Below are positions 1 through 64,000 of a DNA stretch of 64,000 nt, in pieces. The stretch lies in the NCBI GenBank assembly GCA_013297755.1, contig JAAFIH010000011.1, positions 1 through 64,000 of the forward strand, given 5' to 3'. The notes under the pieces were generated by a model that did not search any database, was not told the origin of the DNA, and saw nothing but the letters and a program-made list of their open reading frames with translations. How positions within the stretch are numbered: the first letter of the stretch is position 1; every line of letters starts with the position of its first letter. This DNA comes from Cytophagales bacterium (GTDB lineage: Bacteria > Bacteroidota > Bacteroidia > Cytophagales > UBA9547). The position numbers and the translations under genes were made by a program.

Positions 1-305
1 TGATAAGGTAGACCCAATCAGATAGTCTGTGTAGGTATCTAACAATAATTCTCTATTTTTCACAGTTTTTTATTAAAATTAGAAATTAATATCCAATAAA
101 TTAATATTTTTGCGTAACATCAGTTATTAATTAAAATTCGTGTATTCGTGGCTTTAGCATTAAAAATTAAAAAAATCCTATTTCCCCCTCCATTTGGGAT
201 GAGGTGGCAGTGGGTAGGGCTTTTTGAGATTATTGATTAAAATTCGTGCATTCGTGGCGATAAAATTGCGAATATCGCAATTCTACTTTGTAGTTTTGTA
301 GGCAT
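1..305. repeat. Non-coding stretch with dispersed repeats
   Basis: I see no gene here. The stretch carries two copies (131-152 and 236-260) of a dispersed motif close to ATTCGTGCATTCGTGGC. Further copies lie at 816-840, 1512-1533 and 1540-1560. A GC-rich imperfect palindrome of CCCCTCC...GAGGTGG type at about 184-222 resembles the one at about 908-945. The palindromic AATTGCGAATATCGCAATT lies at about 265-284. Repeats of this kind are common between genes in Bacteroidota; that they have a role is not shown. Confidence 0.6.
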
Positions 306-689
306 TTAAAACAAATTGGGCAATTTATCGGCCAATACATCTATTAGTTTCAATATTGTAACTAATAGAGCAATCAGCCCTATGCTCCAACGCATATTGC
401 TATTGATGGCTTTTTGTATTTTAAATTCAATGTTAGCTTCAAAAGTGCTAAGTCTAGCATCTACTTTAGTTTCTAATAATTTAAAATCAGTTTTTAGCGA
501 ACTTACATCGGCAGTTACTTCATTTAGTTTTTCGTCCAAATGGTTGATATGGTTAAATTGAGATTTGAGCAAAAGTGTATTAATATCATCGCTCCCCAGA
601 CCTTCGCCACGGCTGAATCGCTCCTGAATTTCCCTCAATTTGGGTTCTATCATTTGCAAAAGCATTTCGTCTACATTTGTTTTGCTCAT
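306..689 (-). CDS. Small coiled-coil protein with C-terminal membrane anchor (copy 1)
   Basis: Function unknown. The 127-residue product has a charged helical N-terminal half, then a heptad-like segment (LKTDFKLLETKVDARL) predicted to form a coiled coil. One hydrophobic segment near the C-terminus (WSIGLIALLVTILKLIDVLA) should anchor it in the inner membrane, leaving the coiled coil in the cytoplasm. I chose the ATG at 689 rather than the upstream TTG at 695 because it aligns with the start of the paralogue at 992-1438. The two genes and their flanks are a direct duplication. This copy lacks about 20 residues of coiled coil compared with the other. It resembles small DUF1640-like coiled-coil/TM proteins in layout only. 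Confidence 0.7.
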   Translation of the reverse strand: MSKTNVDEMLLQMIEPKLREIQERFSRGEGLGSDDINTLLLKSQFNHINHLDEKLNEVTADVSSLKTDFKLLETKVDARLSTFEANIEFKIQKAINSNMRWSIGLIALLVTILKLIDVLADKLPNLF

Positions 690-991
690 TGTCAAATCAA
701 TTATATTACAAATATATTAAAAAAATTATGAATTATGAATTATTGATTAAAAATTAAAAATTGAGAATTGAGAATTGAGAATTGAGAATTAAAAATTGAG
801 AATTATGAATTATTGTTTAAAATTGGTGCATTCGTGGCGACAAAATTGCTAATATCGCAATTTCCTTTCGGGGGTTTGGGGGCTTTAAAATTTAAAAAAT
901 CCTATTTACCCCCTCTTTTTTGGAGAGGGGGCAGGGGGTGAGGTTTTAAAATTGCTAATATCGCAATTCTACTTTGTAGTTTTGTAGGCAT
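690..991. repeat. Intergenic repeats between the duplicated genes
   Basis: No gene is visible. At 761-790 there are four perfect copies of the 7-bp unit TTGAGAA. A copy of the dispersed ATTCGTGGC motif lies at 816-840, a GC-rich TTCGGGGGTTTGGGGGC element at about 867-884, and a second GC-rich imperfect palindrome at about 908-945. The last about 40 bases match the sequence at about 262-305, marking the left edge of the duplicated block. Confidence 0.6.
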
Positions 992-1438
992 TTAAAACAA
1001 ATTGGGCAATTTATCGGCCAATACATCTATTAGTTTCAATATTGTAACTAATAGAGCAATCAGCCCTATGCTCCAACGCATATTGCTATTGATGGCTTTT
1101 TGTATTTTAAATTCAATGTTTGATTCAAAAGCCTTCATATTGGCTTCAAAAGTGCTAAGTCTAGCATCAACTCTGGTTTCTAAATTATCAAATCGCTTTT
1201 CAAGTAATTTAAATTCACCTTTCAGTCCATTAAATTCGCCTTTTAAAGAGCCTACATCGGCAGTTACTTCATTTAGTTTTTCGTCCAAATGGTTGATGTG
1301 GTTAAATTGAGATTTGAGCAAAAGTGTATTAATATCATCGCTCCCCAGACCTTCGCCACGGCTGAATCGCTCCTGAATTTCCCTCAATTTGGGTTCAATC
1401 ATTTGCAAAAGCATTTCGTCTACATTTGTTTTGTTCAT
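992..1438 (-). CDS. Small coiled-coil protein with C-terminal membrane anchor (copy 2)
   Basis: This is the 148-residue paralogue of the gene at 306-689, nearly identical at both ends. It starts with an ATG (MNKTNVDEML). The extra residues lie in the coiled coil, where LKGEF-type repeats (SLKGEFNGLKGEF) and an ANMKAFESN segment lengthen the stalk by about three heptads. The membrane segment and the C-terminal ADKLPNLF are the same as in copy 1. Both genes point the same way and share at least 40 bases of downstream sequence, so the duplication covers gene and flank. No function can be assigned. Length variation limited to the coiled coil suggests slippage or recombination among the repeated heptads. 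Confidence 0.7.
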   Translation of the reverse strand: MNKTNVDEMLLQMIEPKLREIQERFSRGEGLGSDDINTLLLKSQFNHINHLDEKLNEVTADVGSLKGEFNGLKGEFKLLEKRFDNLETRVDARLSTFEANMKAFESNIEFKIQKAINSNMRWSIGLIALLVTILKLIDVLADKLPNLF

Positions 1439-1570
1439 AATTTTATCAATTATATTACAAAGATAATAAATAGTTAGGAATTTAAAATTAAAAATCGAGA
1501 ATTGAGAATTGATTAAAATTCGTGCATTCGTTGCAATTATTAAAATTCGTGCATTCGTTGCTTTTGTAAA
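1439..1570. repeat. Two adjacent copies of the dispersed ATTCGTGCATTCGT motif
   Basis: The motif AAAATTCGTGCATTCGTTGC occurs twice, at about 1515-1533 and 1542-1560, between the coiled-coil gene and the sigma factor gene. No coding region is seen. Confidence 0.6.
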
Positions 1571-2182
1571 TTAAATAATATCTTTTTTATCTTTAACCAT
1601 ATCATAAAGCAATTCTTTGGCTCTATGTAGTTGCGCTTTTACAGTTCCTAGCGGAAAATCTAAATTAACAGCGATTTCTTCGTAAGTTAGTTCTTGGAAA
1701 TACCTCATTTTTATTAAAATTTGATATTTTGAGGGCAATTTTGTAACAATATTACGCATCAATTCTATTTTTTGCTCTCTAATATTGGCATCTTCTGGGT
1801 TTAGAGCCGAATCTCTTACATCCAAAGTCATCTCATCGCCATCGTTGTCTTTGAGGGGATTGTCTAAACTGGTAGTAAGAATTCTTTTTTTACGTATATA
1901 ATCTATACAATTATTAGTAGCAATTCTAAACAACCAAGTACTAAATGTAAATTCAGGATTAAATTTGGTAAGACCTTTAAATGCTTTTGCAAATGCTTCA
2001 ATAGTCAAATCCTCGGCTTCATCGGCATTGCGTACCATTTTCAAAACAAGATGAAAAACTGATTTGCGGTATCTTTTCATCAATTCTGCATAGGCCTTTT
2101 GATCCGAATTTTTAATAGCTCGGTCTACAAGCAAAAAATCTTTTTTTGCCTTATCAGAAAATTCTTTTTGTTCTATTTCCAT
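1571..2182 (-). CDS. RNA polymerase sigma factor, ECF (sigma-70) family
   Basis: A 203-residue ECF-type sigma factor that would direct core RNA polymerase to a specific promoter set. Region 2 is visible at about residues 28-100 (YRKSVFHLVLKMVRNADEAED followed by TFSTWLFRIATNNCIDYIRK). Region 4 lies at about 140-195 (KLPSKYQILIKMRYFQELTYEEIA, then GTVKAQLHRAKELL, the recognition helix). The linker is acidic (DNDGDEMTLDVRD). The length is typical. Its ATG overlaps the last bases of the glycosyltransferase gene upstream (10-bp overlap), so the two are probably one transcript. No anti-sigma factor is adjacent, so the trigger is unknown. Confidence 0.9.
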   Translation of the reverse strand: MEIEQKEFSDKAKKDFLLVDRAIKNSDQKAYAELMKRYRKSVFHLVLKMVRNADEAEDLTIEAFAKAFKGLTKFNPEFTFSTWLFRIATNNCIDYIRKKRILTTSLDNPLKDNDGDEMTLDVRDSALNPEDANIREQKIELMRNIVTKLPSKYQILIKMRYFQELTYEEIAVNLDFPLGTVKAQLHRAKELLYDMVKDKKDII

Positions 2183-3282
2183 TTTACTTTTTTAGTAAAT
2201 CTAGCATTTGTACCCAAAACTACTATATATATTGGATATAATATATCAAAAAATGGCAAAAGCCACATTTGTAAATTATATCTTAATTTTTTGGCAACAA
2301 TTCCAAATATTGCAAATTGTAATATATATCTTACCAAAATACTATACAAGATGTAAATATAAAATTCTGACTGAAAAAACAATCCACATCCAAAAATTAA
2401 TATAAACAAATTGGAAATATATAATAAACTTAATCTCAATTTCATACTATTGGAGTAATATTTGCCAACAGATAGATGTCGTTTTTTTTGTGTAAACCAT
2501 TCTGAAATACTTGTTTTTGGTGTAGAAATAGTTTGACTTTCTATGTCAATAGCTACAAAAGTGTTGCTAGCGGTGGCTACTTTGGCTATAAACAAATCAT
2601 CGTCTCCACCTGTGGTGTCCATGTGAGGATGGAATCCTTTGTTATCAAAAAAAATCGATTTATGATACATCAAATTACGCCCTACGCCCATATATGGCTT
2701 CCCTTTGATGGCAAACGATAAATATTGAAGAGCCGTAAAAAATGTTTCAAAGCGAATAAAACTATTTAAAAATGAATTTCTTACTTCATATTGAGAAATA
2801 CCTAGCACGATACAGGGTTCTTTGGTGGCATGAGCTTGCATTTGAAGTATCCAGTTGTTGTTGTATGGCACACAATCAGCATCTGTGAGCAATACATAAT
2901 CATATTTTGCAGCTTTTATTCCTAATGTAAGTGCATATTTTTTAGCATCCATTTTGGTTGGTATATCTTCGATAGTTACTATTTTTATTTTATCTTTAAA
3001 AAGCGACATTTTTTCTTTCAAATAATCCTCAGTAGCATCATAAGACCTATCGTTTACTATCACTATTTCGTATTGGTGGTAGTTTTGAACAAGCAATAAT
3101 GGTATCAATTTTTTTAGATTTTCATACTCATTGTGTGCACAAACTATTACTGATATAGGTCTATGCGTTTGCGTATCTACTTGAGTTTTGAAGCGAGCAA
3201 GTTTAATAAAATAGAAAAGATAAAAATATAACTGTACGGCCATTGCAGCACAAAAAATGCCAATAAGGGTGTTTGAAATCAA
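2173..3282 (-). CDS. Glycosyltransferase family 2, membrane-associated
   Basis: An inverting GT-A glycosyltransferase acting at the cytoplasmic face of the membrane; the substrate cannot be read from sequence. An N-terminal hydrophobic helix (about 5-25) precedes the catalytic domain. The domain opens with ISVIVCAHNEYENLKKLI and IVIVNDRSYDAT (nucleotide-sugar binding), carries the metal-binding LLTDADC (DxD-like), then GGDDDLF and a QKKRH motif like the QxxRW of processive GT2 enzymes. Hydrophobic helices follow at about 285-350. The longest reading frame starts with TTG at 3282. An ATG at 3243 would shorten the first membrane helix, so the start is uncertain. The gene overlaps the ECF sigma factor downstream. 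Confidence 0.85.
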   Translation of the reverse strand: MISNTLIGIFCAAMAVQLYFYLFYFIKLARFKTQVDTQTHRPISVIVCAHNEYENLKKLIPLLLVQNYHQYEIVIVNDRSYDATEDYLKEKMSLFKDKIKIVTIEDIPTKMDAKKYALTLGIKAAKYDYVLLTDADCVPYNNNWILQMQAHATKEPCIVLGISQYEVRNSFLNSFIRFETFFTALQYLSFAIKGKPYMGVGRNLMYHKSIFFDNKGFHPHMDTTGGDDDLFIAKVATASNTFVAIDIESQTISTPKTSISEWFTQKKRHLSVGKYYSNSMKLRLSLLYISNLFILIFGCGLFFQSEFYIYILYSILVRYILQFAIFGIVAKKLRYNLQMWLLPFFDILYPIYIVVLGTNARFTKKVKWK

Positions 3283-3520
3283 GTCTTTTTTTTTACAAAC
3301 TTAGCAATTCATATTGCTTTGTGCAATTATTTATAAAAATAAATAAAATGATTTTAAAATTCAATTTCATTTTATTTATGTAAAATATAACTAAATCAAG
3401 ATTTAATGTATTTTAAAAGTGAACTTTAAAAACTTCTTTTTTTGTTTTCAAAATTCTCAATCTAAAATTATGCAATGTAGAGGTAATTATAGGAAAGTAA
3501 GTTTAAAGTAGTTTTAAAAA

Positions 3521-4033
3521 TTATTCATAATACACTTTTTGTTTCAAAAATATATTATCAGGTATTAGAATAGCTCTTGGAAATGCTTTTAATATTTTTT
3601 TTTCGAGTACTCGCTTGGCATCGTGGCGACTTGTAAAATCTCCTAGTTTTATGCGATAGGTTGGCTGTTTATATACAGTATAAATATCTGCATTAGGAAA
3701 AATTTTATATAAATATTCTTTGGCTTCATTGGCTTGCTCTTTGCTATCTCCATTGAAAACTTGAATCCTAAAACCTTCCATAAATTTAATATTTTTATTG
3801 ACAGAATAAATAGAATCCAAAAGTGAATTTACCCTCAGCGAATTGTTGTAAGCCGGCAATGCAAGCCCAGTTGTAGAGCCACCAGCTACCATTTCGCTCA
3901 CTCCAATATTGGTTGTTTTTTTATCAGAAATAGTATTAGTAAAAGTAGGGGAGTAGGTTATAATATCTTCAGTAGATTGTGATTTGCATTTAAAATAAAC
4001 ACAAAATGTTACTAAAATAAGTATTTTTTTCAT
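3521..4033 (-). CDS. SPOR-like domain exported protein
   Basis: A 170-residue protein with an N-terminal export signal (MKKILILVTFCVYFKCKSQS). A Cys at about residue 16 could make it a lipoprotein, although the lipobox is poor. The C-terminal 80 residues look like a SPOR domain: FRIQVFNGDSKEQANEAKEYL, then YRIKLGDFTSRHDAKRVLEKI, the usual two-repeat pattern. SPOR domains bind denuded glycan strands of peptidoglycan, so a periplasmic, cell-wall-linked role is inferred. The middle region has no recognisable domain. The gene stands alone, with non-coding AT-rich DNA on both sides. Confidence 0.7.
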   Translation of the reverse strand: MKKILILVTFCVYFKCKSQSTEDIITYSPTFTNTISDKKTTNIGVSEMVAGGSTTGLALPAYNNSLRVNSLLDSIYSVNKNIKFMEGFRIQVFNGDSKEQANEAKEYLYKIFPNADIYTVYKQPTYRIKLGDFTSRHDAKRVLEKKILKAFPRAILIPDNIFLKQKVYYE

Positions 4034-4524
4034 AAATCAAGCATTTAATTTTTAGATTAAAGATACTGTTAAAAACCTTTATTTCGCAGTTTCTATTTCT
4101 TTTGAAAAAGGGATAGTTTTTCAAAATAAATAAGAGTTTTTTTATATCTTCCTAAAATCAATTTTATACAAATGTAATGATTAAAATGATTTTAATAAAT
4201 ATTTTTTTCATCAATTAGATTTTAATATTTACTCAAAAATAATACGTTATAATTTATCTATTTATTACAATTATAAAAAGCATTTATTTATAAAAGTAAT
4301 AAATTTGCAATTAATTTACATAAATTGCTTCATTTTTTCAAATATCATTTTCTTAATCTAAAAATTGATTACTTTTACAAAATTAATGAGAAAAGGGTTT
4401 TAATAAAATACAATTTTGATGATGTATTTTTTTATTATTTTCAATATGAGATATTAGAAATAAAAAAAATCAATTTAAAAGTTCTTCTCTTTTACAAAAA
4501 AAAGAAAAACAAGTTTATAACTTA
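4034..4524. promoter_or_regulatory. AT-rich intergenic region with a candidate -7 box
   Basis: Almost half a kilobase of very AT-rich DNA with no convincing gene. A TAAATTTG at 4300-4307 matches the Bacteroidota -7 consensus TAnnTTTG and could drive the genes starting at 4525, although no clear -33 TTTG is seen. A short TTG-initiated frame (4325-4525), rich in Lys, Phe and Tyr, is probably spurious. Confidence 0.35.
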
Positions 4525-5112
4525 ATGCAAATTTACCAACTCAAAATTACTTTATCAAATTCAAAAACTGCATTTAATCGTGTTTTTTGGGTAAAAGAAA
4601 CAACTACTTTTTCTGATTTATTTGAAATAATTTTTGTATTATTAGATTGGAAAGGTTTTTTAGAACACAAATTTACTTTTGAACTCGACCAAATCGAAAC
4701 AAAATTGATGATTATTGACGAGGAAGCAGACGAAAGTATTGGTTGCTACGAAGGCGATTTTTTAGTTGCCTCTGCCATTAAATTAAACAAAATATTTGGT
4801 TCTCAAACCAACAAAATTAACTTTGTATATAATTTGAATGCTGGTTTAGTTTTTGATATAGTTTTAGAAAATACGCATACTCAAAAACCTATCTATGATT
4901 ATCCAGTTTGCATAAGTGGCGACTTGTGTGCACCACCAGAAAGGATAAGTTCAAATAAATTGTATATAAATTTAGTGTCATATTTTAGTAATAAATCTAA
5001 ATTTATAAATGAAATTAATAAATTAAATATGGTGCATGAATCTACGTTTGAATTACATTTTTTTGATATTAAAAGTATAAACAAAGAACTTAAAAATTTA
5101 ATTTTAGAATAA
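4525..5112 (+). CDS. Diverged pRiA4b ORF-3-like protein
   Basis: A 195-residue paralogue of the next gene. The start MQIYQLKITLSNSK and the TFSDLFEIIFVLLDW segment align with MNIYQLKIDL and TFSELAEVIMTAFNW in the neighbour, marking it as a plasmid pRiA4b ORF-3-like family member. The family core has decayed: YDFGDGW is replaced by YNLNAGL, and the Cys/Gly-rich RNTPPEDCGS segment has become LCAPPERIS. It may therefore be a degenerate or neofunctionalised copy. Its stop codon overlaps the next start by one base (TAATG), indicating translational coupling. The biochemical role of this family is not established. Confidence 0.65.
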   Translation: MQIYQLKITLSNSKTAFNRVFWVKETTTFSDLFEIIFVLLDWKGFLEHKFTFELDQIETKLMIIDEEADESIGCYEGDFLVASAIKLNKIFGSQTNKINFVYNLNAGLVFDIVLENTHTQKPIYDYPVCISGDLCAPPERISSNKLYINLVSYFSNKSKFINEINKLNMVHESTFELHFFDIKSINKELKNLILE

Positions 5113-5705
5113 TGAATATTTATCAATTAAAAATAGACTTAAAATATATAGAACCAAAAATAACAAGAACAATTTTGGTTCAAGACGAATTAACATTTTC
5201 AGAATTAGCAGAAGTAATCATGACAGCATTTAACTGGTCTGGTGGTCATCTTTGGCAGTTTAGTTTTCAGTCCAGTGGATTAATAAAAGGAAGCAGGCTA
5301 GGATTTACCTACATTGCAGAAAAATATGAAGATGGTTTTGATACAAATGAAGATCAACTAGAGGCATCAGAATTAGAATTAAATGAAATTTTAAATTTAG
5401 AAAGAAAAAAAATTGATTTTGAATATGACTTTGGCGATGGTTGGATACACAATATTACACTGCAAAAAGTTTTAGAAAAAGACCCCAATATAAACTATCC
5501 TATTTGTATAAAAGGTGCCCGAAATACACCTCCTGAAGATTGTGGTTCTTATCCAGGATATGAACAAATACTTGAACATTATGCAGATCCCAAAAAACAT
5601 AAAAAAGAAATAAAAGAATTTGAAGAGTGGAATGGTGGCAAATACGACCCAGAATATTTTGATATTGATGAGATAAATGAAGAAATACAAGAAATGTATA
5701 ATTAA
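5112..5705 (+). CDS. pRiA4b ORF-3-like family protein
   Basis: A 197-residue protein of the pRiA4b ORF-3-like family, first named from an Agrobacterium rhizogenes plasmid and often found with mobile elements. The diagnostic blocks are clear: YQLKIDLKYIEPKITRTI at the N-terminus, FNWSGGHLWQF near residue 40, FEYDFGDGWIHNI near 105, then ICIKGARNTPPEDCGSYPGY and the acidic tail with GKYDPEYFDIDEIN. No catalytic function has been proven for the family. Its start overlaps the stop of its diverged paralogue, and metH begins within 30 bp downstream, so the three genes may be cotranscribed. Confidence 0.85.
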   Translation: MNIYQLKIDLKYIEPKITRTILVQDELTFSELAEVIMTAFNWSGGHLWQFSFQSSGLIKGSRLGFTYIAEKYEDGFDTNEDQLEASELELNEILNLERKKIDFEYDFGDGWIHNITLQKVLEKDPNINYPICIKGARNTPPEDCGSYPGYEQILEHYADPKKHKKEIKEFEEWNGGKYDPEYFDIDEINEEIQEMYN

Positions 5706-5732
5706 AACCCTAAATTTTTGGGACAAGCAAAT

Positions 5733-8700
5733 ATGAAGTATAACATAGAAGAAGAATTAGAGAAAAGAATATTGATTTTGGATGGTGCCATGGGTACCAT
5801 GATTCAACGCTATAAACTTGAAGAAAAAGACTATCGCGGTGAAAGATATAAAGACTGGCATATTCCGCTCAAAGGAAATAATGACTTGCTAGGAATTACT
5901 CGTCCTGATGTTTTAGAAGAAATTCATAAACTTTATTTAGAAGCAGGAGCAGATATCATTGAAACTAACACATTTTCAGGCACATGGGTAGCCATGGCTG
6001 ATTATGAAATGGAAAAAGAAGTGTATGATATCAATTATTATAATGCAAAAGTTGCTCGCAAAGCTGCTGATGACTATACCAAGCTCAATCCTTCTAAACC
6101 ACGTTTTGTGGCTGGTGCAATGGGTCCAACTACCAAATTGGCATCTATGAGTCCTGATGTAAACGACCCTGGATATAGAGCCATTACTTTTGATCAATTG
6201 GTAGAAGCCTACACTACCCAAATCAAAGCATTAATAGATGGAGGAGTGGATACTTTGCTTTTTGAAACCATTACAGATACCTTAAATAGCAAAGCTGGAC
6301 TTTTTGCGGCATTAAAACTTTTCAAAGAACTTTCAGAAGGTGAAGGTTTTTTTATTTCTCCAATAGATGGTAGAAAAGTTTATTTGAATTCAGGCGACAG
6401 CAAAGCCCCCTTCGGGGGTTTGGGGGCTGGGCTTCCTCTCATGATTTCTGGTACTATCACAGATGCATCTGGTCGTACTCTTTCTGGACAAACTACAGAA
6501 GCTTTTTATAACTCTGTTTGCCATGCAAACTTATTAAGTATTGGACTCAATTGTGCTTTGGGTGCAAAAGATATGCGTCCCTATTTGGAAGAATTATCAC
6601 GAATTTCATCCAGCTATGTGAGTATTTATCCCAATGCTGGTTTGCCAAATCAGTTTGGCGAATATGATGAAACACCTGAAATGATGGTAGAAAAGGGTGT
6701 TCACCAAGAATTTATTGACTCTGGTTTTGTGAATATCATAGGTGGCTGTTGTGGAACTACTCCAGATCATATTCGTGAAATGGCTAAAATGGCTGAGGGT
6801 AAAAAACCAAGAAAACGTGCTAATCCTGAACCATTTTTACGTTTGAGTGGGCTTGAGCCAGCTACTTTTACCAGAGAAAGTATGTTTATCAATATAGGTG
6901 AGAGAACAAACATTACAGGTTCTGCAAAATTTGCAAAACTTATAAGAGAAGAAAAGTTAGATGAAGCCCTCACCGTAGCTCGTGAGCAAGTAGAAAATGG
7001 CGCACAAGTCATAGACATTAACATGGACGAAGGAATGATAGATTCTGAAGCCATGATGACTCGTTTTTTGAACCTAATTGCAGCTGAACCAGATATTGCT
7101 AAAGTTCCCGTGATGATAGATTCATCAAAATGGAGTGTAATTGAGGCAGGCTTGAAATGCTCACAAGGAAAAGCCATTGTAAACTCTATTTCACTCAAAG
7201 AAGGGGTGGAGAAATTCAAAGAGTCTGCTCACAAAATTAAAATGTATGGAGCTGCTACTGTAGTTATGGCTTTTGATGAAACTGGTCAAGCAGATAGCTA
7301 TGAACGTAGAATCCAAATCTGCAAACGCAGCTATGATATTTTAGTTAATGAAGTCGGCTTTAATCCCCAAGACATCATTTTTGACCCAAATATTCTAACA
7401 GTAGCCACAGGAATGGAAGAGCACAACAACTATGCTGTTGACTTTTTCAATGCTACTAAATGGATAAAAGAGAATCTTCCCTATGCACGTGTGAGCGGTG
7501 GTGTTTCAAATATTTCTTTTTCATTTCGTGGAAACAATCATGTACGCGAAGCCATGCACTCTGCATTCTTATATCATGGTATCAAACATGGCTTAGATAT
7601 GGGTATAGTAAATGCAGGTATCATTCCAGTGTATGACGATATTGATAAAGAACTTTTACAATATATAGAAGATGTGTTGCTCAATCGTAGAGCAGATTCT
7701 ACTGAACGTTTGGTAGAATATGCTGATAAAATAAAAGCCCAACATTCTGGACAAAAAGCCGAAAAACAAGATGAAGAATGGCGTAAACTTCCTGTAAAAG
7801 AGCGTCTTACACATTCACTTGTAAAAGGAATGGATGCCTACATAGATGCTGATGTGGAGGAATGTCGTTTGCTTTTTGACAAACCATTAGAAGTGATAGA
7901 AGGTCCTTTGATGGATGGCATGAATGTAGTTGGAGATTTATTTGGAGCTGGAAAAATGTTTTTACCTCAAGTGGTAAAATCTGCAAGGGTAATGAAAAAG
8001 GCTGTTGCTTTTCTCCTTCCATACATTGAAGCAGAAAAGTTGCGTACAGGAAACACCACCACCAACGCAGGGAAGGTTTTGATGGCAACAGTAAAAGGTG
8101 ATGTTCACGATATTGGAAAAAATATTGTAGGTGTGGTAATGGCTTGTAACAATTATGAAGTGATTGATATTGGCGTAATGGTGCCTGCTGAAAAAATCAT
8201 CAAAACTGCCATTGAGCAAAATGTAGATGTTATAGGATTGAGTGGTTTGATTACTCCATCATTAGACGAAATGGTGCACATGGCTAAGCAAATGCAAAGA
8301 CAAGGTTTTAAAATTCCTTTATTGATAGGTGGAGCTACCACTTCACGTATTCATACTGCAGTGAAAATAGACCCGCAATATGATGGGCCAGTGGTTCATG
8401 TGTTGGATGCTTCTCGTTCTGTGCCTGTGGTGTCAAATCTTTTAGGAAAAGATACCAAAGAAGATTTCTTTTTGAAAACTAAGGCAGAATATGCTCGCAT
8501 GAGAGAAGAACATGCTAGCAAACAAAAGGACAAAAATTTTGTGAAACTAGAAGAAGCTAGAGCCAAAAAATTCAAAACTGATTGGAATACAGTAACACCA
8601 ATAAAACCTTCATTCTTAGGAAATAAAACTTTTAATAATTACCCCTTAGAAGAAATAGCCAAATACATAGACTGGACTCCATTCTTCCAAACTTGGGAAT

Positions 8701-11573
8701 TGGCAGGAAAATATCCTAAAATTTTAAGTGATGAAGTGGTAGGCAAAGAGGCTACTAAACTATTTGAAGATGCACAAAAAATGCTTCGTCAAATCATTGA
8801 CAGAAAAATGATTCAAGCCAATGCTGTAATTGGATTCTATCCTGCAAATGCAGTAAATGATGATGATATAGAATTAGATTTAAGTGTATTGCAAGGTGCA
8901 AATACAAAAAATCTTTCTATTCTAAATTGGGATAAGTCAAAAAGAATAGCTTCAATAAAAGAAGTGCTTAAAAAGGATAATTATTATGATGAGTCAAAAG
9001 GAGATTTTGATAAACTTTCGATTTACACTAATACATTTATTGAAGAATATCTTCAATTTGATTATTTCAACACAATTACAACACATTTCAATGATATACT
9101 AGCATTTGAACCAGATAGCAGATCAGTAGAAAGAGATGGTTATGAAATTTCACAGATAAAATATGCATTACATTTTGTAACAGGAGAAACAAATTTAAAC
9201 ACACGAACAATTGATTATTCAAAATGTGAGAAACTTAATCTAATAGCTGACTGTATTAAAAATGCGGAAGAAAAGTATAAGCAAGTGAAAAATAATACAG
9301 TAATATATGTTCAAGAACTTAATGATGCTGAACATTCTGTAATTGCGATGAGAATTGAAATTGATAAAAATGGCATTCTGCGTCCAGTATCATTCATGCC
9401 AGATTATCGTAGTTCACGTATAGAAAAAAGAAAAGCATCGAAAGAATGGACTCTCAATGCTTTCGGACAACACAGCAATGGTACTTTAACTACACATCCT
9501 GTCTCCTATGGCAATTCGGATAAAGCGACAACGACCTTCGGCAATGCAAATATACAAAATAAAATTATTGAAATAAAAAATAATGAAAGTATTTTGAATT
9601 TGCGTAGAGAAGAGAGGTTGAAGTTTATTGAAAAATATATTTCAGAAAGCAAATATTACACTGATAAAAATGGCTCTTATGAGATGATTGCCGAAAGCTC
9701 AAACTATGTCATTGAAAATCATTTTATTTTTACTTTTCCAAACTTTTCAGTATCTTCTATTGGAGAAAAAATTACATTTTATCCTGAAAGAAGAGCTGTC
9801 GAAAGGATAGGATTATTAAAATCTCAGATTGAATATGCTTGCCATTTTGTAACATCAAATAATCATAAAGACGAACCAAAATCTTTTGATAAGTCCAAAG
9901 CCGACCATATTTCATTTATGAAATCAGTTTTAGAAAAACCAGATGAGAGACTTATAGAAAAAAATGATTATGGTAAGAGTGTTTTATATCTAAAAAAAGA
10001 AGAGGATAAAAATTTTGTTTCTGTTTTAAGATCTGATATTGATGAAAATGGAATGGCAAGAGTTGTTACGTTTATGCCAAATCAAAAAACGTCTCAAATA
10101 GAAAACAAAAAAGCCTCGAACAAATGGTTGCCCGAAGCTTTTTCCTTACTCTCCACTACAAAGCCGCTTCCCGGTAAAGACCTCTTTGATGATTATGATA
10201 AGCAGACCATCACCAAATCCTATGCAAATATACAAAATAAAATTATTGAAATAAAAAATAATGAAAGTATTTTGAATTTGCGTAGAGAAGAAAGGGTAAA
10301 GTTTATTGAAAATTTTTTAATTGAAAGTAAAAATTATAATGAAAAATCAGGCGATTTCAATTCTATCTCAATTGCTGCAAATGAATTAGCAGAAATATAT
10401 TTTGAATTTAATAAGCAAAACCCAGTTATATCTGATTTAGGCGAAAAAGTATGTTTTGAACCAGATTACAGGGCAATTCAAAGAGTTGGATATTCATTGG
10501 CACAGGTGGAATACGCTTCACATTTCGTAACATCAAACACAACAGGAAAAGAGCCAAGGAGTCTAGATAAATCAAAAAAAGATAGCATAAAACACATTAT
10601 GGATGTTCTAAAACATCCCACACAAAGGTTAATAGAAATTAATAACTATGGAAAATCAGTAATGTATATAAAAACAGAAGCCGATAAAAATTTTACTTCT
10701 GTATTAAGGGCTGACTTAGAAAATGGTATTCTAAGAGTAGTTACGTTTATGCCAAATCAAAAAACGTCTCAAATAGAAAACAAAAAAGCCTCGAACAAAT
10801 GGTTGCCCGAAGCTTTTTCCGTACTCTTCACTACCAAGCCGCTTCCCGGTGAAGACCTCTTTGATGATTATGATAAGCAGACCATCACCAAATCCGATGC
10901 AAATATACAAAATATTTTCTCAAATCCAAACAAAATAAATATTCCTTCTTCGGGGGCAAGGGGGCTAATTTTACATCACCTACGCCAACAAACCAAACGA
11001 GCTGAGGGAGTACCTTACATGTGTTTGACAGATTTTGTAGCTCCAAAAGAAAGTGGAAAACAAGATTATATTGGTGGATTTGCAGTGTGTACAGGCATAG
11101 GTATGGAAAAACATATCGAAAAATATGAAAAAGACCATGACGACTACAACTCTATCATGCTCAAAGCCCTTGCCGACCGTTTTGCAGAAGCTTTTGCAGA
11201 ACTCATGCACGAAAAAGTACGCAGAGAACTTTGGGGCTACGCCAAAGATGAAAAAATATCTACTGAGCAATTAATTGAAGAAGAATATCAAGGTATTCGT
11301 CCAGCACCTGGCTACCCTGCATGCCCAGACCATACAGAAAAAGCTACTTTATTTGAATTGCTTGAAGTAGAAAAAAATACAGGTATGATTCTTACAGACA
11401 GCTTTGCTATGTACCCAGCTGCAGCTGTAAGTGGTTGGTATTTCTCTCATCCACAATCCAAATATTTTGGTTTAGGAAAAATAGACAAAGACCAAGTGTT
11501 AGATTATTCTAAGCGTAAAAACATGGATTTAGACACTACCGAAAGGTGGTTGAGTCCTGCTTTGGGGTATTGA
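5733..11573 (+). CDS. metH: Cobalamin-dependent methionine synthase with a giant in-frame insertion
   Basis: MetH transfers a methyl group from methyltetrahydrofolate via cobalamin to homocysteine in the cytoplasm. All domains are present: the homocysteine domain (GLNCALG and GGCCGTTP zinc cysteines), the pterin domain ([13 protein letters not shown]), the B12 domain ([13 protein letters not shown]) and the reactivation domain ([18 protein letters not shown]). I chose the ATG at 5733 over the TTG at 5718 because it gives the usual MetH N-terminus. The product is about 1946 residues, against about 1230 for the family. The excess is at about residues 1050-1746, inside the reactivation domain between [15 protein letters not shown] and HHLRQQ, and is made of three repeated modules. 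A further insert of about 30 residues interrupts the homocysteine domain (about 6345-6433). No intein-type terminal residues are seen. Whether the enzyme is active is unknown. Confidence 0.95.
6345..6435 (+). repeat. In-frame insert in the MetH homocysteine domain containing a GC-rich element
   Basis: Between KLFKELSEG and [14 protein letters not shown] there are about 30 residues that typical MetH proteins lack. The DNA at about 6406-6429 is a GC-rich imperfect palindrome (GCCCCCTTCGGGGGTTTGGGGGC), strikingly unlike its AT-rich surroundings. It matches the intergenic copy at about 867-884. The reading frame stays open through it ([10 protein letters not shown]). Confidence 0.65.
8898..9545 (+). 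repeat. MetH insert, module 1
   Basis: This is the first and most diverged of three tandem modules (216 residues). It starts with ANTKN where the others start with ANIQN. It shares with them the skeleton [26 protein letters not shown], a central NTVIYVQE strand and [20 protein letters not shown]. Its last 30 residues ([20 protein letters not shown]) differ from the other modules. Confidence 0.8.
9546..10223 (+). repeat. MetH insert, module 2
   Basis: A module of 226 residues starting [20 protein letters not shown]. Conserved blocks in order: [67 protein letters not shown], and [14 protein letters not shown] at the end. The first about 85 bp and last about 170 bp are nearly identical to module 3, while the core is strongly diverged. 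Confidence 0.85.
10224..10898 (+). repeat. MetH insert, module 3
   Basis: A module of 225 residues with the same order of blocks as module 2 ([52 protein letters not shown]). It is followed at 10899 by the first 15 bases of a further module (ANIQN). The frame then exits into the MetH reactivation domain through a GC-rich segment (TTCGGGGGCAAGGGGGC, about 10949-10965). Confidence 0.85.
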
Positions 11574-11679
11574 TAGGTAAATATATAAGTTTAAAATAGA
11601 GAAAAGCACATTTTTTTTATTTTAATAAATTAAAAATAAGATATTTACGTTTAGTTATTACAGGAAAAAGAATTATTTA

Positions 11680-12978
11680 ATGAACATAAAAATAAAAATC
11701 AACGAGCTTGGCGTAATTAAAGATAGTGAAGTTGAGTTTAAACCTTTTTTGATTTTCTCTGGTGAAAGTAGTGTTGGAAAAAGCTATACAGCTTTTTTAA
11801 TTTATCATTTGACATCTTTGTTTAAAACTGGACTTGAAAATAGGCTTTCAGGATTTGTAAAAAATAAATATATTAATGATTTAGAATCTAATAAAAGCAA
11901 ATCAAATTGGAAACTATTTATAAAGGCAGAAGATTTTAAGAGGTGGTTTAATCATGAAGCTAGTAATTATATTGGATATTTACTAGGATATGATTCTTTT
12001 AAATGTGATATTGAATTAAATATTGACTTATTAGACTTAGAAATTGAGATTATTTATCCTAATACTAATGGTGCTAGAAATGAAAATATTTTAAGTGAAA
12101 GTATGACTTTTAATTTAAATGGTAAAGGTTCTTATAATATTCAGAAATCAATTTTTGAATCAAAAAAAACTGATGTTATTGGGGCCTTAGTTTCAATTTA
12201 TCTTCGATTGCAATTATTAGATACTGATATTAGAATAGTTCCTATTTTACTTCCACCTGCAAGAGGAGGAATTGTGGGATACAATTTTTCGGAAATGAGT
12301 GCTATATCCAATACAGCAGGTATGTACAGGGAGTTTATAAAAGATTTAGATTTTATAAAATCTCCAAGCCCAACCAAAAACCCAGAAAATAGGGATTTGA
12401 CAAAACTTTTAAATAATATTTTTAATGGTAATATAAAAGTAAAAGAAAGCAAATTGGAATATCATATTGATAACAAAGAAAAAACAATTCTTCCTATTAC
12501 TGCATCAGCATCTTCAATAAAAGAACTATCACCTTTGTTTTTGATGTTAAAAAACTTTCCAATGAGTCAGTTGTCAGTTTTATTTGAAGAACCTGAAGCA
12601 CATTTGCATCCATTAATGCAACAAAATGTGGCTTCATTATTGGCTTTTATTATAAACAACCATGGATTTATACAAATGACTACTCACAGTGATTATTTAT
12701 TAAATCAAATAAATAATTTGATTAAACTTGGTCACATTAAAGAAAAAAACAAGAATCGATATAAAGAATTATTAAAAAAACTTGACATTTCTGAAAGTAT
12801 TATTTTGCAGGAAAATATGATTGGTTCTTATTATTTCGAAAAACTTAGTAATGGATCCGTTAAAATTATCAACCAAAACTTAAAAAAAGATAATGAAGGG
12901 ATTTCATTTACAACTTTTGATAAAGCAGTAGAAAAAATGACTTTGCAAACGAGAGAAATAGACACTTATTTACATTAA
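11680..12978 (+). CDS. AAA family ATPase (AAA_15/AAA_21-like), candidate defence component
   Basis: A 432-residue ABC/SMC-type AAA ATPase resembling the ATPases of OLD, PARIS and retron-associated defence systems. It opens like them, with the N-terminal strand INELGVIKDSEVEFKPFLIFSG running into the Walker A GESSVGKS (about residues 30-37). Walker B and signature lie near the C-terminus (LSVLFEEPEAHLHPLMQQ), followed by the TTHSDYLLNQ His switch. The middle is a diverse helical insert. It forms a two-gene unit with the predicted nuclease that starts one base after its stop. The pair lies between metH and a second copy of the metH 3' end, suggesting acquisition as an islet. Substrate and trigger are unknown. 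Confidence 0.85.
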   Translation: MNIKIKINELGVIKDSEVEFKPFLIFSGESSVGKSYTAFLIYHLTSLFKTGLENRLSGFVKNKYINDLESNKSKSNWKLFIKAEDFKRWFNHEASNYIGYLLGYDSFKCDIELNIDLLDLEIEIIYPNTNGARNENILSESMTFNLNGKGSYNIQKSIFESKKTDVIGALVSIYLRLQLLDTDIRIVPILLPPARGGIVGYNFSEMSAISNTAGMYREFIKDLDFIKSPSPTKNPENRDLTKLLNNIFNGNIKVKESKLEYHIDNKEKTILPITASASSIKELSPLFLMLKNFPMSQLSVLFEEPEAHLHPLMQQNVASLLAFIINNHGFIQMTTHSDYLLNQINNLIKLGHIKEKNKNRYKELLKKLDISESIILQENMIGSYYFEKLSNGSVKIINQNLKKDNEGISFTTFDKAVEKMTLQTREIDTYLH

Positions 12979-12979
12979 A

Positions 12980-13600
12980 ATGACTTTAGAAGAATTAAAC
13001 AATTCCTTGAAAGGAGTTTTTGAAAAATGTAGTCTAGATTTCTTAGAAAATGAAATAAATATTTTAGAAACAGATGTAAGATCAACCAAAATTAAAGAGA
13101 TAACATTTAAACACCCTAATATCATAAAGTTCCCAGAGAAATTAATTAATAGTACTGGAAGTTTATTAAACAAAATCAATTCTAATTTGTCTTTAAGATT
13201 TAATACTGATGGTATTTTTATTTTAAATGAAAATCAGTCCTATAGTTTTTATTTTGTTGAATTAAAAGACACTTTAAAAGGTGATAATTTTCAAAAAGCA
13301 TTAAATCAATTACTTGCTTCCTATGTTAAACTAAAGTGGATTATGCACTTAACCTCAAATATTTTACCTTCAAAACTATCATTTAATTTTTATATAGTTA
13401 GCACAATAAGTACAGAAGATAAGATAATAGCATCAAAAAACATAAAAAATGATAAATATTCAGAATTTATTATCAATAGAAAGGTTTTTCTATCAAAACA
13501 AGATTTAAAGATTAATGAAGTTCCACTGAGCAATGACTACAAAGTTGAGTCAATAACTCTAAATTTAATTGAAGGCAATTCCCAAATTATTCAATTATAA
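12980..13600 (+). CDS. Predicted PD-(D/E)XK-like nuclease partner of the ATPase
   Basis: A 206-residue protein with no family I can name. Residues 77-110 fit a PD-(D/E)XK nuclease core: Asp77 in a short strand (TDGIFIL), Glu94-Leu-Lys96 at the end of the next (FYFVELK), and a helix with QKALNQLLASY after it, as in many restriction-like folds. The N-terminal 70 residues are mainly helical. The last 60 residues hold strands (LSFNFYIVSTI). It starts one base after the ATPase stop codon, so the two are coupled. An ATPase sensor plus nuclease effector is a common layout of anti-phage systems. The nuclease call is an inference from motif spacing and has not been confirmed by structure prediction. 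Confidence 0.55.
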   Translation: MTLEELNNSLKGVFEKCSLDFLENEINILETDVRSTKIKEITFKHPNIIKFPEKLINSTGSLLNKINSNLSLRFNTDGIFILNENQSYSFYFVELKDTLKGDNFQKALNQLLASYVKLKWIMHLTSNILPSKLSFNFYIVSTISTEDKIIASKNIKNDKYSEFIINRKVFLSKQDLKINEVPLSNDYKVESITLNLIEGNSQIIQL

Positions 13601-13648
13601 AATTTAGACACAACAGAAAGATGGTTGAGTCCTGCTTTGGGATATTAA
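13601..13648 (+). pseudogene. Second copy of the metH 3' end
   Basis: Translated in frame, these bases read [15 protein letters not shown] and stop. This matches the C-terminus of MetH (11526-11573) in every residue but the first. About 47 of 56 bases match by eye, and within the coding part the differences after the first codon are all synonymous. The copy lies 2.0 kb downstream of the real metH stop, with the ATPase-nuclease pair between. It directly precedes a terminator hairpin, so it is probably the original metH end, cut off when the islet entered. Confidence 0.85.
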
Positions 13649-13653
13649 ATAGT

Positions 13654-13680
13654 AAAGGCTCTCAAATTTTGAGAGCCTTT
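13654..13680. terminator. Intrinsic terminator, usable from both sides
   Basis: AAAGGCTCTCAAA and TTTGAGAGCCTTT form a near-perfect hairpin followed by a T-rich run on the plus strand (ATTTTTTATTTTT) and preceded by A-rich DNA. It would end the metH/islet transcript and also the minus-strand operon that stops at 13686. Confidence 0.85.
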
Positions 13681-13685
13681 ATTTT

Positions 13686-14324
13686 TTATTTTTCTAGTTC
13701 CTCTAAATTTTCAATGGCTTTTTTTAGCTTTGGAAAATAAAGCCAGTCAAATGTTTTCCAAACTAAAAATACGCCAACAATAATTGAAATAGAAATTCTC
13801 AAAATTAAAGGTGTTAGAGTACCATGTTCTAAATTCCAATGATAAATTCCTTCTATTGTCCAACCAAATCTAATGAAACATATCAATGGATTTATGAAAA
13901 AAAATACTGGCAAAATTGTAAGTAATCCCCATAGTCTTGATTTTTTTAATCCAATCATATATTCTTTTAATTCTAAAATACTTTTACTTACAGACTTTTC
14001 ATTTAATAAGTCTAAAATGAAAAATCTGAACCTCAAAAACTTAAAATATAAAAAATGAGATATGGAAATTGAAACAAATGTTATCATTGAAATAATAAAC
14101 ATAGTCAGGTTATCATAGCATCTATAAACACAATATCCAGCTAAAATTATAGATCCAGGAACAAAAAGGATGTTCAAAAAATCTGAAAAAGATAGAAATT
14201 GAAACGACTTTTTAATTTTACTAAATGTCATTTCCTTAAATATCTTTTCATTTAACTCATTGTTTTTTACTAATTGGTCGCTTACATTTTTGTAGCTTAC
14301 CAACAATTCTTCTATCGTATTCAT
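13686..14324 (-). CDS. Membrane protein cotranscribed with ECF sigma factor
   Basis: A 212-residue protein of unknown function. A soluble N-terminal helix pair (about 1-40) is followed by membrane segments at about 42-62, 68-90, 130-150 and 175-200. The charged C-terminus is KLKKAIENLEELEK. It starts 5 bp after the stop of the ECF sigma factor gene, the position an anti-sigma factor usually takes. It lacks a zinc anti-sigma (HxxxCxxC) motif and has several membrane passes, so a role as membrane tether or regulator of the sigma factor is only inferred from position. Confidence 0.6.
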   Translation of the reverse strand: MNTIEELLVSYKNVSDQLVKNNELNEKIFKEMTFSKIKKSFQFLSFSDFLNILFVPGSIILAGYCVYRCYDNLTMFIISMITFVSISISHFLYFKFLRFRFFILDLLNEKSVSKSILELKEYMIGLKKSRLWGLLTILPVFFFINPLICFIRFGWTIEGIYHWNLEHGTLTPLILRISISIIVGVFLVWKTFDWLYFPKLKKAIENLEELEK

Positions 14325-14329
14325 GGTTT

Positions 14330-14854
14330 TTAGATTTCTTGGTTTTGTTTAACAATTTGTTCTAATTTCAATTTTATGCGACTGATTTTTGCTCCAACAT
14401 TGGTTACCGTTATTCCCATAATTTGAGCAATTTCTTCATAGCTATTTTCTTCGATATAGAGCAAAATAATGGCTTTTTCCACATCAGAAAGTTGATTTAT
14501 GGCTTTATAAAGTTCTGCAACTTGTTCATTTTCAGTTATAAAACTCAAATCTTCTGGAACCGAAAGCTCTTTTTCAGTTTCTAGAAAACTAAAAATGGGC
14601 TTTCGTTTTTCTTTTCGTATGCCAGAAATGGCTGTGTTCAAACAAACCCTATACATCCAAGTTGAAAATTTGGCTTCGCTTTTGTAGCTAGGAAAAGTTC
14701 GCCAAAGTTGGATGAGTATTTCTTGAAACAAATCTTCTCTATCAGCTTTGGTATTTGAATACAAATTACACACTTTATGTATGATAGCTTGATTGGGATA
14801 TACCAACTTAAAAAAAGGTTCACTTTCAGTTTTTGGCTTTGAAAAGAATCGCAT
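14330..14854 (-). CDS. RNA polymerase sigma factor, ECF family
   Basis: A 174-residue ECF sigma factor. Region 2 (about 30-95) shows NTKADREDLFQEILIQLWRTF and AKFSTWMYRVCLNTAISGIRK. Region 4 (about 110-165) shows LSDVEKAIILLYIEENSYEEIA with the helix-turn-helix NVGAKISRIKLKLEQIV. The start ATG is the first in frame. The gene immediately downstream encodes a multi-pass membrane protein that may control it. It is unrelated in detail to the ECF sigma factor at 1571-2182. Target genes cannot be deduced. Confidence 0.9.
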   Translation of the reverse strand: MRFFSKPKTESEPFFKLVYPNQAIIHKVCNLYSNTKADREDLFQEILIQLWRTFPSYKSEAKFSTWMYRVCLNTAISGIRKEKRKPIFSFLETEKELSVPEDLSFITENEQVAELYKAINQLSDVEKAIILLYIEENSYEEIAQIMGITVTNVGAKISRIKLKLEQIVKQNQEI

Positions 14855-15065
14855 TTTTGAAATTTTGATGTATTAGTAGCGTTTAGCTATGATTTATTAC
14901 ATATTTTAATTTTTTATTTTTCAAAAAAATCTACATAGTGTATTAGTATGTGATTAAAAAAAATATAGTAGAGGGTTTAATAAAACTAAGATTCAACCTA
15001 CAAATGCAAGAGTAAGAGAATAAAAAAAATAGCGATAAAAATTATAATCAAATATGAAATAAATC

Positions 15066-15554
15066 TTACTTTGTAGTATCAGCCTCTAAGGGTTGCTCTA
15101 TGGTCAAAGAATCTCTGGTTGGCATTTTTGAGGTGCTATCAACACCCGAAAAAACAGTTTTTCCCTTTACTCCAATCACTTTCATTTCGATATCAGATAC
15201 ATTTCTAGGTTTATATTTGCCAGATTTGTTAGTAGAAACCAAACCATTGATTTGGTATTTTTTTGCTGGTTTATCTTTTTGAGTACTTGTTTTTGGTTGA
15301 AATTTGGAGTTTTCGGCACTTTTTGGATCAAAATTCTGAACAGAAGTATCAGCGTTTGCATCAGTAGCGTTGGTATGGATTTCGTCAGGGCTACTAGCAG
15401 AATCACCCATGTTGAAAGGCATAAAAACTTTATCTCGTTCTTTTTGGTCGTGGATAAAATACGTATTATAGGCTGGGCATATATACTTTTTCTTGGCACA
15501 AAACAGGAGAAAAAAAGCTATAAAAATTACACTAAAGATGGTAGAGTATTTCAT
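15066..15554 (-). CDS. Putative lipoprotein of unknown function
   Basis: A 162-residue product. An N-terminal signal (MKYSTIFSVIFIAFFLLFCA) ends in a plausible lipobox with Cys19, followed by KKKYICPAYNTYFIHDQ, a hydrophilic Ser/Thr/Pro/Lys-rich low-complexity middle (about 50-110) and a short tail. After processing it would sit on the membrane surface. I recognise no domain. A 7-bp tandem repeat fills the gap between this gene and the Dabb gene upstream of it, which lies on the same strand, so repeat length could affect expression. Confidence 0.6.
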   Translation of the reverse strand: MKYSTIFSVIFIAFFLLFCAKKKYICPAYNTYFIHDQKERDKVFMPFNMGDSASSPDEIHTNATDANADTSVQNFDPKSAENSKFQPKTSTQKDKPAKKYQINGLVSTNKSGKYKPRNVSDIEMKVIGVKGKTVFSGVDSTSKMPTRDSLTIEQPLEADTTK

Positions 15555-15583
15555 TTTTTTATTATTTGTAATAAATATTATTT

Positions 15584-15671
15584 AATCAATAATCAATAAT
15601 CAATAATCAATAATCAATAATCAATAATCAATAATCAATAATCAATAATCAATAATCAATAATCAATAATC
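15584..15671. repeat. 7-bp tandem repeat (AATCAAT), about 12.5 copies
   Basis: An uninterrupted run of the unit AATCAAT. It begins 30 bp upstream of the lipoprotein start codon and ends directly at the stop codon of the Dabb gene. All copies appear perfect, which suggests active slippage or recent expansion. Confidence 0.95.
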
Positions 15672-15672
15672 A

Positions 15673-15987
15673 TTAAACGCTGACATTATCAAAAACAACG
15701 ACTTTTTCCCAGTATTGTTTGCAATTTTCTACAAAACTAAGATGAATAGGATGATTTTGGTAAACATCATGCCCTGTTTCATCGGCAAAAACAGTAAGCA
15801 AACAATAAGAATACGACCTATCAATGACAGGTCTGTGCGTATTGGCAGGCGTTCCTATATTAAAATAGGTTATACTTTCTATATCTTTTAATGATTTTAG
15901 GCCTTTTTCAAAATTCAAAATCTGTTCTTTTGTGAGGTCGCTTTTCAACCAAAAATTGACAATATGTACAAATTTACTAGAAGTCAT
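15673..15987 (-). CDS. Dabb (stress-response A/B barrel) family protein
   Basis: A 104-residue protein with the dimeric alpha/beta barrel pattern of the Dabb family. It has the N-terminal strand FVHIVNFWLKSDLT, a helix with EQILNFEKGLKSLKDI, then YSYCLLTVFADETGHDVYQNHP and a C-terminal helix with VENCKQYWEKVVVFD. Dabb proteins are small cytoplasmic proteins, some of which are enzymes or stress-responsive. The reaction here is unknown. The length matches the family. The stop codon touches the 7-bp tandem repeat. Confidence 0.85.
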   Translation of the reverse strand: MTSSKFVHIVNFWLKSDLTKEQILNFEKGLKSLKDIESITYFNIGTPANTHRPVIDRSYSYCLLTVFADETGHDVYQNHPIHLSFVENCKQYWEKVVVFDNVSV

Positions 15988-16071
15988 GATATTTTATTAG
16001 TATCGTTTCTACAAATTTAAAATAAAATATCAGCAAAAAAAGAATTTTGGATAAATAAGAATATTTAATGT

Positions 16072-16079
16072 TACTTTTG
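16072..16079 (+). promoter_or_regulatory. Candidate -7 promoter box upstream of rseP
   Basis: TACTTTTG matches the Bacteroidota -7 consensus TAnnTTTG and lies 26 bp before the rseP start. A TTTG at 16046-16049 is 22 bp upstream, slightly farther than the usual 19 bp. Confidence 0.5.
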
Positions 16080-16105
16080 TGAGCATTTAAAAAAAACTAA
16101 CATCC

Positions 16106-17449
16106 ATGGAAGGATTAATCATGGCCGCCCAACTCATATTGGGGCTTTCAATTTTGGTAACATTGCACGAACTAGGCCATTTTATACCAGCAAAATTATT
16201 TAAAACAAGAGTAGAAAAATTTTATTTATTTTTTGATTTTTTGTTTCCCATGCAAAGTGTAATGAATTTTTCGATTTTTAAATTCAAAAAAGGCGAAACC
16301 GAATATGGTCTTGGTTGGTTTCCTTTGGGCGGATATGTAAAAATTGATGGCATGATAGACGAATCTATGGACAAAGAATTTTTGAAATCAGAGCCAAAAC
16401 CCTGGGAATTTCGCTCAAAACCTGCTTGGCAACGATTAATAATCATGCTTGGTGGAGTTACTGTAAATATAATTACAGGCATAGTCATTTTTATTGCCCT
16501 TACATATTATCTAGGAGAAAGTTATTTGCCTTCCAATCAAGCCAAATATGGCATAGTGGCACATCCTTTGGCCGAAGAAATTGGACTGAAAACGGGAGAT
16601 AAAATATTGAAAGTAAATGGCAAAACTTACGAAAGATTTAGCGACCCTATCGATCCTGACATATTGATGGAATCAACCAGTTTTTATACCATACAGCGTG
16701 GAGATAGTATTTTTGATTTGACTATTCCTAGCGATTTTATAAATAAAATGGCTGACAAAAAATACAAAAATGCTTCTTTTGTCGATCCTATCACACCCTT
16801 TAAAATTGGGAGAGTTGTACCAGGAAACGAGGCCGATAAAGCTGGCCTTCTAAAAGGCGATAAAATAACAGCTGTTGATAGCATTAAAATTGATTATTTT
16901 CATGAAATTCAAAATGCTTTATCTATCAAAAAAAGTCAAAAAATTACTTTAACTGTCCTCAGAAACAATCAATCGATGAGTTTGCAAGCACAAGTAACCC
17001 CAGAGGGTAAACTAGGATTTGAAGTAGACTCAGAATTAAAATATGAAACACAAAAATTTGGAATACTTACTTCTATTGGAAAAGGCACTGTCAAGGCTTT
17101 TTCATTTGTGGCTTTACAAGCCAAAGGATTCAAAAAATTATTTACAGGCGAAATAGATGCCTCTAAATCGCTGAGTGGTCCTATTGGTATGGCCCAACAA
17201 TTTGGTGGAACTTGGGATTGGGTAAGATTTTGGACTCTTACAGGGTTGATTTCTATGGTTCTAGCTTTTATGAATTTGCTGCCAATACCTGCTTTGGATG
17301 GCGGTCATGTGGTGTTTTTGCTCTATGAAATCATTGCAAGACGCAAACCATCTGACGTTTTTTATGAAGGTGCTCAAAAAATAGGAATGGCTTTATTGCT
17401 TGGCCTCATGGTCTATGCTATTTTTAATGATGTGATAAGATTATTTTAA
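16106..17449 (+). CDS. rseP: RIP zinc metalloprotease RseP (site-2 protease)
   Basis: An M50 intramembrane protease that cleaves transmembrane anti-sigma factors and remnant signal peptides in the inner membrane. The catalytic HELGH is at residues 21-25 in the first membrane helix. A second helix follows the LGGVTVNIITGIVIFIAL segment near 115. Two PDZ-like domains occupy about 140-315 (GIVAHPLAEEIGLKTGDKIL, then IGRVVPGNEADKAGLLKGDKI). The C-terminal membrane part carries LLPIPALDGGHV, which supplies the third zinc ligand. The 447-residue length is typical. It heads a run with the flippase-like and rfaE2 genes. Its natural partners may be the membrane proteins linked to ECF sigma factors in this window. 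Confidence 0.95.
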   Translation: MEGLIMAAQLILGLSILVTLHELGHFIPAKLFKTRVEKFYLFFDFLFPMQSVMNFSIFKFKKGETEYGLGWFPLGGYVKIDGMIDESMDKEFLKSEPKPWEFRSKPAWQRLIIMLGGVTVNIITGIVIFIALTYYLGESYLPSNQAKYGIVAHPLAEEIGLKTGDKILKVNGKTYERFSDPIDPDILMESTSFYTIQRGDSIFDLTIPSDFINKMADKKYKNASFVDPITPFKIGRVVPGNEADKAGLLKGDKITAVDSIKIDYFHEIQNALSIKKSQKITLTVLRNNQSMSLQAQVTPEGKLGFEVDSELKYETQKFGILTSIGKGTVKAFSFVALQAKGFKKLFTGEIDASKSLSGPIGMAQQFGGTWDWVRFWTLTGLISMVLAFMNLLPIPALDGGHVVFLLYEIIARRKPSDVFYEGAQKIGMALLLGLMVYAIFNDVIRLF

Positions 17450-17454
17450 TTTTT

Positions 17455-18462
17455 ATGCAAAATTTTATAGCAATAATAAAAAAAATATTACCTTTCTTCA
17501 TAGTTTTGATTTTGATTTTTTTCTTATGGAAAAATATTGATTTTGAATCTTTGATTTTGCAATTCAAAAAAGCAAATCCAATATATATTGTGTTATCAAT
17601 GTTAGTTATGGCTTTTTCGCATATTCTAAGAGCCTTGCGTATGAATATGTTATTGGATGCACTCGGCCATAAAACATCTACCTATACCACAAGTTTGACT
17701 GTATTTATTGGTTATTTGGTTAATTTAATAGTGCCTCGCATGGGCGAAATTACAAGATGCACAGTACTACAAAAAACGAATAAAATCCCTTTAGAAACAT
17801 CCATAGGTGCAGTTTTTTCAGAACGATTGATAGATGTACTTTGCTTATTTGTATTTTTATTGTTTGGATTATTTATTGCCCAAGATGTAGTGCTTCAATT
17901 TTTAGAAACCATCCTCAAAAGCAAAGCAAACCAAAGTTCCTCTTCTGGGATTTATTTTATCTTTGCCATCTTGCTGGCAACTTTATTGTGTGTATCATTT
18001 TGGATATACAAAAATTTAGATAAATTACTAAAAATAGGTTTATTTAATAAGATTTATCAAATTATTCTAGGCTTTTGGAATGGACTGGTTGGTGTTTTTA
18101 AAATCAAAAATAAAGGTCTATTTATGGTTTATTCAATATCTACGTGGATATGTTATTTTATACTAACATGGCTACTAATGTTGGCATTTGAGCCTACATC
18201 AAATATGGGATGGAAAGTAGCATTTATTACTAATGCTCTTGGTGCTGTTGGCATGGCAGCCCCAGTACAGGGTGGTATAGGAGCTTATCATTTTATGGTT
18301 CAACAGGTGTTGGGAGTATATGGCATAGAATTTGGTTTGGGTTTAGTATGTGCCACATTGCTCCATTCTACACAAATGTTTGCCACTATTATTTTTGGCA
18401 CCTTATCCTCTATTTTAGTATATTTTGAATTAAATAAACAAAAAAATGAAATCAATACATAA
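17455..18462 (+). CDS. Lysylphosphatidylglycerol synthase TM-region / UPF0104 flippase-like protein
   Basis: A 335-residue multi-pass membrane protein of the family that includes the flippase part of MprF (COG0392). About eight hydrophobic segments are visible. The family signature appears as FSHILRALRMNMLLDALG in the first loop, FIGYLVNLIVPRMGEITRCTVL (the conserved PRxGE), and AAPVQGGIGAYHFMV near the C-terminus. It lacks the aminoacyl-transferase domain of MprF, so lipid transport or a scaffold role is likelier than lipid aminoacylation. It starts 5 bp after rseP, and its 3' end overlaps rfaE2 by 17 bp, so the three genes form an operon. Confidence 0.85.
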   Translation: MQNFIAIIKKILPFFIVLILIFFLWKNIDFESLILQFKKANPIYIVLSMLVMAFSHILRALRMNMLLDALGHKTSTYTTSLTVFIGYLVNLIVPRMGEITRCTVLQKTNKIPLETSIGAVFSERLIDVLCLFVFLLFGLFIAQDVVLQFLETILKSKANQSSSSGIYFIFAILLATLLCVSFWIYKNLDKLLKIGLFNKIYQIILGFWNGLVGVFKIKNKGLFMVYSISTWICYFILTWLLMLAFEPTSNMGWKVAFITNALGAVGMAAPVQGGIGAYHFMVQQVLGVYGIEFGLGLVCATLLHSTQMFATIIFGTLSSILVYFELNKQKNEINT

Positions 18463-18931
18463 AATAGCAGGTGAAGCACAAGCCAAAGCTATCGTAAATC
18501 AATGGAAATCTGAAGGCAAAAAAGTGGTTTTTACCAATGGTTGCTTTGATATATTACATCTTGGCCATGTAGATTATTTAGAAAAAGCCTCACAATTAGG
18601 ACAAAAATTAGTCGTTGGCCTCAATACTGATGCTTCTATAAAAAGAATAAAAGGGCCTCAAAGACCAATCACAGACCAAATATCAAGATCCAGGGTAATG
18701 GCAAGTTTGGGGTTTGTAGATATGGTAGTTTTATTCGACTCAGAAACTCCTTTGGCGTTAATTGAGGCACTCTTGCCTGATGTATTAGTCAAAGGCAATG
18801 ATTATACTTTAGATAAAATAGTAGGTGCAGATGTAGTTATTCTAAACAAAGGCGAAGTAAAAACTGTTGAATTAGTCGATGGATACTCTACAACATCAAT
18901 TATACAAAAAATCAAAAATAATTATGATTAA
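18446..18931 (+). CDS. rfaE2: D-glycero-beta-D-manno-heptose 1-phosphate adenylyltransferase
   Basis: A 161-residue nucleotidyltransferase corresponding to the C-terminal half of HldE. It makes ADP-heptose precursor for LPS core. The cytidylyltransferase-fold motif FTNGCFDILHLGHVDYL is at about 30-46 (HxGH site), and VVGLNTDASIKRIKGPQRP and VDGYSTTSIIQKI follow in the order expected. The kinase half (RfaE1) is not in this window. The start codon lies inside the end of the flippase-like gene, a 17-bp overlap suggesting translational coupling. Confidence 0.9.
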   Translation: MKSIHKIAGEAQAKAIVNQWKSEGKKVVFTNGCFDILHLGHVDYLEKASQLGQKLVVGLNTDASIKRIKGPQRPITDQISRSRVMASLGFVDMVVLFDSETPLALIEALLPDVLVKGNDYTLDKIVGADVVILNKGEVKTVELVDGYSTTSIIQKIKNNYD

Positions 18932-19575
18932 ATAACGTATTTTATTACGCCTTTTTGATATAAATAGTTTTTTTGAATTTGTAAATGAAATAATTCTTTT
19001 GCAGCCCATATAATTATCTCCCAACTTGTTTCGACCAAAACAAATACTACTCTTAGCGTTGAACTCCAAAAAAATGAGAGTAATTTTTTTCTAAGGAATA
19101 GTATTTATCAGGGTTTTACTATATGTCAATATTCAATTTTTATTTTTAAATCAAAGTGAGTTTCTAAAATTCCCAAATTATATTTTGAAATTTTATATTG
19201 AACCTAAAAACAAATATTACAATTCTATTTTAAGCCCCTCTTTTAATTTCTCCCCAATTGGAAGAAAAATTATAGGAATGTAATTTTAATTTTTCGGTTT
19301 GATATAAACTAATCCAATTTTGCAATCGCACAGTCTAAATCAAAACTTTTGTTTTACCTCATTGCACAAAACCCAAAAAGGATGTTTTCAATGGAATGAA
19401 AGTATCCTCAGAAGTACTTAAATTACAGATTTTATGGCTTAAAAAATTCTTTTCAAAAAAACACCTTCCTGTAAAAAATGATCAATAGTCTAGATTGTTC
19501 AATTTTTAGGAATTATATAGTCATGTAAGCTACTATTAGTTATCTATGATTTGATAAACTTATGCAACGTCAATT
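18932..19575. other. Intergenic region containing a MITE-like element
   Basis: I see no gene in these 644 bases. Short frames are all broken. The only recognisable structure is the inverted-repeat element at 19194-19306. The two flanking genes converge, so this is the tail-to-tail junction of rfaE2 and glmM. Confidence 0.6.
19194..19306. mobile_element. MITE-like element, copy 1
   Basis: A 113-bp sequence with imperfect terminal inverted repeats. The left end reads TATATTGAACCTAAAAACAA; the right end, read in reverse, is TATATCAAACCGAAAAATTA. It is about 85-90 percent identical by eye to the element at 34429-34540, and nothing flanking the two copies is alike. The core includes CCCCTCTTTTAATTTCTCCC. 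It has no coding capacity. Confidence 0.75.
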
Positions 19576-20961
19576 TTACCCATGCAATATTTCTTTTATA
19601 TCCTCGATGATTTTATTGGCCAAAAAATCTGCTGTGGCTTGCGTTGCCGATTCAGCATAAATCCTAATGATAGGTTCTGTATTTGAAGCTCTCAAGTGCA
19701 CCCATTCGTTTTCAAAATCAATTTTTACACCATCAATAGTATTAATTTGTTCTTTAGCATATTTATTTTTTATAGCACTCAAAATTTGTTTTACATCTAT
19801 TTCTGGTGTTAGCTCTATTTTATTTTTTGAAATATGATAATTTGGCATTATGGCTCTAAGCATAGAAACGGATTTTCCAAATTTCGCTAAATGTGTCAAA
19901 AACAAAGCTATTCCTACTAGAGCATCTCTTCCATAGTGTAATTCAGGTAGGATTATGCCCCCATTACCCTCTCCACCTATCACTGCTTGGGTTGCTTTCA
20001 TGGCTGATACCACATTGACCTCGCCCACGGCTGAGGCTGTGTACTTGCCTCCAGCTTTCAAAGTTACGTCTCTCAACGCTCTTGTAGACGACAAGTTAGA
20101 AACTGTGTTTCCTTTTTTGTGTTTCAACACATAGTCTGCAATAGCAACTAGCGTATACTCTTCGCCAAACATTTCTCCATTTTCGCATACAAAACATAAT
20201 CTATCAACATCAGGGTCTACTACAATGCCTAGATCAAATTTTCCTTTTTTTATTTCTGTGGATATATGCGTAAGATTTTCGGGCAATGGTTCAGGATTGT
20301 GAGGAAAATGCCCATTGGGTTCACAATAGAGTTGTAATACGTTTTTTACACCTAGTTTTTCGAGTAAAATAGGCAGAAATATTCCACCAGTAGAATTTAC
20401 ACAATCAATAACAATAGAGAAATTAGCTTTTTTTATGGCTTCTACATCTACCAAAGGTAAATCTAAAATTTTATCAATATGGATATGGGTGTAATTGTTA
20501 TCAATAGAATACTTGCCCAATTTGAGTACTTCTACAAATGAAAAAGTTTCGTTTTCAGCCAATGTCAACACCTCTTCTCCATCGGTTGCAGATATAAATT
20601 CGCCAAATTGATTAAGTAATTTTAGTGCATTCCACTGTATAGGATTATGGCTTGCAGTGATAATAATGCCACCAGCGGCTTTTTCTAAAGCCACTGCCAT
20701 TTCTACAGTTGGCGTTGTCGAAAGGCCCAAATCAATTACATCAAGCCCAAGAGCCAAAAGCGAGGAAGAAACCAAATCTGATACCATTTTGCCAGATATG
20801 CGAGCATCTCGTCCAATAATCACTTTTTTATTCATTGATTTGGTTTTGAGCCAAGAACCAAAAGCAGATGAAAAACGTACAATATCTAATGGACTTAATG
20901 ATTGCCCAACACGACCACCAATAGTGCCACGAATACCTGATATAGATTTAATTAAAGTCAT
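19576..20961 (-). CDS. glmM: Phosphoglucosamine mutase (alpha-D-phosphohexomutase family)
   Basis: A 461-residue phosphohexomutase, probably GlmM, which converts glucosamine-6-phosphate to glucosamine-1-phosphate for peptidoglycan and LPS precursors. The active-site phosphoserine loop is IITASHNPIQWNALK at about residues 98-112. The metal-binding loop is VVDPDVDRLCFVCENGE at about 245-260, the sugar-specificity loop GGEGNGGIILPELHYGRDAL, and the phosphate-binding RASNTEPIIRIYAES lies near the C-terminus. It could also act as a phosphomannomutase, since the families are close. It is transcribed alone and converges on rfaE2. Confidence 0.9.
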   Translation of the reverse strand: MTLIKSISGIRGTIGGRVGQSLSPLDIVRFSSAFGSWLKTKSMNKKVIIGRDARISGKMVSDLVSSSLLALGLDVIDLGLSTTPTVEMAVALEKAAGGIIITASHNPIQWNALKLLNQFGEFISATDGEEVLTLAENETFSFVEVLKLGKYSIDNNYTHIHIDKILDLPLVDVEAIKKANFSIVIDCVNSTGGIFLPILLEKLGVKNVLQLYCEPNGHFPHNPEPLPENLTHISTEIKKGKFDLGIVVDPDVDRLCFVCENGEMFGEEYTLVAIADYVLKHKKGNTVSNLSSTRALRDVTLKAGGKYTASAVGEVNVVSAMKATQAVIGGEGNGGIILPELHYGRDALVGIALFLTHLAKFGKSVSMLRAIMPNYHISKNKIELTPEIDVKQILSAIKNKYAKEQINTIDGVKIDFENEWVHLRASNTEPIIRIYAESATQATADFLANKIIEDIKEILHG

Positions 20962-21058
20962 AAAACGAAAAATTTATGCGAATTTATTTTAAAATTTATG
21001 TGTATCACAATTATTTTAATAATTTGCATAAAATTAATAACCAATAATTAAAACAAGA

Positions 21059-21892
21059 ATGATTGAAGATATAGAAATATCTGAGTTAAGAAATTTATGT
21101 CAAATTGTAAAAGAAAAATACAACTACGATTTCAATAACTATGCCATGTCTTCTTTTAAGCGAAGAGTGCTTAGAGTTCTTGAGATTCATAAAATAAGTA
21201 GTACACTGGCTCTTATCGAAAAAATAAAATACGATGCTGCTTTTTTTAAAGTTTTTTTAAATGAAATTACGGTCAATGTTACCGAAATGTTTAGAGATCC
21301 TTCGCTCTGGAGAGATTTAAGAGACAAAATACTGCCAAACTTATTTTCGACCCATGAAACAATCAAAATTTGGCATGCAGGCTGCTCGTCTGGCGAAGAG
21401 GTATATTCTATGTGTATTTTATTAAAAGAAATGGGGTTATTACACAAAGTAAAAATATATGCCACTGACATAGATGAACCTATTTTGGCCAAAGCCAAAG
21501 AAGGGAAATATACCATCAAAAACATGATTGATGTAAACGAAAAAAACTACATCAGACTTGGTGGAATACAAAAATTATCTGATTACTACACCGAAACTTC
21601 TGGGGGTTTTGTAAAGATGAATCCCTCACTTGTCGAAAATGTAGTGTATCGTTCGCACGATTTAGTAAAATCGGGCGTTTTTAATAAGTTTGATCTTATA
21701 CTTTGTAGAAATGTTTTGATTTACTTTAACCAACAATTACAAAACGATGTATTCAAAATGTTTCACGAAAGTTTGTTTAATTATAGCTACTTTATCATTG
21801 GGTCTAAAGAAACTTTGATTTGGAGCGATGTAGCAAGCAAATTTATTATAGTAAATTCTGAAGAGAAAGTTTTCAAAAAAGTAAAAGAATAA
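21059..21892 (+). CDS. cheR: CheR-type protein-glutamate methyltransferase
   Basis: A 277-residue SAM-dependent methyltransferase of the CheR family. The N-terminal helical domain (about 1-75) includes YAMSSFKRRVLRVLE. The catalytic domain carries NEITVNVTEMFRD, the SAM-binding IKIWHAGCSSGEEVYSMCIL, IYATDIDEPILAKAKEGKY and LILCRNVLIYFNQQLQ. No classical chemoreceptor or CheA is nearby. Instead it heads a run with a receiver-less CheB, a GAF protein and Sia-type phospho-regulators. The methylated target may therefore be one of these sensors rather than a chemotaxis receptor. Confidence 0.93.
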   Translation: MIEDIEISELRNLCQIVKEKYNYDFNNYAMSSFKRRVLRVLEIHKISSTLALIEKIKYDAAFFKVFLNEITVNVTEMFRDPSLWRDLRDKILPNLFSTHETIKIWHAGCSSGEEVYSMCILLKEMGLLHKVKIYATDIDEPILAKAKEGKYTIKNMIDVNEKNYIRLGGIQKLSDYYTETSGGFVKMNPSLVENVVYRSHDLVKSGVFNKFDLILCRNVLIYFNQQLQNDVFKMFHESLFNYSYFIIGSKETLIWSDVASKFIIVNSEEKVFKKVKE

Positions 21893-21913
21893 TTGTAAAC
21901 CCAATCTAAAGAA

Positions 21914-22504
21914 ATGAAACTAGACCAAGTCAGTATAGACAAGTCTCAATATAAAGCAGTAGTCATTGGGGGTTCTGCTGGAAGTTTTCAGATAATAACC
22001 AAAATATTATCTGAAATTAATCCAAAATTCGACCTACCAATTTTTATGGCTTTACACAGATTAAAACATGTAAGAAATGGGTTTATAGAAGCCTTAGCCT
22101 TAAAATCAAATAAAATAATTGCAGAACCTGAAGATAAAGAACAAATCAAACGTGGAATGGTATACCTTGCTCCAGCTAATTATCACATGTATATAGAGCT
22201 TGGCAATAAAATTGCATTATCTACAGAAGAGATGTTAAACAATTCGAGACCATCCATAGATTTAACTTTTGATACAGCATCTTATGTTTATAAAAATAAA
22301 ATTATTGGAATTATACTCTCTGGTGCCAACAAAGATGGAGCTTGGGGAATGAAAAAACTAAAAGAAAGAGGTGGTTTAACTATCATTCAAGATCCAAAAG
22401 ATTGTACTATTGATACAATGCCCACTGCTGCTTTGAATATTACAAAAATTGATTTAGTTTTGAACCCTGACAATATTGTTAAATTTTTAAATTCTTTAGT
22501 ATGA
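21914..22504 (+). CDS. cheB: CheB-type methylesterase without receiver domain
   Basis: A 196-residue protein consisting of the CheB catalytic domain only. The triad residues are in place: Ser in VIGGSAGSFQ (about residue 20), His in MALHRLKH, and Asp in SGANKDGAWGMKKLKE. The phosphorylatable receiver domain normally at the N-terminus is absent, so activity is not controlled by CheA-type phosphorylation. Its last codon overlaps the start of the GAF protein by 4 bp. With CheR it would set the methylation level of an unidentified target. Confidence 0.9.
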   Translation: MKLDQVSIDKSQYKAVVIGGSAGSFQIITKILSEINPKFDLPIFMALHRLKHVRNGFIEALALKSNKIIAEPEDKEQIKRGMVYLAPANYHMYIELGNKIALSTEEMLNNSRPSIDLTFDTASYVYKNKIIGIILSGANKDGAWGMKKLKERGGLTIIQDPKDCTIDTMPTAALNITKIDLVLNPDNIVKFLNSLV

Positions 22505-23211
22505 AATACCAAAAACTAATACTTTACATATTTATAGCTATTGGCCTGTATAGTATCACAGTTACTATGTTTCATCCATATTCACTTTTTTATAACAAAT
22601 TAGTACCTACATTAGGCATTTGCATTATCATTTGTTTGGGATATTATTTAGATTCCATTAGAGTAATTCAAGTTTCAGGTAATCAGTCAGATACTTCTAC
22701 TTTTTCAAATGAAAGTAAAATATCTGAAAATAAATCTCAAAGTTTAGAAGAGAAATATTCGATTTTCTCTAAAAAAATAGATTTATTAAAATCACACTCA
22801 AGCAAATTACCAAACTATCGTGAGCTACAACTTCAATTAATATGTAACGAATATCAATTTGGTCAGGGAATAGTTTTTGATAAAATTTCTAAAAATAATA
22901 ACCTATTTTTAAAACGAACTGCTACATTTGCCTACACCAGCGATGACGAACAAGCAACAGAAATAGAATGGGGCATTGATATTACAGGACAGGCAGCCAA
23001 AAATGGAGAATTTATTTATCTAGACAACGTACCAAAAGGTCATTTACAGATAGCATCTGGCCTTGGGATTAGCAATCCAAATGTACTGATTATTGCTCCT
23101 TTTCAAATCAATAACCAAACAGCTGGTGTAGTAGAGTTGGCTGGATTTCAATCGTTTGATATTGATGAAGTTGCTATAATCAAGAAATCTATTCAAAATT
23201 TATTTTCTTAA
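22501..23211 (+). CDS. Membrane-anchored GAF domain protein
   Basis: A 236-residue protein. Two hydrophobic helices at about residues 7-25 and 37-52 anchor it, a low-complexity Ser-rich linker follows (about 58-90), and the last 130 residues look like a GAF domain (RELQLQLICNEYQFGQGIVF, WGIDITGQAAKNGEFIYLDN, IAPFQINNQTAGVVELAGFQ). GAF domains bind small ligands or mediate dimerisation. It overlaps cheB by 4 bp and precedes the large GAF-PAS-phosphatase sensor, whose GAF domain has similar features (GLVGQAAIE). A role in the same signalling chain is inferred. Confidence 0.7.
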   Translation: MKYQKLILYIFIAIGLYSITVTMFHPYSLFYNKLVPTLGICIIICLGYYLDSIRVIQVSGNQSDTSTFSNESKISENKSQSLEEKYSIFSKKIDLLKSHSSKLPNYRELQLQLICNEYQFGQGIVFDKISKNNNLFLKRTATFAYTSDDEQATEIEWGIDITGQAAKNGEFIYLDNVPKGHLQIASGLGISNPNVLIIAPFQINNQTAGVVELAGFQSFDIDEVAIIKKSIQNLFS

Positions 23212-23253
23212 AAAAACTGTTAAAATTTATCTATAGTTTTTAAAAACTAAAAA

Positions 23254-25962
23254 ATGACATTTACAAAAAGTATAAAATTTAGAATGTTTTTAGGGCTTAC
23301 TATTCTAGCCGTTGTGCTTAGTATATGCTTTATCAAAATGTTTAATTATTTAGACGATATCAGCCATGTCATCTTAGTAAAACATATAGAAAATACTCAA
23401 TTACTTCAAGATGTTGAAGATATCAAAGACCTTACAATTTTTTCTTTAATCGTATTTTTAACGGTTGGTACAATCATAGTTACCTTAATTTCAAATTCTG
23501 TTTTAGTTCCCATTTTGAAATTAACCAAACACATGGACGACCTCAGCTCTGGTCTATTGCCTGATATACAAGAACAAAACAAATGGGGAGACGAGATAGA
23601 TTCTATGCGAGAATCGCTCAAAAAAGCCATAAATGGAATCAAAAACACTGCTCAGTTTGCTTACAAAATTGGTAAAGGCGACCTTGAAGCCAAGTTTACC
23701 CCCCTAAGTTCTGATGACTTGTTGGGCCACTCGCTACTTACAATGCGAACCAACCTTATTCAAGCCCAAAAACAAGATGAGAACAGAAATAGTATCATTA
23801 CATCAAATGCTGAGGTAAGTAGTATCTTACGTTCACATACACAACTTGACACCATGGGGGATGAGATTTTAAAATTCCTTGCTAAAAAAGTAAATGCCAT
23901 TCAATCAGCTTTTTACATTGTAAAAGAAGACCAAAACAACAACAGAATTATAGAACTAACCCATACTTATGCCTATAACAAGAAAAAAATCCTTAAAAAA
24001 ACTTTCAAATTTGGTGAAGGCTTGGTAGGGCAAGCTGCTATAGAAATGGACTTTGTACATCGTACCGAAATTCCACGTGATTATGTTACAATAACCTCTG
24101 GTTTGCTTGGCGAAAAACGCCCAACTTCTATCTTTATAATGCCACTTATAGCCAACGAAAAAGTTTATGGCTTGATTGAATTTGCTTCTATTTATAAATT
24201 TTCGGATTTAGAAATAGATATTATAAAAGATATAAGCGAAATTGTAGCACAAACAATTTTCAATTTGCAAGTAAACGAGCGTACAAGCCGATTGCTTGCC
24301 GAATCGCAACGCATGAGTGCCGAACTGTCAGAACAATCTATGGCATTGCAACAAAATGCCGAAGAGATGCAAACCACTCAAGAGGAGCTTACTCGCTCTA
24401 ATATTAAATTAGAAGAGCAAATTATTGAAGTAAATAATTCGCAAAACAGAACCCATATATTATTAGAAAACTCATCTGAAATAATTAGTATCATAAGTAA
24501 AGAAGGTTTGGTTACTTACGTAAGCCCATCAGTAAAAAATATTTTAGGCTACGATGTAGACGAATTGCTTGAGACCAAAGAAATGGATAGAATCCTTGGC
24601 GATGGACAAGATGCCTATGTAGAAATGTTTAAAACACTATTGTTAAAACCAAAAAGTGTAGTTACTACCATTTATAGTTATAAGAAAAAAGATGGAGACG
24701 TAATTTGGCTTGAAGTATTAGGTAGAAACATGCTCATCGATAATTCTATCAAAGGAATTGTGCTCAATGCACGAGATATTACCGAACGAAGACGTGCCGA
24801 ACAAGAAGCCAGAATGCGATCGCAAATGCAATCTTTGTCTGAAAATTCTCCTGATTTAATCACTCGTATCAATACTGAAGGTAAGATATATTATGTCAAT
24901 CCAACGATTGAAATTCTTACCACCAAAAAACCATCTGAGTTTAATAAGAAAACCATTTATGATTCAGAATTACTCAACCCATCTGTAACTCAATCTTGGG
25001 ATGAGATAATTAAAAATGTAATCAAAAATAATCAAAAAATACAGGTCGAAATGCCATTTCCGACCCAAAATGGCAGCTTAGTAATGAATGTAAATGCCAT
25101 ACCTGAGTATTCTGAAAACGAAACTATTGAATCAATCCTATTAGTATCGAGTGATATCACAGAAAGAAAAAGAACAGAAGTTGAAATTCAGAATAAAAAT
25201 AAAAAAATTACAGAATCTATCAACTATGCCAAACGAATTCAGGTAGCCATTATACCCGAACAAGAACGAATATTATCACATCTCAACGAGTATTTTATGT
25301 ACTACAAACCAAAAGATGTAGTAAGTGGCGATTTTCCTTGGTTTTTAGAAACCGAAACAGATATTTACTTAGCAGCAGTAGATTGTACTGGTCATGGAGT
25401 GCCTGGTGCAATGCTATCTCTTATTGGGTATTTCTTACTTAATGACATAGTAAAATCTCAAAAAATAAGTGAACCAGGTTTAATATTAGATTTGCTCGAC
25501 CAAGGTGTTACTCAAACTTTAAAACAAGATGTTGAAGGTAATGAAATGAAAGATGGCATGGATATTTCATTGTGCAAAATACATAAAAATAAAAAAACAT
25601 TAGAATATTCAGGTGCTCATCGCCCACTTTATCATCTAAGAAATGGAGAGATTATAGAATACAAGGGCAATAAATTTGCTATTGGAGGAGGTACTTTCAA
25701 AAATCAAACTGAATTTACCAACCATACCATAGCCATCGAAAAAGGAGATTCATTCTTTTTCTGTTCTGATGGATACCCAGATCAATTTGGTGGCCCTGAG
25801 ACAAAAAAAATTGGTCCATCAAGGATTAGAACTATTATTCAAGAAAACTATGCCATCAAAGATTTTGCATCAATGCAACACATTTTTGGCAACTTTTTTG
25901 ATGAATGGAAAGGAAATCAAAAACAAATGGACGATTTATTATTAATTGGAATAAGATTTTAA
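23254..25962 (+). CDS. HAMP-GAF-PAS-PAS sensor with PP2C/SpoIIE phosphatase domain (SiaA-like)
   Basis: A 902-residue sensor phosphatase. Two N-terminal membrane helices (about 9-28 and 58-82) are followed by a HAMP-like segment and a GAF domain (about 190-350). A coiled coil comes next (SEQSMALQQNAEEMQTTQEE), then two PAS domains (about 405-520, including VSPSVKNILGYDVDELL, and about 530-640) and a C-terminal SpoIIE/PP2C domain (about 680-900). The latter has metal-binding aspartates in VSGDFPWF, AAVDCTGHGVPGAML and FCSDGYPDQFGG. The first motif is usually GDFYWF. By analogy with SiaA of Pseudomonas aeruginosa it should dephosphorylate the SiaC-like protein encoded just downstream. Confidence 0.88.
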   Translation: MTFTKSIKFRMFLGLTILAVVLSICFIKMFNYLDDISHVILVKHIENTQLLQDVEDIKDLTIFSLIVFLTVGTIIVTLISNSVLVPILKLTKHMDDLSSGLLPDIQEQNKWGDEIDSMRESLKKAINGIKNTAQFAYKIGKGDLEAKFTPLSSDDLLGHSLLTMRTNLIQAQKQDENRNSIITSNAEVSSILRSHTQLDTMGDEILKFLAKKVNAIQSAFYIVKEDQNNNRIIELTHTYAYNKKKILKKTFKFGEGLVGQAAIEMDFVHRTEIPRDYVTITSGLLGEKRPTSIFIMPLIANEKVYGLIEFASIYKFSDLEIDIIKDISEIVAQTIFNLQVNERTSRLLAESQRMSAELSEQSMALQQNAEEMQTTQEELTRSNIKLEEQIIEVNNSQNRTHILLENSSEIISIISKEGLVTYVSPSVKNILGYDVDELLETKEMDRILGDGQDAYVEMFKTLLLKPKSVVTTIYSYKKKDGDVIWLEVLGRNMLIDNSIKGIVLNARDITERRRAEQEARMRSQMQSLSENSPDLITRINTEGKIYYVNPTIEILTTKKPSEFNKKTIYDSELLNPSVTQSWDEIIKNVIKNNQKIQVEMPFPTQNGSLVMNVNAIPEYSENETIESILLVSSDITERKRTEVEIQNKNKKITESINYAKRIQVAIIPEQERILSHLNEYFMYYKPKDVVSGDFPWFLETETDIYLAAVDCTGHGVPGAMLSLIGYFLLNDIVKSQKISEPGLILDLLDQGVTQTLKQDVEGNEMKDGMDISLCKIHKNKKTLEYSGAHRPLYHLRNGEIIEYKGNKFAIGGGTFKNQTEFTNHTIAIEKGDSFFFCSDGYPDQFGGPETKKIGPSRIRTIIQENYAIKDFASMQHIFGNFFDEWKGNQKQMDDLLLIGIRF

Positions 25963-25988
25963 TACTTTTAACACGAAATTTTAATATT

Positions 25989-26546
25989 ATGGAACAAAAA
26001 CTAAATTACATTTTTGAATTGCACAAAACACTATCCACTGAAAACGTGATTTTAGTGTATGAAGGTGAGTTTTCGCAAGAAATTACCAAGTCAGTCCTAT
26101 CCATGGCCGAAAAAAACATGGAAACAACCAATGAAGACTTAAACATCAAGAAAAAAGTGTTTAATGTAATGGTAGAATGTCTGCAAAATATTTGCAAACA
26201 CTCAGAAGAGTTTGGTAGCGACAACGATGACTTCAATACAGCCATTTTTATGATTGGCAAAGAAGTTGATACTTATAAAATAACCTCTGGAAATGTTATT
26301 TATAATAACAAAATTGAAGGTCTAAAAGCAAAACTTCAGAAAATAAACTCTTTGGATAAAGAAGGTCTTAAAGAATATTATAAAAGCACACTTTCAAGCA
26401 CAGAGCTTTCAGAAAAAGGTGGAGCTGGGCTTGGATTTATAGACATGGCTCGAAAATCTGGACAAAAACTTGATTTCGAATTTACCAAAATTGACGAACA
26501 AATCTCGTTTTTTGCTCTACAATCGACTATTGCAAGAAATGCCTAA
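25989..26546 (+). CDS. siaB: SiaB-like protein kinase
   Basis: A 185-residue cytoplasmic protein matching the SiaB family, which phosphorylates SiaC. Visible blocks: MEQKLNYIFELHKTLSTENV, the ILVYEGEFSQEIT strand, the helix KKVFNVMVECLQNICKHSEE (the histidine-kinase-type ATPase N box with Glu and Asn), and SEKGGAGLGFIDMARKSGQ as the Gly-rich ATP lid. I placed the start at the ATG at 25989. A longer frame to 25905 would overlap the phosphatase gene and adds unrelated residues. It lies between the SiaA-like phosphatase and SiaC, the same order as in the known pathway. Confidence 0.85.
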   Translation: MEQKLNYIFELHKTLSTENVILVYEGEFSQEITKSVLSMAEKNMETTNEDLNIKKKVFNVMVECLQNICKHSEEFGSDNDDFNTAIFMIGKEVDTYKITSGNVIYNNKIEGLKAKLQKINSLDKEGLKEYYKSTLSSTELSEKGGAGLGFIDMARKSGQKLDFEFTKIDEQISFFALQSTIARNA

Positions 26547-26581
26547 TCAAAAACTAAAAATTAATCATAAATCTAAAAACA

Positions 26582-26950
26582 ATGAACAATATAAATTTAG
26601 AAGGAACTGAAGATACACCAAAAATTATTTTAGATCCTAATAATAACATCTTTGAAATTTCAGGCCGTTCACTGCCCGAAGATTGTGCTACTTTCTACAA
26701 ACCAATTTTAGATTGGCTTGCAGCTTATGAGCCTTCAAAAAAACTAAACTTTGAAATAAAACTTGATTATTTCAATACAGCGTCTTCAAAAATGATTTTG
26801 GATATGCTCATAAGATTAGAAAAAATCAAAAACAAAGGCAAAGATGTAGTCGTAACTTGGTATTATAGCGAAGACGATGAAGATATGCAAGAAGCTGGAG
26901 AAGAGTTTTCTGAACTTGTTGAAGTTCCATTTGAAGTAAAATCTTTATAA
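26582..26950 (+). CDS. siaC: SiaC-like regulatory phosphoprotein
   Basis: A 122-residue protein of the SiaC (formerly DUF1987) family. Characteristic stretches are INLEGTEDTPKIILDPNNN at the start, FEISGRSLPEDCATFYKPIL, and LDYFNTASSKMILDMLIRLE, which holds the Thr/Ser predicted to be phosphorylated. In Pseudomonas unphosphorylated SiaC activates the diguanylate cyclase SiaD. No such enzyme is visible here, so the output of the switch in this organism is unknown. It closes the run cheR-cheB-GAF-siaA-like-siaB. Confidence 0.88.
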   Translation: MNNINLEGTEDTPKIILDPNNNIFEISGRSLPEDCATFYKPILDWLAAYEPSKKLNFEIKLDYFNTASSKMILDMLIRLEKIKNKGKDVVVTWYYSEDDEDMQEAGEEFSELVEVPFEVKSL

Positions 26951-27113
26951 CCTATAAAAGGATGTTTTTTTCTTAGAATAAAAAAATATACATGTTACTG
27001 AAAAAATAAACATATTTGGTAATATTTATTTTTTTTATAAAAGCAACTTTCTAATAAGATTTTAGCTTTAAAGACATAAAAAAACATTCACATTCATTGA
27101 TAATTTTTGAAAA

Positions 27114-27278
27114 ATGAATAAAAAACAAGATATAGCTTTGTTTGTAGCAATAGGTGCAATTTTGGGTGGTATTATAACACTATTTTTTGCACCTGCCAAA
27201 GGTAGTGAAACAAGACAAAAAGCCAAAAATAGCTTTGACGATTTGATTCAAAAAATAAAAAACTTTATCTATTCATAA
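27114..27278 (+). CDS. YtxH-domain small membrane protein
   Basis: A 54-residue protein. A single N-terminal membrane helix (ALFVAIGAILGGIITLFFAP) runs into the motif PAKGSETRQKAKNSFDDL, the pattern of the YtxH/gas-vesicle-like family of small envelope proteins. The ATG at 27114 follows a non-coding spacer of about 160 bp. Members are often stress-induced, but the role is unknown. The next gene starts 36 bp downstream. Confidence 0.75.
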   Translation: MNKKQDIALFVAIGAILGGIITLFFAPAKGSETRQKAKNSFDDLIQKIKNFIYS

Positions 27279-27313
27279 GTCAAAAAATATTTTTAAAAGT
27301 ATATATTCTTACT

Positions 27314-27826
27314 ATGGCTTTAATAAAATCAGTCGAAGAAATTACTCCAAAACTAGGCGAAAACTCTTGGATGGCCGAAAATGCTACTTTGATTGGTAAA
27401 CTTACTGCTGGTACAGATTGTACTTTTTGGTTCAACTCAGTAGTAAGAGCAGATGTAAACACTATCGTTTTGGGCAACAAAGTAAATGTTCAGGATGGTG
27501 CCTGTATTCATTGTACATATCTCAAACATAGCACTATCATTGGCAATAATGTTTCGATAGGCCATCATGCTATAGTGCATGGTTGTACCATCGAAGACAA
27601 CGTACTTGTAGGAATGGGAGCTATCATTATGGATGGTGCTTACATCGAAAAAAATAGTATTATCGCAGCAGGTGCAGTCGTTTTGGAAGGTACAAAAGTA
27701 GCCACAGGAAGTATTTTTGCAGGTGTTCCTGCCAAAAAAGTAAAAGAATTAAGCCAAGAACAAACCCAACAATTAATAGAACGAATAGCCAACAATTATA
27801 CCATGTATGCAGATTGGTTTAGATAA
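27314..27826 (+). CDS. Gamma carbonic anhydrase family protein
   Basis: A 170-residue left-handed beta-helix protein of the gamma-class carbonic anhydrase/YrdA group. Hexapeptide repeats run through residues 20-150. The metal-ligand histidines appear as GACIHCTYLKH (about 62), IGHHAIVHGC (about 88-94). The Arg and Asp of VVRADVNTI correspond to the conserved pair near the active site. Whether it hydrates CO2 or has another acyl-related role is uncertain for this subgroup. It precedes dprA by 11 bp and is probably cotranscribed. Confidence 0.9.
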   Translation: MALIKSVEEITPKLGENSWMAENATLIGKLTAGTDCTFWFNSVVRADVNTIVLGNKVNVQDGACIHCTYLKHSTIIGNNVSIGHHAIVHGCTIEDNVLVGMGAIIMDGAYIEKNSIIAAGAVVLEGTKVATGSIFAGVPAKKVKELSQEQTQQLIERIANNYTMYADWFR

Positions 27827-27837
27827 TTTTTTTGTAA

Positions 27838-28956
27838 ATGACAGAACTAAACGAAGCAGAAAAAATTTATCAAATTGCCATTGGCATGGTGCCTGGTGTG
27901 GGCAATTTACTAACCAAACAGTTGGTAAGTTATTGTGGTTCGGCTGAAAATATTTTTAAAACTACCAAATCCAAACTTGTCAAAATACCAAATATAGGCG
28001 AAATTATTGCGAGTCAAATCATAGCGTCTGATGTCATACAACGAGCCGAAAAAGAATTAGAAAAAGCAAAAAAGGAAAATATAAAAATTGTATTTTTTAC
28101 AGATGACGACTTCCCAAAAAGACTAAAACAATTTCCTGATGCTCCATCATTATTGTATATAAAAGGAAATATTGATCTCAACCAACCAAAGACTATTGGT
28201 ATCGTTGGCACTCGCAATGCTACCGAATACGGCAAAGCCATGACCGAGCAGATTATAAAAGATTTCTCGACCTACAATCCATTGATAGTCAGCGGGTTAG
28301 CTTATGGAATAGATATAGCTGCCCACAAATCAGCTTTGAAAAACAACCTTTCTACTTTAGGTGTAATGGCTAGTGGTATCGATATTATTTATCCTGCAGT
28401 ACATAAGAACATAGCAAAAGAAATGCAAAATGTAGGTGGAATCATTACCGAAAACCCTATTGGTACAATACCAGATGCACCACGATTTCCTGCACGAAAT
28501 AGAATTATTGCTGGATTATCTGATATTTTAATTGTAGTAGAGGCAGCCGAAAAAGGGGGTGCTCTCATTACAGCAGAAATAGCCAACGACTATGGCGTAG
28601 ATGTATATGCAGTACCTGGTCGAGCTACCGACAAATACTCGCTAGGATGCAATAAATTAATCAGTACAAATAAAGCATCAATTTATCAAAATGCACAAGA
28701 TTTAATTGAACTTTTGAACTGGGATTCAAAATCTCAAACAAAAAAAAGTAAGAATATAGAACAAATTGATGTAGGACTTGAAGGTGATGAAAAAAAAATA
28801 TTTGACATTATTACTCTAAATCCTAACATAACCATAGATGATTTGGCTTGGAAAGCCGAAATTAATATCAATAAAATAAGTAACACTATACTGCAACTCG
28901 AGTTTAAGAATATAATTCAAACAATGCCTGGCAAAAAATTCAAAATTTTAATCTAG
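27838..28956 (+). CDS. dprA: DNA-processing protein DprA
   Basis: A 372-residue DprA/Smf protein that loads RecA on incoming single-stranded DNA during natural transformation. An N-terminal helix-hairpin-helix region (about 10-65, KIPNIGEIIASQI) precedes the Rossmann-like core (about 75-290). The core carries TIGIVGTRNATEYGKAMTEQ, IVSGLAYGIDIAAHKSALK, PARNRIIAGLSDILIVVEAA and YAVPGRATDKYSLGCNKLI. The C-terminus (about 310-372) looks like the winged-helix domain. It suggests that this lineage is capable of DNA uptake, though other com genes are not in the window. Confidence 0.95.
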   Translation: MTELNEAEKIYQIAIGMVPGVGNLLTKQLVSYCGSAENIFKTTKSKLVKIPNIGEIIASQIIASDVIQRAEKELEKAKKENIKIVFFTDDDFPKRLKQFPDAPSLLYIKGNIDLNQPKTIGIVGTRNATEYGKAMTEQIIKDFSTYNPLIVSGLAYGIDIAAHKSALKNNLSTLGVMASGIDIIYPAVHKNIAKEMQNVGGIITENPIGTIPDAPRFPARNRIIAGLSDILIVVEAAEKGGALITAEIANDYGVDVYAVPGRATDKYSLGCNKLISTNKASIYQNAQDLIELLNWDSKSQTKKSKNIEQIDVGLEGDEKKIFDIITLNPNITIDDLAWKAEININKISNTILQLEFKNIIQTMPGKKFKILI

Positions 28957-29003
28957 TTACTAAACAATATTTAAATATTATATAAGTTATTGCTTTAATA
29001 TAT

Positions 29004-29011
29004 TAATTTTG
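29004..29011 (+). promoter_or_regulatory. Candidate -7 promoter box for the Wzz-like gene
   Basis: TAATTTTG fits TAnnTTTG and lies 23 bp before the start codon at 29035. No clear -33 TTTG is found at the usual spacing. Confidence 0.4.
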
Positions 29012-29034
29012 ACAAAAAATAAAATAAATAAAAT

Positions 29035-29889
29035 ATGCAGCAAATAGAAATAAATCTATTTCAATTTTACAAATCAGTAATAAAGCGACCAAAAACTTTT
29101 GCAATATCAACTTTAATTATTATTGCATCTACCATTATATATGCTATTTTATTACCAATTGAGTATAACTCAAAAGTAATATTTTATTGCTTAAGAGAAG
29201 AAGAAGCAGATCCTAAATTATTCGACCATTTGCTTCCTGTTGATTATAGAGATAATGCAGAAAAGTTTATGGCATTTGGCCAAAGCAGACAAATAAAAGA
29301 AGTAATATCTAAAAAGTATAATTTAATAAATAGGTATGATTTAGATACAACCCTCAATAGAAATATTTTAAAAGATATGTTATTTAAGCAGATTGATAAA
29401 AACATTTTATTTCAGCGAGCACCAAATGGAGGAATTGAAATATCCGTTTTTGATAAAGACAAAGACACTGTTGCTCTTATTGCAAACGATGTAGCACAAC
29501 TAATAAACGATAACTTTGCATCAATAATTCAAAAAAGAAATTTAATTATTAGAGAAACACACCAAAAAAGGCTATCAGCAATAAAATCTGGTGTTGATGA
29601 AATTCTTACACATATAACAGCACTTGAGAAAGATAAAAAAAGTAATAAATACCTTGATTTACTACAAAAATTGAAAATTGAAAATCAAAATTATGCTTTA
29701 CAAAAACTAAAGTGCGACCAATTTGAAATATTTGTAAATACAAAAATAAATACAATAGAAATATTAGAGAATGCGCAACCAGCCCTAAAAAAAGCCAAAC
29801 CAAAGCGTTCTATTATAGTTATCATTGGTACGTTTCTAGGCGTATTGTTATGGATTATTGGTTTTACTATTTATGATTCAAAAAAATAA
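29035..29889 (+). CDS. Wzz-like polysaccharide chain-length/co-polymerase protein
   Basis: A 284-residue protein with the topology of Wzz/PCP proteins. A cytoplasmic N-terminus of about 20 residues leads to TM1 at about 23-42 (FAISTLIIIASTIIYAILLP), then a long periplasmic domain with a coiled-coil segment (about 165-245) and TM2 at about 258-278 (IIVIIGTFLGVLLWIIGFTI). The first membrane segment is followed by IEYNSKVIFYC, like the VxPxY-type strand in PCP proteins. It probably influences the length of a surface polysaccharide. No polysaccharide gene is adjacent, so the pathway cannot be named. Confidence 0.65.
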   Translation: MQQIEINLFQFYKSVIKRPKTFAISTLIIIASTIIYAILLPIEYNSKVIFYCLREEEADPKLFDHLLPVDYRDNAEKFMAFGQSRQIKEVISKKYNLINRYDLDTTLNRNILKDMLFKQIDKNILFQRAPNGGIEISVFDKDKDTVALIANDVAQLINDNFASIIQKRNLIIRETHQKRLSAIKSGVDEILTHITALEKDKKSNKYLDLLQKLKIENQNYALQKLKCDQFEIFVNTKINTIEILENAQPALKKAKPKRSIIVIIGTFLGVLLWIIGFTIYDSKK

Positions 29890-29913
29890 ATCATCTTAAA
29901 TTAAAAAAATAAA

Positions 29914-30606
29914 ATGAAAAAATTAATCATCGCTTTGTCAATTTCTTACTCTTGTATCCATGCTCAAAAAGTTTTAGTTTCAGAAACGGTAGAAATTATT
30001 GCAGAAAAAAACATACTTGGTTTGTCTACAACCTTAGAATTAGATGAAGATTTAGTAAGAGATGCCTGGGAAAAAAAAATGAAAGAATGGGGTGGATATA
30101 AAAGCAAAAGCAAAATATATACTTGCGAAAAAGCATTTATTCCATCTATTGCAAATGCTCCATTTAGAGTAATATCTAAAGTTGCAACTACTAAAAAAGG
30201 AGTTGTAGTTTGGTACACTTTTGAAGATAGCACTGTGGTACTAAATGCCACCTCCAGCCCAAAAACATATACAAATGCTACTAAATTGCTCCATGATTTT
30301 GGATTAGAACAATATATTTTTGACATCAATAACCAAATAAAAGATGCAGAAAAAGTACTATCCACAACTGTAAAAGAACAAGAGAAAATGATTTCTAAAG
30401 GCGAGGACATAAAATCTAGTATGGCTGATAACAGAAGCGAAAAAGTAAAACTTGAACAAAAACTAAAAGATAACGAAAAAGAATTTGTGCAACTCAAAGC
30501 CGATAGTGAGGCAAATCTAATCAATCAGAAAACTGCCAACGAAAATGTAGAAAAAATGAAACGTGCAGTAGAGGTTGTACGTAGTAAAATATCTAAAGTT
30601 GAATAA
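29914..30606 (+). CDS. Exported coiled-coil protein of unknown function
   Basis: A 230-residue protein. A signal peptide (MKKLIIALSISYSCIHAQ) is followed by a mixed alpha/beta region (about 20-130) containing DAWEKKMKEWGGYKSK and VVWYTFEDSTVVLNA. A long charged coiled coil then runs from about 130 to the end (KDAEKVLSTTVKEQEKMISK and onwards). I do not recognise a family. It sits between the Wzz-like gene and the rhodanese-thioredoxin gene on the same strand with short gaps, so cotranscription is likely. Periplasmic or outer-membrane location is inferred. Confidence 0.65.
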   Translation: MKKLIIALSISYSCIHAQKVLVSETVEIIAEKNILGLSTTLELDEDLVRDAWEKKMKEWGGYKSKSKIYTCEKAFIPSIANAPFRVISKVATTKKGVVVWYTFEDSTVVLNATSSPKTYTNATKLLHDFGLEQYIFDINNQIKDAEKVLSTTVKEQEKMISKGEDIKSSMADNRSEKVKLEQKLKDNEKEFVQLKADSEANLINQKTANENVEKMKRAVEVVRSKISKVE

Positions 30607-30627
30607 CGTATTTATCCATTTAAGAAA

Positions 30628-31317
30628 ATGAAAAAGATTTTATTTATCGTTTTTTTGCATTCCTTTATTTTTGTAAAAGCACAGAAAATAGAACTTTTAC
30701 CGCCCAAAAGTTTCGAAAAAAAAATAATTTCTGTACCCAATCCACAAATATTGGATGTGCGTACGTTAGAAGAGTTTAAAAATGGAGCCATAGAAAATTC
30801 TTTAAACGCAGACTTCAATAATCAAGAGGAGTTCAAAGAATATATTACTTATTTAGATAAATCAAAACCGATTTTTGTTTATTGTTTTTCTGGAGGTCGT
30901 AGTGCTGAGGCAAGTAAAATTTTAGCTTCAAATGGCTTCAGTACTATTTATAATCTCGAGGGAGGTTATAAAGATTGGCTATCGAAAAAAAAACCTGTTG
31001 GAGCCGAAAATATTTACAAAGGAATGACCAATGTAGATTTTATGAATCTTATCAAATCTGATTTGCCTGTATTGACAGTATTTTCGGCCAAGTGGTGTCC
31101 TCCATGCAAACAACTTGCTCCAATTATTAATCAAATAGAGGTCGAAAATAAAAATATAAAAGTTGTAAAAATAGATGTAGACCTCGAAAAAGATCTTTGT
31201 GCTAGGCTTGGGGTTGATAAATATCCATCTATAGTACTTTTCAAAGATCAAAAAGAGGCTTGGTCTAATGTTGGCTTTATAGAAAAATCAAAATTAATAG
31301 AAGCTATCTCAAAATAA
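30628..31317 (+). CDS. Exported rhodanese-thioredoxin fusion protein
   Basis: A 229-residue two-domain redox protein. A signal peptide (about 1-18) is followed by a rhodanese domain (about 25-115) with LDVRTLEEFKNGAI and the active-site loop VYCFSGGRSAEA, whose Cys carries persulfide sulfur. A thioredoxin domain (about 130-229) contains FSAKWCPPCKQLAP, a WCxxC redox site, and KYPSIVLFKDQ with the conserved cis-Pro. Together they could handle sulfane sulfur and disulfides in the periplasm. It ends about 80 bp before tRNA-Thr. The fusion is known in Bacteroidota; its precise substrate is not. Confidence 0.88.
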   Translation: MKKILFIVFLHSFIFVKAQKIELLPPKSFEKKIISVPNPQILDVRTLEEFKNGAIENSLNADFNNQEEFKEYITYLDKSKPIFVYCFSGGRSAEASKILASNGFSTIYNLEGGYKDWLSKKKPVGAENIYKGMTNVDFMNLIKSDLPVLTVFSAKWCPPCKQLAPIINQIEVENKNIKVVKIDVDLEKDLCARLGVDKYPSIVLFKDQKEAWSNVGFIEKSKLIEAISK

Positions 31318-31348
31318 TTAAAAAATATTTCAAAAAATAATTATAATA

Positions 31349-31380
31349 TTTTGCAAATTAAAATAAGATTTCTATTTTTG
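31349..31380 (+). promoter_or_regulatory. Bacteroidota-type promoter for tRNA-Thr
   Basis: TTTTG at 31349-31353, then 19 bases, then TATTTTTG at 31373-31380 match the -33/-7 consensus TTTG-N19-TAnnTTTG exactly. The tRNA begins 19 bases after the -7 box. This is the clearest promoter in the window and supports the phylum assignment. Confidence 0.85.
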
Positions 31381-31398
31381 CAATCCCAATAGGGAAAA

Positions 31399-31471
<73 letters not shown>

Positions 31472-31476
31472 CTTTA

Positions 31477-31511
31477 AAAAACCGCTAAAGTTAAATTTAG
31501 CGGTTTTTTTG
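31477..31511 (+). terminator. Terminator after tRNA-Thr
   Basis: AAACCGCTAAA and TTTAGCGGTTT form a strong hairpin with a short loop, followed by a run of T. It lies 5 bases after the tRNA. Confidence 0.9.
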
Positions 31512-31527
31512 TTTTAATGTTTATTTT

Positions 31528-32898
31528 ATGCAAAAAACAGTTGTTATTAATGTAGTTGGGCTTACAAGCAAACTCTTGCCCAAAATGCCATTTCTAGCAG
31601 ATTGGGTAAAATCAAAAAATATTACTACTATTCGACCTTGTGTCCCTGCTGTTACTTGCACAGCTCAAGCCACATATCTTACTGGCAAAACTGCCGAATT
31701 TCATGGTATTATAGGCAATGGTTGGTGGTATGCTGATACTAAAGAAGTAAGATTTTGGCAACAAAGCAATGCTTTAATCCAAAGTCCTTTGCTATGGGAT
31801 GAACTTAAAAATATAAACCCTAACATAACAGTTTGTAATATGTTTTGGTGGTTTAATATGTATGCGAATGTAGATGTTAGCTGCACACCAAGACCACAGT
31901 ATAGAGCCGATGGACAGAAAATACCTGATATTTATACTTTTCCAAGTTCCTTGAGAGATGAATTACAACAAAAATTGGGTCAATTTCCACTTTTTCATTT
32001 TTGGGGTCCCAAAACAAGTATTAAATCTAGCCAATGGATTGCAGAAGCCAGTATTATTGCTGATAAATCAAAAAATCCAACACTTACTTTTATTTATTTG
32101 CCTCACCTTGATTATAATATACAAAGATTTGGCAATGATTTTTCAAAAATCAGCAATGATTTAGTTGAAATTGATACTGTTTTAAAACAACTTATTCAAT
32201 ACTATGAGTCGAATGATACAAATATTGTCATTTTATCAGAATATGGGATTACTGATGTTAATAAACCTATTCATATCAACAGAATATTACGAATAAATAA
32301 CTATATTTCGGTAAGAATTGAAAATAAATTAGAAATATTAGATGCTGGTGCAAGCCAAGCGTTTGCAGTTGCTGATCATCAAGTGGCACATGTATATATA
32401 AAAGATAAAGAAAATATTGAAAAAATAAAATTATTACTCGAAAATACTGATGGAGTTGAAAAAGTATTTTATAAAAACGATGCTAAAGTAGGATTAAACC
32501 ACTCAAGATGTGGCGATTTAATTGTGATTGCAGCCGATAATTGTTGGTTTACATACTATTTTTGGCTTGACGATGCCTTTGCACCTGACTATGCTCGTAT
32601 GGTAGATATTCATAAAAAACCTGGCTATGATCCAGCAGAAATGATAATTAATAAAAAAATTAAATTTCCAATCCTTACTATTATTTGGAAATTATTGAAG
32701 AAAAAACTAGGATTCAGAACTATTATGGATATTATTTCTATTGATGCAAATGATATCAAAGGATCGCATGGGAAAATTCCAAAAGATAAAAATGATTTTC
32801 CAATTTATATATCAAATCAAAAAAATATACCTCACTTAATAGATGCAATTGAGGTCTATCATTTGCTTAAAAATGAAGTTATAAGTTATAAGTTATAA
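31528..32898 (+). CDS. Alkaline phosphatase family / nucleotide pyrophosphatase-phosphodiesterase-like protein
   Basis: A 456-residue member of the alkaline phosphatase superfamily, closest in pattern to type I phosphodiesterases/nucleotide pyrophosphatases. The N-terminal strand VVINVVGLTSKLL carries an altered metal site (usually VxxDG). The catalytic Thr lies in PAVTCTAQATYLTGK (about residues 40-53). Further metal-binding segments are LPHLDYNIQRFG and SEYGITDV. A C-terminal GSHGKIPKD supplies the last histidine. There is no signal peptide. A related protein occurs in Ebo-type membrane-compound clusters, but no Ebo genes are here. The stop codon lies inside a 7-bp tandem repeat. Confidence 0.82.
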   Translation: MQKTVVINVVGLTSKLLPKMPFLADWVKSKNITTIRPCVPAVTCTAQATYLTGKTAEFHGIIGNGWWYADTKEVRFWQQSNALIQSPLLWDELKNINPNITVCNMFWWFNMYANVDVSCTPRPQYRADGQKIPDIYTFPSSLRDELQQKLGQFPLFHFWGPKTSIKSSQWIAEASIIADKSKNPTLTFIYLPHLDYNIQRFGNDFSKISNDLVEIDTVLKQLIQYYESNDTNIVILSEYGITDVNKPIHINRILRINNYISVRIENKLEILDAGASQAFAVADHQVAHVYIKDKENIEKIKLLLENTDGVEKVFYKNDAKVGLNHSRCGDLIVIAADNCWFTYYFWLDDAFAPDYARMVDIHKKPGYDPAEMIINKKIKFPILTIIWKLLKKKLGFRTIMDIISIDANDIKGSHGKIPKDKNDFPIYISNQKNIPHLIDAIEVYHLLKNEVISYKL

Positions 32899-32909
32899 GT
32901 TATAAGTTT
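32882..32909. repeat. 7-bp tandem repeat (GTTATAA) over the end of the phosphodiesterase gene
   Basis: About four copies of GTTATAA. The repeat encodes the last residues (VISYKL) and supplies the stop codon of the upstream gene, so a change in copy number would shift the C-terminus only slightly. Confidence 0.85.
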
Positions 32910-32970
32910 TGATTTTTAATTAACTTATAACATATTTAATTTAGATAAATTTAAAAAATACATAAAAAGT

Positions 32971-33145
32971 ATTTCAAAATAATATCAAAATAATATCAAA
33001 AAAATATCAAAAAAATATCAAAAAAATATCAAAAAAATATCAAAAAAATATCAAAAAAATATCAAAATAATATCAAAATAATATCAAAATAATATCAAAA
33101 TAATATCAAAATAATATCAAAATAATATCAAAATAATATCAAAAT
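32971..33145. repeat. 11-bp tandem repeat (ATATCAAAATA), about 15 copies, abutting tyrS
   Basis: Fifteen units of ATATCAAAANA plus one degenerate first unit (ATTTCAAAATA). Outer units read ATATCAAAATA, while the central block reads ATATCAAAAAA. The last unit runs straight into the ATG of tyrS (AAAATAATGAC). The A-tracts recur every 11 bp, about one helical turn, which predicts bent DNA. The repeat occupies the whole promoter and leader region of tyrS. Confidence 0.95.
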
Positions 33146-33146
33146 A

Positions 33147-34427
33147 ATGACTTTTATAGAAGATTTAAAATGGCGTGGAATGGTGCATGACATTATGCCT
33201 GGCACCGAACAAATGCTCGAAAAAGAAATGGTTACTGCATACGTAGGCGTAGACCCCACTGCTGATTCTATGCACGTAGGCCACTTAGTATCTGTAATGA
33301 TGCTCAAGCATTTGCAAATGGCTGGCCACAAGCCTATTTTGGTTGTAGGTGGTGCTACTGGTATGATAGGTGATCCTTCTGGCAAATCGGCCGAAAGGAA
33401 TTTACTCTCTGAAGATGTTTTGCAACATAATGTAGAAAGCCTTAAAAATCAAATGCGTAAGTTTTTGGATTTTAATACTTCAAAAAATCCAGCTGAGTTA
33501 TTGAATAATTATGACTGGATGAAAGATTTTAGTTTTCTTACTTTTTTAAGGGACATTGGAAAACACCTCACCGTGAGCTACATGATGAGCAAAGATTCTG
33601 TCCAAAAAAGATTAGAAACTGGACTTTCGTTTACAGAATTTAGCTACCAATTATTGCAAGGATATGATTTTTATTGGCTTTATACCCACAAAAATTGCAA
33701 ATTACAACTTGGTGGGTCCGACCAATGGGGAAATATTGTTACAGGCACCGAGCTCATTCGCAGAAAAGCAAATGGCGAAGCATTCGCTCTTACTTGCCCT
33801 TTGATGGTAAAATCAGATGGACAAAAATTTGGAAAAACCGAAAGTGGCACAGTTTGGCTCGACCCAACTAAAACCTCGCCTTATCGTTTTTATCAATTTT
33901 GGCTCAATTCGGCCGATGTTGATGTGGCAGCTTGGATTAAAATTTTTACTTTAAAATCTAAAGAAGAGATAGAAAAACTACAAGCCGCCCATAAAGAAGC
34001 ACCTCATTTGAGAATTTTGCAAAAAGCATTGGCAGAAGATGTTACAGTGAGGGTTCATAGCCAAATTGACCTTGATAATGCCATTGAGGCCTCTGAAATA
34101 CTTTTTGGAAAAGGCACTACTGAAACACTACAAAAACTAGATGAAGATACATTTTTGGCAATTTTTGATGGGGTAACCCAAATTTCAATCAATAAAGATG
34201 TTTTTGAAAATACATCAACAGTGGCTGATTTGCTTTCAAATATTACCCAAAACCAAATATTTCCATCAAAAGGAGAAGCCAAAAAAATGATTGAGGGCGG
34301 AGGTGTAAGTATCAACAAACAAAAAATTGATAGCCCATCACAAAAATTAATATTTAATTTAATAAGACAAAAATATTTACTTGTTCAAAAAGGTAAGAAA
34401 AACTATTATATAATTTCAATACAATAA
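33147..34427 (+). CDS. tyrS: Tyrosyl-tRNA synthetase
   Basis: A 426-residue class I synthetase charging tRNA-Tyr. The HIGH motif appears as HVGH in [18 protein letters not shown] (about 36-53), the tyrosine pocket as [14 protein letters not shown], and [13 protein letters not shown] follows. The KMSKS loop is KFGKTESG (about 231-238). The C-terminal S4 RNA-binding domain (about 355-420) has [19 protein letters not shown]. The length is typical. It has no conventional leader: the 11-bp tandem repeat abuts the start codon. A MITE-like element begins two bases after the stop. Confidence 0.97.
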
Positions 34428-35035
34428 TTATATTGAACCGAAAAACTAATATTACAATTTTGCTAAAACCCCTCTTTTAATTTCTCCCCAAGTGGTAGAA
34501 AAATTATAGGAATGTAATCTTAATTTTTCGGTTTGATATAAAATAGTGTTTAAATAAATTTAGGTTTGACTTATAAAAGGTATGCCTTTTAATTCCAATA
34601 ATTTTATAAATGATACTTTAAAATGGTTTTAGAAATACAATAAATCCTATTTGCAGCCATTGTTTCATCAATTTGCAAAATAAACAAAGAAAAAGGCAGA
34701 ACTAATGCAAAAACTAAATATCAAAAAAGCAAAATAGCATTAACTCCAAAGAAATGAAGTTTGAAGGGACATATCATTTAGAGTTTAAAAAAGAAAAATA
34801 ATGTCTCTCAAAAACGAAAAATTATAATTTTTCGATACCAAACAGATGAATTCAAGTAAAATCACTAAAATTATTTTTCAAAAAAAAACTAAAAAGTGGA
34901 AATTTGAAAGATAAAAAGTAATCTTAAAGGGAAGCCAAATTAGATAAAAAATAATATTTCTCTGAAAAGATACTCAAAATTAGATATTGTAGTGGTAAAA
35001 AGTAATTTTAATTGGAAGATTATTATAAAAATAAA
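34428..35035. other. Intergenic region with MITE-like element, otherwise empty
   Basis: No gene is seen in about 600 bases. The first 112 bases are the second copy of the MITE-like element. The remainder is AT-rich with no open frame of note and no similarity that I can see to the corresponding region at 18932-19575 outside the element. Confidence 0.6.
34429..34540. mobile_element. MITE-like element, copy 2
   Basis: A 112-bp element. Terminal inverted repeats are TATATTGAACCGAAAAACTA on the left and, reversed, TATATCAAACCGAAAAATTA on the right, followed on both arms by ATTAC. The core CCCCTCTTTTAATTTCTCCC and TATAGGAATGTAAT match copy 1 at 19194-19306. It has no coding capacity, so mobilisation would need a transposase elsewhere. 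Flanking TA dinucleotides fit a TA target, but this is not proven. Confidence 0.75.
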
Positions 35036-35063
35036 AAAGCTCCCAATGATGTTGGGAGCTTTG
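35036..35063 (-). terminator. Terminator after tRNA-Gln
   Basis: On the minus strand AAAGCTCCCAA pairs with TTGGGAGCTTT around a short loop and is followed by TTTTTATTTTT. It begins right after the tRNA 3' end. Confidence 0.9.
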
Positions 35064-35136
35064 TTGGTCGACAAGGGCTCGAACCTCGACTCTTCTGTAC
35101 CAAAAACAGACGTGTTGCCAGTTACACCATCGACCA
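35064..35136 (-). tRNA. tRNA-Gln (anticodon TTG)
   Basis: 73 bases on the minus strand. The acceptor TGGTCGA pairs fully with TCGACCA (U1-A72, typical of tRNA-Gln). The D-arm is GGTGTAACTGGCAACAC, the anticodon stem TCTGT/ACAGA surrounds TTTTGGT with anticodon TTG, and the T-arm contains GGTTCGAGCCC. CCA is not encoded. Confidence 0.96.
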
Positions 35137-35401
35137 TTGTTTAATTCTGATGCAAATATAATATCAAGGTTTTGAAATACAAATTAATTTTAAATTTTTT
35201 ATGTATTTATTTTTTAAACTTTTTTTTAACTCTTCTCTTTAATCCTAAATTATAATTTACAGGTTTTATAATTCTTTTGCATTACATTTTATGATATTTC
35301 AAAATTCAGAAAAAATATGTTGATTCATGTTTTAATCTTATATTTGTATTTAATAAATAGTCATTGTTTTAGATTTTTTTTAAATTGATTTATACAACAT
35401 A

Positions 35402-36877
35402 GTGAAAAATAAACTATTATCCTTCTTTATATCCTATAAATATGTTTTTATTTTAGGTATTTTTATACAAATTATTACCTGTATTTTTTCAGTTGGCTAT
35501 CACAATCCAGACGAACACTGGCAGATAAACGAATTTGCGGCTTTTAAATTAGGTATGGTAGACAACGAAATCGATATGCCTTGGGAACATCGCTCAGATG
35601 CTAGGCAAGCAGTGCAACCTTTTATGGTTTATATTGTAAGCAACGCAGCCATGAAACTGGGTATTTTTAATCCATTTTATATGGCCACATTTTTTAGAAT
35701 TTTATCTGGTTTTTTGGGATGGATATCGTTTTTTTTAATTTTATTTTTTTCAAAACCATATTTTAAAAATGAAAAAGCGTTTTTTTGGGCAGTTGTTGCT
35801 TTAAATTTATTGTGGTTTATTCCCTATATACACGCTCGATTTCAAGGTGAAAATTGGACTGGTATTTTTCTAGCTTTAGGGTTATGTTTGATTTATTATT
35901 ATCAATTAGTTAATAAAAAAGGATTTTATTACTTATTTGTAGGACTATTATTTGGCTTTGCATTTATATTGAGGTTTCAAGTTGCTTTTGCTATTGCAGC
36001 TATTGGACTTTGGATGCTTGTATTCAAAAAAATGACTTTTTTAGAAGCTATATATATGTTTTTGGGATTTTTGGTACTGGTAGCTGCCGAAGTAGGCATA
36101 GATTATTGGTACTATGTCAAACTTATTTTTGTGCCATACAATTATTTTGATTTGCAATTAATTCAAGGATTATCAAATAATTGGGGCGTTTTTCCTTGGT
36201 GGCACTATGCAACTTTATTTATCATGCACGTAGCTCCGCCCTTAAGTTTGGTTTTTTTAATCGTTTTTTTTATAGCTTCTGTATATGAATATAAACATTT
36301 ATTTGTAGCTATTATTTGGTTATTCTTACTAGGACATAATATGAATGGTTACAAAGAAATAAGATACTTATATCCACTAGTTCCTTATTTTTGTATATTA
36401 ATTTGTATGTTTTATGATCGATTTTATGAGAAAATTGAAATACAAAAAAGTAAAATGTATTTTAAAATTATTTTTAGTTTAATTATTATTCAAAACTTAC
36501 TCTTAATTACCATTTGTGCCTTAAAACCAGCCCACGAAGGAGTTGGGTTTTTCAAACAAATATATGCTTATTCAGACCAAAAAATTAATCTATATTATAT
36601 AGGCGAAAATCCATATTATTGGGGTACAATCAAATATGATTTTTATGAACCTAAGTCAATCAATTATATCAAAATAGAGCCAAATCAAATCAAAGATATA
36701 AAGCCAATACAAAATGAAGCAAGTTTAGTATTTTATAAAGGCTTTGAGCTAGAAGATGAGCAAAAATTACAAAATATTACTGTTATATATAAAACAATTC
36801 CAATATGGTTGAGTAATTTTAATATCAATAATTGGTTATCGAGAGCCAAAGTTTGGAGTTTGTATGAAATAAAATAA
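35402..36877 (+). CDS. GT22-like membrane mannosyltransferase
   Basis: A 491-residue multi-pass glycosyltransferase of the GT-C type resembling GPI/Alg9 mannosyltransferases (GT22). It likely uses a polyprenyl-phosphate sugar at the outer face of the inner membrane. The first loop carries the family hallmark YHNPDEHWQINEFAAFKLG (about 34-52), with the catalytic acidic pair. Other conserved points are ARFQGENWTG and HNMNGYKEIRYLYPLVPYF, the latter being the typical His/Arg/Tyr block before the last helices. Ten or so membrane helices are visible. The start is a GTG at 35402; no upstream ATG is in frame. The acceptor is unknown. Confidence 0.82.
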   Translation: MKNKLLSFFISYKYVFILGIFIQIITCIFSVGYHNPDEHWQINEFAAFKLGMVDNEIDMPWEHRSDARQAVQPFMVYIVSNAAMKLGIFNPFYMATFFRILSGFLGWISFFLILFFSKPYFKNEKAFFWAVVALNLLWFIPYIHARFQGENWTGIFLALGLCLIYYYQLVNKKGFYYLFVGLLFGFAFILRFQVAFAIAAIGLWMLVFKKMTFLEAIYMFLGFLVLVAAEVGIDYWYYVKLIFVPYNYFDLQLIQGLSNNWGVFPWWHYATLFIMHVAPPLSLVFLIVFFIASVYEYKHLFVAIIWLFLLGHNMNGYKEIRYLYPLVPYFCILICMFYDRFYEKIEIQKSKMYFKIIFSLIIIQNLLLITICALKPAHEGVGFFKQIYAYSDQKINLYYIGENPYYWGTIKYDFYEPKSINYIKIEPNQIKDIKPIQNEASLVFYKGFELEDEQKLQNITVIYKTIPIWLSNFNINNWLSRAKVWSLYEIK

Positions 36878-36880
36878 TTA

Positions 36881-37777
36881 TTATGACAAGATACTTAATC
36901 CAAAAAGTATTACAAAAAACAAAGTGAATAAAGCTGTTTTTTTGAGAAGATGATCTATTTTATCCCCTTTTTTTGTAGATAATAAATATTTAAGGTCGAT
37001 TCCTAAAAGTATAAAAGCCAAAATAAAAAACATTGTTTTGCCAAATCCAATGACCATCAAATGAAATAAAATAGCTGAAATAAAAGCTAATAAAATCAAC
37101 AAAAAGTGATAATATTTGGCACCTATATAACCAATTCTTACGGGAATAGTCAGTTTTTTGGCAAAAAAATCAGCATCAATATCACGCATATTGTTGAGAT
37201 TAAGAACAGCAACAGATAAAAATCCAACTGAAATTGCTGGTAAGAAAATGTAAAAATTTATGTTTTTTGAATATAAAAAATAGCCTCCCACTACACCTAC
37301 AATTCCAAAGAAGACAAAAACACTGATATCGCCCAATCCTGCGTATCCATAGGGTTTTTGGCCTGCTGTGTAATAATATGCACCTGCAATACATGCAAAT
37401 CCTAAAATTAAAAACAGTAAGAATGACATAGAAAACAAACCAAACGAAACCCATAACAGTGCTATTCCACTAACGAGCGATGCAGTAATAAAACAATAAA
37501 TTAGTAATTTCATTTCTGATTTTGAAATTAATCCACTATGCACGGCTCGTTGTGGGCCTTGTCGTAGATCATTATCAGCACCATTTTGGGAATCTCCATA
37601 ATCATTGGCAAGGTTTGATAAAATTTGTAAAAGTATAGTTGTAAGTAAGGATAAGACAAAAATTTTGATGCTAAAACATTGATAATGAGCTGCTAATATA
37701 GCAGCCATACATATACAGGCAGATGCTAATGGTAATGTTCTTAATCGAAAGGATTGAATAATTGCAGAAAATGTCAT
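36881..37777 (-). CDS. menA: 1,4-dihydroxy-2-naphthoate polyprenyltransferase MenA
   Basis: A 298-residue UbiA-superfamily prenyltransferase that attaches the polyprenyl tail to DHNA in menaquinone synthesis at the inner membrane. The first Asp-rich motif is NLANDYGDSQNGADND (about 55-70), followed by LRQGPQRAVHSGLIS. The second motif is NNMRDIDADFFAKKLTIPV (about 190-208). About eight membrane helices are visible and the length is typical. It sits head-to-head with the ABC permease gene, with start codons 18 bp apart, so the promoters must overlap the coding ends. Confidence 0.92.
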   Translation of the reverse strand: MTFSAIIQSFRLRTLPLASACICMAAILAAHYQCFSIKIFVLSLLTTILLQILSNLANDYGDSQNGADNDLRQGPQRAVHSGLISKSEMKLLIYCFITASLVSGIALLWVSFGLFSMSFLLFLILGFACIAGAYYYTAGQKPYGYAGLGDISVFVFFGIVGVVGGYFLYSKNINFYIFLPAISVGFLSVAVLNLNNMRDIDADFFAKKLTIPVRIGYIGAKYYHFLLILLAFISAILFHLMVIGFGKTMFFILAFILLGIDLKYLLSTKKGDKIDHLLKKTALFTLFFVILFGLSILS

Positions 37778-37795
37778 CGTAGATAGATAATAAAA

Positions 37796-39070
37796 ATGTT
37801 TTGTTCTAAAAAGCTACAAACTATTATATTTGTTGCAAAAATAGACAAAAAATTGCAATCCATTTCATTTATAGCCACTAAAATTCGACATCCAGAAAAA
37901 GGCAGTTTTTCGGCATTAGTCAGCAAAATTACTATTGCTGGCATAGCTTCAGGTATATTTGTAATGATAATCACATTTGCCATTTTAGTAGGATTTAAGA
38001 AAAATATTGTTGATAAAATATTTAGTTTTGGTGGGCATATCAATATTAAAAAATATGATTTAAACGAATCTTACGAAGAAAAACCCATTGTAATTAATCC
38101 AAAATTTATCCAAAATTGCCTCAAAAACGAGAATGTAAAATCAATCTACCCTTACAGCATGAAAGCTGCATTAATCAAAACAAATACTGCTGTGCATGGC
38201 ATTGTGATTAAAGGATTGGATAAAAATTATGATACATCTTTATTCTCAAAAAATATAATTCATGGAAAATTTATCAATTTTTTGGATACTTCTTACAGTA
38301 AACAAGTTATGATTAGTAATAAGTTGGCAAACAAATTAGATTTAAAAATATCTGAAGAGATATTTGTTTATTTTGTTCAGAATCCACCGCGAGTACGAAA
38401 ACTTAAAATCTCGGCCATTTTTAATACTGGAATGGACGAATTTGATGAGCATATACTCATAGCTGATATCAATTTGATAAGAAAAATTAATCAGTGGCCT
38501 GATACATTATCTGGTGGCTATGAAATTTTTTTGAATAATATGTCTGCCATTGATTCTACATCAAAGTTTATTTTCAATGAAATGGATTATGATTTATCGC
38601 TTGAGAAAATTTCAGATAAGTTTTCTTATATATTTGATTGGCTTCATTTACTAGACCAAAATGTTATTATTTTTTTGGGTTTAATTATTATAGTGGCTTG
38701 TTTTAATATGATTTCTTCGCTTATAATCATAATTATGGAGCGAACCCAAACGATTGGGATTCTAAAAGCACTAGGGGCAAGTGATAGGTTTATTATTGGG
38801 GTTTTTTATAGAAATGGAATTGTGCTTATTCTCAAAGGATTGCTTTATGGTAATACGTTGGCTATTGTATTTTGTGCTATTCAATATTATTTCAAAATCA
38901 TTCCATTAGATCCAGCCAATTATTACATGGATAGTGTACCCATAGCCTGGGATTGGACTTTTTTTGTGTTTACAAATGTATTTTTATTTTTTATTACTTC
39001 ATTGGTTTTATTTGTCCCAACGTATTCTATTAGTAAGATATTGCCTATTAATGCCATAAAATTTAGTTGA
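37796..39070 (+). CDS. FtsX/LolE-like ABC transporter permease
   Basis: A 424-residue permease of the MacB/LolCE type. An N-terminal membrane helix (about 48-70, ITIAGIASGIFVMIITFAIL) precedes a large periplasmic domain (about 75-280). Three C-terminal membrane helices follow (about 285-305, 335-360, 385-410), with the FtsX core GILKALGASDRFIIGVFYRN in between. LolCE homologues extract lipoproteins from the inner membrane, and this is the likeliest role. The ATPase subunit is not adjacent. It diverges from menA with only 18 bp between the starts. Confidence 0.85.
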   Translation: MFCSKKLQTIIFVAKIDKKLQSISFIATKIRHPEKGSFSALVSKITIAGIASGIFVMIITFAILVGFKKNIVDKIFSFGGHINIKKYDLNESYEEKPIVINPKFIQNCLKNENVKSIYPYSMKAALIKTNTAVHGIVIKGLDKNYDTSLFSKNIIHGKFINFLDTSYSKQVMISNKLANKLDLKISEEIFVYFVQNPPRVRKLKISAIFNTGMDEFDEHILIADINLIRKINQWPDTLSGGYEIFLNNMSAIDSTSKFIFNEMDYDLSLEKISDKFSYIFDWLHLLDQNVIIFLGLIIIVACFNMISSLIIIIMERTQTIGILKALGASDRFIIGVFYRNGIVLILKGLLYGNTLAIVFCAIQYYFKIIPLDPANYYMDSVPIAWDWTFFVFTNVFLFFITSLVLFVPTYSISKILPINAIKFS

Positions 39071-39075
39071 TATAA

Positions 39076-39795
39076 TTATAATGATAAAACGTCTTTCATT
39101 GTAAAAAATCCTTTTTTGGTGGCAATAAATTCTGCTGCCAAAACAGCTCCAGTGGCAAATCCCTCACGATTAAAAGCTGTGTGAGTAAGCTCTATACTGT
39201 CAATAGGGGAGGTGTAGCGTACAGTATGTGTACCTGGTACATTGTGGATGCGTTTGTGAGCAATAAACAAATCGCTTTGAGTGATAGATTCTATATCTAT
39301 AGACCATTTTTTTTTGCGATTTAGATGTTTTATTACACCTTCTGCTGTTGTGATTGCAGTACCAGATGGAGCATCTTTTTTGTAGACATGATGTATTTCA
39401 TCCATGGTTACATCATAGTCTGATTGAGGTTGCATAAGTTGGGCAAGTTTTTCGTTTACAGCCCAAAATATATTGACTCCTACACTGTAATTGCTCGAAT
39501 AACAGAGTGTTCCATCAGTATCAGCAACCATTTTTTGTATTTCTGGCATTTTATCAAGCCAACCAGTAGTGCCTACTACAAGTGGGATATTTGATTGAAG
39601 ACCTTTGAGTATATTGATATAAGCCGAATTTGGAGTAGTAAATTCAATGGCAACATCTACATTTGAGTTACTGAATTTGTCAAAATCAGCAAAATTTTGT
39701 ACATCTATAATTCCTGCAATAGTATGACCTCTTTTGATAGCAATTCCTTCTATGGCTTTGCCCATTTTGCCATATCCAATTAGTAATATTTTCAT
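39076..39795 (-). CDS. dapB: 4-hydroxy-tetrahydrodipicolinate reductase
   Basis: A 239-residue NAD(P)H-dependent reductase in the diaminopimelate/lysine pathway. The Rossmann motif is LLIGYGKMGKAIEGIA (about 4-19), with the nucleotide-site VVGTTGWLDKMPEI and the catalytic region MDEIHHVYKKDAPSGTAIT (His-His plus Lys, about 140-158). The C-terminal GTHTVRYTSPIDSIELTHTA completes the substrate domain. The length fits the family. The next gene downstream on the plus strand converges closely (5 bp between stops). It is in line with the DUF5683 gene upstream, 21 bp away. Confidence 0.95.
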   Translation of the reverse strand: MKILLIGYGKMGKAIEGIAIKRGHTIAGIIDVQNFADFDKFSNSNVDVAIEFTTPNSAYINILKGLQSNIPLVVGTTGWLDKMPEIQKMVADTDGTLCYSSNYSVGVNIFWAVNEKLAQLMQPQSDYDVTMDEIHHVYKKDAPSGTAITTAEGVIKHLNRKKKWSIDIESITQSDLFIAHKRIHNVPGTHTVRYTSPIDSIELTHTAFNREGFATGAVLAAEFIATKKGFFTMKDVLSL

Positions 39796-39816
39796 ATTAA
39801 ATTAAAATTTTAGTTC

Positions 39817-40638
39817 TTAATATTTTGTAAGATTTCTTTTTCTATTTTGATGAAATGTCATTGTTAATGCCAAGCCATATTGTGGGGTGCCAAGGGGAGA
39901 AATAAATTTGGGTTCAAATTTAATACTTAATTTATCTGACACATCATAGTCTGTAAAATGGGCATCTACAGCAGCATCAACAATGTTTAATACATAAACC
40001 AAAATCAATCCTAAACCCATATAATCTCTAGTTTGTCTGGCTTGGTCTCTTATAAAAGCCAAATTGCTGCCAGTTCTAGTAGAATCAGAACTATCGCCTT
40101 TGTCAAAAAACTCTGGCATTTTGTTTCTAACCATCAGTCCAGGAAATCCATATTCATTATCGACTAATTCATTATATTTTTGAGCCCTCTCTTCATAGTT
40201 TTTGAAAGGAACAACTTGTCCATTTTCATTTTCTTGGTAGCCACTCAAGTAAAAATATCCATTTCTGTAATCCAAATATCTGTTGTGATTAACAAGCGTA
40301 AAGTAACTTGAAATACCCAATAAAACCCAGACTATGGGTGCTTTCCAATACTTTTTATTATAGATTTGGCCAGCTCCAGGCAAAACCACAGAAGCTAGTG
40401 TGGCCACTGTAGGATTTTTTTTCCAAGACCATTTTTTTTTGACTTTATATGTGGTGGTAGTATCATCAAGATTGGCCAAGGAATCTGATTTTGACTGATT
40501 GTTGTTAAATTGAGTACTATTGTAAGGATTGTAGTTTGGGCTATTGGGATTATTGGGGTCGTAATAATTTTGTTGTGAATATAAAAAAGTAATATTATAG
40601 AAATAAAACATTAATACGAAAGCTATTCTAAGCATCAA
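39817..40638 (-). CDS. DUF5683 family membrane protein
   Basis: A 273-residue exported protein. A signal peptide (about 1-21) is followed by a low-complexity Asn/Pro/Ser stretch (YDPNNPNSPNYNPYNSTQ). A conserved membrane-associated domain carries TVATLASVVLPGAGQIYNKK and VWVLLGISSYFTLVNHN, the hallmark of DUF5683 in Bacteroidota. The last 70 residues (DAAVDAHFTDYDVSDKLS) look like an outer-membrane strand region. Function is unknown. It commonly sits next to dapB or chromosome-partitioning genes in this phylum, as here. Confidence 0.82.
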   Translation of the reverse strand: MMLRIAFVLMFYFYNITFLYSQQNYYDPNNPNSPNYNPYNSTQFNNNQSKSDSLANLDDTTTTYKVKKKWSWKKNPTVATLASVVLPGAGQIYNKKYWKAPIVWVLLGISSYFTLVNHNRYLDYRNGYFYLSGYQENENGQVVPFKNYEERAQKYNELVDNEYGFPGLMVRNKMPEFFDKGDSSDSTRTGSNLAFIRDQARQTRDYMGLGLILVYVLNIVDAAVDAHFTDYDVSDKLSIKFEPKFISPLGTPQYGLALTMTFHQNRKRNLTKY

Positions 40639-40820
40639 TCAATTATATTTTTAGTAATAAAATCCCTCAAAAAGATTTTTTGTTATACAAAAGTACTCAA
40701 AATATTGGTAGTTTTAAATTAAAAATATCATTTGTAAAAAAATTATCCTTTAATTATTCCTATTTTGACTATTGATTATTAAATATTATGTACTAAATTT
40801 ACAAAAAAAAATACATTATT

Positions 40821-41291
40821 ATGAAAGAGTATTTGTTGCGTTTGTTTAATTACAATCATTGGGCAAATGAATGTTTGATAGAAACTGTAGAAAAAAACAA
40901 TGTCCAAAATGAATATATTTTAAATATGTTGAGTCATGTTTTGAATGCTCAATATGTATGGTTTGCTAGATTTTATCCTAAAAAAAGTTTTAACTACAAA
41001 GTTTGGGATGTCCACAATACTACCCAACTTAAAGAAATGAACGATGAGATTGCTTCACTTTTCGTTGAATATATTACTAAAATTAAACCTAGAGATTTAG
41101 CCGACAAAATAGAATATGTAACAACAAATGGCGAAAATTATTTTAATACATTATTTGACATTTTTATTCACATAGCCAACCATTCAGCCCACCATAGAGG
41201 TCAGATTTCAAACAAATTGAGCGAATCTAAGGTCGTTATACCCAAAATTGATTATATACATTATTGTAGAACCTTCCCTGATTATTGGTAA
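40821..41291 (+). CDS. DinB family metal-dependent protein
   Basis: A 156-residue four-helix-bundle protein of the DinB/YfiT superfamily. The three histidine ligands are visible in LFNYNHWANE (helix 1), MLSHVLNAQYVWFARF (helix 2) and IHIANHSAHHRGQI (helix 3), giving the His-His-HxxxH pattern. Members are putative thiol- or metal-dependent transferases. The substrate is unknown. It converges on the FAD oxidoreductase gene with only 6 bp between the stops. Confidence 0.88.
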   Translation: MKEYLLRLFNYNHWANECLIETVEKNNVQNEYILNMLSHVLNAQYVWFARFYPKKSFNYKVWDVHNTTQLKEMNDEIASLFVEYITKIKPRDLADKIEYVTTNGENYFNTLFDIFIHIANHSAHHRGQISNKLSESKVVIPKIDYIHYCRTFPDYW

Positions 41292-41297
41292 TATATT

Positions 41298-42875
41298 TTA
41301 ATTTTTATTAAAGTATATTTTTGCTAAGTGCGATGCACATCTTTCGCCATCCATAGCTGCTGATACTATGCCACCAGCGTACCCTGCACCCTCGCCACAA
41401 GGGAAAAGTCTTTTTGTTGAAATGTGTTCGCAGTTTTCTTTATTTCTGGGTATTCTTACTGGCGATGATGTTCTGCTTTCGACCCCAACCACTTGAGAAT
41501 CGTTGGTTGTGTAGCCTTTAATTTTAGTATTAAATGCCTTAAATCCTATTTTAAGTCTTTCAAAAACAGGTTTTGGCAATACTTCACGTAAATCTACAGA
41601 GCTAAGTCCTGGAGTATAAGACGATGGAAGCAAAGATCCAGAAACTTTGTTTTGTACAAAATCTTGTAGCAATTGAGCTGGTGCTTTTTGGGAATTTCCC
41701 GCCAAAATACAAGCCTTTTTTTCTACTTCTTTTTGATATTCTAAAGCTGCCAATGAACCAAAAGCATTGTATTTTTTCCAGTCTGATTCATCCACTGAAA
41801 CCACAATACCTGAGTTGGCAAAAGCATTATTTCGTTTGCTTGGCGACCATCCATTGACTACAATTTCGCCTGATTCTGTAGCACAGGGAGCAATGATACC
41901 GCCTGGACACATACAAAACGAAAATACTCCTTTGCTAACTCCCTCAAAATCAGCTTGTTGAACTAAAGCATAGCTTGATGCTGGCAAATACTGTCCTCTA
42001 TCTTCACAATGATATTGTACTTTGTCTATAAAACTTTGTTGGTGTTCTGCTCTAACTCCTAGGGCAAATGGCTTTGCTTCAATGTCAATGTCTTTTGCTT
42101 TCAATAAATAAAATATATCTCTAGCAGAATGTCCAGTAGCTAAGATTACACCTAAGCCTTCAAAGTAAGAATTATGATTTGTAATTACAGATTTAATTTC
42201 TTTGTTTTGTACAATAAAGTCAGTAACTTTTGTGTTAAAATGAATTTCGGCACCTGCATTCAACAAAGTTTCACGTATGTTTTCTATTAATTTAGGCAAT
42301 TTATTGGTACCTATATGTGGATGTGCATCAACCAAAATATCTGATGGAGCACCATGTACATATAGTATTTCTAAAATTCTTTGAATATCGCCACGCTTGT
42401 GAGATCGAGTGTATAATTTTCCGTCAGAGTAAGTACCTGCACCACCTTCGCCAAAACAATAATTTGATTCTGGATTGACGATATGCTCTTTGTTGATGGC
42501 CGCCAAATCACGCCTTCGCTCTTTAATATTTTTGCCTCGTTCCAAAATAACAGGTTTTATGCCTATTTCTATTAATTTGAGTGCTGCAAACAGCCCAGCT
42601 GGTCCAGCACCTATAATGATGGCTTGAGGAGATTTTGAAACATCTATTTTAGGTTTTGTATAAAAAATATCCTCTTTAAATTCTTGATTGATATATACTT
42701 TTAATGTAAGATTTACTTTTATTGAAGTTGATCGAGCATCAATAGAACGTCTCAATTTATGAGCGAAAAAAGTAGAATTATCATCAATTTTAAGTAAATT
42801 TTTGATGTAATAATTTAATTGTATATCATCAAAAGCGATTGATGGCGGCACAATAATTTGTAGTTCTTTTTCCAA
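41298..42875 (-). CDS. NAD(P)/FAD-dependent oxidoreductase (COG2509 type)
   Basis: A 525-residue flavoprotein of the uncharacterised dehydrogenase group COG2509. After an N-terminal alpha/beta domain (about 1-85) comes the FAD Rossmann motif [18 protein letters not shown], the linker YCFGEGGAGTYSDGKLYTR, and the second-fold LGVILATGHSARDIFYLL. The C-terminal KRLFPCGEGAGYAGGIVSAA completes FAD binding. The cysteine-containing CMCPGGIIAP segment is typical of the group. The electron partner and substrate are not known. It may be linked to cofactor or redox metabolism, but the neighbours give no clue. Confidence 0.88.
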   Translation of the reverse strand: MEKELQIIVPPSIAFDDIQLNYYIKNLLKIDDNSTFFAHKLRRSIDARSTSIKVNLTLKVYINQEFKEDIFYTKPKIDVSKSPQAIIIGAGPAGLFAALKLIEIGIKPVILERGKNIKERRRDLAAINKEHIVNPESNYCFGEGGAGTYSDGKLYTRSHKRGDIQRILEILYVHGAPSDILVDAHPHIGTNKLPKLIENIRETLLNAGAEIHFNTKVTDFIVQNKEIKSVITNHNSYFEGLGVILATGHSARDIFYLLKAKDIDIEAKPFALGVRAEHQQSFIDKVQYHCEDRGQYLPASSYALVQQADFEGVSKGVFSFCMCPGGIIAPCATESGEIVVNGWSPSKRNNAFANSGIVVSVDESDWKKYNAFGSLAALEYQKEVEKKACILAGNSQKAPAQLLQDFVQNKVSGSLLPSSYTPGLSSVDLREVLPKPVFERLKIGFKAFNTKIKGYTTNDSQVVGVESRTSSPVRIPRNKENCEHISTKRLFPCGEGAGYAGGIVSAAMDGERCASHLAKIYFNKN

Positions 42876-43028
42876 GCATTTTTTTTTACAAATATCTATA
42901 TTTATTGACTAAAAGATAATTTTTTTTGTATATTGCTAAAATAATACAAGAGACAAATAAATATAATTGACATATTTTTATAACAAATTGCTCAAAAAAA
43001 GTGTTAGTTCAATGATTAAAACAAATGT

Positions 43029-43865
43029 ATGAAGCATCTTTTTGATAAGACATCTTTTAGTTGTAGCAAAATTATTACTACTTCTTATAGCACATCTTTT
43101 TCTATTGGCACAAAATTAATTAATAAAAGCATAAGGCAACACATTTACTCTATTTATGGTTTTGTGCGATATGCTGATGAGATTGTTGATACATTTCATG
43201 GATTTGATAAGCAAAAATTACTTGACAAATTTATAGATGATACCTATCAGGCAATAGAAGACAAGATAAGTCTTAATCCAATTTTGAATAGTTTTCAGTT
43301 TACTGTTAATAAATATAACATAGATTTTGATGTTATCAATGCGTTTTTACATAGCATGAAAATGGATTTAACCAAAGAATCACATGATATAAAAAGTTAC
43401 AAAGAATATATTTATGGCTCTGCAGAAGTAGTTGGGTTGATGTGTTTGAGGGTTTTTGTAGAAGGCAATGAAGAGATGTACAATAAATTGAAGCCATCTG
43501 CACTGAGGTTGGGTGCTGCATTTCAGAAAGTTAATTTTTTGAGAGATCTCAACCATGACAATGTACAACTTGGTCGTACTTATTTTCCAGAGCTAGAATA
43601 TGCACCTTTTGATTTGTGTACCAAAAGAAGAATTGAAGACGATATTGAAAAAGATTTTAAAGAGGCATATCTTGGTATAATGCAATTACCAGTTACTGCC
43701 AAATTGGGTGTTTATGTGGCTTATGTTTATTACTTTAATTTGTTCAAAAAAATTCAAAATATTACACCAGAACGAATAATGGTAGAAAGAGTTAGGATAC
43801 CTGATTCGCAAAAAATATTGCTTCTTACACAATCTTATTTCAAATATTCTCTTAGTTTGGCTTAA
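43029..43865 (+). CDS. crtB: Phytoene/squalene synthase family protein
   Basis: A 278-residue head-to-head prenyl synthase making phytoene from two geranylgeranyl diphosphates. The Asp-rich substrate-Mg motifs are YADEIVDTFHG (about 53-63, DExxD) and NFLRDLNHDNVQLGRTYFP (about 165-185). It heads a run of five plus-strand genes with tight spacing (7-18 bp): crtB, a hypothetical gene, idi, crtZ and a lycopene cyclase. Phytoene desaturase (crtI), needed between crtB and cyclase, is not in the window. Confidence 0.93.
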   Translation: MKHLFDKTSFSCSKIITTSYSTSFSIGTKLINKSIRQHIYSIYGFVRYADEIVDTFHGFDKQKLLDKFIDDTYQAIEDKISLNPILNSFQFTVNKYNIDFDVINAFLHSMKMDLTKESHDIKSYKEYIYGSAEVVGLMCLRVFVEGNEEMYNKLKPSALRLGAAFQKVNFLRDLNHDNVQLGRTYFPELEYAPFDLCTKRRIEDDIEKDFKEAYLGIMQLPVTAKLGVYVAYVYYFNLFKKIQNITPERIMVERVRIPDSQKILLLTQSYFKYSLSLA

Positions 43866-43871
43866 TATTAG

Positions 43872-44378
43872 ATGAAAAAAAATATATTTTTAATACCCTT
43901 TTTTTATTGTTTTTTTGCTTTTTCGATAGACGAAGTAGAGTTAAGAAAAAGATTTTATCAGTCAGTAGAATCTGTAGATGTTGCCAAAAAGTTGATTTAT
44001 GATTTAAACAAATCTTCTGATAGTAATGTACTTAATGAAGGCTACAAAGCTGCAACAATGATGGTAATGGCAAAGCATGTAATTAATCCATTTTCTAAAT
44101 TAAAATATTTTAAAGATGGCAAAAAAATTCTTGAAAATGTGATAAAAAATAGTCCCGAAAACTTAGAATTAAGATTGATAAGATTTGCTATACAAACAAA
44201 TGTGCCACAATTTTTGGGTTACAACAACGAGATTATCAATGACAAAAATTTAATACTTAAAAAATGTACAAAATTAGATGTTAATTTGCCCAATCAAGCA
44301 CAATTAAAGTTGATTATTAAGCAATATTTATATCAATCAGAGATTTGTAGCGAGTCTGAATTGGCTTCTTTAAATTAA
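43872..44378 (+). CDS. Exported protein in carotenoid operon, unknown function
   Basis: A 168-residue protein with a probable signal peptide (MKKNIFLIPFFYCFFAFS) and a mostly helical, TPR-like body: EGYKAATMMVMAKHVINPFS, then PENLELRLIRFAIQTNVPQF and PNQAQLKLIIKQYLYQ. It sits between crtB and idi with gaps of 6 and 17 bp. A conserved place in such clusters would suggest a part in carotenoid or membrane organisation, but no activity can be assigned. Confidence 0.7.
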   Translation: MKKNIFLIPFFYCFFAFSIDEVELRKRFYQSVESVDVAKKLIYDLNKSSDSNVLNEGYKAATMMVMAKHVINPFSKLKYFKDGKKILENVIKNSPENLELRLIRFAIQTNVPQFLGYNNEIINDKNLILKKCTKLDVNLPNQAQLKLIIKQYLYQSEICSESELASLN

Positions 44379-44395
44379 AATATTATACTAAATAA

Positions 44396-44914
44396 ATGCA
44401 ACTACAGACCGAAAATGTAATTTTGGTAGATTCCAATGATATTGAAATAGGGCAGATGGAAAAAATAGAAGCCCACCAAAAGGCTTTGTTGCATAGAGCA
44501 TTTTCTGTTTTTATATTCAATAATAAAAGTCAAATATTATTACAAAAAAGAAATGTAGACAAGTATCACTCTGGAGGATTGTGGACCAACACTTGTTGTG
44601 GACACCCCAGACCAGGCGAATCTATCGACATTGCAGCCAATAGAAGACTTTTTGAAGAGATGGGATTCAATACTAAATTACAGAAAAAATTTGTATTTAC
44701 TTACAAAGCAGATCTAGAAAATGGTATTTTTGAAAATGAAATAGACCATGTATTTTATGGTAATTTTAATAGTTACCCAGAACCCAACCCACTCGAAGTG
44801 TCAGAGTGGAAGTTTGAAGACTGGGCTACTGTAATACATGATGTAAGAAAAAATCCACAAAAATATACAGTTTGGTTTAGGATTTGTATAGAAAAAATAG
44901 ATGTTAAAAATTAG
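44396..44914 (+). CDS. idi: Isopentenyl-diphosphate delta-isomerase, type I
   Basis: A 172-residue Nudix-fold enzyme that interconverts IPP and DMAPP, feeding the carotenoid operon. The catalytic Cys lies in LWTNTCCGHPRPGE (about 63-76), and the Nudix helix RRLFEEMGF supplies metal-binding glutamates. HRAFSVFIFNNKSQILLQKR at about 32-51 and WKFEDWATV are family blocks. The length is typical. The next gene, crtZ, starts 14 bp downstream. Confidence 0.94.
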   Translation: MQLQTENVILVDSNDIEIGQMEKIEAHQKALLHRAFSVFIFNNKSQILLQKRNVDKYHSGGLWTNTCCGHPRPGESIDIAANRRLFEEMGFNTKLQKKFVFTYKADLENGIFENEIDHVFYGNFNSYPEPNPLEVSEWKFEDWATVIHDVRKNPQKYTVWFRICIEKIDVKN

Positions 44915-44928
44915 ATAAATAAGTTAAG

Positions 44929-45402
44929 ATGTTTTTTTTAAACCTTTGTGTTACTTTGGCGGCTTTTATAGGCATGGAGTTTATGGCTTGGTTTACTCAT
45001 AAATATGTGATGCATGGTTTTTTGTGGGTTTGGCATAGCGACCATCACGACAAATCGACCAAAAGTTGGTTTGAAAAAAATGATTTATTTTTTCTCATCT
45101 ATGCTACTCCTGGTGCTTTAAGCATGATTTTGGGGAGTATTCATGGCTTTAATTTTTTGTTTTTTATTGGGCTTGGCATAACTCTATATGGTTTTACTTA
45201 TTTTTTGATACATGATATTTTTATACACCAAAGGTTTAAAATTTTTAGAAATTCAAATTTTGCATATTTTTTGGCTATTCGCAAGGCACACAAAGCTCAC
45301 CATAAAGTAATCACAAAACAGGATGGTGTTTGTTTTGGCATGTTGGTAGTGCCGTATAAATATTTTGAACAAGCAAAAAAAACAATTTTTAAAATACAAT
45401 AA
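44929..45402 (+). CDS. crtZ: Beta-carotene hydroxylase (CrtZ-type fatty acid hydroxylase superfamily)
   Basis: A 157-residue di-iron membrane hydroxylase that introduces 3-hydroxyl groups on beta-carotene to give zeaxanthin. The histidine boxes are clear: FTHKYVMHGF and WHSDHHDKS near the N-terminus, HDIFIHQRF (about 97-105) and RKAHKAHHKV (about 115-124). Four hydrophobic segments surround them. It lies between idi and the lycopene cyclase in the same operon. Confidence 0.92.
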   Translation: MFFLNLCVTLAAFIGMEFMAWFTHKYVMHGFLWVWHSDHHDKSTKSWFEKNDLFFLIYATPGALSMILGSIHGFNFLFFIGLGITLYGFTYFLIHDIFIHQRFKIFRNSNFAYFLAIRKAHKAHHKVITKQDGVCFGMLVVPYKYFEQAKKTIFKIQ

Positions 45403-45408
45403 CATACT

Positions 45409-46101
45409 ATGAGTAAATTTACTTATTTATTTATCAACTTTATTACAATATTTTTTCCATTGATAATGAGTTTTGAGAAAAAAATATTCTTTTTCTCGAA
45501 ATGGAAATTTGTTTTTGCATCTATGCTTGTGGTAGGTACATTTTTTTTATTTTGGGATTCATTTTTTACATATCTTGGTGTTTGGGGTTTCAATCCTGAT
45601 TATATTACAGAAATATATGTATATAATTTGCCGCTCGAAGAGATATTATTTTTTGTAACTGTTCCATTTGCTTGTATGTTTATCTATGAATGTGTACATT
45701 TTTATTTAAAAGAAAAGTTGATATATTTTAAAAGCAACTATATAAACATATTTGCCATAATATTACTCATTTGTACAGGTTGTTATTATACCAAATACTG
45801 GTACACTGCTTTAGCCTGTATAGGAGCAGGCATATACCTTACTTATCATTTAACAGTAACAAAAAGCAATTTTTTGGCTCAATTTTGGGTTACATTTTTA
45901 ATTATTTTAGTTCCTTTTTTTGTTGTTAATTCAGTTTTAACTGGTCTTTTTACAGATGCTCCCATAGTTTGGTATAACAACTCGCACAATCTTGGTCTAA
46001 GACTTGGTACAATACCCATCGAGGATTTGGCTTATAACTTACTTTTGGTTTTGATGAGTATAACTTTTTATGAAAGATTCAAAAATCTCAAATCTGAGTA
46101 A
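45409..46101 (+). CDS. Lycopene cyclase (CrtYcd-like, fused two-domain type)
   Basis: A 230-residue, seven-helix membrane protein equivalent to a fusion of the heterodimeric CrtYc and CrtYd cyclases found in Bacteroidota, Archaea and fungi. Each half has the motif with a conserved Pro-Glu: NLPLEEILFFVTVPFACMF (about 75-94) and TIPIEDLAYNLLLVLMS (about 203-220). It cyclises the ends of lycopene to beta-carotene. It starts 6 bp after crtZ and closes the operon. I give no symbol because naming of the fused type varies. Confidence 0.88.
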   Translation: MSKFTYLFINFITIFFPLIMSFEKKIFFFSKWKFVFASMLVVGTFFLFWDSFFTYLGVWGFNPDYITEIYVYNLPLEEILFFVTVPFACMFIYECVHFYLKEKLIYFKSNYINIFAIILLICTGCYYTKYWYTALACIGAGIYLTYHLTVTKSNFLAQFWVTFLIILVPFFVVNSVLTGLFTDAPIVWYNNSHNLGLRLGTIPIEDLAYNLLLVLMSITFYERFKNLKSE

Positions 46102-46209
46102 GAAAATACAATACTGTATTAACTATGATTTATGCAAAAATAATCAATTGCACACAGATAAATCTCGGTATAATGCAAATTTAAACTTTTGATAGATGTT
46201 GATTTAATA

Positions 46210-48114
46210 TTATAAAATCTTACATTCAATTCGTCTGTTAAGCTGTTTATTATCTTCTGTACTATTTTCTATTTTAGGTTGTGTATCTCCATACCCTTTT
46301 GCAATAATTCTAGTTTCTTCTATGCCTTTATCCACCAAATAATTTACTACTGATTGAGCTCTTTTGGTACTAAGTATCATGTTGTTTGTTTTCAACCCAA
46401 CATTATCAGTGTGTCCACTTATTTCAACTTTTAACTCTAAGTTTTGATTAAGAAAAGTAATAAGTTTGTCTAATTCAGTTTGAGAACCATTTTCAAGTTC
46501 AAATTTTCCAGTATTGAAAAATATATTTTTTAAAGTAATAGAAGACCCTTTTTTGATGGGATCAAGATAAATATCTAAATTAATAGGGTCAAAAGTTTGT
46601 AAGTTTTTAAAGGAAAAAGTATGACTTTTGTATAAGTATCCTGGTTTTGTGGCATACAATCCATAATCAGTATTTTCGTTTAAAATAGCAAGATAAGTTC
46701 CATCTATCCTATCAGAAGTAAGAAAGCTCTCTGTTTTATTTGTTTTTAGATTGATAACCTCTACTGAAGCTGCTATATAATTTTTTGAGTAACTATCGTA
46801 AGTTTTGCCTTGAATGTATGTACTTGTATTTTGGCAAGATACTGATTTGGGCATATCAAATTCATATAGTAAGTAACGGTCAGATTTTTTTATAGATTGC
46901 TCTTCGGCCGAAAAATAAGCTTTCTTACAATCTGAGGTGATAAATATGGCACTTTCGTCTAAGTGTGAATTGATAGGAAAACCTAAATTTCGTGGTTCAG
47001 ACCAATTGACAGAATCACGAAATGATACAAATAAATCGAAACTACCAAAACCTGGGTGATAATCAGAAGAAAAATATAAAGTAGTAAGACTTGGATGAAT
47101 AAAAGGTGCAACTTCTCGGCCTTTGGAGTTGATTAAATCTCCCATATTGACTGGTGTACTCCATCTTCCATTGAGATCGCATTGTGTCATCCAAATATCC
47201 TCTTCCCCAAATCCTCCTTTTCTTTTAGAGCTAAAGTAAATAGTTTTGCCATCGCCCGAAAGTGAGGGTTGCGAGTCCCAGGCAGGTGAATTTACGTTTT
47301 CACCCATGTTGGCGGGCACTGACCAAATGTCTCCATTTTTGTAAGAAATATACAAATCACAATCTTTGTCGGTTCTGTTAGGGCCGCCACAAATCGCAAA
47401 AGCCAATGTTTTGCCATCGGCCGAAATACTACAAGTACCCTCGTTGTATTTGGCCGAATTTATATTATCAGATATAGATTGTGCTTGTCCCCAAACTCCA
47501 TTTATTTTTTTTGAAACATAAATGTCTTCGTATTCTTGAAAACCAATATAATCACGTATTGTAAAAACTAAATTTTGCTGATCGGCAGTAGCGACTGGAA
47601 AATATTGACTTTTGTGATTATTAACAATATCAGGCAATTTACGAACATTAATTTCGATTTTGTTACTTATGTTTTGAAGTGCAAAATCACAATGGCGAAG
47701 TAAATTCTTTGATTTTGTTAAATATTGGATGGGTTCTTTTTCAAAAGTAATATATGTAGATAGATTTTTTTTTGATTCTTTGTAATTCCCTTCATGTAAG
47801 TAAGTTTCTCCTAAAATTCTAAATACAAATGGATTTTGATAATTAGGATTACATCTCAAAATATTTTCGAAGTGAAACTTAATTTTATCAGTATTTCGCT
47901 CGTATTGTTTATATAAAATCCCTAATTGATAGTGGGCATCTACAAAACACTCGTCTTTTTTGAGAGCATCTTCAAACAAGTTTTTAGCTAGGTCAAACTG
48001 CCTAGTTTGAAGTTTTATAATAGCATCATCGTATAGTTTTTGAGCTTTTTTATTACTTGATTGGCTGTATATAAATGATTGAAAAATGAAAATAAATAGC
48101 ACTGTTTTTTGCAT
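46210..48114 (-). CDS. OmpA family protein with TPR and PD40 beta-propeller repeats
   Basis: A 634-residue envelope protein. A signal peptide (about 1-17) is followed by TPR repeats (about 20-145), then WD40-like PD40 repeats (about 165-410, for example ISADGKTLAFAICGG and LSGDGKTIYFSSKRKGG). A carboxypeptidase-regulatory-like beta domain comes next (about 430-510), and a C-terminal OmpA peptidoglycan-binding domain (about 520-634) with VEISGHTDNVG and LSTKRAQSVVNYLVDKGI. Such proteins anchor the outer membrane to peptidoglycan. In Bacteroidota they often accompany gliding or type IX secretion genes, none of which are adjacent. Confidence 0.9.
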   Translation of the reverse strand: MQKTVLFIFIFQSFIYSQSSNKKAQKLYDDAIIKLQTRQFDLAKNLFEDALKKDECFVDAHYQLGILYKQYERNTDKIKFHFENILRCNPNYQNPFVFRILGETYLHEGNYKESKKNLSTYITFEKEPIQYLTKSKNLLRHCDFALQNISNKIEINVRKLPDIVNNHKSQYFPVATADQQNLVFTIRDYIGFQEYEDIYVSKKINGVWGQAQSISDNINSAKYNEGTCSISADGKTLAFAICGGPNRTDKDCDLYISYKNGDIWSVPANMGENVNSPAWDSQPSLSGDGKTIYFSSKRKGGFGEEDIWMTQCDLNGRWSTPVNMGDLINSKGREVAPFIHPSLTTLYFSSDYHPGFGSFDLFVSFRDSVNWSEPRNLGFPINSHLDESAIFITSDCKKAYFSAEEQSIKKSDRYLLYEFDMPKSVSCQNTSTYIQGKTYDSYSKNYIAASVEVINLKTNKTESFLTSDRIDGTYLAILNENTDYGLYATKPGYLYKSHTFSFKNLQTFDPINLDIYLDPIKKGSSITLKNIFFNTGKFELENGSQTELDKLITFLNQNLELKVEISGHTDNVGLKTNNMILSTKRAQSVVNYLVDKGIEETRIIAKGYGDTQPKIENSTEDNKQLNRRIECKIL

Positions 48115-48136
48115 ATTTTAAGTAATATTTAGTAGT

Positions 48137-50173
48137 TTATAATTTATTTTCAATCAGTTGTAAAAATTCGTTTTCTGATATTATTTTCACACCAAGTTTA
48201 TTTGCTTTTTCAAGTTTAGATGGTCCCATGTTTTCGCCAGCAACAAGATAATTTAGTTTTGCAGATACTCCAGAAAGCAATTTCCCACCATTAGCCATGA
48301 TCTTATTTTGTAACTCATCTCTCGAAAACTGTAAGAATGTACCAGAAATCAAAAATGATTTACCAGCCAAAGCTTGACTTTCTACGATTACATCTTTTTC
48401 TTGAATTTGAAATTGTAAACCATACGATTTTAGTTTTTCTATGATTTCTAAATTTTCTTTTTCTCCAAACCAAGATTGAACACTTTCTGCAATTTTTTCG
48501 CCAATTTCAGGCGTAGCTACAAGATCTTCTAGCGTAGCATTTTTGAGATTTTCTATATTTTTAAAATTTTTAGCTAGTTTATCAGCCACTGTACTACCTA
48601 CAAATTTAACTCCTAAAGCAAATAATACTTTCTCGAAAGGCACAGTTGTTGATGCTTTTAAACCATCAATGATATTTTGTGCTGATTTTGCTGCAAAACG
48701 ATCTAAACTTACTATTTGTAGATATTTTATTTCATATAAATCAGCATAATTTTGAATTAAACCTGCATTATAAAACTGTTCAACAGTTTCCTCGCCCATG
48801 CCATCAATATTCATAGCTTTTCGATGGATAAAATGAGCAATTCTACCTTTGATTTGAGGTGGACAGCCTTTGTCGTTGTTGCAATACCAAGCTGCTTCCT
48901 CAGCCTTTCGGTGGAGTAAATTTCCACATTCTGGACAGTGGCTTATAAATTGTATTTTTTTAAGATTAAAACTTCTTTTTGATACATCTACTGAAGTAAT
49001 TTTAGGTATAATTTCTCCGCCTTTTTCTATAATTACTGTATCGCCCTCGTGTAAATCAAGTCTAAGAATTTCATCCTCATTGTGTAGAGTGGCTCTTTTT
49101 ACGGTTGTGCCAGCTAACAATACAGGTTTCATATTTGCTACTGGCGTAATAGCTCCTGTTCTACCTACTTGATAGGTTACCTTTTCTAAAATTGTACTTA
49201 TCGAAGCTGCTTTATACTTGTATGCTATGGCCCAACGGGGACTTTTGGCTGTAAGTCCAAGTTCTGATTGAAGGATTAAATTATCTAATTTTATTACTAC
49301 ACCATCTGTAGCTAAAGGTAGTTCAAATCTTTTGGTGTCCCAAAGGTTTATATAATCCCAAACTTGACTTATGCCAGTACATTTTTGATATGTTTTGGAT
49401 ACTTGAAATCCCCATTCTAGTAATTTTTCCATACTTTCAGAATGAGTTTTGAAAGGTAAGTTTTCACCAAGAAGGTAGTACATAAAACAATCGAGCCCAC
49501 GCCTGGCTACTTCGGCCGAATCTTGTAATTTGAGAGTGCCAGAAGCCGTATTTCTAGGGTTAGCATACAAAGGCTCACCAGCAATTTCTTGCTCTTTATT
49601 TAGTTTTTCAAAATTTGAATAAGGGAAATATACTTCTCCACGAACTTCAAAATAATTTGGTATATTTTTATCTTTTATTACTAATGGAATAGATTTTATT
49701 GTTTTGGCATTGGCAGTAATATCATCACCTTTTTGTCCATCTCCACGTGTTATGGCCTGCTTTAAATTACCATTTTCGTAAATCAAACTTATGGCTACAC
49801 CATCAAACTTTTGTTCACAAAAGTATTCGTTTAAATTATTTATTTCAGATTGATTAGGTAATAATTTATTTATTTTAATTTGCCAATCTTCTAACTCTAC
49901 TTTTGAATAAGTGTTAGCAAGTGACAGCATGGGATATTGGTGAACAACTGATTTAAAATTTTTTGTGATAGTGCCACCAACGCGCTCGGTTGGGCTGTTT
50001 TGGTGTTTTAAATGTGGATTTTTTGTTTCTAATTCTTGTAATTCTTTCATTAAAACATCAAATGCATAATCTGAAATTTCTGAAACTGAATTTTGATAAT
50101 ATTGATGATTATAAAAGTGTAATTTTTCTGTTAGTTCGTCAATTCTATTTTTTTCGCTTTGCATATTTGTCAT
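48137..50173 (-). CDS. ligA: NAD-dependent DNA ligase LigA
   Basis: A 678-residue NAD-dependent ligase that seals nicks in replication and repair. The adenylation-domain nucleophile is in EQKFDGVAISLIYENG (KxDG, about residue 119). The OB fold follows (GDTVIIEKGGEIIPKI), then the zinc finger (CPECGNLL and WYCNNDKGCPP), helix-hairpin-helix repeats (NIDGMGEETVEQFYNAG) and a C-terminal BRCT domain (about 600-678, FLISGTFLQFSRDELQNKI). Two candidate ATG starts, at 50173 and 50164, differ by three residues. It lies upstream of the OmpA gene on the same strand. Confidence 0.96.
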   Translation of the reverse strand: MTNMQSEKNRIDELTEKLHFYNHQYYQNSVSEISDYAFDVLMKELQELETKNPHLKHQNSPTERVGGTITKNFKSVVHQYPMLSLANTYSKVELEDWQIKINKLLPNQSEINNLNEYFCEQKFDGVAISLIYENGNLKQAITRGDGQKGDDITANAKTIKSIPLVIKDKNIPNYFEVRGEVYFPYSNFEKLNKEQEIAGEPLYANPRNTASGTLKLQDSAEVARRGLDCFMYYLLGENLPFKTHSESMEKLLEWGFQVSKTYQKCTGISQVWDYINLWDTKRFELPLATDGVVIKLDNLILQSELGLTAKSPRWAIAYKYKAASISTILEKVTYQVGRTGAITPVANMKPVLLAGTTVKRATLHNEDEILRLDLHEGDTVIIEKGGEIIPKITSVDVSKRSFNLKKIQFISHCPECGNLLHRKAEEAAWYCNNDKGCPPQIKGRIAHFIHRKAMNIDGMGEETVEQFYNAGLIQNYADLYEIKYLQIVSLDRFAAKSAQNIIDGLKASTTVPFEKVLFALGVKFVGSTVADKLAKNFKNIENLKNATLEDLVATPEIGEKIAESVQSWFGEKENLEIIEKLKSYGLQFQIQEKDVIVESQALAGKSFLISGTFLQFSRDELQNKIMANGGKLLSGVSAKLNYLVAGENMGPSKLEKANKLGVKIISENEFLQLIENKL

Positions 50174-50243
50174 TTGTTATGCAATTTATAAAAAATGGAA
50201 TTGCAAATTATGTTTTAGTTAAAATAAAATATTAAATCTATTA

Positions 50244-51632
50244 TTATTTGCAATAAATCCAAGATTTATTACTAAAACTATCATTTAAATGGCATAGATT
50301 TAATTGTGGGTCGAATAATAGTTTAGATTGTTTTCCATTGAGCGACACAAATACTTCTGCTCTTATTTTGGTTATTTTATAGTCATTTGTACTGTATTTT
50401 TTTTGTAAATAATGAGCAAACTCAAGAATCATATCAGGTTGAAATGACATTTGCAATTCTTGATAATTGTTTAAATATTCGCTATTGATTATATATTTTT
50501 CTATACCAGTTTTTGGGTCTGTTATCCAAAAAGTAGCAGTTCCTGTTTTTTCTACCAACATTACTCGCCACGAAAATCTGTACCCTTGTTCGGTCCAAAA
50601 TAAATCACATGGGTATAGTAGGTATCTCAATGGAATAAGTATTTGAAAAAGCACATATATAACGATAAAAAATGTAGTCAATTTTTGTTTTATTTCATTA
50701 AAATTAAAATGCTTGTATGTAAATATATAGTTTTTATAATTTTTTATATTATTACTTAATAAGTTTTTTCTATGAATATTAAAATTTGATTTTTGTAGTA
50801 ATATTTCTAATTTATTTACTATTTTTTGATTAAATTCACTAGAAAAAAATATAATCATTCCCAAAGACATAATCAATGGAAAAACACCAATAGAAAATAA
50901 ATAGCCAGTAATAAAATGAAATATAATTATTGTAATATACCCTAGTAATCTAGTTCGTTTTATAAGCATAAAAATTATTATAAATAAATCAAATAACATG
51001 CTCATCCAACTTATAAAAATAGATGTAATTTCTAAGGACATATATGGGCCAATTACAGGTATATAATAAAAAGTAGGAAGCCATATTTTTAAAGGTAATC
51101 CTTCAAAGAGCCATGAATGGTTTATTTTTGCTATACCAGCAAATAAGTAAACAATAGCAAATTGAAATTTTAGAATATCAATGTGCCAACGTGGTGTAAT
51201 ATTTTTTTTTTCATTTTTTAAGTAGCTATCTAGCGAAAAAGTATTTGCTAATGGTAAGAATAGTATTAAAATACTCAAAAGACTTACCAAATAATAATGA
51301 TTGAGATAGTATGTTTTATCTAATAATTCTATGTAGTTGAATGAAATAAAAAAAACATATTTACAATAATCATATAAATATCCAAATAATATACCTATAC
51401 TGCTTGTAAGTAGAAAAAAAAATAAGCTATAAATTACAAATTGATTAGGGTAGGGCAACCAATCGAAAAAGTAATATGAAAAGTGAAAAGTAGTATCAAT
51501 ATATTGTTTCTTGATCCATCCCAAAACCACAAACCTACCAGTGCTATATGTCATTGCAAGACCAAAAAATATTCTAAATATTACTAATGGTGCAATGGAT
51601 GTTGATTCAAAAGGATTATACTTAAATTTCAT
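50244..51632 (-). CDS. HTTM domain membrane protein
   Basis: A 462-residue protein of the HTTM (horizontally transferred transmembrane) family, related to vitamin-K-dependent gamma-carboxylase. The N-terminal half has several membrane helices (for example APLVIFRIFFGLAMTYSTGR, about 14-33, and FQFAIVYLFAGIAKINHSWL, about 150-170, the latter being the family hallmark). A soluble C-terminal part contains QGYRFSWRVMLVEKTGTATF. It starts 14 bp after the imelysin lipoprotein gene. The same pairing is common in Bacteroidota and is thought to relate to iron or peptide handling. Confidence 0.85.
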   Translation of the reverse strand: MKFKYNPFESTSIAPLVIFRIFFGLAMTYSTGRFVVLGWIKKQYIDTTFHFSYYFFDWLPYPNQFVIYSLFFFLLTSSIGILFGYLYDYCKYVFFISFNYIELLDKTYYLNHYYLVSLLSILILFLPLANTFSLDSYLKNEKKNITPRWHIDILKFQFAIVYLFAGIAKINHSWLFEGLPLKIWLPTFYYIPVIGPYMSLEITSIFISWMSMLFDLFIIIFMLIKRTRLLGYITIIIFHFITGYLFSIGVFPLIMSLGMIIFFSSEFNQKIVNKLEILLQKSNFNIHRKNLLSNNIKNYKNYIFTYKHFNFNEIKQKLTTFFIVIYVLFQILIPLRYLLYPCDLFWTEQGYRFSWRVMLVEKTGTATFWITDPKTGIEKYIINSEYLNNYQELQMSFQPDMILEFAHYLQKKYSTNDYKITKIRAEVFVSLNGKQSKLLFDPQLNLCHLNDSFSNKSWIYCK

Positions 51633-51646
51633 AGAATAAGATTATT

Positions 51647-52726
51647 TCAATCTCCATCGTTGCTATCAAACGTAAGTGTAAGACCTAGGGCAGATGCTAA
51701 TTCTGATTTTAAATATCGAGTATTGCTTGATATTTGTGTAAATATGGCTGTAATTTTTGGATATTGATTGGTAATTAAATCTGATATTTTTTCATTTTCT
51801 GATATTTTATTTATTTCTGAATAAATTACTAAAAATTGTTTTTTCGTATTTTCTTTTAATGTAGTATTTTTTTCAGAAAGTAAATCGTCAAAGCCAGTGC
51901 CATCGTTTCCATTTTTTGATTTTCCAAGCCAAGTGTTTTCTACAGCTTTTACATTTTCGAGTAATAATTGTTTGGTAATTCCACTGTAATATCCTTCAAC
52001 ATCTGTTGGACGAGTTCCACTTGCTTGTTTTATTACAATTCCCAATGGTATGCCAAGTTTATCGTTTTTTATTAATTCATAAGCCTTTACATTGGCGTTA
52101 AATAGTTCGTTTATAGCACTTTGGGCAGTCAATTTAGTATCTTCTACAAAAGTATTTCTATAATTTTTCCAATTCAAATTGGCATTACTTATTTTTATTT
52201 TAATATCATTTGCAACAGCTTTTAAGTAATTTCTTCTGTTTATATCAGATAATTCTATAATTAAATTAGTTTCATTGGTATGATATAATAAATAATCCAT
52301 TGCACCAAATCCACATATTTTTCTGTTTGCATTATTTATTACTAAATTTCCACCAGTGATACTTCGCTCAATTTCGATTTTATCAATTGGAAATAAATTT
52401 ATTAATACACCAATATCTGTAATTCCGTCTGTAGATGGACCAAACATATATGGGCTTATATGTTGATAGCTTATAAATGTATTCTCGAAATTTATTTTTG
52501 CATTTTCAAGATTGGTTTGATTGGGGTTTGCACACAATTTTTCGATATTTATTACTAAGCTGTCGCTTTTTTGAGCTACATCTCTAAAATTAGGGATTAT
52601 TAAATTGTCAAAAATGTTTTCTAATATGGGTTTAGGATTGAGTACTGGCACAGGCTCAGGGTTTTTTCTTTTTTGAGAACAACCGATAATGGTAATTAAT
52701 ATTAAAACATGTATGTATTTTCTCAT
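51647..52726 (-). CDS. Imelysin family lipoprotein with altered GxHxxE motif
   Basis: A 359-residue lipoprotein. The signal MRKYIHVLILITIIGC ends in a clear lipobox (Cys16). The imelysin (peptidase M75-like) fold is indicated by IPNFRDVAQKSDSLVINIEK, NFENTFISYQHISPYMFGPS and, later, LGIPLGIVIKQASGTRPTDV. The family motif GxHxxE reads GFGAMDYLLYHT here: the His is Gly and the Glu is Asp. Metal or ligand binding may therefore differ. Imelysins are outer-surface iron-regulated proteins. With the HTTM gene downstream it forms a two-gene operon. Confidence 0.83.
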   Translation of the reverse strand: MRKYIHVLILITIIGCSQKRKNPEPVPVLNPKPILENIFDNLIIPNFRDVAQKSDSLVINIEKLCANPNQTNLENAKINFENTFISYQHISPYMFGPSTDGITDIGVLINLFPIDKIEIERSITGGNLVINNANRKICGFGAMDYLLYHTNETNLIIELSDINRRNYLKAVANDIKIKISNANLNWKNYRNTFVEDTKLTAQSAINELFNANVKAYELIKNDKLGIPLGIVIKQASGTRPTDVEGYYSGITKQLLLENVKAVENTWLGKSKNGNDGTGFDDLLSEKNTTLKENTKKQFLVIYSEINKISENEKISDLITNQYPKITAIFTQISSNTRYLKSELASALGLTLTFDSNDGD

Positions 52727-52897
52727 TTCTTATTTAGACTAATTAAAAACAAAGGTAAATTAAATTTTATACATCTTAAAATATTTTTTAACTCCACTTT
52801 TTAAATTCTATTTTTTTTAATTTGAAATTAATTTTTTAGATAATTTTATTTCAATTAATTTTAAAGTTGGTTTATTAAACATAATCAAGTTTTTGCT

Positions 52898-55882
52898 TTG
52901 AAAGTATCTCCTACGTTGCCATTTCAAGTTGTCTATTCTATCTTAGAACACGAATTTTTAGGTGTTTTATTTGAAACTTTTATTGTTCAAATAAATGAAA
53001 AAGGTACACTTACGTTTCAATATCAGAGTATTTCGAGTAAGAATGCTAAAGATTTTGATTCTGGGCTGTCTACTTCTGATTATGCATTAATAACCCTTAT
53101 TGATTCTATACAGCCAGATGCCATTCATGCTAAATTTGGAGATAAAAAATTAAAAATAAATGATTATATTTTTAAAGTTTTTAACAAAGAAAAACCTATT
53201 GTTGAAATCAAAGAATTGATCGAAAATTTTTTGGAACGCCAAAGGGTAAAAATTACTGAATTATTGTTTGACAAAAAAGTATTTGAAATGGGTAGCGATG
53301 GCCAACCTACTTGGCGTGAAATAGTGGTGGAGCCTGAGAAAGCAAAAGTACTTTTTCATTTTTATAGAAATGAAGAGAATACACACTATTTGCCCACGAT
53401 TCGTCATAACAATAAAAATGTAGAGTTTAAGTATAAAAAATCTAAACTAATTTGCCAAAAACCCGCTTGGCTTTTGTGCGAGGGTAGGTTGTATAATTTT
53501 GAAAAAGATGTAGAAGGTAGTAAGTTAAGACCATTTTTAAATAAAAATTTTATTGAAGTACCACGCAGATTAGAAGAGGATTTTTTTAAAAAATTTGGAC
53601 ATCAATTAATAGCTTCTTTTGATGTATATGCCAAAGGATTTGAAATAAGATTGGAAGAAAGTAAGCCCAAAGCTGTTATTATTTTTTCTGAGTTAAAAAA
53701 AGCAAATGTATCTACAAGTTTATTTGAAAATATTACTCAAAAGTCCTCTGACAATATTGAACTTGAAGATTCTGAAACTATAACTGAAGTTTTGGTTGAA
53801 GAAGATTCAACTATAGTTTTTGATTTAAAATTTTATTATGCAGAAGAACCATTTAGTGCCGATCATCCACATCCTACGCTTGTGAGACAAGAAAAAACTG
53901 AAAATGGAATCAATTTTTATAAAATAAAACGTGATTTTGAAGAAGAAGCAAAAATATTATATTTTTTGAAAAATTTGGGTTTTGTATTACGACATTCTAA
54001 AACAACTATGCCCAAAAATGAAGCTTTATTTTGGATGTCAGAAAATAAGAATAATTTAGAAAATGAAGGAATTATATTAAAACAAAGTAGTAAGGATTCT
54101 AAAAAATATTTTACTGGTTCGGCTAATTTATCCGTTAAAATCAACGAAAATATTGATTGGTTTGATATACATGTAAAAATTTATTTTGGAGAATTTGTTA
54201 TTCCGTTTGTTTATTTAAAAAGAATTATTGCCAAAGGACAAAAAGAATTTAAACTACCTAATGGAGAAATTGCAGTTTTACCTGATGCTTGGCTTTCAAA
54301 ATATTCAGAATTATTTACATTTAGTGTTGCTGAGGGCGAAAACGAGGATGATTTGAAGTTGCCAAAACATCATTTATCTTTGGTTGATAACCTAAAAGAT
54401 GATTCTATTGTAGTAGTTTCGATGCAAAATAAATTGAAATCGCTCTTAAATTTTACCGAAATTGATGCTGAGCCATTACCAAAAGATTTTAAAGGTAATC
54501 TTAGACCATATCAACAAGCTGGGTATAATTGGATGCACTTTTTGAGAAAATATAAATTTGGTGGTTGTTTGGCAGATGATATGGGCTTAGGTAAAACCGT
54601 ACAAACATTGGCTTTCTTACTATCTTTAAAAAAAATAAATAAGAATACCGAAAATAGTACTTCTTTACTTGTTGTACCAACTTCTTTGATTTATAATTGG
54701 CATTTAGAAGCTCTTAAATTTACTCCTACACTCAAAGTCCATGTATTTGCTGGTGGCCAAAGGGATAAAAATATAGCATTATTTTCAAATTTTGATTTGC
54801 TTATTACTTCTTATGGTATAGTAAGATTAGATGAAGATTTGTTTAAATCTTTTTCATTTAATTACATCATTTTGGACGAGTCGCAAGCTATAAAAAATCC
54901 CTTATCGGCAACAGCTATTAGTGTCAAATCTTTGAATAGTTCTTACAAACTAATTTTAACTGGTACACCTATCGAAAATTCGACTATTGATTTATGGAGT
55001 CAAATGTCGTTTGCCAATCCAGGTTTATTGGGTAATTTAAAATATTTTAAAGATACTTATCAAATACCAATAGAAAAAAATGGAAATAGTGCTCAAAATA
55101 AAAAATTATTTTCTATCGTAAAACCATTTATCTTACGAAGAGACAAAAAACAAGTGGCTCTTGATTTGCCTGAAAAAATCGAATCTGTAAGGTTTAGTAC
55201 CATGTCAGAAAAACAAGAATTATTGTATGAAGAAACCAAGTCTTTTATTAGAAATACTATCATCAACGATGCTACAAGCAAACAAACAAATAGTTTAATG
55301 ATTTTGCAAGGTCTTACTAGATTAAGACAAATAGCCAATCACCCTCTTTTGGTGGATGATACATTTGATGGCGAAAGTGGAAAACTCAACGATATACTTT
55401 ATTTGATAGACGAAGCACTCGAAAATGGCAGAAAAATACTTATTTTTAGTCAATTCGTAAAATATCTTGCTATTTTAAAAGAACATTTTTTAGTAAAAAA
55501 AATAGACTTTTGTTACTTAGATGGTTCCTCTACTGATAGACAAAAACAAGTTGAGAATTTCCAAAATAATGATTCCATTAAAATATTTTTAATATCTCTC
55601 AAAGCTGGTGGAGTTGGGCTAAATCTTACTGCTGCTGATTGCGTTTTGATTCTTGATCCTTGGTGGAACCCAGCGGCAGAAGCTCAAGCCATAGATCGAG
55701 CACATAGAATTGGCCAAACAAATACTGTTTTTACGTATAAATTTATTTCTAAAAATACAGTGGAAGAGAAAATATTACTTTTGCAAGAAAGAAAAAAAGA
55801 CCTTGCTCAAGGATTAATATCTACTGAAGAGAGTTTTGTAAAATCACTTTCCACCCAAGATATTTTATCTATTTTGGAATAA
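52898..55882 (+). CDS. SNF2-family DEAD/DEAH-box helicase
   Basis: A 994-residue bacterial SNF2/HepA-like ATPase. The N-terminal 500 residues are the SNF2-associated region. The helicase core starts near 540: Walker A GCLADDMGLGKTVQTLAF, motif II DESQAIKN (DESQ replaces DEAH, usual in bacterial SNF2), motif III LTGTPIENS, and motifs V-VI LKAGGVGLNLTAADCV and QAIDRAHRIGQ. It would translocate on double-stranded DNA. The start is the TTG at 52898, which gives the MKVSPTLPF beginning normal for this family in Bacteroidota; no ATG is better placed. It is transcribed alone. Confidence 0.92.
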   Translation: MKVSPTLPFQVVYSILEHEFLGVLFETFIVQINEKGTLTFQYQSISSKNAKDFDSGLSTSDYALITLIDSIQPDAIHAKFGDKKLKINDYIFKVFNKEKPIVEIKELIENFLERQRVKITELLFDKKVFEMGSDGQPTWREIVVEPEKAKVLFHFYRNEENTHYLPTIRHNNKNVEFKYKKSKLICQKPAWLLCEGRLYNFEKDVEGSKLRPFLNKNFIEVPRRLEEDFFKKFGHQLIASFDVYAKGFEIRLEESKPKAVIIFSELKKANVSTSLFENITQKSSDNIELEDSETITEVLVEEDSTIVFDLKFYYAEEPFSADHPHPTLVRQEKTENGINFYKIKRDFEEEAKILYFLKNLGFVLRHSKTTMPKNEALFWMSENKNNLENEGIILKQSSKDSKKYFTGSANLSVKINENIDWFDIHVKIYFGEFVIPFVYLKRIIAKGQKEFKLPNGEIAVLPDAWLSKYSELFTFSVAEGENEDDLKLPKHHLSLVDNLKDDSIVVVSMQNKLKSLLNFTEIDAEPLPKDFKGNLRPYQQAGYNWMHFLRKYKFGGCLADDMGLGKTVQTLAFLLSLKKINKNTENSTSLLVVPTSLIYNWHLEALKFTPTLKVHVFAGGQRDKNIALFSNFDLLITSYGIVRLDEDLFKSFSFNYIILDESQAIKNPLSATAISVKSLNSSYKLILTGTPIENSTIDLWSQMSFANPGLLGNLKYFKDTYQIPIEKNGNSAQNKKLFSIVKPFILRRDKKQVALDLPEKIESVRFSTMSEKQELLYEETKSFIRNTIINDATSKQTNSLMILQGLTRLRQIANHPLLVDDTFDGESGKLNDILYLIDEALENGRKILIFSQFVKYLAILKEHFLVKKIDFCYLDGSSTDRQKQVENFQNNDSIKIFLISLKAGGVGLNLTAADCVLILDPWWNPAAEAQAIDRAHRIGQTNTVFTYKFISKNTVEEKILLLQERKKDLAQGLISTEESFVKSLSTQDILSILE

Positions 55883-56084
55883 TTTTTTTAAAAGCGTTTT
55901 ATTAAAAAAAAGTGAAGCTATTTTTATGACTTATTGTAAGATTTATGAATAAATTTAAAAATAATTTTCATTTATTAGTCTTCATTTACTTTTAATTTTT
56001 TTATCTCCTAAAAATATTTTTTTGATAATTCATATTGATAATTTAGTATAATTATGTTGATTATTTTTGAAATAGAATGAGTAT

Positions 56085-56873
56085 TTATTTTTCCAAAAAG
56101 TATTCATATTTAGCTTGATTCAAGTCTATTGATTTCAATTTGTTATACTTTTTTACTGATTGTACACTTCCATAAATATTTCCTAAATAAAACCCAGCAG
56201 AAATTCCACCAAGTGTATACGTCCAAGGTGAATTTAGACCATTATAAGTAGAAACTCTCCACAGACTTACTGCTGAAACTGCCGAAAATACAAAAGAAAG
56301 AATACCATCTTTAACCTCATTAGCATAAATTTTTCCTAAACCAGGAATAAATGTAGAAAGCAATCCTCCTACAAAAGGACTTCTTTTTTTGATTTTATAA
56401 CCTTTAGCTATTAATGTCATAGCTGCAACTTTTTCAGAAACAGGTATTATTTTGTTTTGAAGTATTAAATCTTGCGAACAATCCCAATTTGACTGCAAAA
56501 TAAATGACTTTAAAGCCTGTACTTGCCTTAGTGTATCACTTTTTTTTAGACTGTCTATATTGATTTTTTTCTTAAATTGAATATCCCAAAAGTTAGCATA
56601 TTTAGAATCTGGAAAATTCGACTTTAATTCATTTTCCATTTTTATTTGCAATTTTAATTGGTTATTTATCCAATGAAGCAAAGCCATGTTGTATAAAAGG
56701 GTATCAGAGTGCCATTTTAAAAAAAATATCCTTTCAAACTCTTGGATTGCACTTTGGTAGTCATTTTTTGAAATTAAATGTGTGCAATATTTTAAAGACG
56801 ATTTCTTATCAAATATATCCTGAGAGTAACTTTTGAATACAAAAAAAAGTAATATCAAAGTGATTTTTTTCAA
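56085..56873 (-). CDS. Exported membrane protein with TPR-like N-terminus
   Basis: A 262-residue protein. A signal peptide (MKKITLILLFFVFKSYSQ) is followed by a helical region with tetratricopeptide-like features (about 25-95, NDYQSAIQEFERIFFLK). Near the C-terminus a hydrophobic domain carries VGGLLSTFIPGLGKIYANE and VFSAVSAVSLWRV, reminiscent of DUF5683 and TM2-like proteins. Its start overlaps the end of the yidD-like gene by 4 bp, so they are coupled. Function is unknown; a link with envelope biogenesis is inferred from YidD. Confidence 0.7.
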   Translation of the reverse strand: MKKITLILLFFVFKSYSQDIFDKKSSLKYCTHLISKNDYQSAIQEFERIFFLKWHSDTLLYNMALLHWINNQLKLQIKMENELKSNFPDSKYANFWDIQFKKKINIDSLKKSDTLRQVQALKSFILQSNWDCSQDLILQNKIIPVSEKVAAMTLIAKGYKIKKRSPFVGGLLSTFIPGLGKIYANEVKDGILSFVFSAVSAVSLWRVSTYNGLNSPWTYTLGGISAGFYLGNIYGSVQSVKKYNKLKSIDLNQAKYEYFLEK

Positions 56874-57271
56874 GGAAAGTCTAAGTATTTATTTTCAGAT
56901 GGCAGATATATGTATTGATTTTTATAATGCTTTTCGTTACATCTTTGTAATCTATCAAATGTAGCCAAGGTTCCTTTAAAAAATCCATGTTTTTTCAAAG
57001 CTAAGGCACCATAGCTACCACAAGTAGGATGAAATCTACAAAGATTAGGTAAATCGTGTCTAGAAATACATTTTTTGTAAAACAAGAAAAAAAATATAAA
57101 GTTGCTTGTATTTGTATTTTCTAACGAGCTATCTAATTCTAGGTTTCTATCATCTGAAATACTATTTAAAAAAAAATCTTGTGCAAGTTTTGGCTTTGAA
57201 TTTTGAGAATATGAATAATAAAATAATAGAAATATAAATATAGATAAAATTTTCTTTAAAAGAAAAACCAT
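56870..57271 (-). CDS. yidD: YidD-like protein with N-terminal signal/TM segment
   Basis: A protein of 133 residues whose C-terminal 70 match YidD, the membrane-protein insertion efficiency factor. The match is ISRHDLPNLCRFHPTCGSYG, then ALKKHGFFKGTLATFDRLQR and a final conserved Cys. Normal YidD is 70-90 residues. This one has an extra N-terminus (FLLKKILSIFIFLLFYYSYSQ) that looks like a signal peptide or anchor. I chose the ATG at 57271, six bases after the stop of the upstream gene. It is not beside rnpA, its usual place, but lies in a three-gene operon with two exported proteins. Confidence 0.8.
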   Translation of the reverse strand: MVFLLKKILSIFIFLLFYYSYSQNSKPKLAQDFFLNSISDDRNLELDSSLENTNTSNFIFFFLFYKKCISRHDLPNLCRFHPTCGSYGALALKKHGFFKGTLATFDRLQRCNEKHYKNQYIYLPSENKYLDFP

Positions 57272-57276
57272 AAAAA

Positions 57277-57906
57277 CTAGTTTGTAGGTCTTGTAATAAA
57301 ACTTGTTATTACATATAAAAAAGAATTTGTAGCACAACCAACACCCCAATTAAGCCAAACCTTGTTTTGTTTTATTCGTTTAGCTCTTGCTGTGTAGCCA
57401 CTTCTGTAATTAGCGTCTTGAAATAATCCTGGATTAGGGAAGCCTAAGTTAAATTCTTGTGGTGTGGAAGCTCCTGTGGCAATAGGAATAGGTAAAGCAC
57501 ATATATTCAAAAATAGTCCACCAATAAAATTACCAGCTGCAGCTCCTTTGTATTTTGTATAATATTTTGAGGCATCAGAAACTCCTTGAGAGTAAGATGG
57601 TTTTATATCAGCATCTTTTACTTGAGTAGTGTTAGTGGCATTATTTTGTTGGGGCATTACAACAGGTGATTCTGTATTGAACACATCCTTAGTTCCATTT
57701 GAATATTTTATCATAAAAACATCACTTTTCAATATGGTGTACAAAGGACCATCTAAATTTTCGGTAAGTTTATATTTTATTTCGGTTGGGGATATTTCTA
57801 TAACTTTGGCATTAATTTCTTCTCCGTTCTTTTTAAGAACTATATCTTGTGCTTGAGAAATTAAAAATATAAAAGAAAAAAATATTACTATAATTTTTGT
57901 ATTCAT
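57277..57906 (-). CDS. Exported protein of unknown function, first gene of the yidD operon
   Basis: A 209-residue protein starting at the ATG at 57906 (MNTKIIVIFFSFIFLISQAQ, signal peptide). The first domain DIVLKKNGEEINAKVIEISP plus EIKYKLTENLDGPLYTILKSD is a repeated small beta domain frequent in Bacteroidota exported proteins. A Ser/Thr/Asn linker follows, then a C-terminal hydrophobic part (AAAGNFIGGLFLNICALPIP). Downstream lie the yidD-like gene (6 bp) and another exported protein. No function can be assigned. Confidence 0.7.
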   Translation of the reverse strand: MNTKIIVIFFSFIFLISQAQDIVLKKNGEEINAKVIEISPTEIKYKLTENLDGPLYTILKSDVFMIKYSNGTKDVFNTESPVVMPQQNNATNTTQVKDADIKPSYSQGVSDASKYYTKYKGAAAGNFIGGLFLNICALPIPIATGASTPQEFNLGFPNPGLFQDANYRSGYTARAKRIKQNKVWLNWGVGCATNSFLYVITSFITRPTN

Positions 57907-58040
57907 GCCTTTAAAAGTAAATTTAAACAAAAATAATTTAATATTTCAATTTTCAATATGTTTGGTATATTTATTTTTGATTTTTTTACTTTTTATTAAT
58001 TAGATGCTGATTAAAACATGATTTTTTAATTTTTTTGCAT

Positions 58041-58075
58041 AAAAAAAAGCAACTTACTTTACATAAATTGCTCTT
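58041..58075 (-). terminator. Terminator downstream of trxA
   Basis: On the minus strand AGCAATTTA and TAAGTTGCT form a hairpin with one mismatch and an 8-9 base loop, followed by a run of eight or more T. It lies about 25 bp after the thioredoxin stop. Confidence 0.7.
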
Positions 58076-58097
58076 TTTAAAGATTTAAAATTCAGGA

Positions 58098-58424
58098 TTA
58101 GTTCATTGCACTTTGTAGTTTTTGTACCAAAACTGATTTTGAAACTGCTCCAACTTGCTTGTCTACCATGTTTCCTTCTTTGAAAAATAGTAAGGTTGGT
58201 ATACTACGAACGCCAAATTTGGCAGAAGCTGCTGGGTTGGTATCTACATTTAGTTTACCTACAATGGCTTTTCCTTCAAACTCGCCTGCAAGTTCTTCTA
58301 TCGTTGGACCTATCATTTTGCATGGGCCACACCATTCTGCCCAAAAATCTACCAATACTGTTTTGCCAGATGCCAAAATCGAATCAATGTTTGCGTCTGT
58401 TATTTCTACTGCTTTATGTGCCAT
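58098..58424 (-). CDS. trxA: Thioredoxin
   Basis: A 108-residue classical thioredoxin that reduces cytoplasmic disulfides. The redox site is WAEWCGPCKMIGP (about 28-40). The buried Asp lies in TVLVDFWAEW, and the cis-Pro is in VRSIPTLLFFKEGN (about 72-85). There is no signal peptide. It is transcribed alone with its own terminator. Confidence 0.97.
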   Translation of the reverse strand: MAHKAVEITDANIDSILASGKTVLVDFWAEWCGPCKMIGPTIEELAGEFEGKAIVGKLNVDTNPAASAKFGVRSIPTLLFFKEGNMVDKQVGAVSKSVLVQKLQSAMN

Positions 58425-58560
58425 ATTATTTATACTTTATGTTATTAATACAAAATGAATAATTGTAAAGTTCAAATCTATGATAATTTTTTAAAACAAA
58501 ACAATTAATGGAAACTCAAAAGCATTTATCAGTAAGAAAAACACTTTTGAGTTCTATTAT

Positions 58561-60426
58561 TTAGTCAGCAACTTCCAAATTTACTTTAAATCCTTTGATG
58601 GTGTTATTGTTCATAGCATCCAACACTTTGGTAGTATCTTCTTTGGGTACATACACAAAAGTATGTTGGTCTTTTATTTCAATATCGCCAATATTTTTGC
58701 CATTTACACCAGATTCTCCTGCAATAGCACCTACTATATCTCCTGGTCGTACTCTTTGATTTTTGCCAATGTTAATGACTAATTTAGTCATTTTTATACT
58801 AGGATCCATGACTGGACGTGGTTCTCTTTCTCTTGGAGCTCCAAATCTTGATTCGCCTCTGTCGTTTCCGCCAAACCTAGATTCTCCACGACTACTTCCG
58901 CCAAATCTGGATTCTCCACGATCGCTTCCACGATCAAATCTGCTTGGAGAGGCCGACCTAAAGTCTCTATCTCTGTCGCCACGATCAAATCTGCTACCTC
59001 TATCTCGGTCTCTATCGCCTGACCTTTCAAAACGGTCGCTTCCAGTGCTTACTCTATCTCGGTCTCTTGGTGTATTTCTATCACCACGAGTTTCTACTTT
59101 AAAATTATCATCGTTATAAGTTTTATTACTTACATTACCCATCAACATTTTAGACAAAGCTGCAATTAGTTTGGCATCTGAAATACCTGTTTCTTGCAGT
59201 TTTTGAGCTACATCCACAAAATCTTTCAATTCGTCTGCATTAACCATATTGGCTACTTTTTCAACGAATTTTGTTTTTCTAAACACTTCTATTTCTGCAC
59301 CAGTAGGTATTTCGCCTTTTGGGATTGTCGATTTAATATAGCGTTCTATGTCTTTTAGTTTCAAGGCATCTTTGCGGCCACAAACAAACGTAAACGACTT
59401 GCCAGACCTACCTGCACGACCTGTACGACCAATTCTATGCACATAACTTTCGTCATCCATAGGTATATCATAGTTGAAAACTGCATCTACATTGTCTACA
59501 TCAATACCACGTGCAGCAACATCTGTGGCTACCAATACATTGATAACACCCTGCTTGAATTTGGCCAAAACAGTCGTTCTTTGTTGCTGACGCAAATCGC
59601 CATGAATGGCCTCTGCAGCTACCTGACGTGATTGTAGCTCTTCTACCAACTCGTCAACCATGCGTTTGGTATTACAAAAAACAAGCATCAATTTCAATCC
59701 ATGCATATCTACTAATCGGCTCATGGCTTCTGTACGTGCACCCATGCGTACATCGTAATGAAATTGCTCTATGTTTGAAACTGTAAGTTCTTTTTTGGTT
59801 ACTTTTACTATTTCTGGATTTTCTTGAAATCTTTTGGTCAAGTCCATGATTGGTTTTGGCATGGTTGCCGAAAAGAAAACCGTTTGGCGTTCTTCAGGAG
59901 TATTGCTCAAAATACTCTCTATATCATCAATAAAACCCATATTTAACATCTCATCGGCTTCGTCTAATATTACCATTTGGATGGCTTCTAGTTTGAGAGT
60001 GCCTCTATCAATGTGGTCCATAATACGACCTGGTGTACCAATTACTACATTTGCACCCTGGCGTATTGCCTGAATTTGTTTGTCTATACTAGAGCCGCCA
60101 TAAACTGCAACTGCTCGTACATTGCGTTTAAATTTTGATAATTTTTTGAACTCTTCGGCTACTTGTACTGCCAATTCTCGGGTTGGACACATCACAAGTG
60201 CTTGTACACCACGTTTTTCGGCATCTACCATTTCTATACAAGGAATGGCGAAGGCGGCAGTTTTGCCAGTGCCTGTTTGGGCTTGGCCAATGACATCTTT
60301 GCCCGCAAGTAAATGAGGGATGGCTTCGGCTTGGATAGGTGATGGTGTTGTGAAGCCCATTTCTGTTAGGGCTTGCAATGTTTCGGCTGATAAGCCTAAT
60401 TCAGCAAATAAAATACTGTTTTCCAT
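58561..60426 (-). CDS. deaD: DEAD-box RNA helicase with RGG-like repeats and C-terminal RNA-binding domain
   Basis: A 621-residue DEAD-box helicase that unwinds structured RNA, typically for ribosome assembly and cold adaptation. The Q motif (PSPIQAEAIPHLL), Walker A AQTGTGKTAA, DEAD, SAT, ARGIDV and HRIGRTGRAGRSG are all present (about 1-370). A long Arg/Asp/Gly-rich tail follows (about 455-540) with repeats such as DRDRGSRFDRGDRDRDF and GESRFGG, then a DbpA-like RNA-binding domain at the end (VINIGKNQRVRPGDIVGAIA). I placed the start at the ATG at 60426 (MENSILFAEL); a further upstream ATG adds an unrelated 12 residues. Confidence 0.93.
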   Translation of the reverse strand: MENSILFAELGLSAETLQALTEMGFTTPSPIQAEAIPHLLAGKDVIGQAQTGTGKTAAFAIPCIEMVDAEKRGVQALVMCPTRELAVQVAEEFKKLSKFKRNVRAVAVYGGSSIDKQIQAIRQGANVVIGTPGRIMDHIDRGTLKLEAIQMVILDEADEMLNMGFIDDIESILSNTPEERQTVFFSATMPKPIMDLTKRFQENPEIVKVTKKELTVSNIEQFHYDVRMGARTEAMSRLVDMHGLKLMLVFCNTKRMVDELVEELQSRQVAAEAIHGDLRQQQRTTVLAKFKQGVINVLVATDVAARGIDVDNVDAVFNYDIPMDDESYVHRIGRTGRAGRSGKSFTFVCGRKDALKLKDIERYIKSTIPKGEIPTGAEIEVFRKTKFVEKVANMVNADELKDFVDVAQKLQETGISDAKLIAALSKMLMGNVSNKTYNDDNFKVETRGDRNTPRDRDRVSTGSDRFERSGDRDRDRGSRFDRGDRDRDFRSASPSRFDRGSDRGESRFGGSSRGESRFGGNDRGESRFGAPREREPRPVMDPSIKMTKLVINIGKNQRVRPGDIVGAIAGESGVNGKNIGDIEIKDQHTFVYVPKEDTTKVLDAMNNNTIKGFKVNLEVAD

Positions 60427-60663
60427 AAATGATTTTAAGGAGATTGAAATAAATATACACAAACATTAAGCTATGTGCATCTATTATCAAACTACTCGGA
60501 AACCACAAAAGCACAGACCAAAAGTTTAAATTTAGACACTAACACGTTAGCTTATAAATTTTTTTTGCAAAAGTAATCAATTAAATTGTTTTATTTTACT
60601 AATATGCAAATTATAATACATCTTAGTAGATTTATTATAATTAATATTAAAATAATTATAAAA

Positions 60664-61371
60664 ATGAATAAAAAATTGGCCATTATCACTGGTGGCGGAC
60701 AAGGTATAGGTAGAGCCATAGCCGACATATTTGCTCTAAATGGGTTTGATTTATGTTTGATTTCTAGAAATATACAAACATTACAAATCGCCAAAAAAGA
60801 ATTAGAAAGTACATACAAAAATCAAACTTTGATTTTTGCAGCAGATTTATCTAAGAAAAATGAGGTAAATACAGCACTCGAATTTATAAATAATCTCAAC
60901 AAAAACATTGATGTTTTGGTCAATAATACAGGTACATATATGCCAGGACAAGTTCATAACGAGGCAGAAGGCAACCTCGAAAAAATGATTGAAACCAATC
61001 TTTACAGTGCTTATAATTTGACCAAAGGAATTGTACCTAGTATGATTGCTCAAAAATCTGGACATATTTTTACCATTTGTTCGGTAGCTAGCATTATGCC
61101 ATATATCAATGGTGGTTCTTACTGTATATCCAAGTTTGCACTTTTGGGGTTTACTAAAGTATTAAGAGAAGAAATGAAAGAATTTGGCATAAAGGTAACA
61201 GCAATTTTGCCAGGTGCAACCAAAACAGCCAGTTGGGATGGTGCAAATATAGAAGATAGTCGTTTGATGCAGCCCCAAGATGTGGCAGAAGGTATAATGT
61301 CAGCTTACAAAATGTCGAAGAACAGTGTTGTAGAAGAGTTACTAATAAGACCACAATTAGGTGATTTGTAA
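60664..61371 (+). CDS. SDR family oxidoreductase
   Basis: A 235-residue short-chain dehydrogenase/reductase. The cofactor motif is IITGGGQGIGRAIADIFA (about 7-24), with NNTG near residue 87, the catalytic Ser in TICSVASIMPY and the YCISK Tyr-Lys pair (about 148-152). The substrate is unknown. Resemblance is to the FabG-like/FolM branch. I chose the ATG at 60664 because it gives the canonical N-terminus; the longer frame to 60586 adds hydrophobic residues not seen in SDRs. It is the last ordinary gene before the tandem cassette array. Confidence 0.88.
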   Translation: MNKKLAIITGGGQGIGRAIADIFALNGFDLCLISRNIQTLQIAKKELESTYKNQTLIFAADLSKKNEVNTALEFINNLNKNIDVLVNNTGTYMPGQVHNEAEGNLEKMIETNLYSAYNLTKGIVPSMIAQKSGHIFTICSVASIMPYINGGSYCISKFALLGFTKVLREEMKEFGIKVTAILPGATKTASWDGANIEDSRLMQPQDVAEGIMSAYKMSKNSVVEELLIRPQLGDL

Positions 61372-61885
61372 GTTTTTTATCTTAATATCTAAATCGTCTT
61401 TAGTTTTGTTCTATTTATAAAAATATTCTATTATTACTAATTTAACTTTATATTTAATTTTAATAATTAAATCAGAAAGATGTTCTTTTAGGGCATAAGC
61501 ATTTAAAAATATTATAATTTATTACATAAAAATATACCTTTAAAATATTGTTCTAAGAAATAGTTGTACTAGAAGACTTTCCCTTTTGGAATTTGTGCTT
61601 ATGGGCAAAACGAAAGTTTTGATTCAATTAGTGCAGTTGTACATTTGGTTCAGCATTAAAGAAAGAGGTATTTTTTTTTAAAATATTAAATACGTCTGAC
61701 CTGATTATTTAAGATAAAAGACTTCTCCTAAGAAGGAATAGTTTTATTTCAATTATGTAATATTTTAAAATAGAATTCTTACAGTATTTTTTTTTAATAT
61801 TGATGTATTTCTATCTTCAAATCATTGAATTTAAGCAAAAAATTTAAAAAAATAGTATTATAGCTTTTTTGTAAAGAAGACTAAC

Positions 61886-61918
61886 ATGGGTATCAAAGAA
61901 TTGGGCTTGTTTTTTTGA
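61886..61918 (+). pseudogene. 3' remnant of a lost array toxin gene
   Basis: Read in frame, the bases give GIKELGLFF and a stop, like the toxin ending KGKELGLFF. The DNA after it (ATATTAAAACACTTTAAT) equals the spacer after intact toxins. It is probably what is left of an earlier unit. Confidence 0.7.
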
Positions 61919-61983
61919 TTAATTAAAATATATTAAAACACTTTAATGTTTAATTTTTATTTTTAAAATCCAATAGGTTTTGC

Positions 61984-61991
61984 TACATTTG
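61984..61991 (+). promoter_or_regulatory. -7 promoter box of array unit 1
   Basis: TACATTTG within the conserved CAATAGGTTTTGCTACATTTG, 20 bp before the start codon. The same block precedes all four units at identical spacing. A -33 TTTG is not clear; the region is T-rich. Confidence 0.75.
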
Positions 61992-62011
61992 AATATCAAA
62001 TATATATCAGC

Positions 62012-62212
62012 ATGGAAACGCTAGTACTACAAACCAAAAACAAACGCCAAACAAAAGAATTGTTGGCTTACGCAAAAGCCATGGAAATAAAAGCATTTAC
62101 CCCTGAAGAAGTAAAAGCCCAAGCTACTGCAAAATGGATAATGGATGGTTTAAACTCACGAAAATTAAGCCAAGAAGAAACAAAAGTATTAATCGATTCA
62201 CTCAGAAAATGA
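62012..62212 (+). CDS. Antitoxin-like protein, array unit 1
   Basis: A 66-residue protein starting METLVLQTKNKRQTKELLAY, shared by all four units. The N-terminal about 45 residues are almost constant among copies, and only the last about 20 (NSRKLSQEETKVLIDSLRK) differ. The pattern of a short beta strand, long helix and PEEVKAQATAKWIM helix resembles DUF2683-like antitoxins. It overlaps the partner gene by four bases (ATGA), the coupling usual for antitoxin-toxin pairs. Antitoxin function is inferred from layout and size. Confidence 0.65.
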   Translation: METLVLQTKNKRQTKELLAYAKAMEIKAFTPEEVKAQATAKWIMDGLNSRKLSQEETKVLIDSLRK

Positions 62213-62469
62213 TTATAACTTCAACAGAAAAGTTTGAAAAAAGTCTCTACTTTTTAACTGAAAATCAACTTCAACACTTTATTAAAATTTATGATCAAAT
62301 CGATAATGCTAATTCAATTTCTGATATAAATTCCTCTCCATTAGTAGGATTCCCATATTTACACACCATAGAGTTTGGGAAATATGTCATTGGCATCCAA
62401 GTCAAAAATAACGAAGTTGAATTGGCTGGAATTGTAAAGAAAGGTAAGGAATTGGGTTTGTTTTTTTGA
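62209..62469 (+). CDS. RelE/ParE-like toxin candidate, array unit 1
   Basis: An 86-residue protein whose ATG overlaps the antitoxin stop; a longer frame from 62134 would run through the antitoxin and is rejected. The last 45 residues (LVGFPYLHTIEFGKYVIGIQ and NNEVELAGIVKKGKELGLFF) are shared with all other units. The first about 40 (IITSTEKFEKSLYFLTENQL) are specific. The two helices plus beta-sheet order fits the RelE/ParE fold, although the catalytic residues of RelE are not obvious. It could be a non-catalytic or ParE-like member. Confidence 0.6.
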   Translation: MIITSTEKFEKSLYFLTENQLQHFIKIYDQIDNANSISDINSSPLVGFPYLHTIEFGKYVIGIQVKNNEVELAGIVKKGKELGLFF

Positions 62470-62534
62470 TTGATCAAAACATATTAAAACACTTTAATTT
62501 TAATTTTTTATTTTTAAGTTCCAATAGGTTTTGC

Positions 62535-62542
62535 TATATTTG
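62535..62542 (+). promoter_or_regulatory. -7 promoter box of array unit 2
   Basis: TATATTTG, 20 bp before the start codon, in the same conserved block as units 1, 3 and 4. Confidence 0.7.
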
Positions 62543-62562
62543 AATATAAAAAACATATCAAC

Positions 62563-62763
62563 ATGGAAACGCTAGTACTACAAACCAAAAACAAACGCCA
62601 AACAAAAGAATTGTTGGCTTACGCAAAAGCCATGGAAATAAAAGCATATACCCCAGAAGAGGTAAAAGCCCAAGCCACTGCAAAATGGATTATGGAAGGG
62701 TTGGCTTCTGGCATGATGAGCCAAGAAGAGACAAAAGCACTTTTTGATTCATATAGAAAATGA
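62563..62763 (+). CDS. Antitoxin-like protein, array unit 2
   Basis: The second copy of the 66-residue protein. The N-terminal half is identical to unit 1 except Phe to Tyr at residue 30. The C-terminus is unit-specific (ASGMMSQEETKALFDSYRK). The stop overlaps the toxin start (ATGA at 62760). A promoter block of its own precedes it, so each unit may be transcribed independently or as part of a long polycistron, since no terminator is visible between units. Confidence 0.65.
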   Translation: METLVLQTKNKRQTKELLAYAKAMEIKAYTPEEVKAQATAKWIMEGLASGMMSQEETKALFDSYRK

Positions 62764-63020
62764 ATCTAATTGCTTCTCAAAAATTTAAAAATAACCTCAA
62801 ATCCTTAACAAGTTTAGAATTCAAAAAACTTGATGAAATTTATTTCGAAATCACTATGGCGAATTCCATTTCTGAAATTAATTCAACACCTCTAATTGGT
62901 TTCCCATATTTACACACCATAGAATTTGGGAAATATGTTGTTGGCATCCAAGTCAAAAATAACGAAGTTGAGTTGGCAGGAATTGTAGAGAAAGGTAAGG
63001 AAATGGGTTTATTTTTTTGA
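62760..63020 (+). CDS. RelE/ParE-like toxin candidate, array unit 2
   Basis: 86 residues. The N-terminal 40 (NLIASQKFKNNLKSLTSLEF) share little with the other units, while the C-terminal block HTIEFGKYVVGIQVKNNEVE and KGKEMGLFF is nearly the same. The divergence is visible at DNA level too, although the flanking DNA is almost identical, so it is not simple drift of the whole unit. Confidence 0.6.
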   Translation: MNLIASQKFKNNLKSLTSLEFKKLDEIYFEITMANSISEINSTPLIGFPYLHTIEFGKYVVGIQVKNNEVELAGIVEKGKEMGLFF

Positions 63021-63079
63021 TTAATCAAAACATATTTTAACTCTTTAATTTTTATTTTTAAAAATCCAATAGGTTTTGC

Positions 63080-63087
63080 TATATTTG
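63080..63087 (+). promoter_or_regulatory. -7 promoter box of array unit 3
   Basis: TATATTTG in the conserved block, 20 bp upstream of the start codon. Confidence 0.7.
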
Positions 63088-63107
63088 AATATCAAAAACA
63101 TATCAAC

Positions 63108-63308
63108 ATGGAAACGCTAGTACTACAAACCAAAAATAAACGCCAAACAAAGGAATTGTTGGCTTACGCAAAAGCCAAAGAAATAAAAGCATATACCCCA
63201 GAAGAAGTAAAAGCCCAAGCAACCGCAAAATGGATCATGGATGGGTTGGCTTCTGGAATGTTGAGCCAAGAAGAGTCAGATGCCTTTATCAATTCTTATA
63301 GAAAATGA
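63108..63308 (+). CDS. Antitoxin-like protein, array unit 3
   Basis: The third 66-residue copy. It differs from the others in AKAKEIKAY (Lys for Met at residue 24) and in the C-terminal tail SGMLSQEESDAFINSYRK. It overlaps the toxin by four bases. The first 45 residues, likely the DNA-binding or dimerisation part, remain constant. Confidence 0.65.
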   Translation: METLVLQTKNKRQTKELLAYAKAKEIKAYTPEEVKAQATAKWIMDGLASGMLSQEESDAFINSYRK

Positions 63309-63565
63309 AATTTACGCTTTCAAAGCAATTTATTTCAACTTTCGATTATTTGTCAGAAATCGAAAAACAACTGCTGATTGAGGTTTATGATAAAATAAGA
63401 ACAGCTAATTCTATTTCTGAAATAGATTCCAGCCCAATGGTAGGTTTTCCATACTTACACACCATAGAGTTTGGGAAATATGTCATTGGCATCCAAGTCA
63501 AAAATAACGAAGTTGAGTTGGCGGGAATAGCTGAAAAAGGTAAGGAAATGGGCTTATTTTTTTGA
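63305..63565 (+). CDS. RelE/ParE-like toxin candidate, array unit 3
   Basis: 86 residues. The unit-specific N-terminus is KFTLSKQFISTFDYLSEIEK; the shared C-terminus includes VGFPYLHTIEFGKYVIGIQ and AEKGKEMGLFF. The NSIS(D/E)I(N/D)S(S/T)P linker marks the point where similarity to the other units resumes. Confidence 0.6.
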   Translation: MKFTLSKQFISTFDYLSEIEKQLLIEVYDKIRTANSISEIDSSPMVGFPYLHTIEFGKYVIGIQVKNNEVELAGIAEKGKEMGLFF

Positions 63566-63623
63566 GTAATCAAAACATATTTTAACTCTTTAATTTTTAT
63601 TTTTAAAATCCAATAGGTTTTAC

Positions 63624-63631
63624 TACATTTG
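63624..63631 (+). promoter_or_regulatory. -7 promoter box of array unit 4
   Basis: TACATTTG in the conserved block, 20 bp before the start codon. Confidence 0.7.
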
Positions 63632-63651
63632 GATATATAACACATATCAAC

Positions 63652-63852
63652 ATGGAAACGCTAGTACTACAAACCAAAAACAAACGCCAAACAAAAGAAT
63701 TGTTGGCTTACGCAAAAGCCATGGAAATAAAAGCATATACCCCAGAAGAGGTAAAAGCCCAAGCTACTGCAAAATGGATCATGGATGGGTTGGCTTCAAG
63801 AAGATTGACACAAGAAGAGTCAGATGCATTCATGAATTCTTTAAGAAAATGA
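63652..63852 (+). CDS. Antitoxin-like protein, array unit 4
   Basis: The fourth 66-residue copy. Its C-terminal tail (ASRRLTQEESDAFMNSLRK) is again distinct, mixing features of units 1 and 3, which suggests recombination among copies. It overlaps the fourth toxin start by four bases. Confidence 0.65.
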   Translation: METLVLQTKNKRQTKELLAYAKAMEIKAYTPEEVKAQATAKWIMDGLASRRLTQEESDAFMNSLRK

Positions 63853-64000
63853 ATGTTGTTTTACTAGAAAAATTTCAAAATCAAGTTTTATTTTTATCTG
63901 AGAACGAAACTGAAAGGATTTTAAGTATTTATGATGAAATAAAACTTGCTAATACTATTTCAGACATAAATAGCACTCCTTTAGTAGGATTCCCATATTT
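63849..64000 (+). CDS. RelE/ParE-like toxin candidate, array unit 4 (cut by window edge)
   Basis: The first 50 residues are visible (NVVLLEKFQNQVLFLSENET, then the shared SDINSTPLVGFPYL) before the window ends. The N-terminal part is again unlike the other units apart from a KF-x(5)-FLSEN resemblance to unit 1. The array probably continues beyond this point. Confidence 0.6.
   Translation, partial: MNVVLLEKFQNQVLFLSENETERILSIYDEIKLANTISDINSTPLVGFPY

Follow-up and report, generated by a model that had tools for sequence, protein, structure and literature searches.

The metH locus

The window, by which we mean the whole stretch of 64,000 nucleotides analysed here, carries metH, the gene of cobalamin-dependent methionine synthase, on the forward strand at 5733..11573. 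The gene is a single open reading frame of 1946 codons from ATG at 5733 to the stop at 11573, encoding 1946 amino acids, or 1951 if read from TTG at 5718. All five Pfam domains of MetH (PF02574, PF00809, PF02607, PF02310 and PF02965) were detected, which places the product among the MetH proteins and agrees with the first-pass annotation, in which an open frame of about 1946 codons with intact MetH parts had been described. The match to the activation domain, PF02965, falls into two stretches. No second MetH match was found in the genome (4.24 Mb, judged 100% complete), and MetE (PF01717) gave no match there; the same search was positive in 10 of 14 control genomes. MetH has to move its domains from one to another of three substrates, with the activation domain needing to dock on the cobalamin domain.

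At the end of metH, a 55-nt stretch (11527-11581) is repeated at 85% at 13602-13656, behind two genes, namely a PD-T4-4_A-like AAA ATPase (11680-12978, PADLOC E 7.1e-38) and an ORF (12980-13600) located between the ATPase and the second 55-nt copy. Judged from this arrangement, the two-gene stretch looks like a defence-like insertion at the metH 3' end. Over the stretches compared, blastn gave no match between the window's sequence downstream of metH and either of the two other genus members sampled (G001 and G002). Short tandem arrays were seen at 724-812 (AATTAAG, 12.7 copies, 84% matches), 15583-15676 (TAATCAA, 13.4 copies, 98% matches) and 32953-33148 (AAAAAATATCA, 17.6 copies, 94% matches).

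The in-frame insert in the activation domain

At 8901..10973 on the forward strand, 691 codons are inserted in frame into a loop of the activation domain; the insert was delimited by comparison with G001, G002 and E. coli MetH (PDB 1k7y). An in-frame insertion of about 690 residues in this reactivation domain had been proposed beforehand, and was recovered here with no in-frame stop and as absent from G001. At the matching site G001 reads DDDIEL-KLSLQGA-GDKTVML-HHLRQQ, so that the seven residues GDKTVML stand against 691 codons in the window, where the insert is located between LSVLQGA and HHLRQQ. The borders first assigned to it, 8880-10967, were close, but LSVLQGA (8880-8900) is native, since G001 has KLSLQGA at the matching place. 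In E. coli MetH the insert maps between residues 363 and 375 (1k7y), an 11-residue stretch which we take to be a hairpin and which is presumably exposed to solvent.

The other two forward frames over the insert contain 50 and 84 stops, and in 2000 Markov simulations with the insert's composition, no run had fewer than 29 stops in a frame. The GC content of the insert is 0.31 vs 0.37-0.40 for the surrounding MetH. In the full MetH protein, no intein or homing-endonuclease family was matched in Pfam at E values up to 0.1, which upholds the earlier statement that the insert is not an intein.

Anatomy of the array

The insert consists of three tandem units of about 215-226 amino acids each, with a period of 675-678 nt, all on the forward strand: unit 1 at 8904..9560, unit 2 at 9561..10238 and unit 3 at 10239..10913. 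All three are closed by the same 15-nt junction word, GCAAATATACAAAAT, at 9546..9560 and again at 10224 and 10899 on the forward strand, and the same word ends the single unit of G002. At the amino acid level, unit 1 shares 32-36% identity with units 2 and 3, and unit 2 shares 65% with unit 3. At the DNA level, the 68 nt that start with the junction word are identical between 9546 and 10224, and towards their ends units 2 and 3 share 196 nt at 95%; in their mid-part, identity is 43-73% per 60-nt block. A recent triplication does not agree with these values, because the unit middles are diverged and only the ends are near-identical. The units thus appear to be old, and their ends may have been kept alike through recombination or conversion. 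Neither the "triplicated" insert nor the "element" able to triplicate, as the first-pass annotation had put it, is borne out by this pattern, for the insert occurs at one place in its genome and the units are old and diverged. Flanking inverted repeats were also missing: the score was 9.0 in the window and in G002, compared with a mean of 8.9 and a maximum of 12.5 for shuffles of the window.

Near-identical tandem ends are a typical assembly risk, and the exact copy number, which rests on one assembly, may be off. An assembly or binning artefact as the source of the array itself is nevertheless very unlikely, the faintest of the explanations considered, as the separate assembly of G002 shows an orthologous unit in the same place, 37% diverged in amino acids.

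Distribution, age and constraint

Among the 98 relatives searched, the insert protein was present in two, the genome of the window and G002; among 395 genomes of the phylum, the array unit was found in the window's genome only. A single orthologous unit occupies this site in G002, a genus member, with 61-63% amino acid identity to unit 1 (63% for the direct pair), and in G001, the third genus member sampled, the unit is absent. The insert is hence foreign to MetH and not a normal family feature, as had been suspected, and close MetH proteins do not all share it, given that one of the two genus mates has one unit and the other none.

Over three MetH stretches, G001 and G002 share nucleotide identities of 0.955, 0.871 and 0.879, and either shares 0.84-0.86 with the window. 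Since G001 and G002 are mutually closest in these stretches, the absence of the unit in G001 would be read best, as the simpler account, as a loss via deletion or replacement by an empty allele. The insert can be lost.

dS between unit 1 and the G002 unit is 0.98, and the flanks of the same pair give 1.00-1.35. With dS similar to that of the flanks, the insert and the split between the window species and G002 are of the same age. For the same pair, dN/dS is 0.33 in the unit and 0.02-0.04 in the flanks (Nei-Gojobori method; with dS near 1, the values are rough). On these substitution rates, the constraint on the insert is real but weak, about tenfold below that of the flanks, and the surrounding enzyme is strongly constrained. 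The dN/dS of 0.33 could also signal a real function of the insert.

That the activation domain is interrupted midway by 2 kb of inserted sequence could suggest a MetH that is inactivated or past needing reactivation, with the insert as debris in a decaying gene. This is highly improbable, as the frame is intact across all 691 codons, the flanks are held at the low dN/dS given above, and the genome offers neither a second MetH nor a MetE match. The possibility raised in the first-pass annotation that reactivation had become obsolete is not supported: in the part of the activation domain 3' of the insert, dN/dS is about 0.02 and a 15-residue stretch is retained, which we assume to lie in the AdoMet site.

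Homologue searches outside the genus

In the collections searched, no homologue of the unit was found outside the genus. With tblastn, unit 2 gave no match to phages and plasmids at E 0.01 and unit 1 none to plasmids at E 1; unit 3 against phages at E 1 returned just five Lactococcus records with E 0.9-1. Viral contigs contained no unit homologue, and genome contigs contained one match, REAG01000145.1 (Cytophagales), which was treated as the same record as contig C326 of G002. The units had no match in NCBIfam and none below E 0.05 in PHROGs, and the best hits of a PDB sequence search reached just E 0.42 and 0.75.

Possible BECR-like nature of the units

Weak matches to PBECR3 (PF18812) were obtained for unit 2 (E 1.4e-4, 22.2 bits; cut-off 30) and unit 3 (E 5.9e-6, 26.6 bits; cut-off 30). 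The whole insert, scored from two stretches, reached 29.7 bits, under the curated cut-off of 30, and unit 1 and the G002 unit gave no Pfam match. Across 295 genomes of the class, the PBECR3 profile matched three genomes, the window's own and two others. The best other match is L178, a long protein that matches LPD14 weakly. Its alignment with unit 2 does not rise above noise, and hhalign showed no relation when the units were compared with one clear PBECR3 sequence.

AlphaFold models were weak for both unit 2 (pLDDT 60, pTM 0.62) and unit 1 (pLDDT 58, pTM 0.53); they agree in having helices followed by four strands, and were built on the same four sequences, so that they are not independent. 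With Foldseek, the top PDB match of unit 2 was 6cp9 (probability 0.97, E 0.05), listed as a BECR tRNase toxin in the available part of PMC9086364. The same entry was second for unit 1 (probability 0.21), after an entry of FusB with the ribosome (probability 0.10). Nothing was matched at E 0.001 in the PDB or in the viral-model library, and the best viral model, at E 0.019, was a polyvalent-protein domain. VIA-align gave no Z of 5 or more; BrnT (3u97, Z 3.7) and 6cp9 (Z 3.4) both ranked under unrelated rows. The top VIA-align rows, with Z 4.5 and below, were other folds and were not taken as relatives. On the basis of these models and profiles, the unit may be called BECR-like and is not filed as PBECR3, a label which stays tentative.

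The PBECR signature, as given in the part of PMC5512222 that was available, comprises a His in the first helix and a Ser/Thr towards the end. At positions taken from the weak models, a His precedes the sheet in all four units, and the last strand carries T, T and S at the second position in question in units 2, 3 and 1 and Ala in the G002 unit, hence Ser/Thr in three of four. The units might accordingly be working BECR-type RNases tethered to MetH and held inert by the enzyme, which would serve as a defence or stress effector switched on as B12/AdoMet chemistry or phage infection alters the conformation of MetH. The invariant His and the T, T and S of the window units resemble that signature, dN/dS of 0.33 means constraint, and weak matches to PADLOC PDC-M04B were found for units 1 and 2, not for unit 3 (best E 2.3e-4). 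We nonetheless regard tethered, working RNases as unlikely: the G002 unit has Ala at the strand residue, G001 lives without the array, no immunity gene linked to the array came to notice, and the assignment of catalytic positions stands on weak models.

Inserts in MetH across the order

The loop that holds the array varies in length. Compared with the MetH of G006, 22-38 extra residues were found at this place in 13 other genomes and 181 in G033, in a survey of 85 genomes drawn from at least 89 with a MetH match among the matches listed (G007, G020, G026 and G039 left out); several of the 85 genes are interrupted by contig ends. MetH inserts of more than 100 amino acids occur in six of the 85 genomes, a tally that combines the comparison with G006 MetH and the inserts of the window's genome (G000) and G085, which were seen in separate comparisons. 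In G000 the insert is the three-unit array. G001 and G002 each have an insert of 149 amino acids in the linker before the B12 domain, and G002 has a second one, of 220 amino acids, which is the array unit. The insert of G089 (159 amino acids) lies in the linker before the B12 domain, that of G085 in the homocysteine domain, and that of G033 (181 amino acids) in the same activation-domain loop as the array. MetH is thus repeatedly invaded within the order. Two candidates were dropped, an apparent insert of 104 in G009, which is a run of N, and a split frame at the linker in G067, which is a frame break.

In 27 of the 85 genomes, e.g. at L043, L155 and L167, the MetH match restarts near G006 residue 327-345, as if the protein were split into two frames at the border of the homocysteine and folate domains; 23 of these 27 showed both parts.

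DUF559 inserts in MetH and tRNA synthetases

Apart from the array and the single unit of G002, every large MetH insert contains DUF559. This domain was found in the genomes of 44 of the 98 relatives, with 76 matches, of which 30 lie in stop-free frames of at least 600 amino acids; four of these 30 match only weakly and in part, and a gene is not proved by an open frame as such. The hosts include LeuRS, IleRS, MetH and restriction-modification proteins. LeuRS and MetRS were named from Pfam domains; the identities of IleRS and ValRS as hosts are our own assumption. The only DUF559 match in the genome of the window lies inside LeuRS (L130, G000:C23). Further in-frame copies in LeuRS, IleRS or MetH are L034, L035, L036, L037, L039, L087, L088, L091, L099, L100, L114, L115, L116, L126, L128 and L129. 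DUF559 was also seen in an AddA-like frame (by eye) and in HsdR, Type ISP, Eco57I-type and N6/N4 methylase frames; these loci are L113 (G038), L104, L105, L107, L117, L118, L119 and L127. In the AddA-like and the restriction and methylase frames it often adjoins repetitive peptides, and some of these copies may be native nuclease domains.

Flanking inverted repeats and a tree were evaluated for 42 of the 76 DUF559 matches, with a repeat threshold of 14.5 set at the 95th percentile of mismatched flank pairs. The threshold was exceeded by 26 of the 42 copies, many of the repeats being hairpins themselves, as judged by eye; 16 failed it, including the MetH copy of G033 (11.5). Among the 18 copies in MetH, LeuRS or IleRS, one of which (L120) is doubtful, 12 passed. 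The best pairing was with the copy's own partner in 15 of 42 only, and repeat sequences are common to some related copies. In the tree, one clade (99/97) unites the three MetH linker copies with the G085 copy and one LeuRS copy, and in G089 the copy in MetH is sister to the copy in LeuRS (90/77); the other branches are mostly weak, and the bootstrap had not settled. This mixing of MetH and LeuRS copies, together with the sister copies of G089, suggests that DUF559 moved between genes. DUF559 inserts may be coding, non-splicing mobile elements which have been little described.

The array could then be the cargo of such a DUF559 or inverted-repeat element that invades proteins in frame in the order, in keeping with the DUF559 inserts at three MetH sites in relatives, including the same loop in G033, and with a palindrome copy at the right edge of the array (see below). 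The array has no DUF559 domain and no terminal inverted repeats; its flanks score only 9.0 in the window and in G002, against 26 of 42 DUF559 copies above the threshold, the G002 unit is without the palindrome, and elsewhere in the genome the unit was not found. As the same-loop copy of G033 fails the repeat test as well, the missing repeats are not fully decisive; taken together, we consider cargo status for the array improbable.

The interspersed palindrome

The sequence CCCCCTTCGGGGGNNNGGGGGC, counted with up to two mismatches, has 82 copies in the genome of the window, vs one for a reversed control. Both copies in the window lie within metH on the forward strand. An exact in-frame copy at 6406..6427 is situated in the homocysteine domain, where it ends an insert of 25 amino acids beyond the G006 MetH; the small insert in this domain pointed out in the first-pass annotation therefore does exist. 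The second copy, at 10944..10965, has two mismatches, marks the right edge of the large insert and is absent at this place in G002. In being dispersed and read in frame in host proteins, the palindrome is like Rickettsia palindromic elements, a likeness that at this locus concerns the sites 6406 and 10944 only.

Where neighbouring copies within 600 bases point in opposite directions, their order is the same in eight of eight pairs, as expected of an element's inverted repeats; 26 neighbouring pairs have the same orientation. Among the 30 copies whose surroundings were read, ten are clearly in frame, with MetH, ValRS, IleRS, LeuRS and MetRS as hosts. In the four class I synthetases of this genome, in-frame palindromes were observed at L058-L061 and L131 (ValRS), L063 and L132 (IleRS), L071/L072 (LeuRS) and L078/L079 (MetRS), with several inverted pairs 57-98 bases apart. 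The synthetase palindromes resemble miniature DUF559 inserts.

Interpretation

The insert is probably a tolerated, translated appendage that keeps its fold, a distant relative of BECR RNase folds without a part in catalysis or reactivation; the tolerated surface domain, one of the options named at the outset, is the best reading. Three copies of one compact domain stand in tandem in the activation domain of MetH, in a loop that is presumably exposed, and would be translated within MetH. A distant kinship of this domain with phage BECR RNase-fold families is probable, and at least one copy of the array was already present when the window species and G002 split from their common ancestor. Tolerance would follow from the variable length of this loop across the order and from the array budding off as separate globular beads. 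Copy number would shift via recombination between the near-identical unit ends, selection would hold the units foldable and in frame and leave docking and reactivation alone, and one relative, G001, would have lost the units.

A broader scenario, to which we give somewhat less than an even chance, would have coding mobile DNA that does not splice land time and again in MetH and the class I tRNA synthetases of this order. A DUF559 nuclease gene between hairpin inverted repeats would hop in frame between essential genes and leave short palindromic scars, and the tolerant MetH loops would also have taken up a tandem phage RNase-fold array, which is now a resident, selected part of the enzyme.

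Together with the inserts of relatives at three sites, the array provides natural experiments on appendage tolerance in MetH, and it shows foreign domains settling in an essential-type enzyme without splicing. If mobile, the DUF559 inserts would be an element class that survives by translation inside essential proteins, a testable alternative to inteins. Searches of titles and abstract starts returned no paper on DUF559 as an in-frame mobile element, and searches of titles none on MetH activation-domain inserts or on homing endonucleases of the DUF559-insert kind.

Comparison with known systems

The activation domain of E. coli MetH (PDB 1msk, 1k7y, 3bul) aligns on either side of the insert, with 11 residues at the site vs 691 codons in the window. 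PBECR3 (PF18812) and the BECR domains of polyvalent proteins resemble the window units, according to the weak model, in a helix with His followed by four strands, and two of the three units gave partial HMM matches, below the curated cut-off. Those domains are found in phage or conjugative proteins, whereas the window units sit in a metabolic enzyme, and the G002 unit has Ala where Ser/Thr is expected. CdiA-CT of Klebsiella pneumoniae 342 (6cp9), the top PDB match of unit 2 and the second of unit 1, is weakly similar (E 0.05 or higher) and, unlike the array, is a delivered toxin with an immunity protein, as far as the available part of the source goes (PMC9086364).

In-frame palindromes within genes are known from Rickettsia and from REPs, as described in the available parts of PMC10969869 and PMC3733652, and the short in-frame palindromes at 6406 and 10944 are like these. 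Rickettsia palindromic elements and intragenic REPs are short, in contrast to the array with its 691 codons, which is neither palindromic nor repeated in the genome; having no inverted repeats, the array is kept apart from the palindrome and DUF559 elements. Inteins share with it the large in-frame insert in an essential-type enzyme, but no splicing domain was found in the metH insert, and excision is therefore not expected. As a large domain insertion in a loop, the array belongs to a known kind, and there may be more novelty in the DUF559 inserts than in the array.
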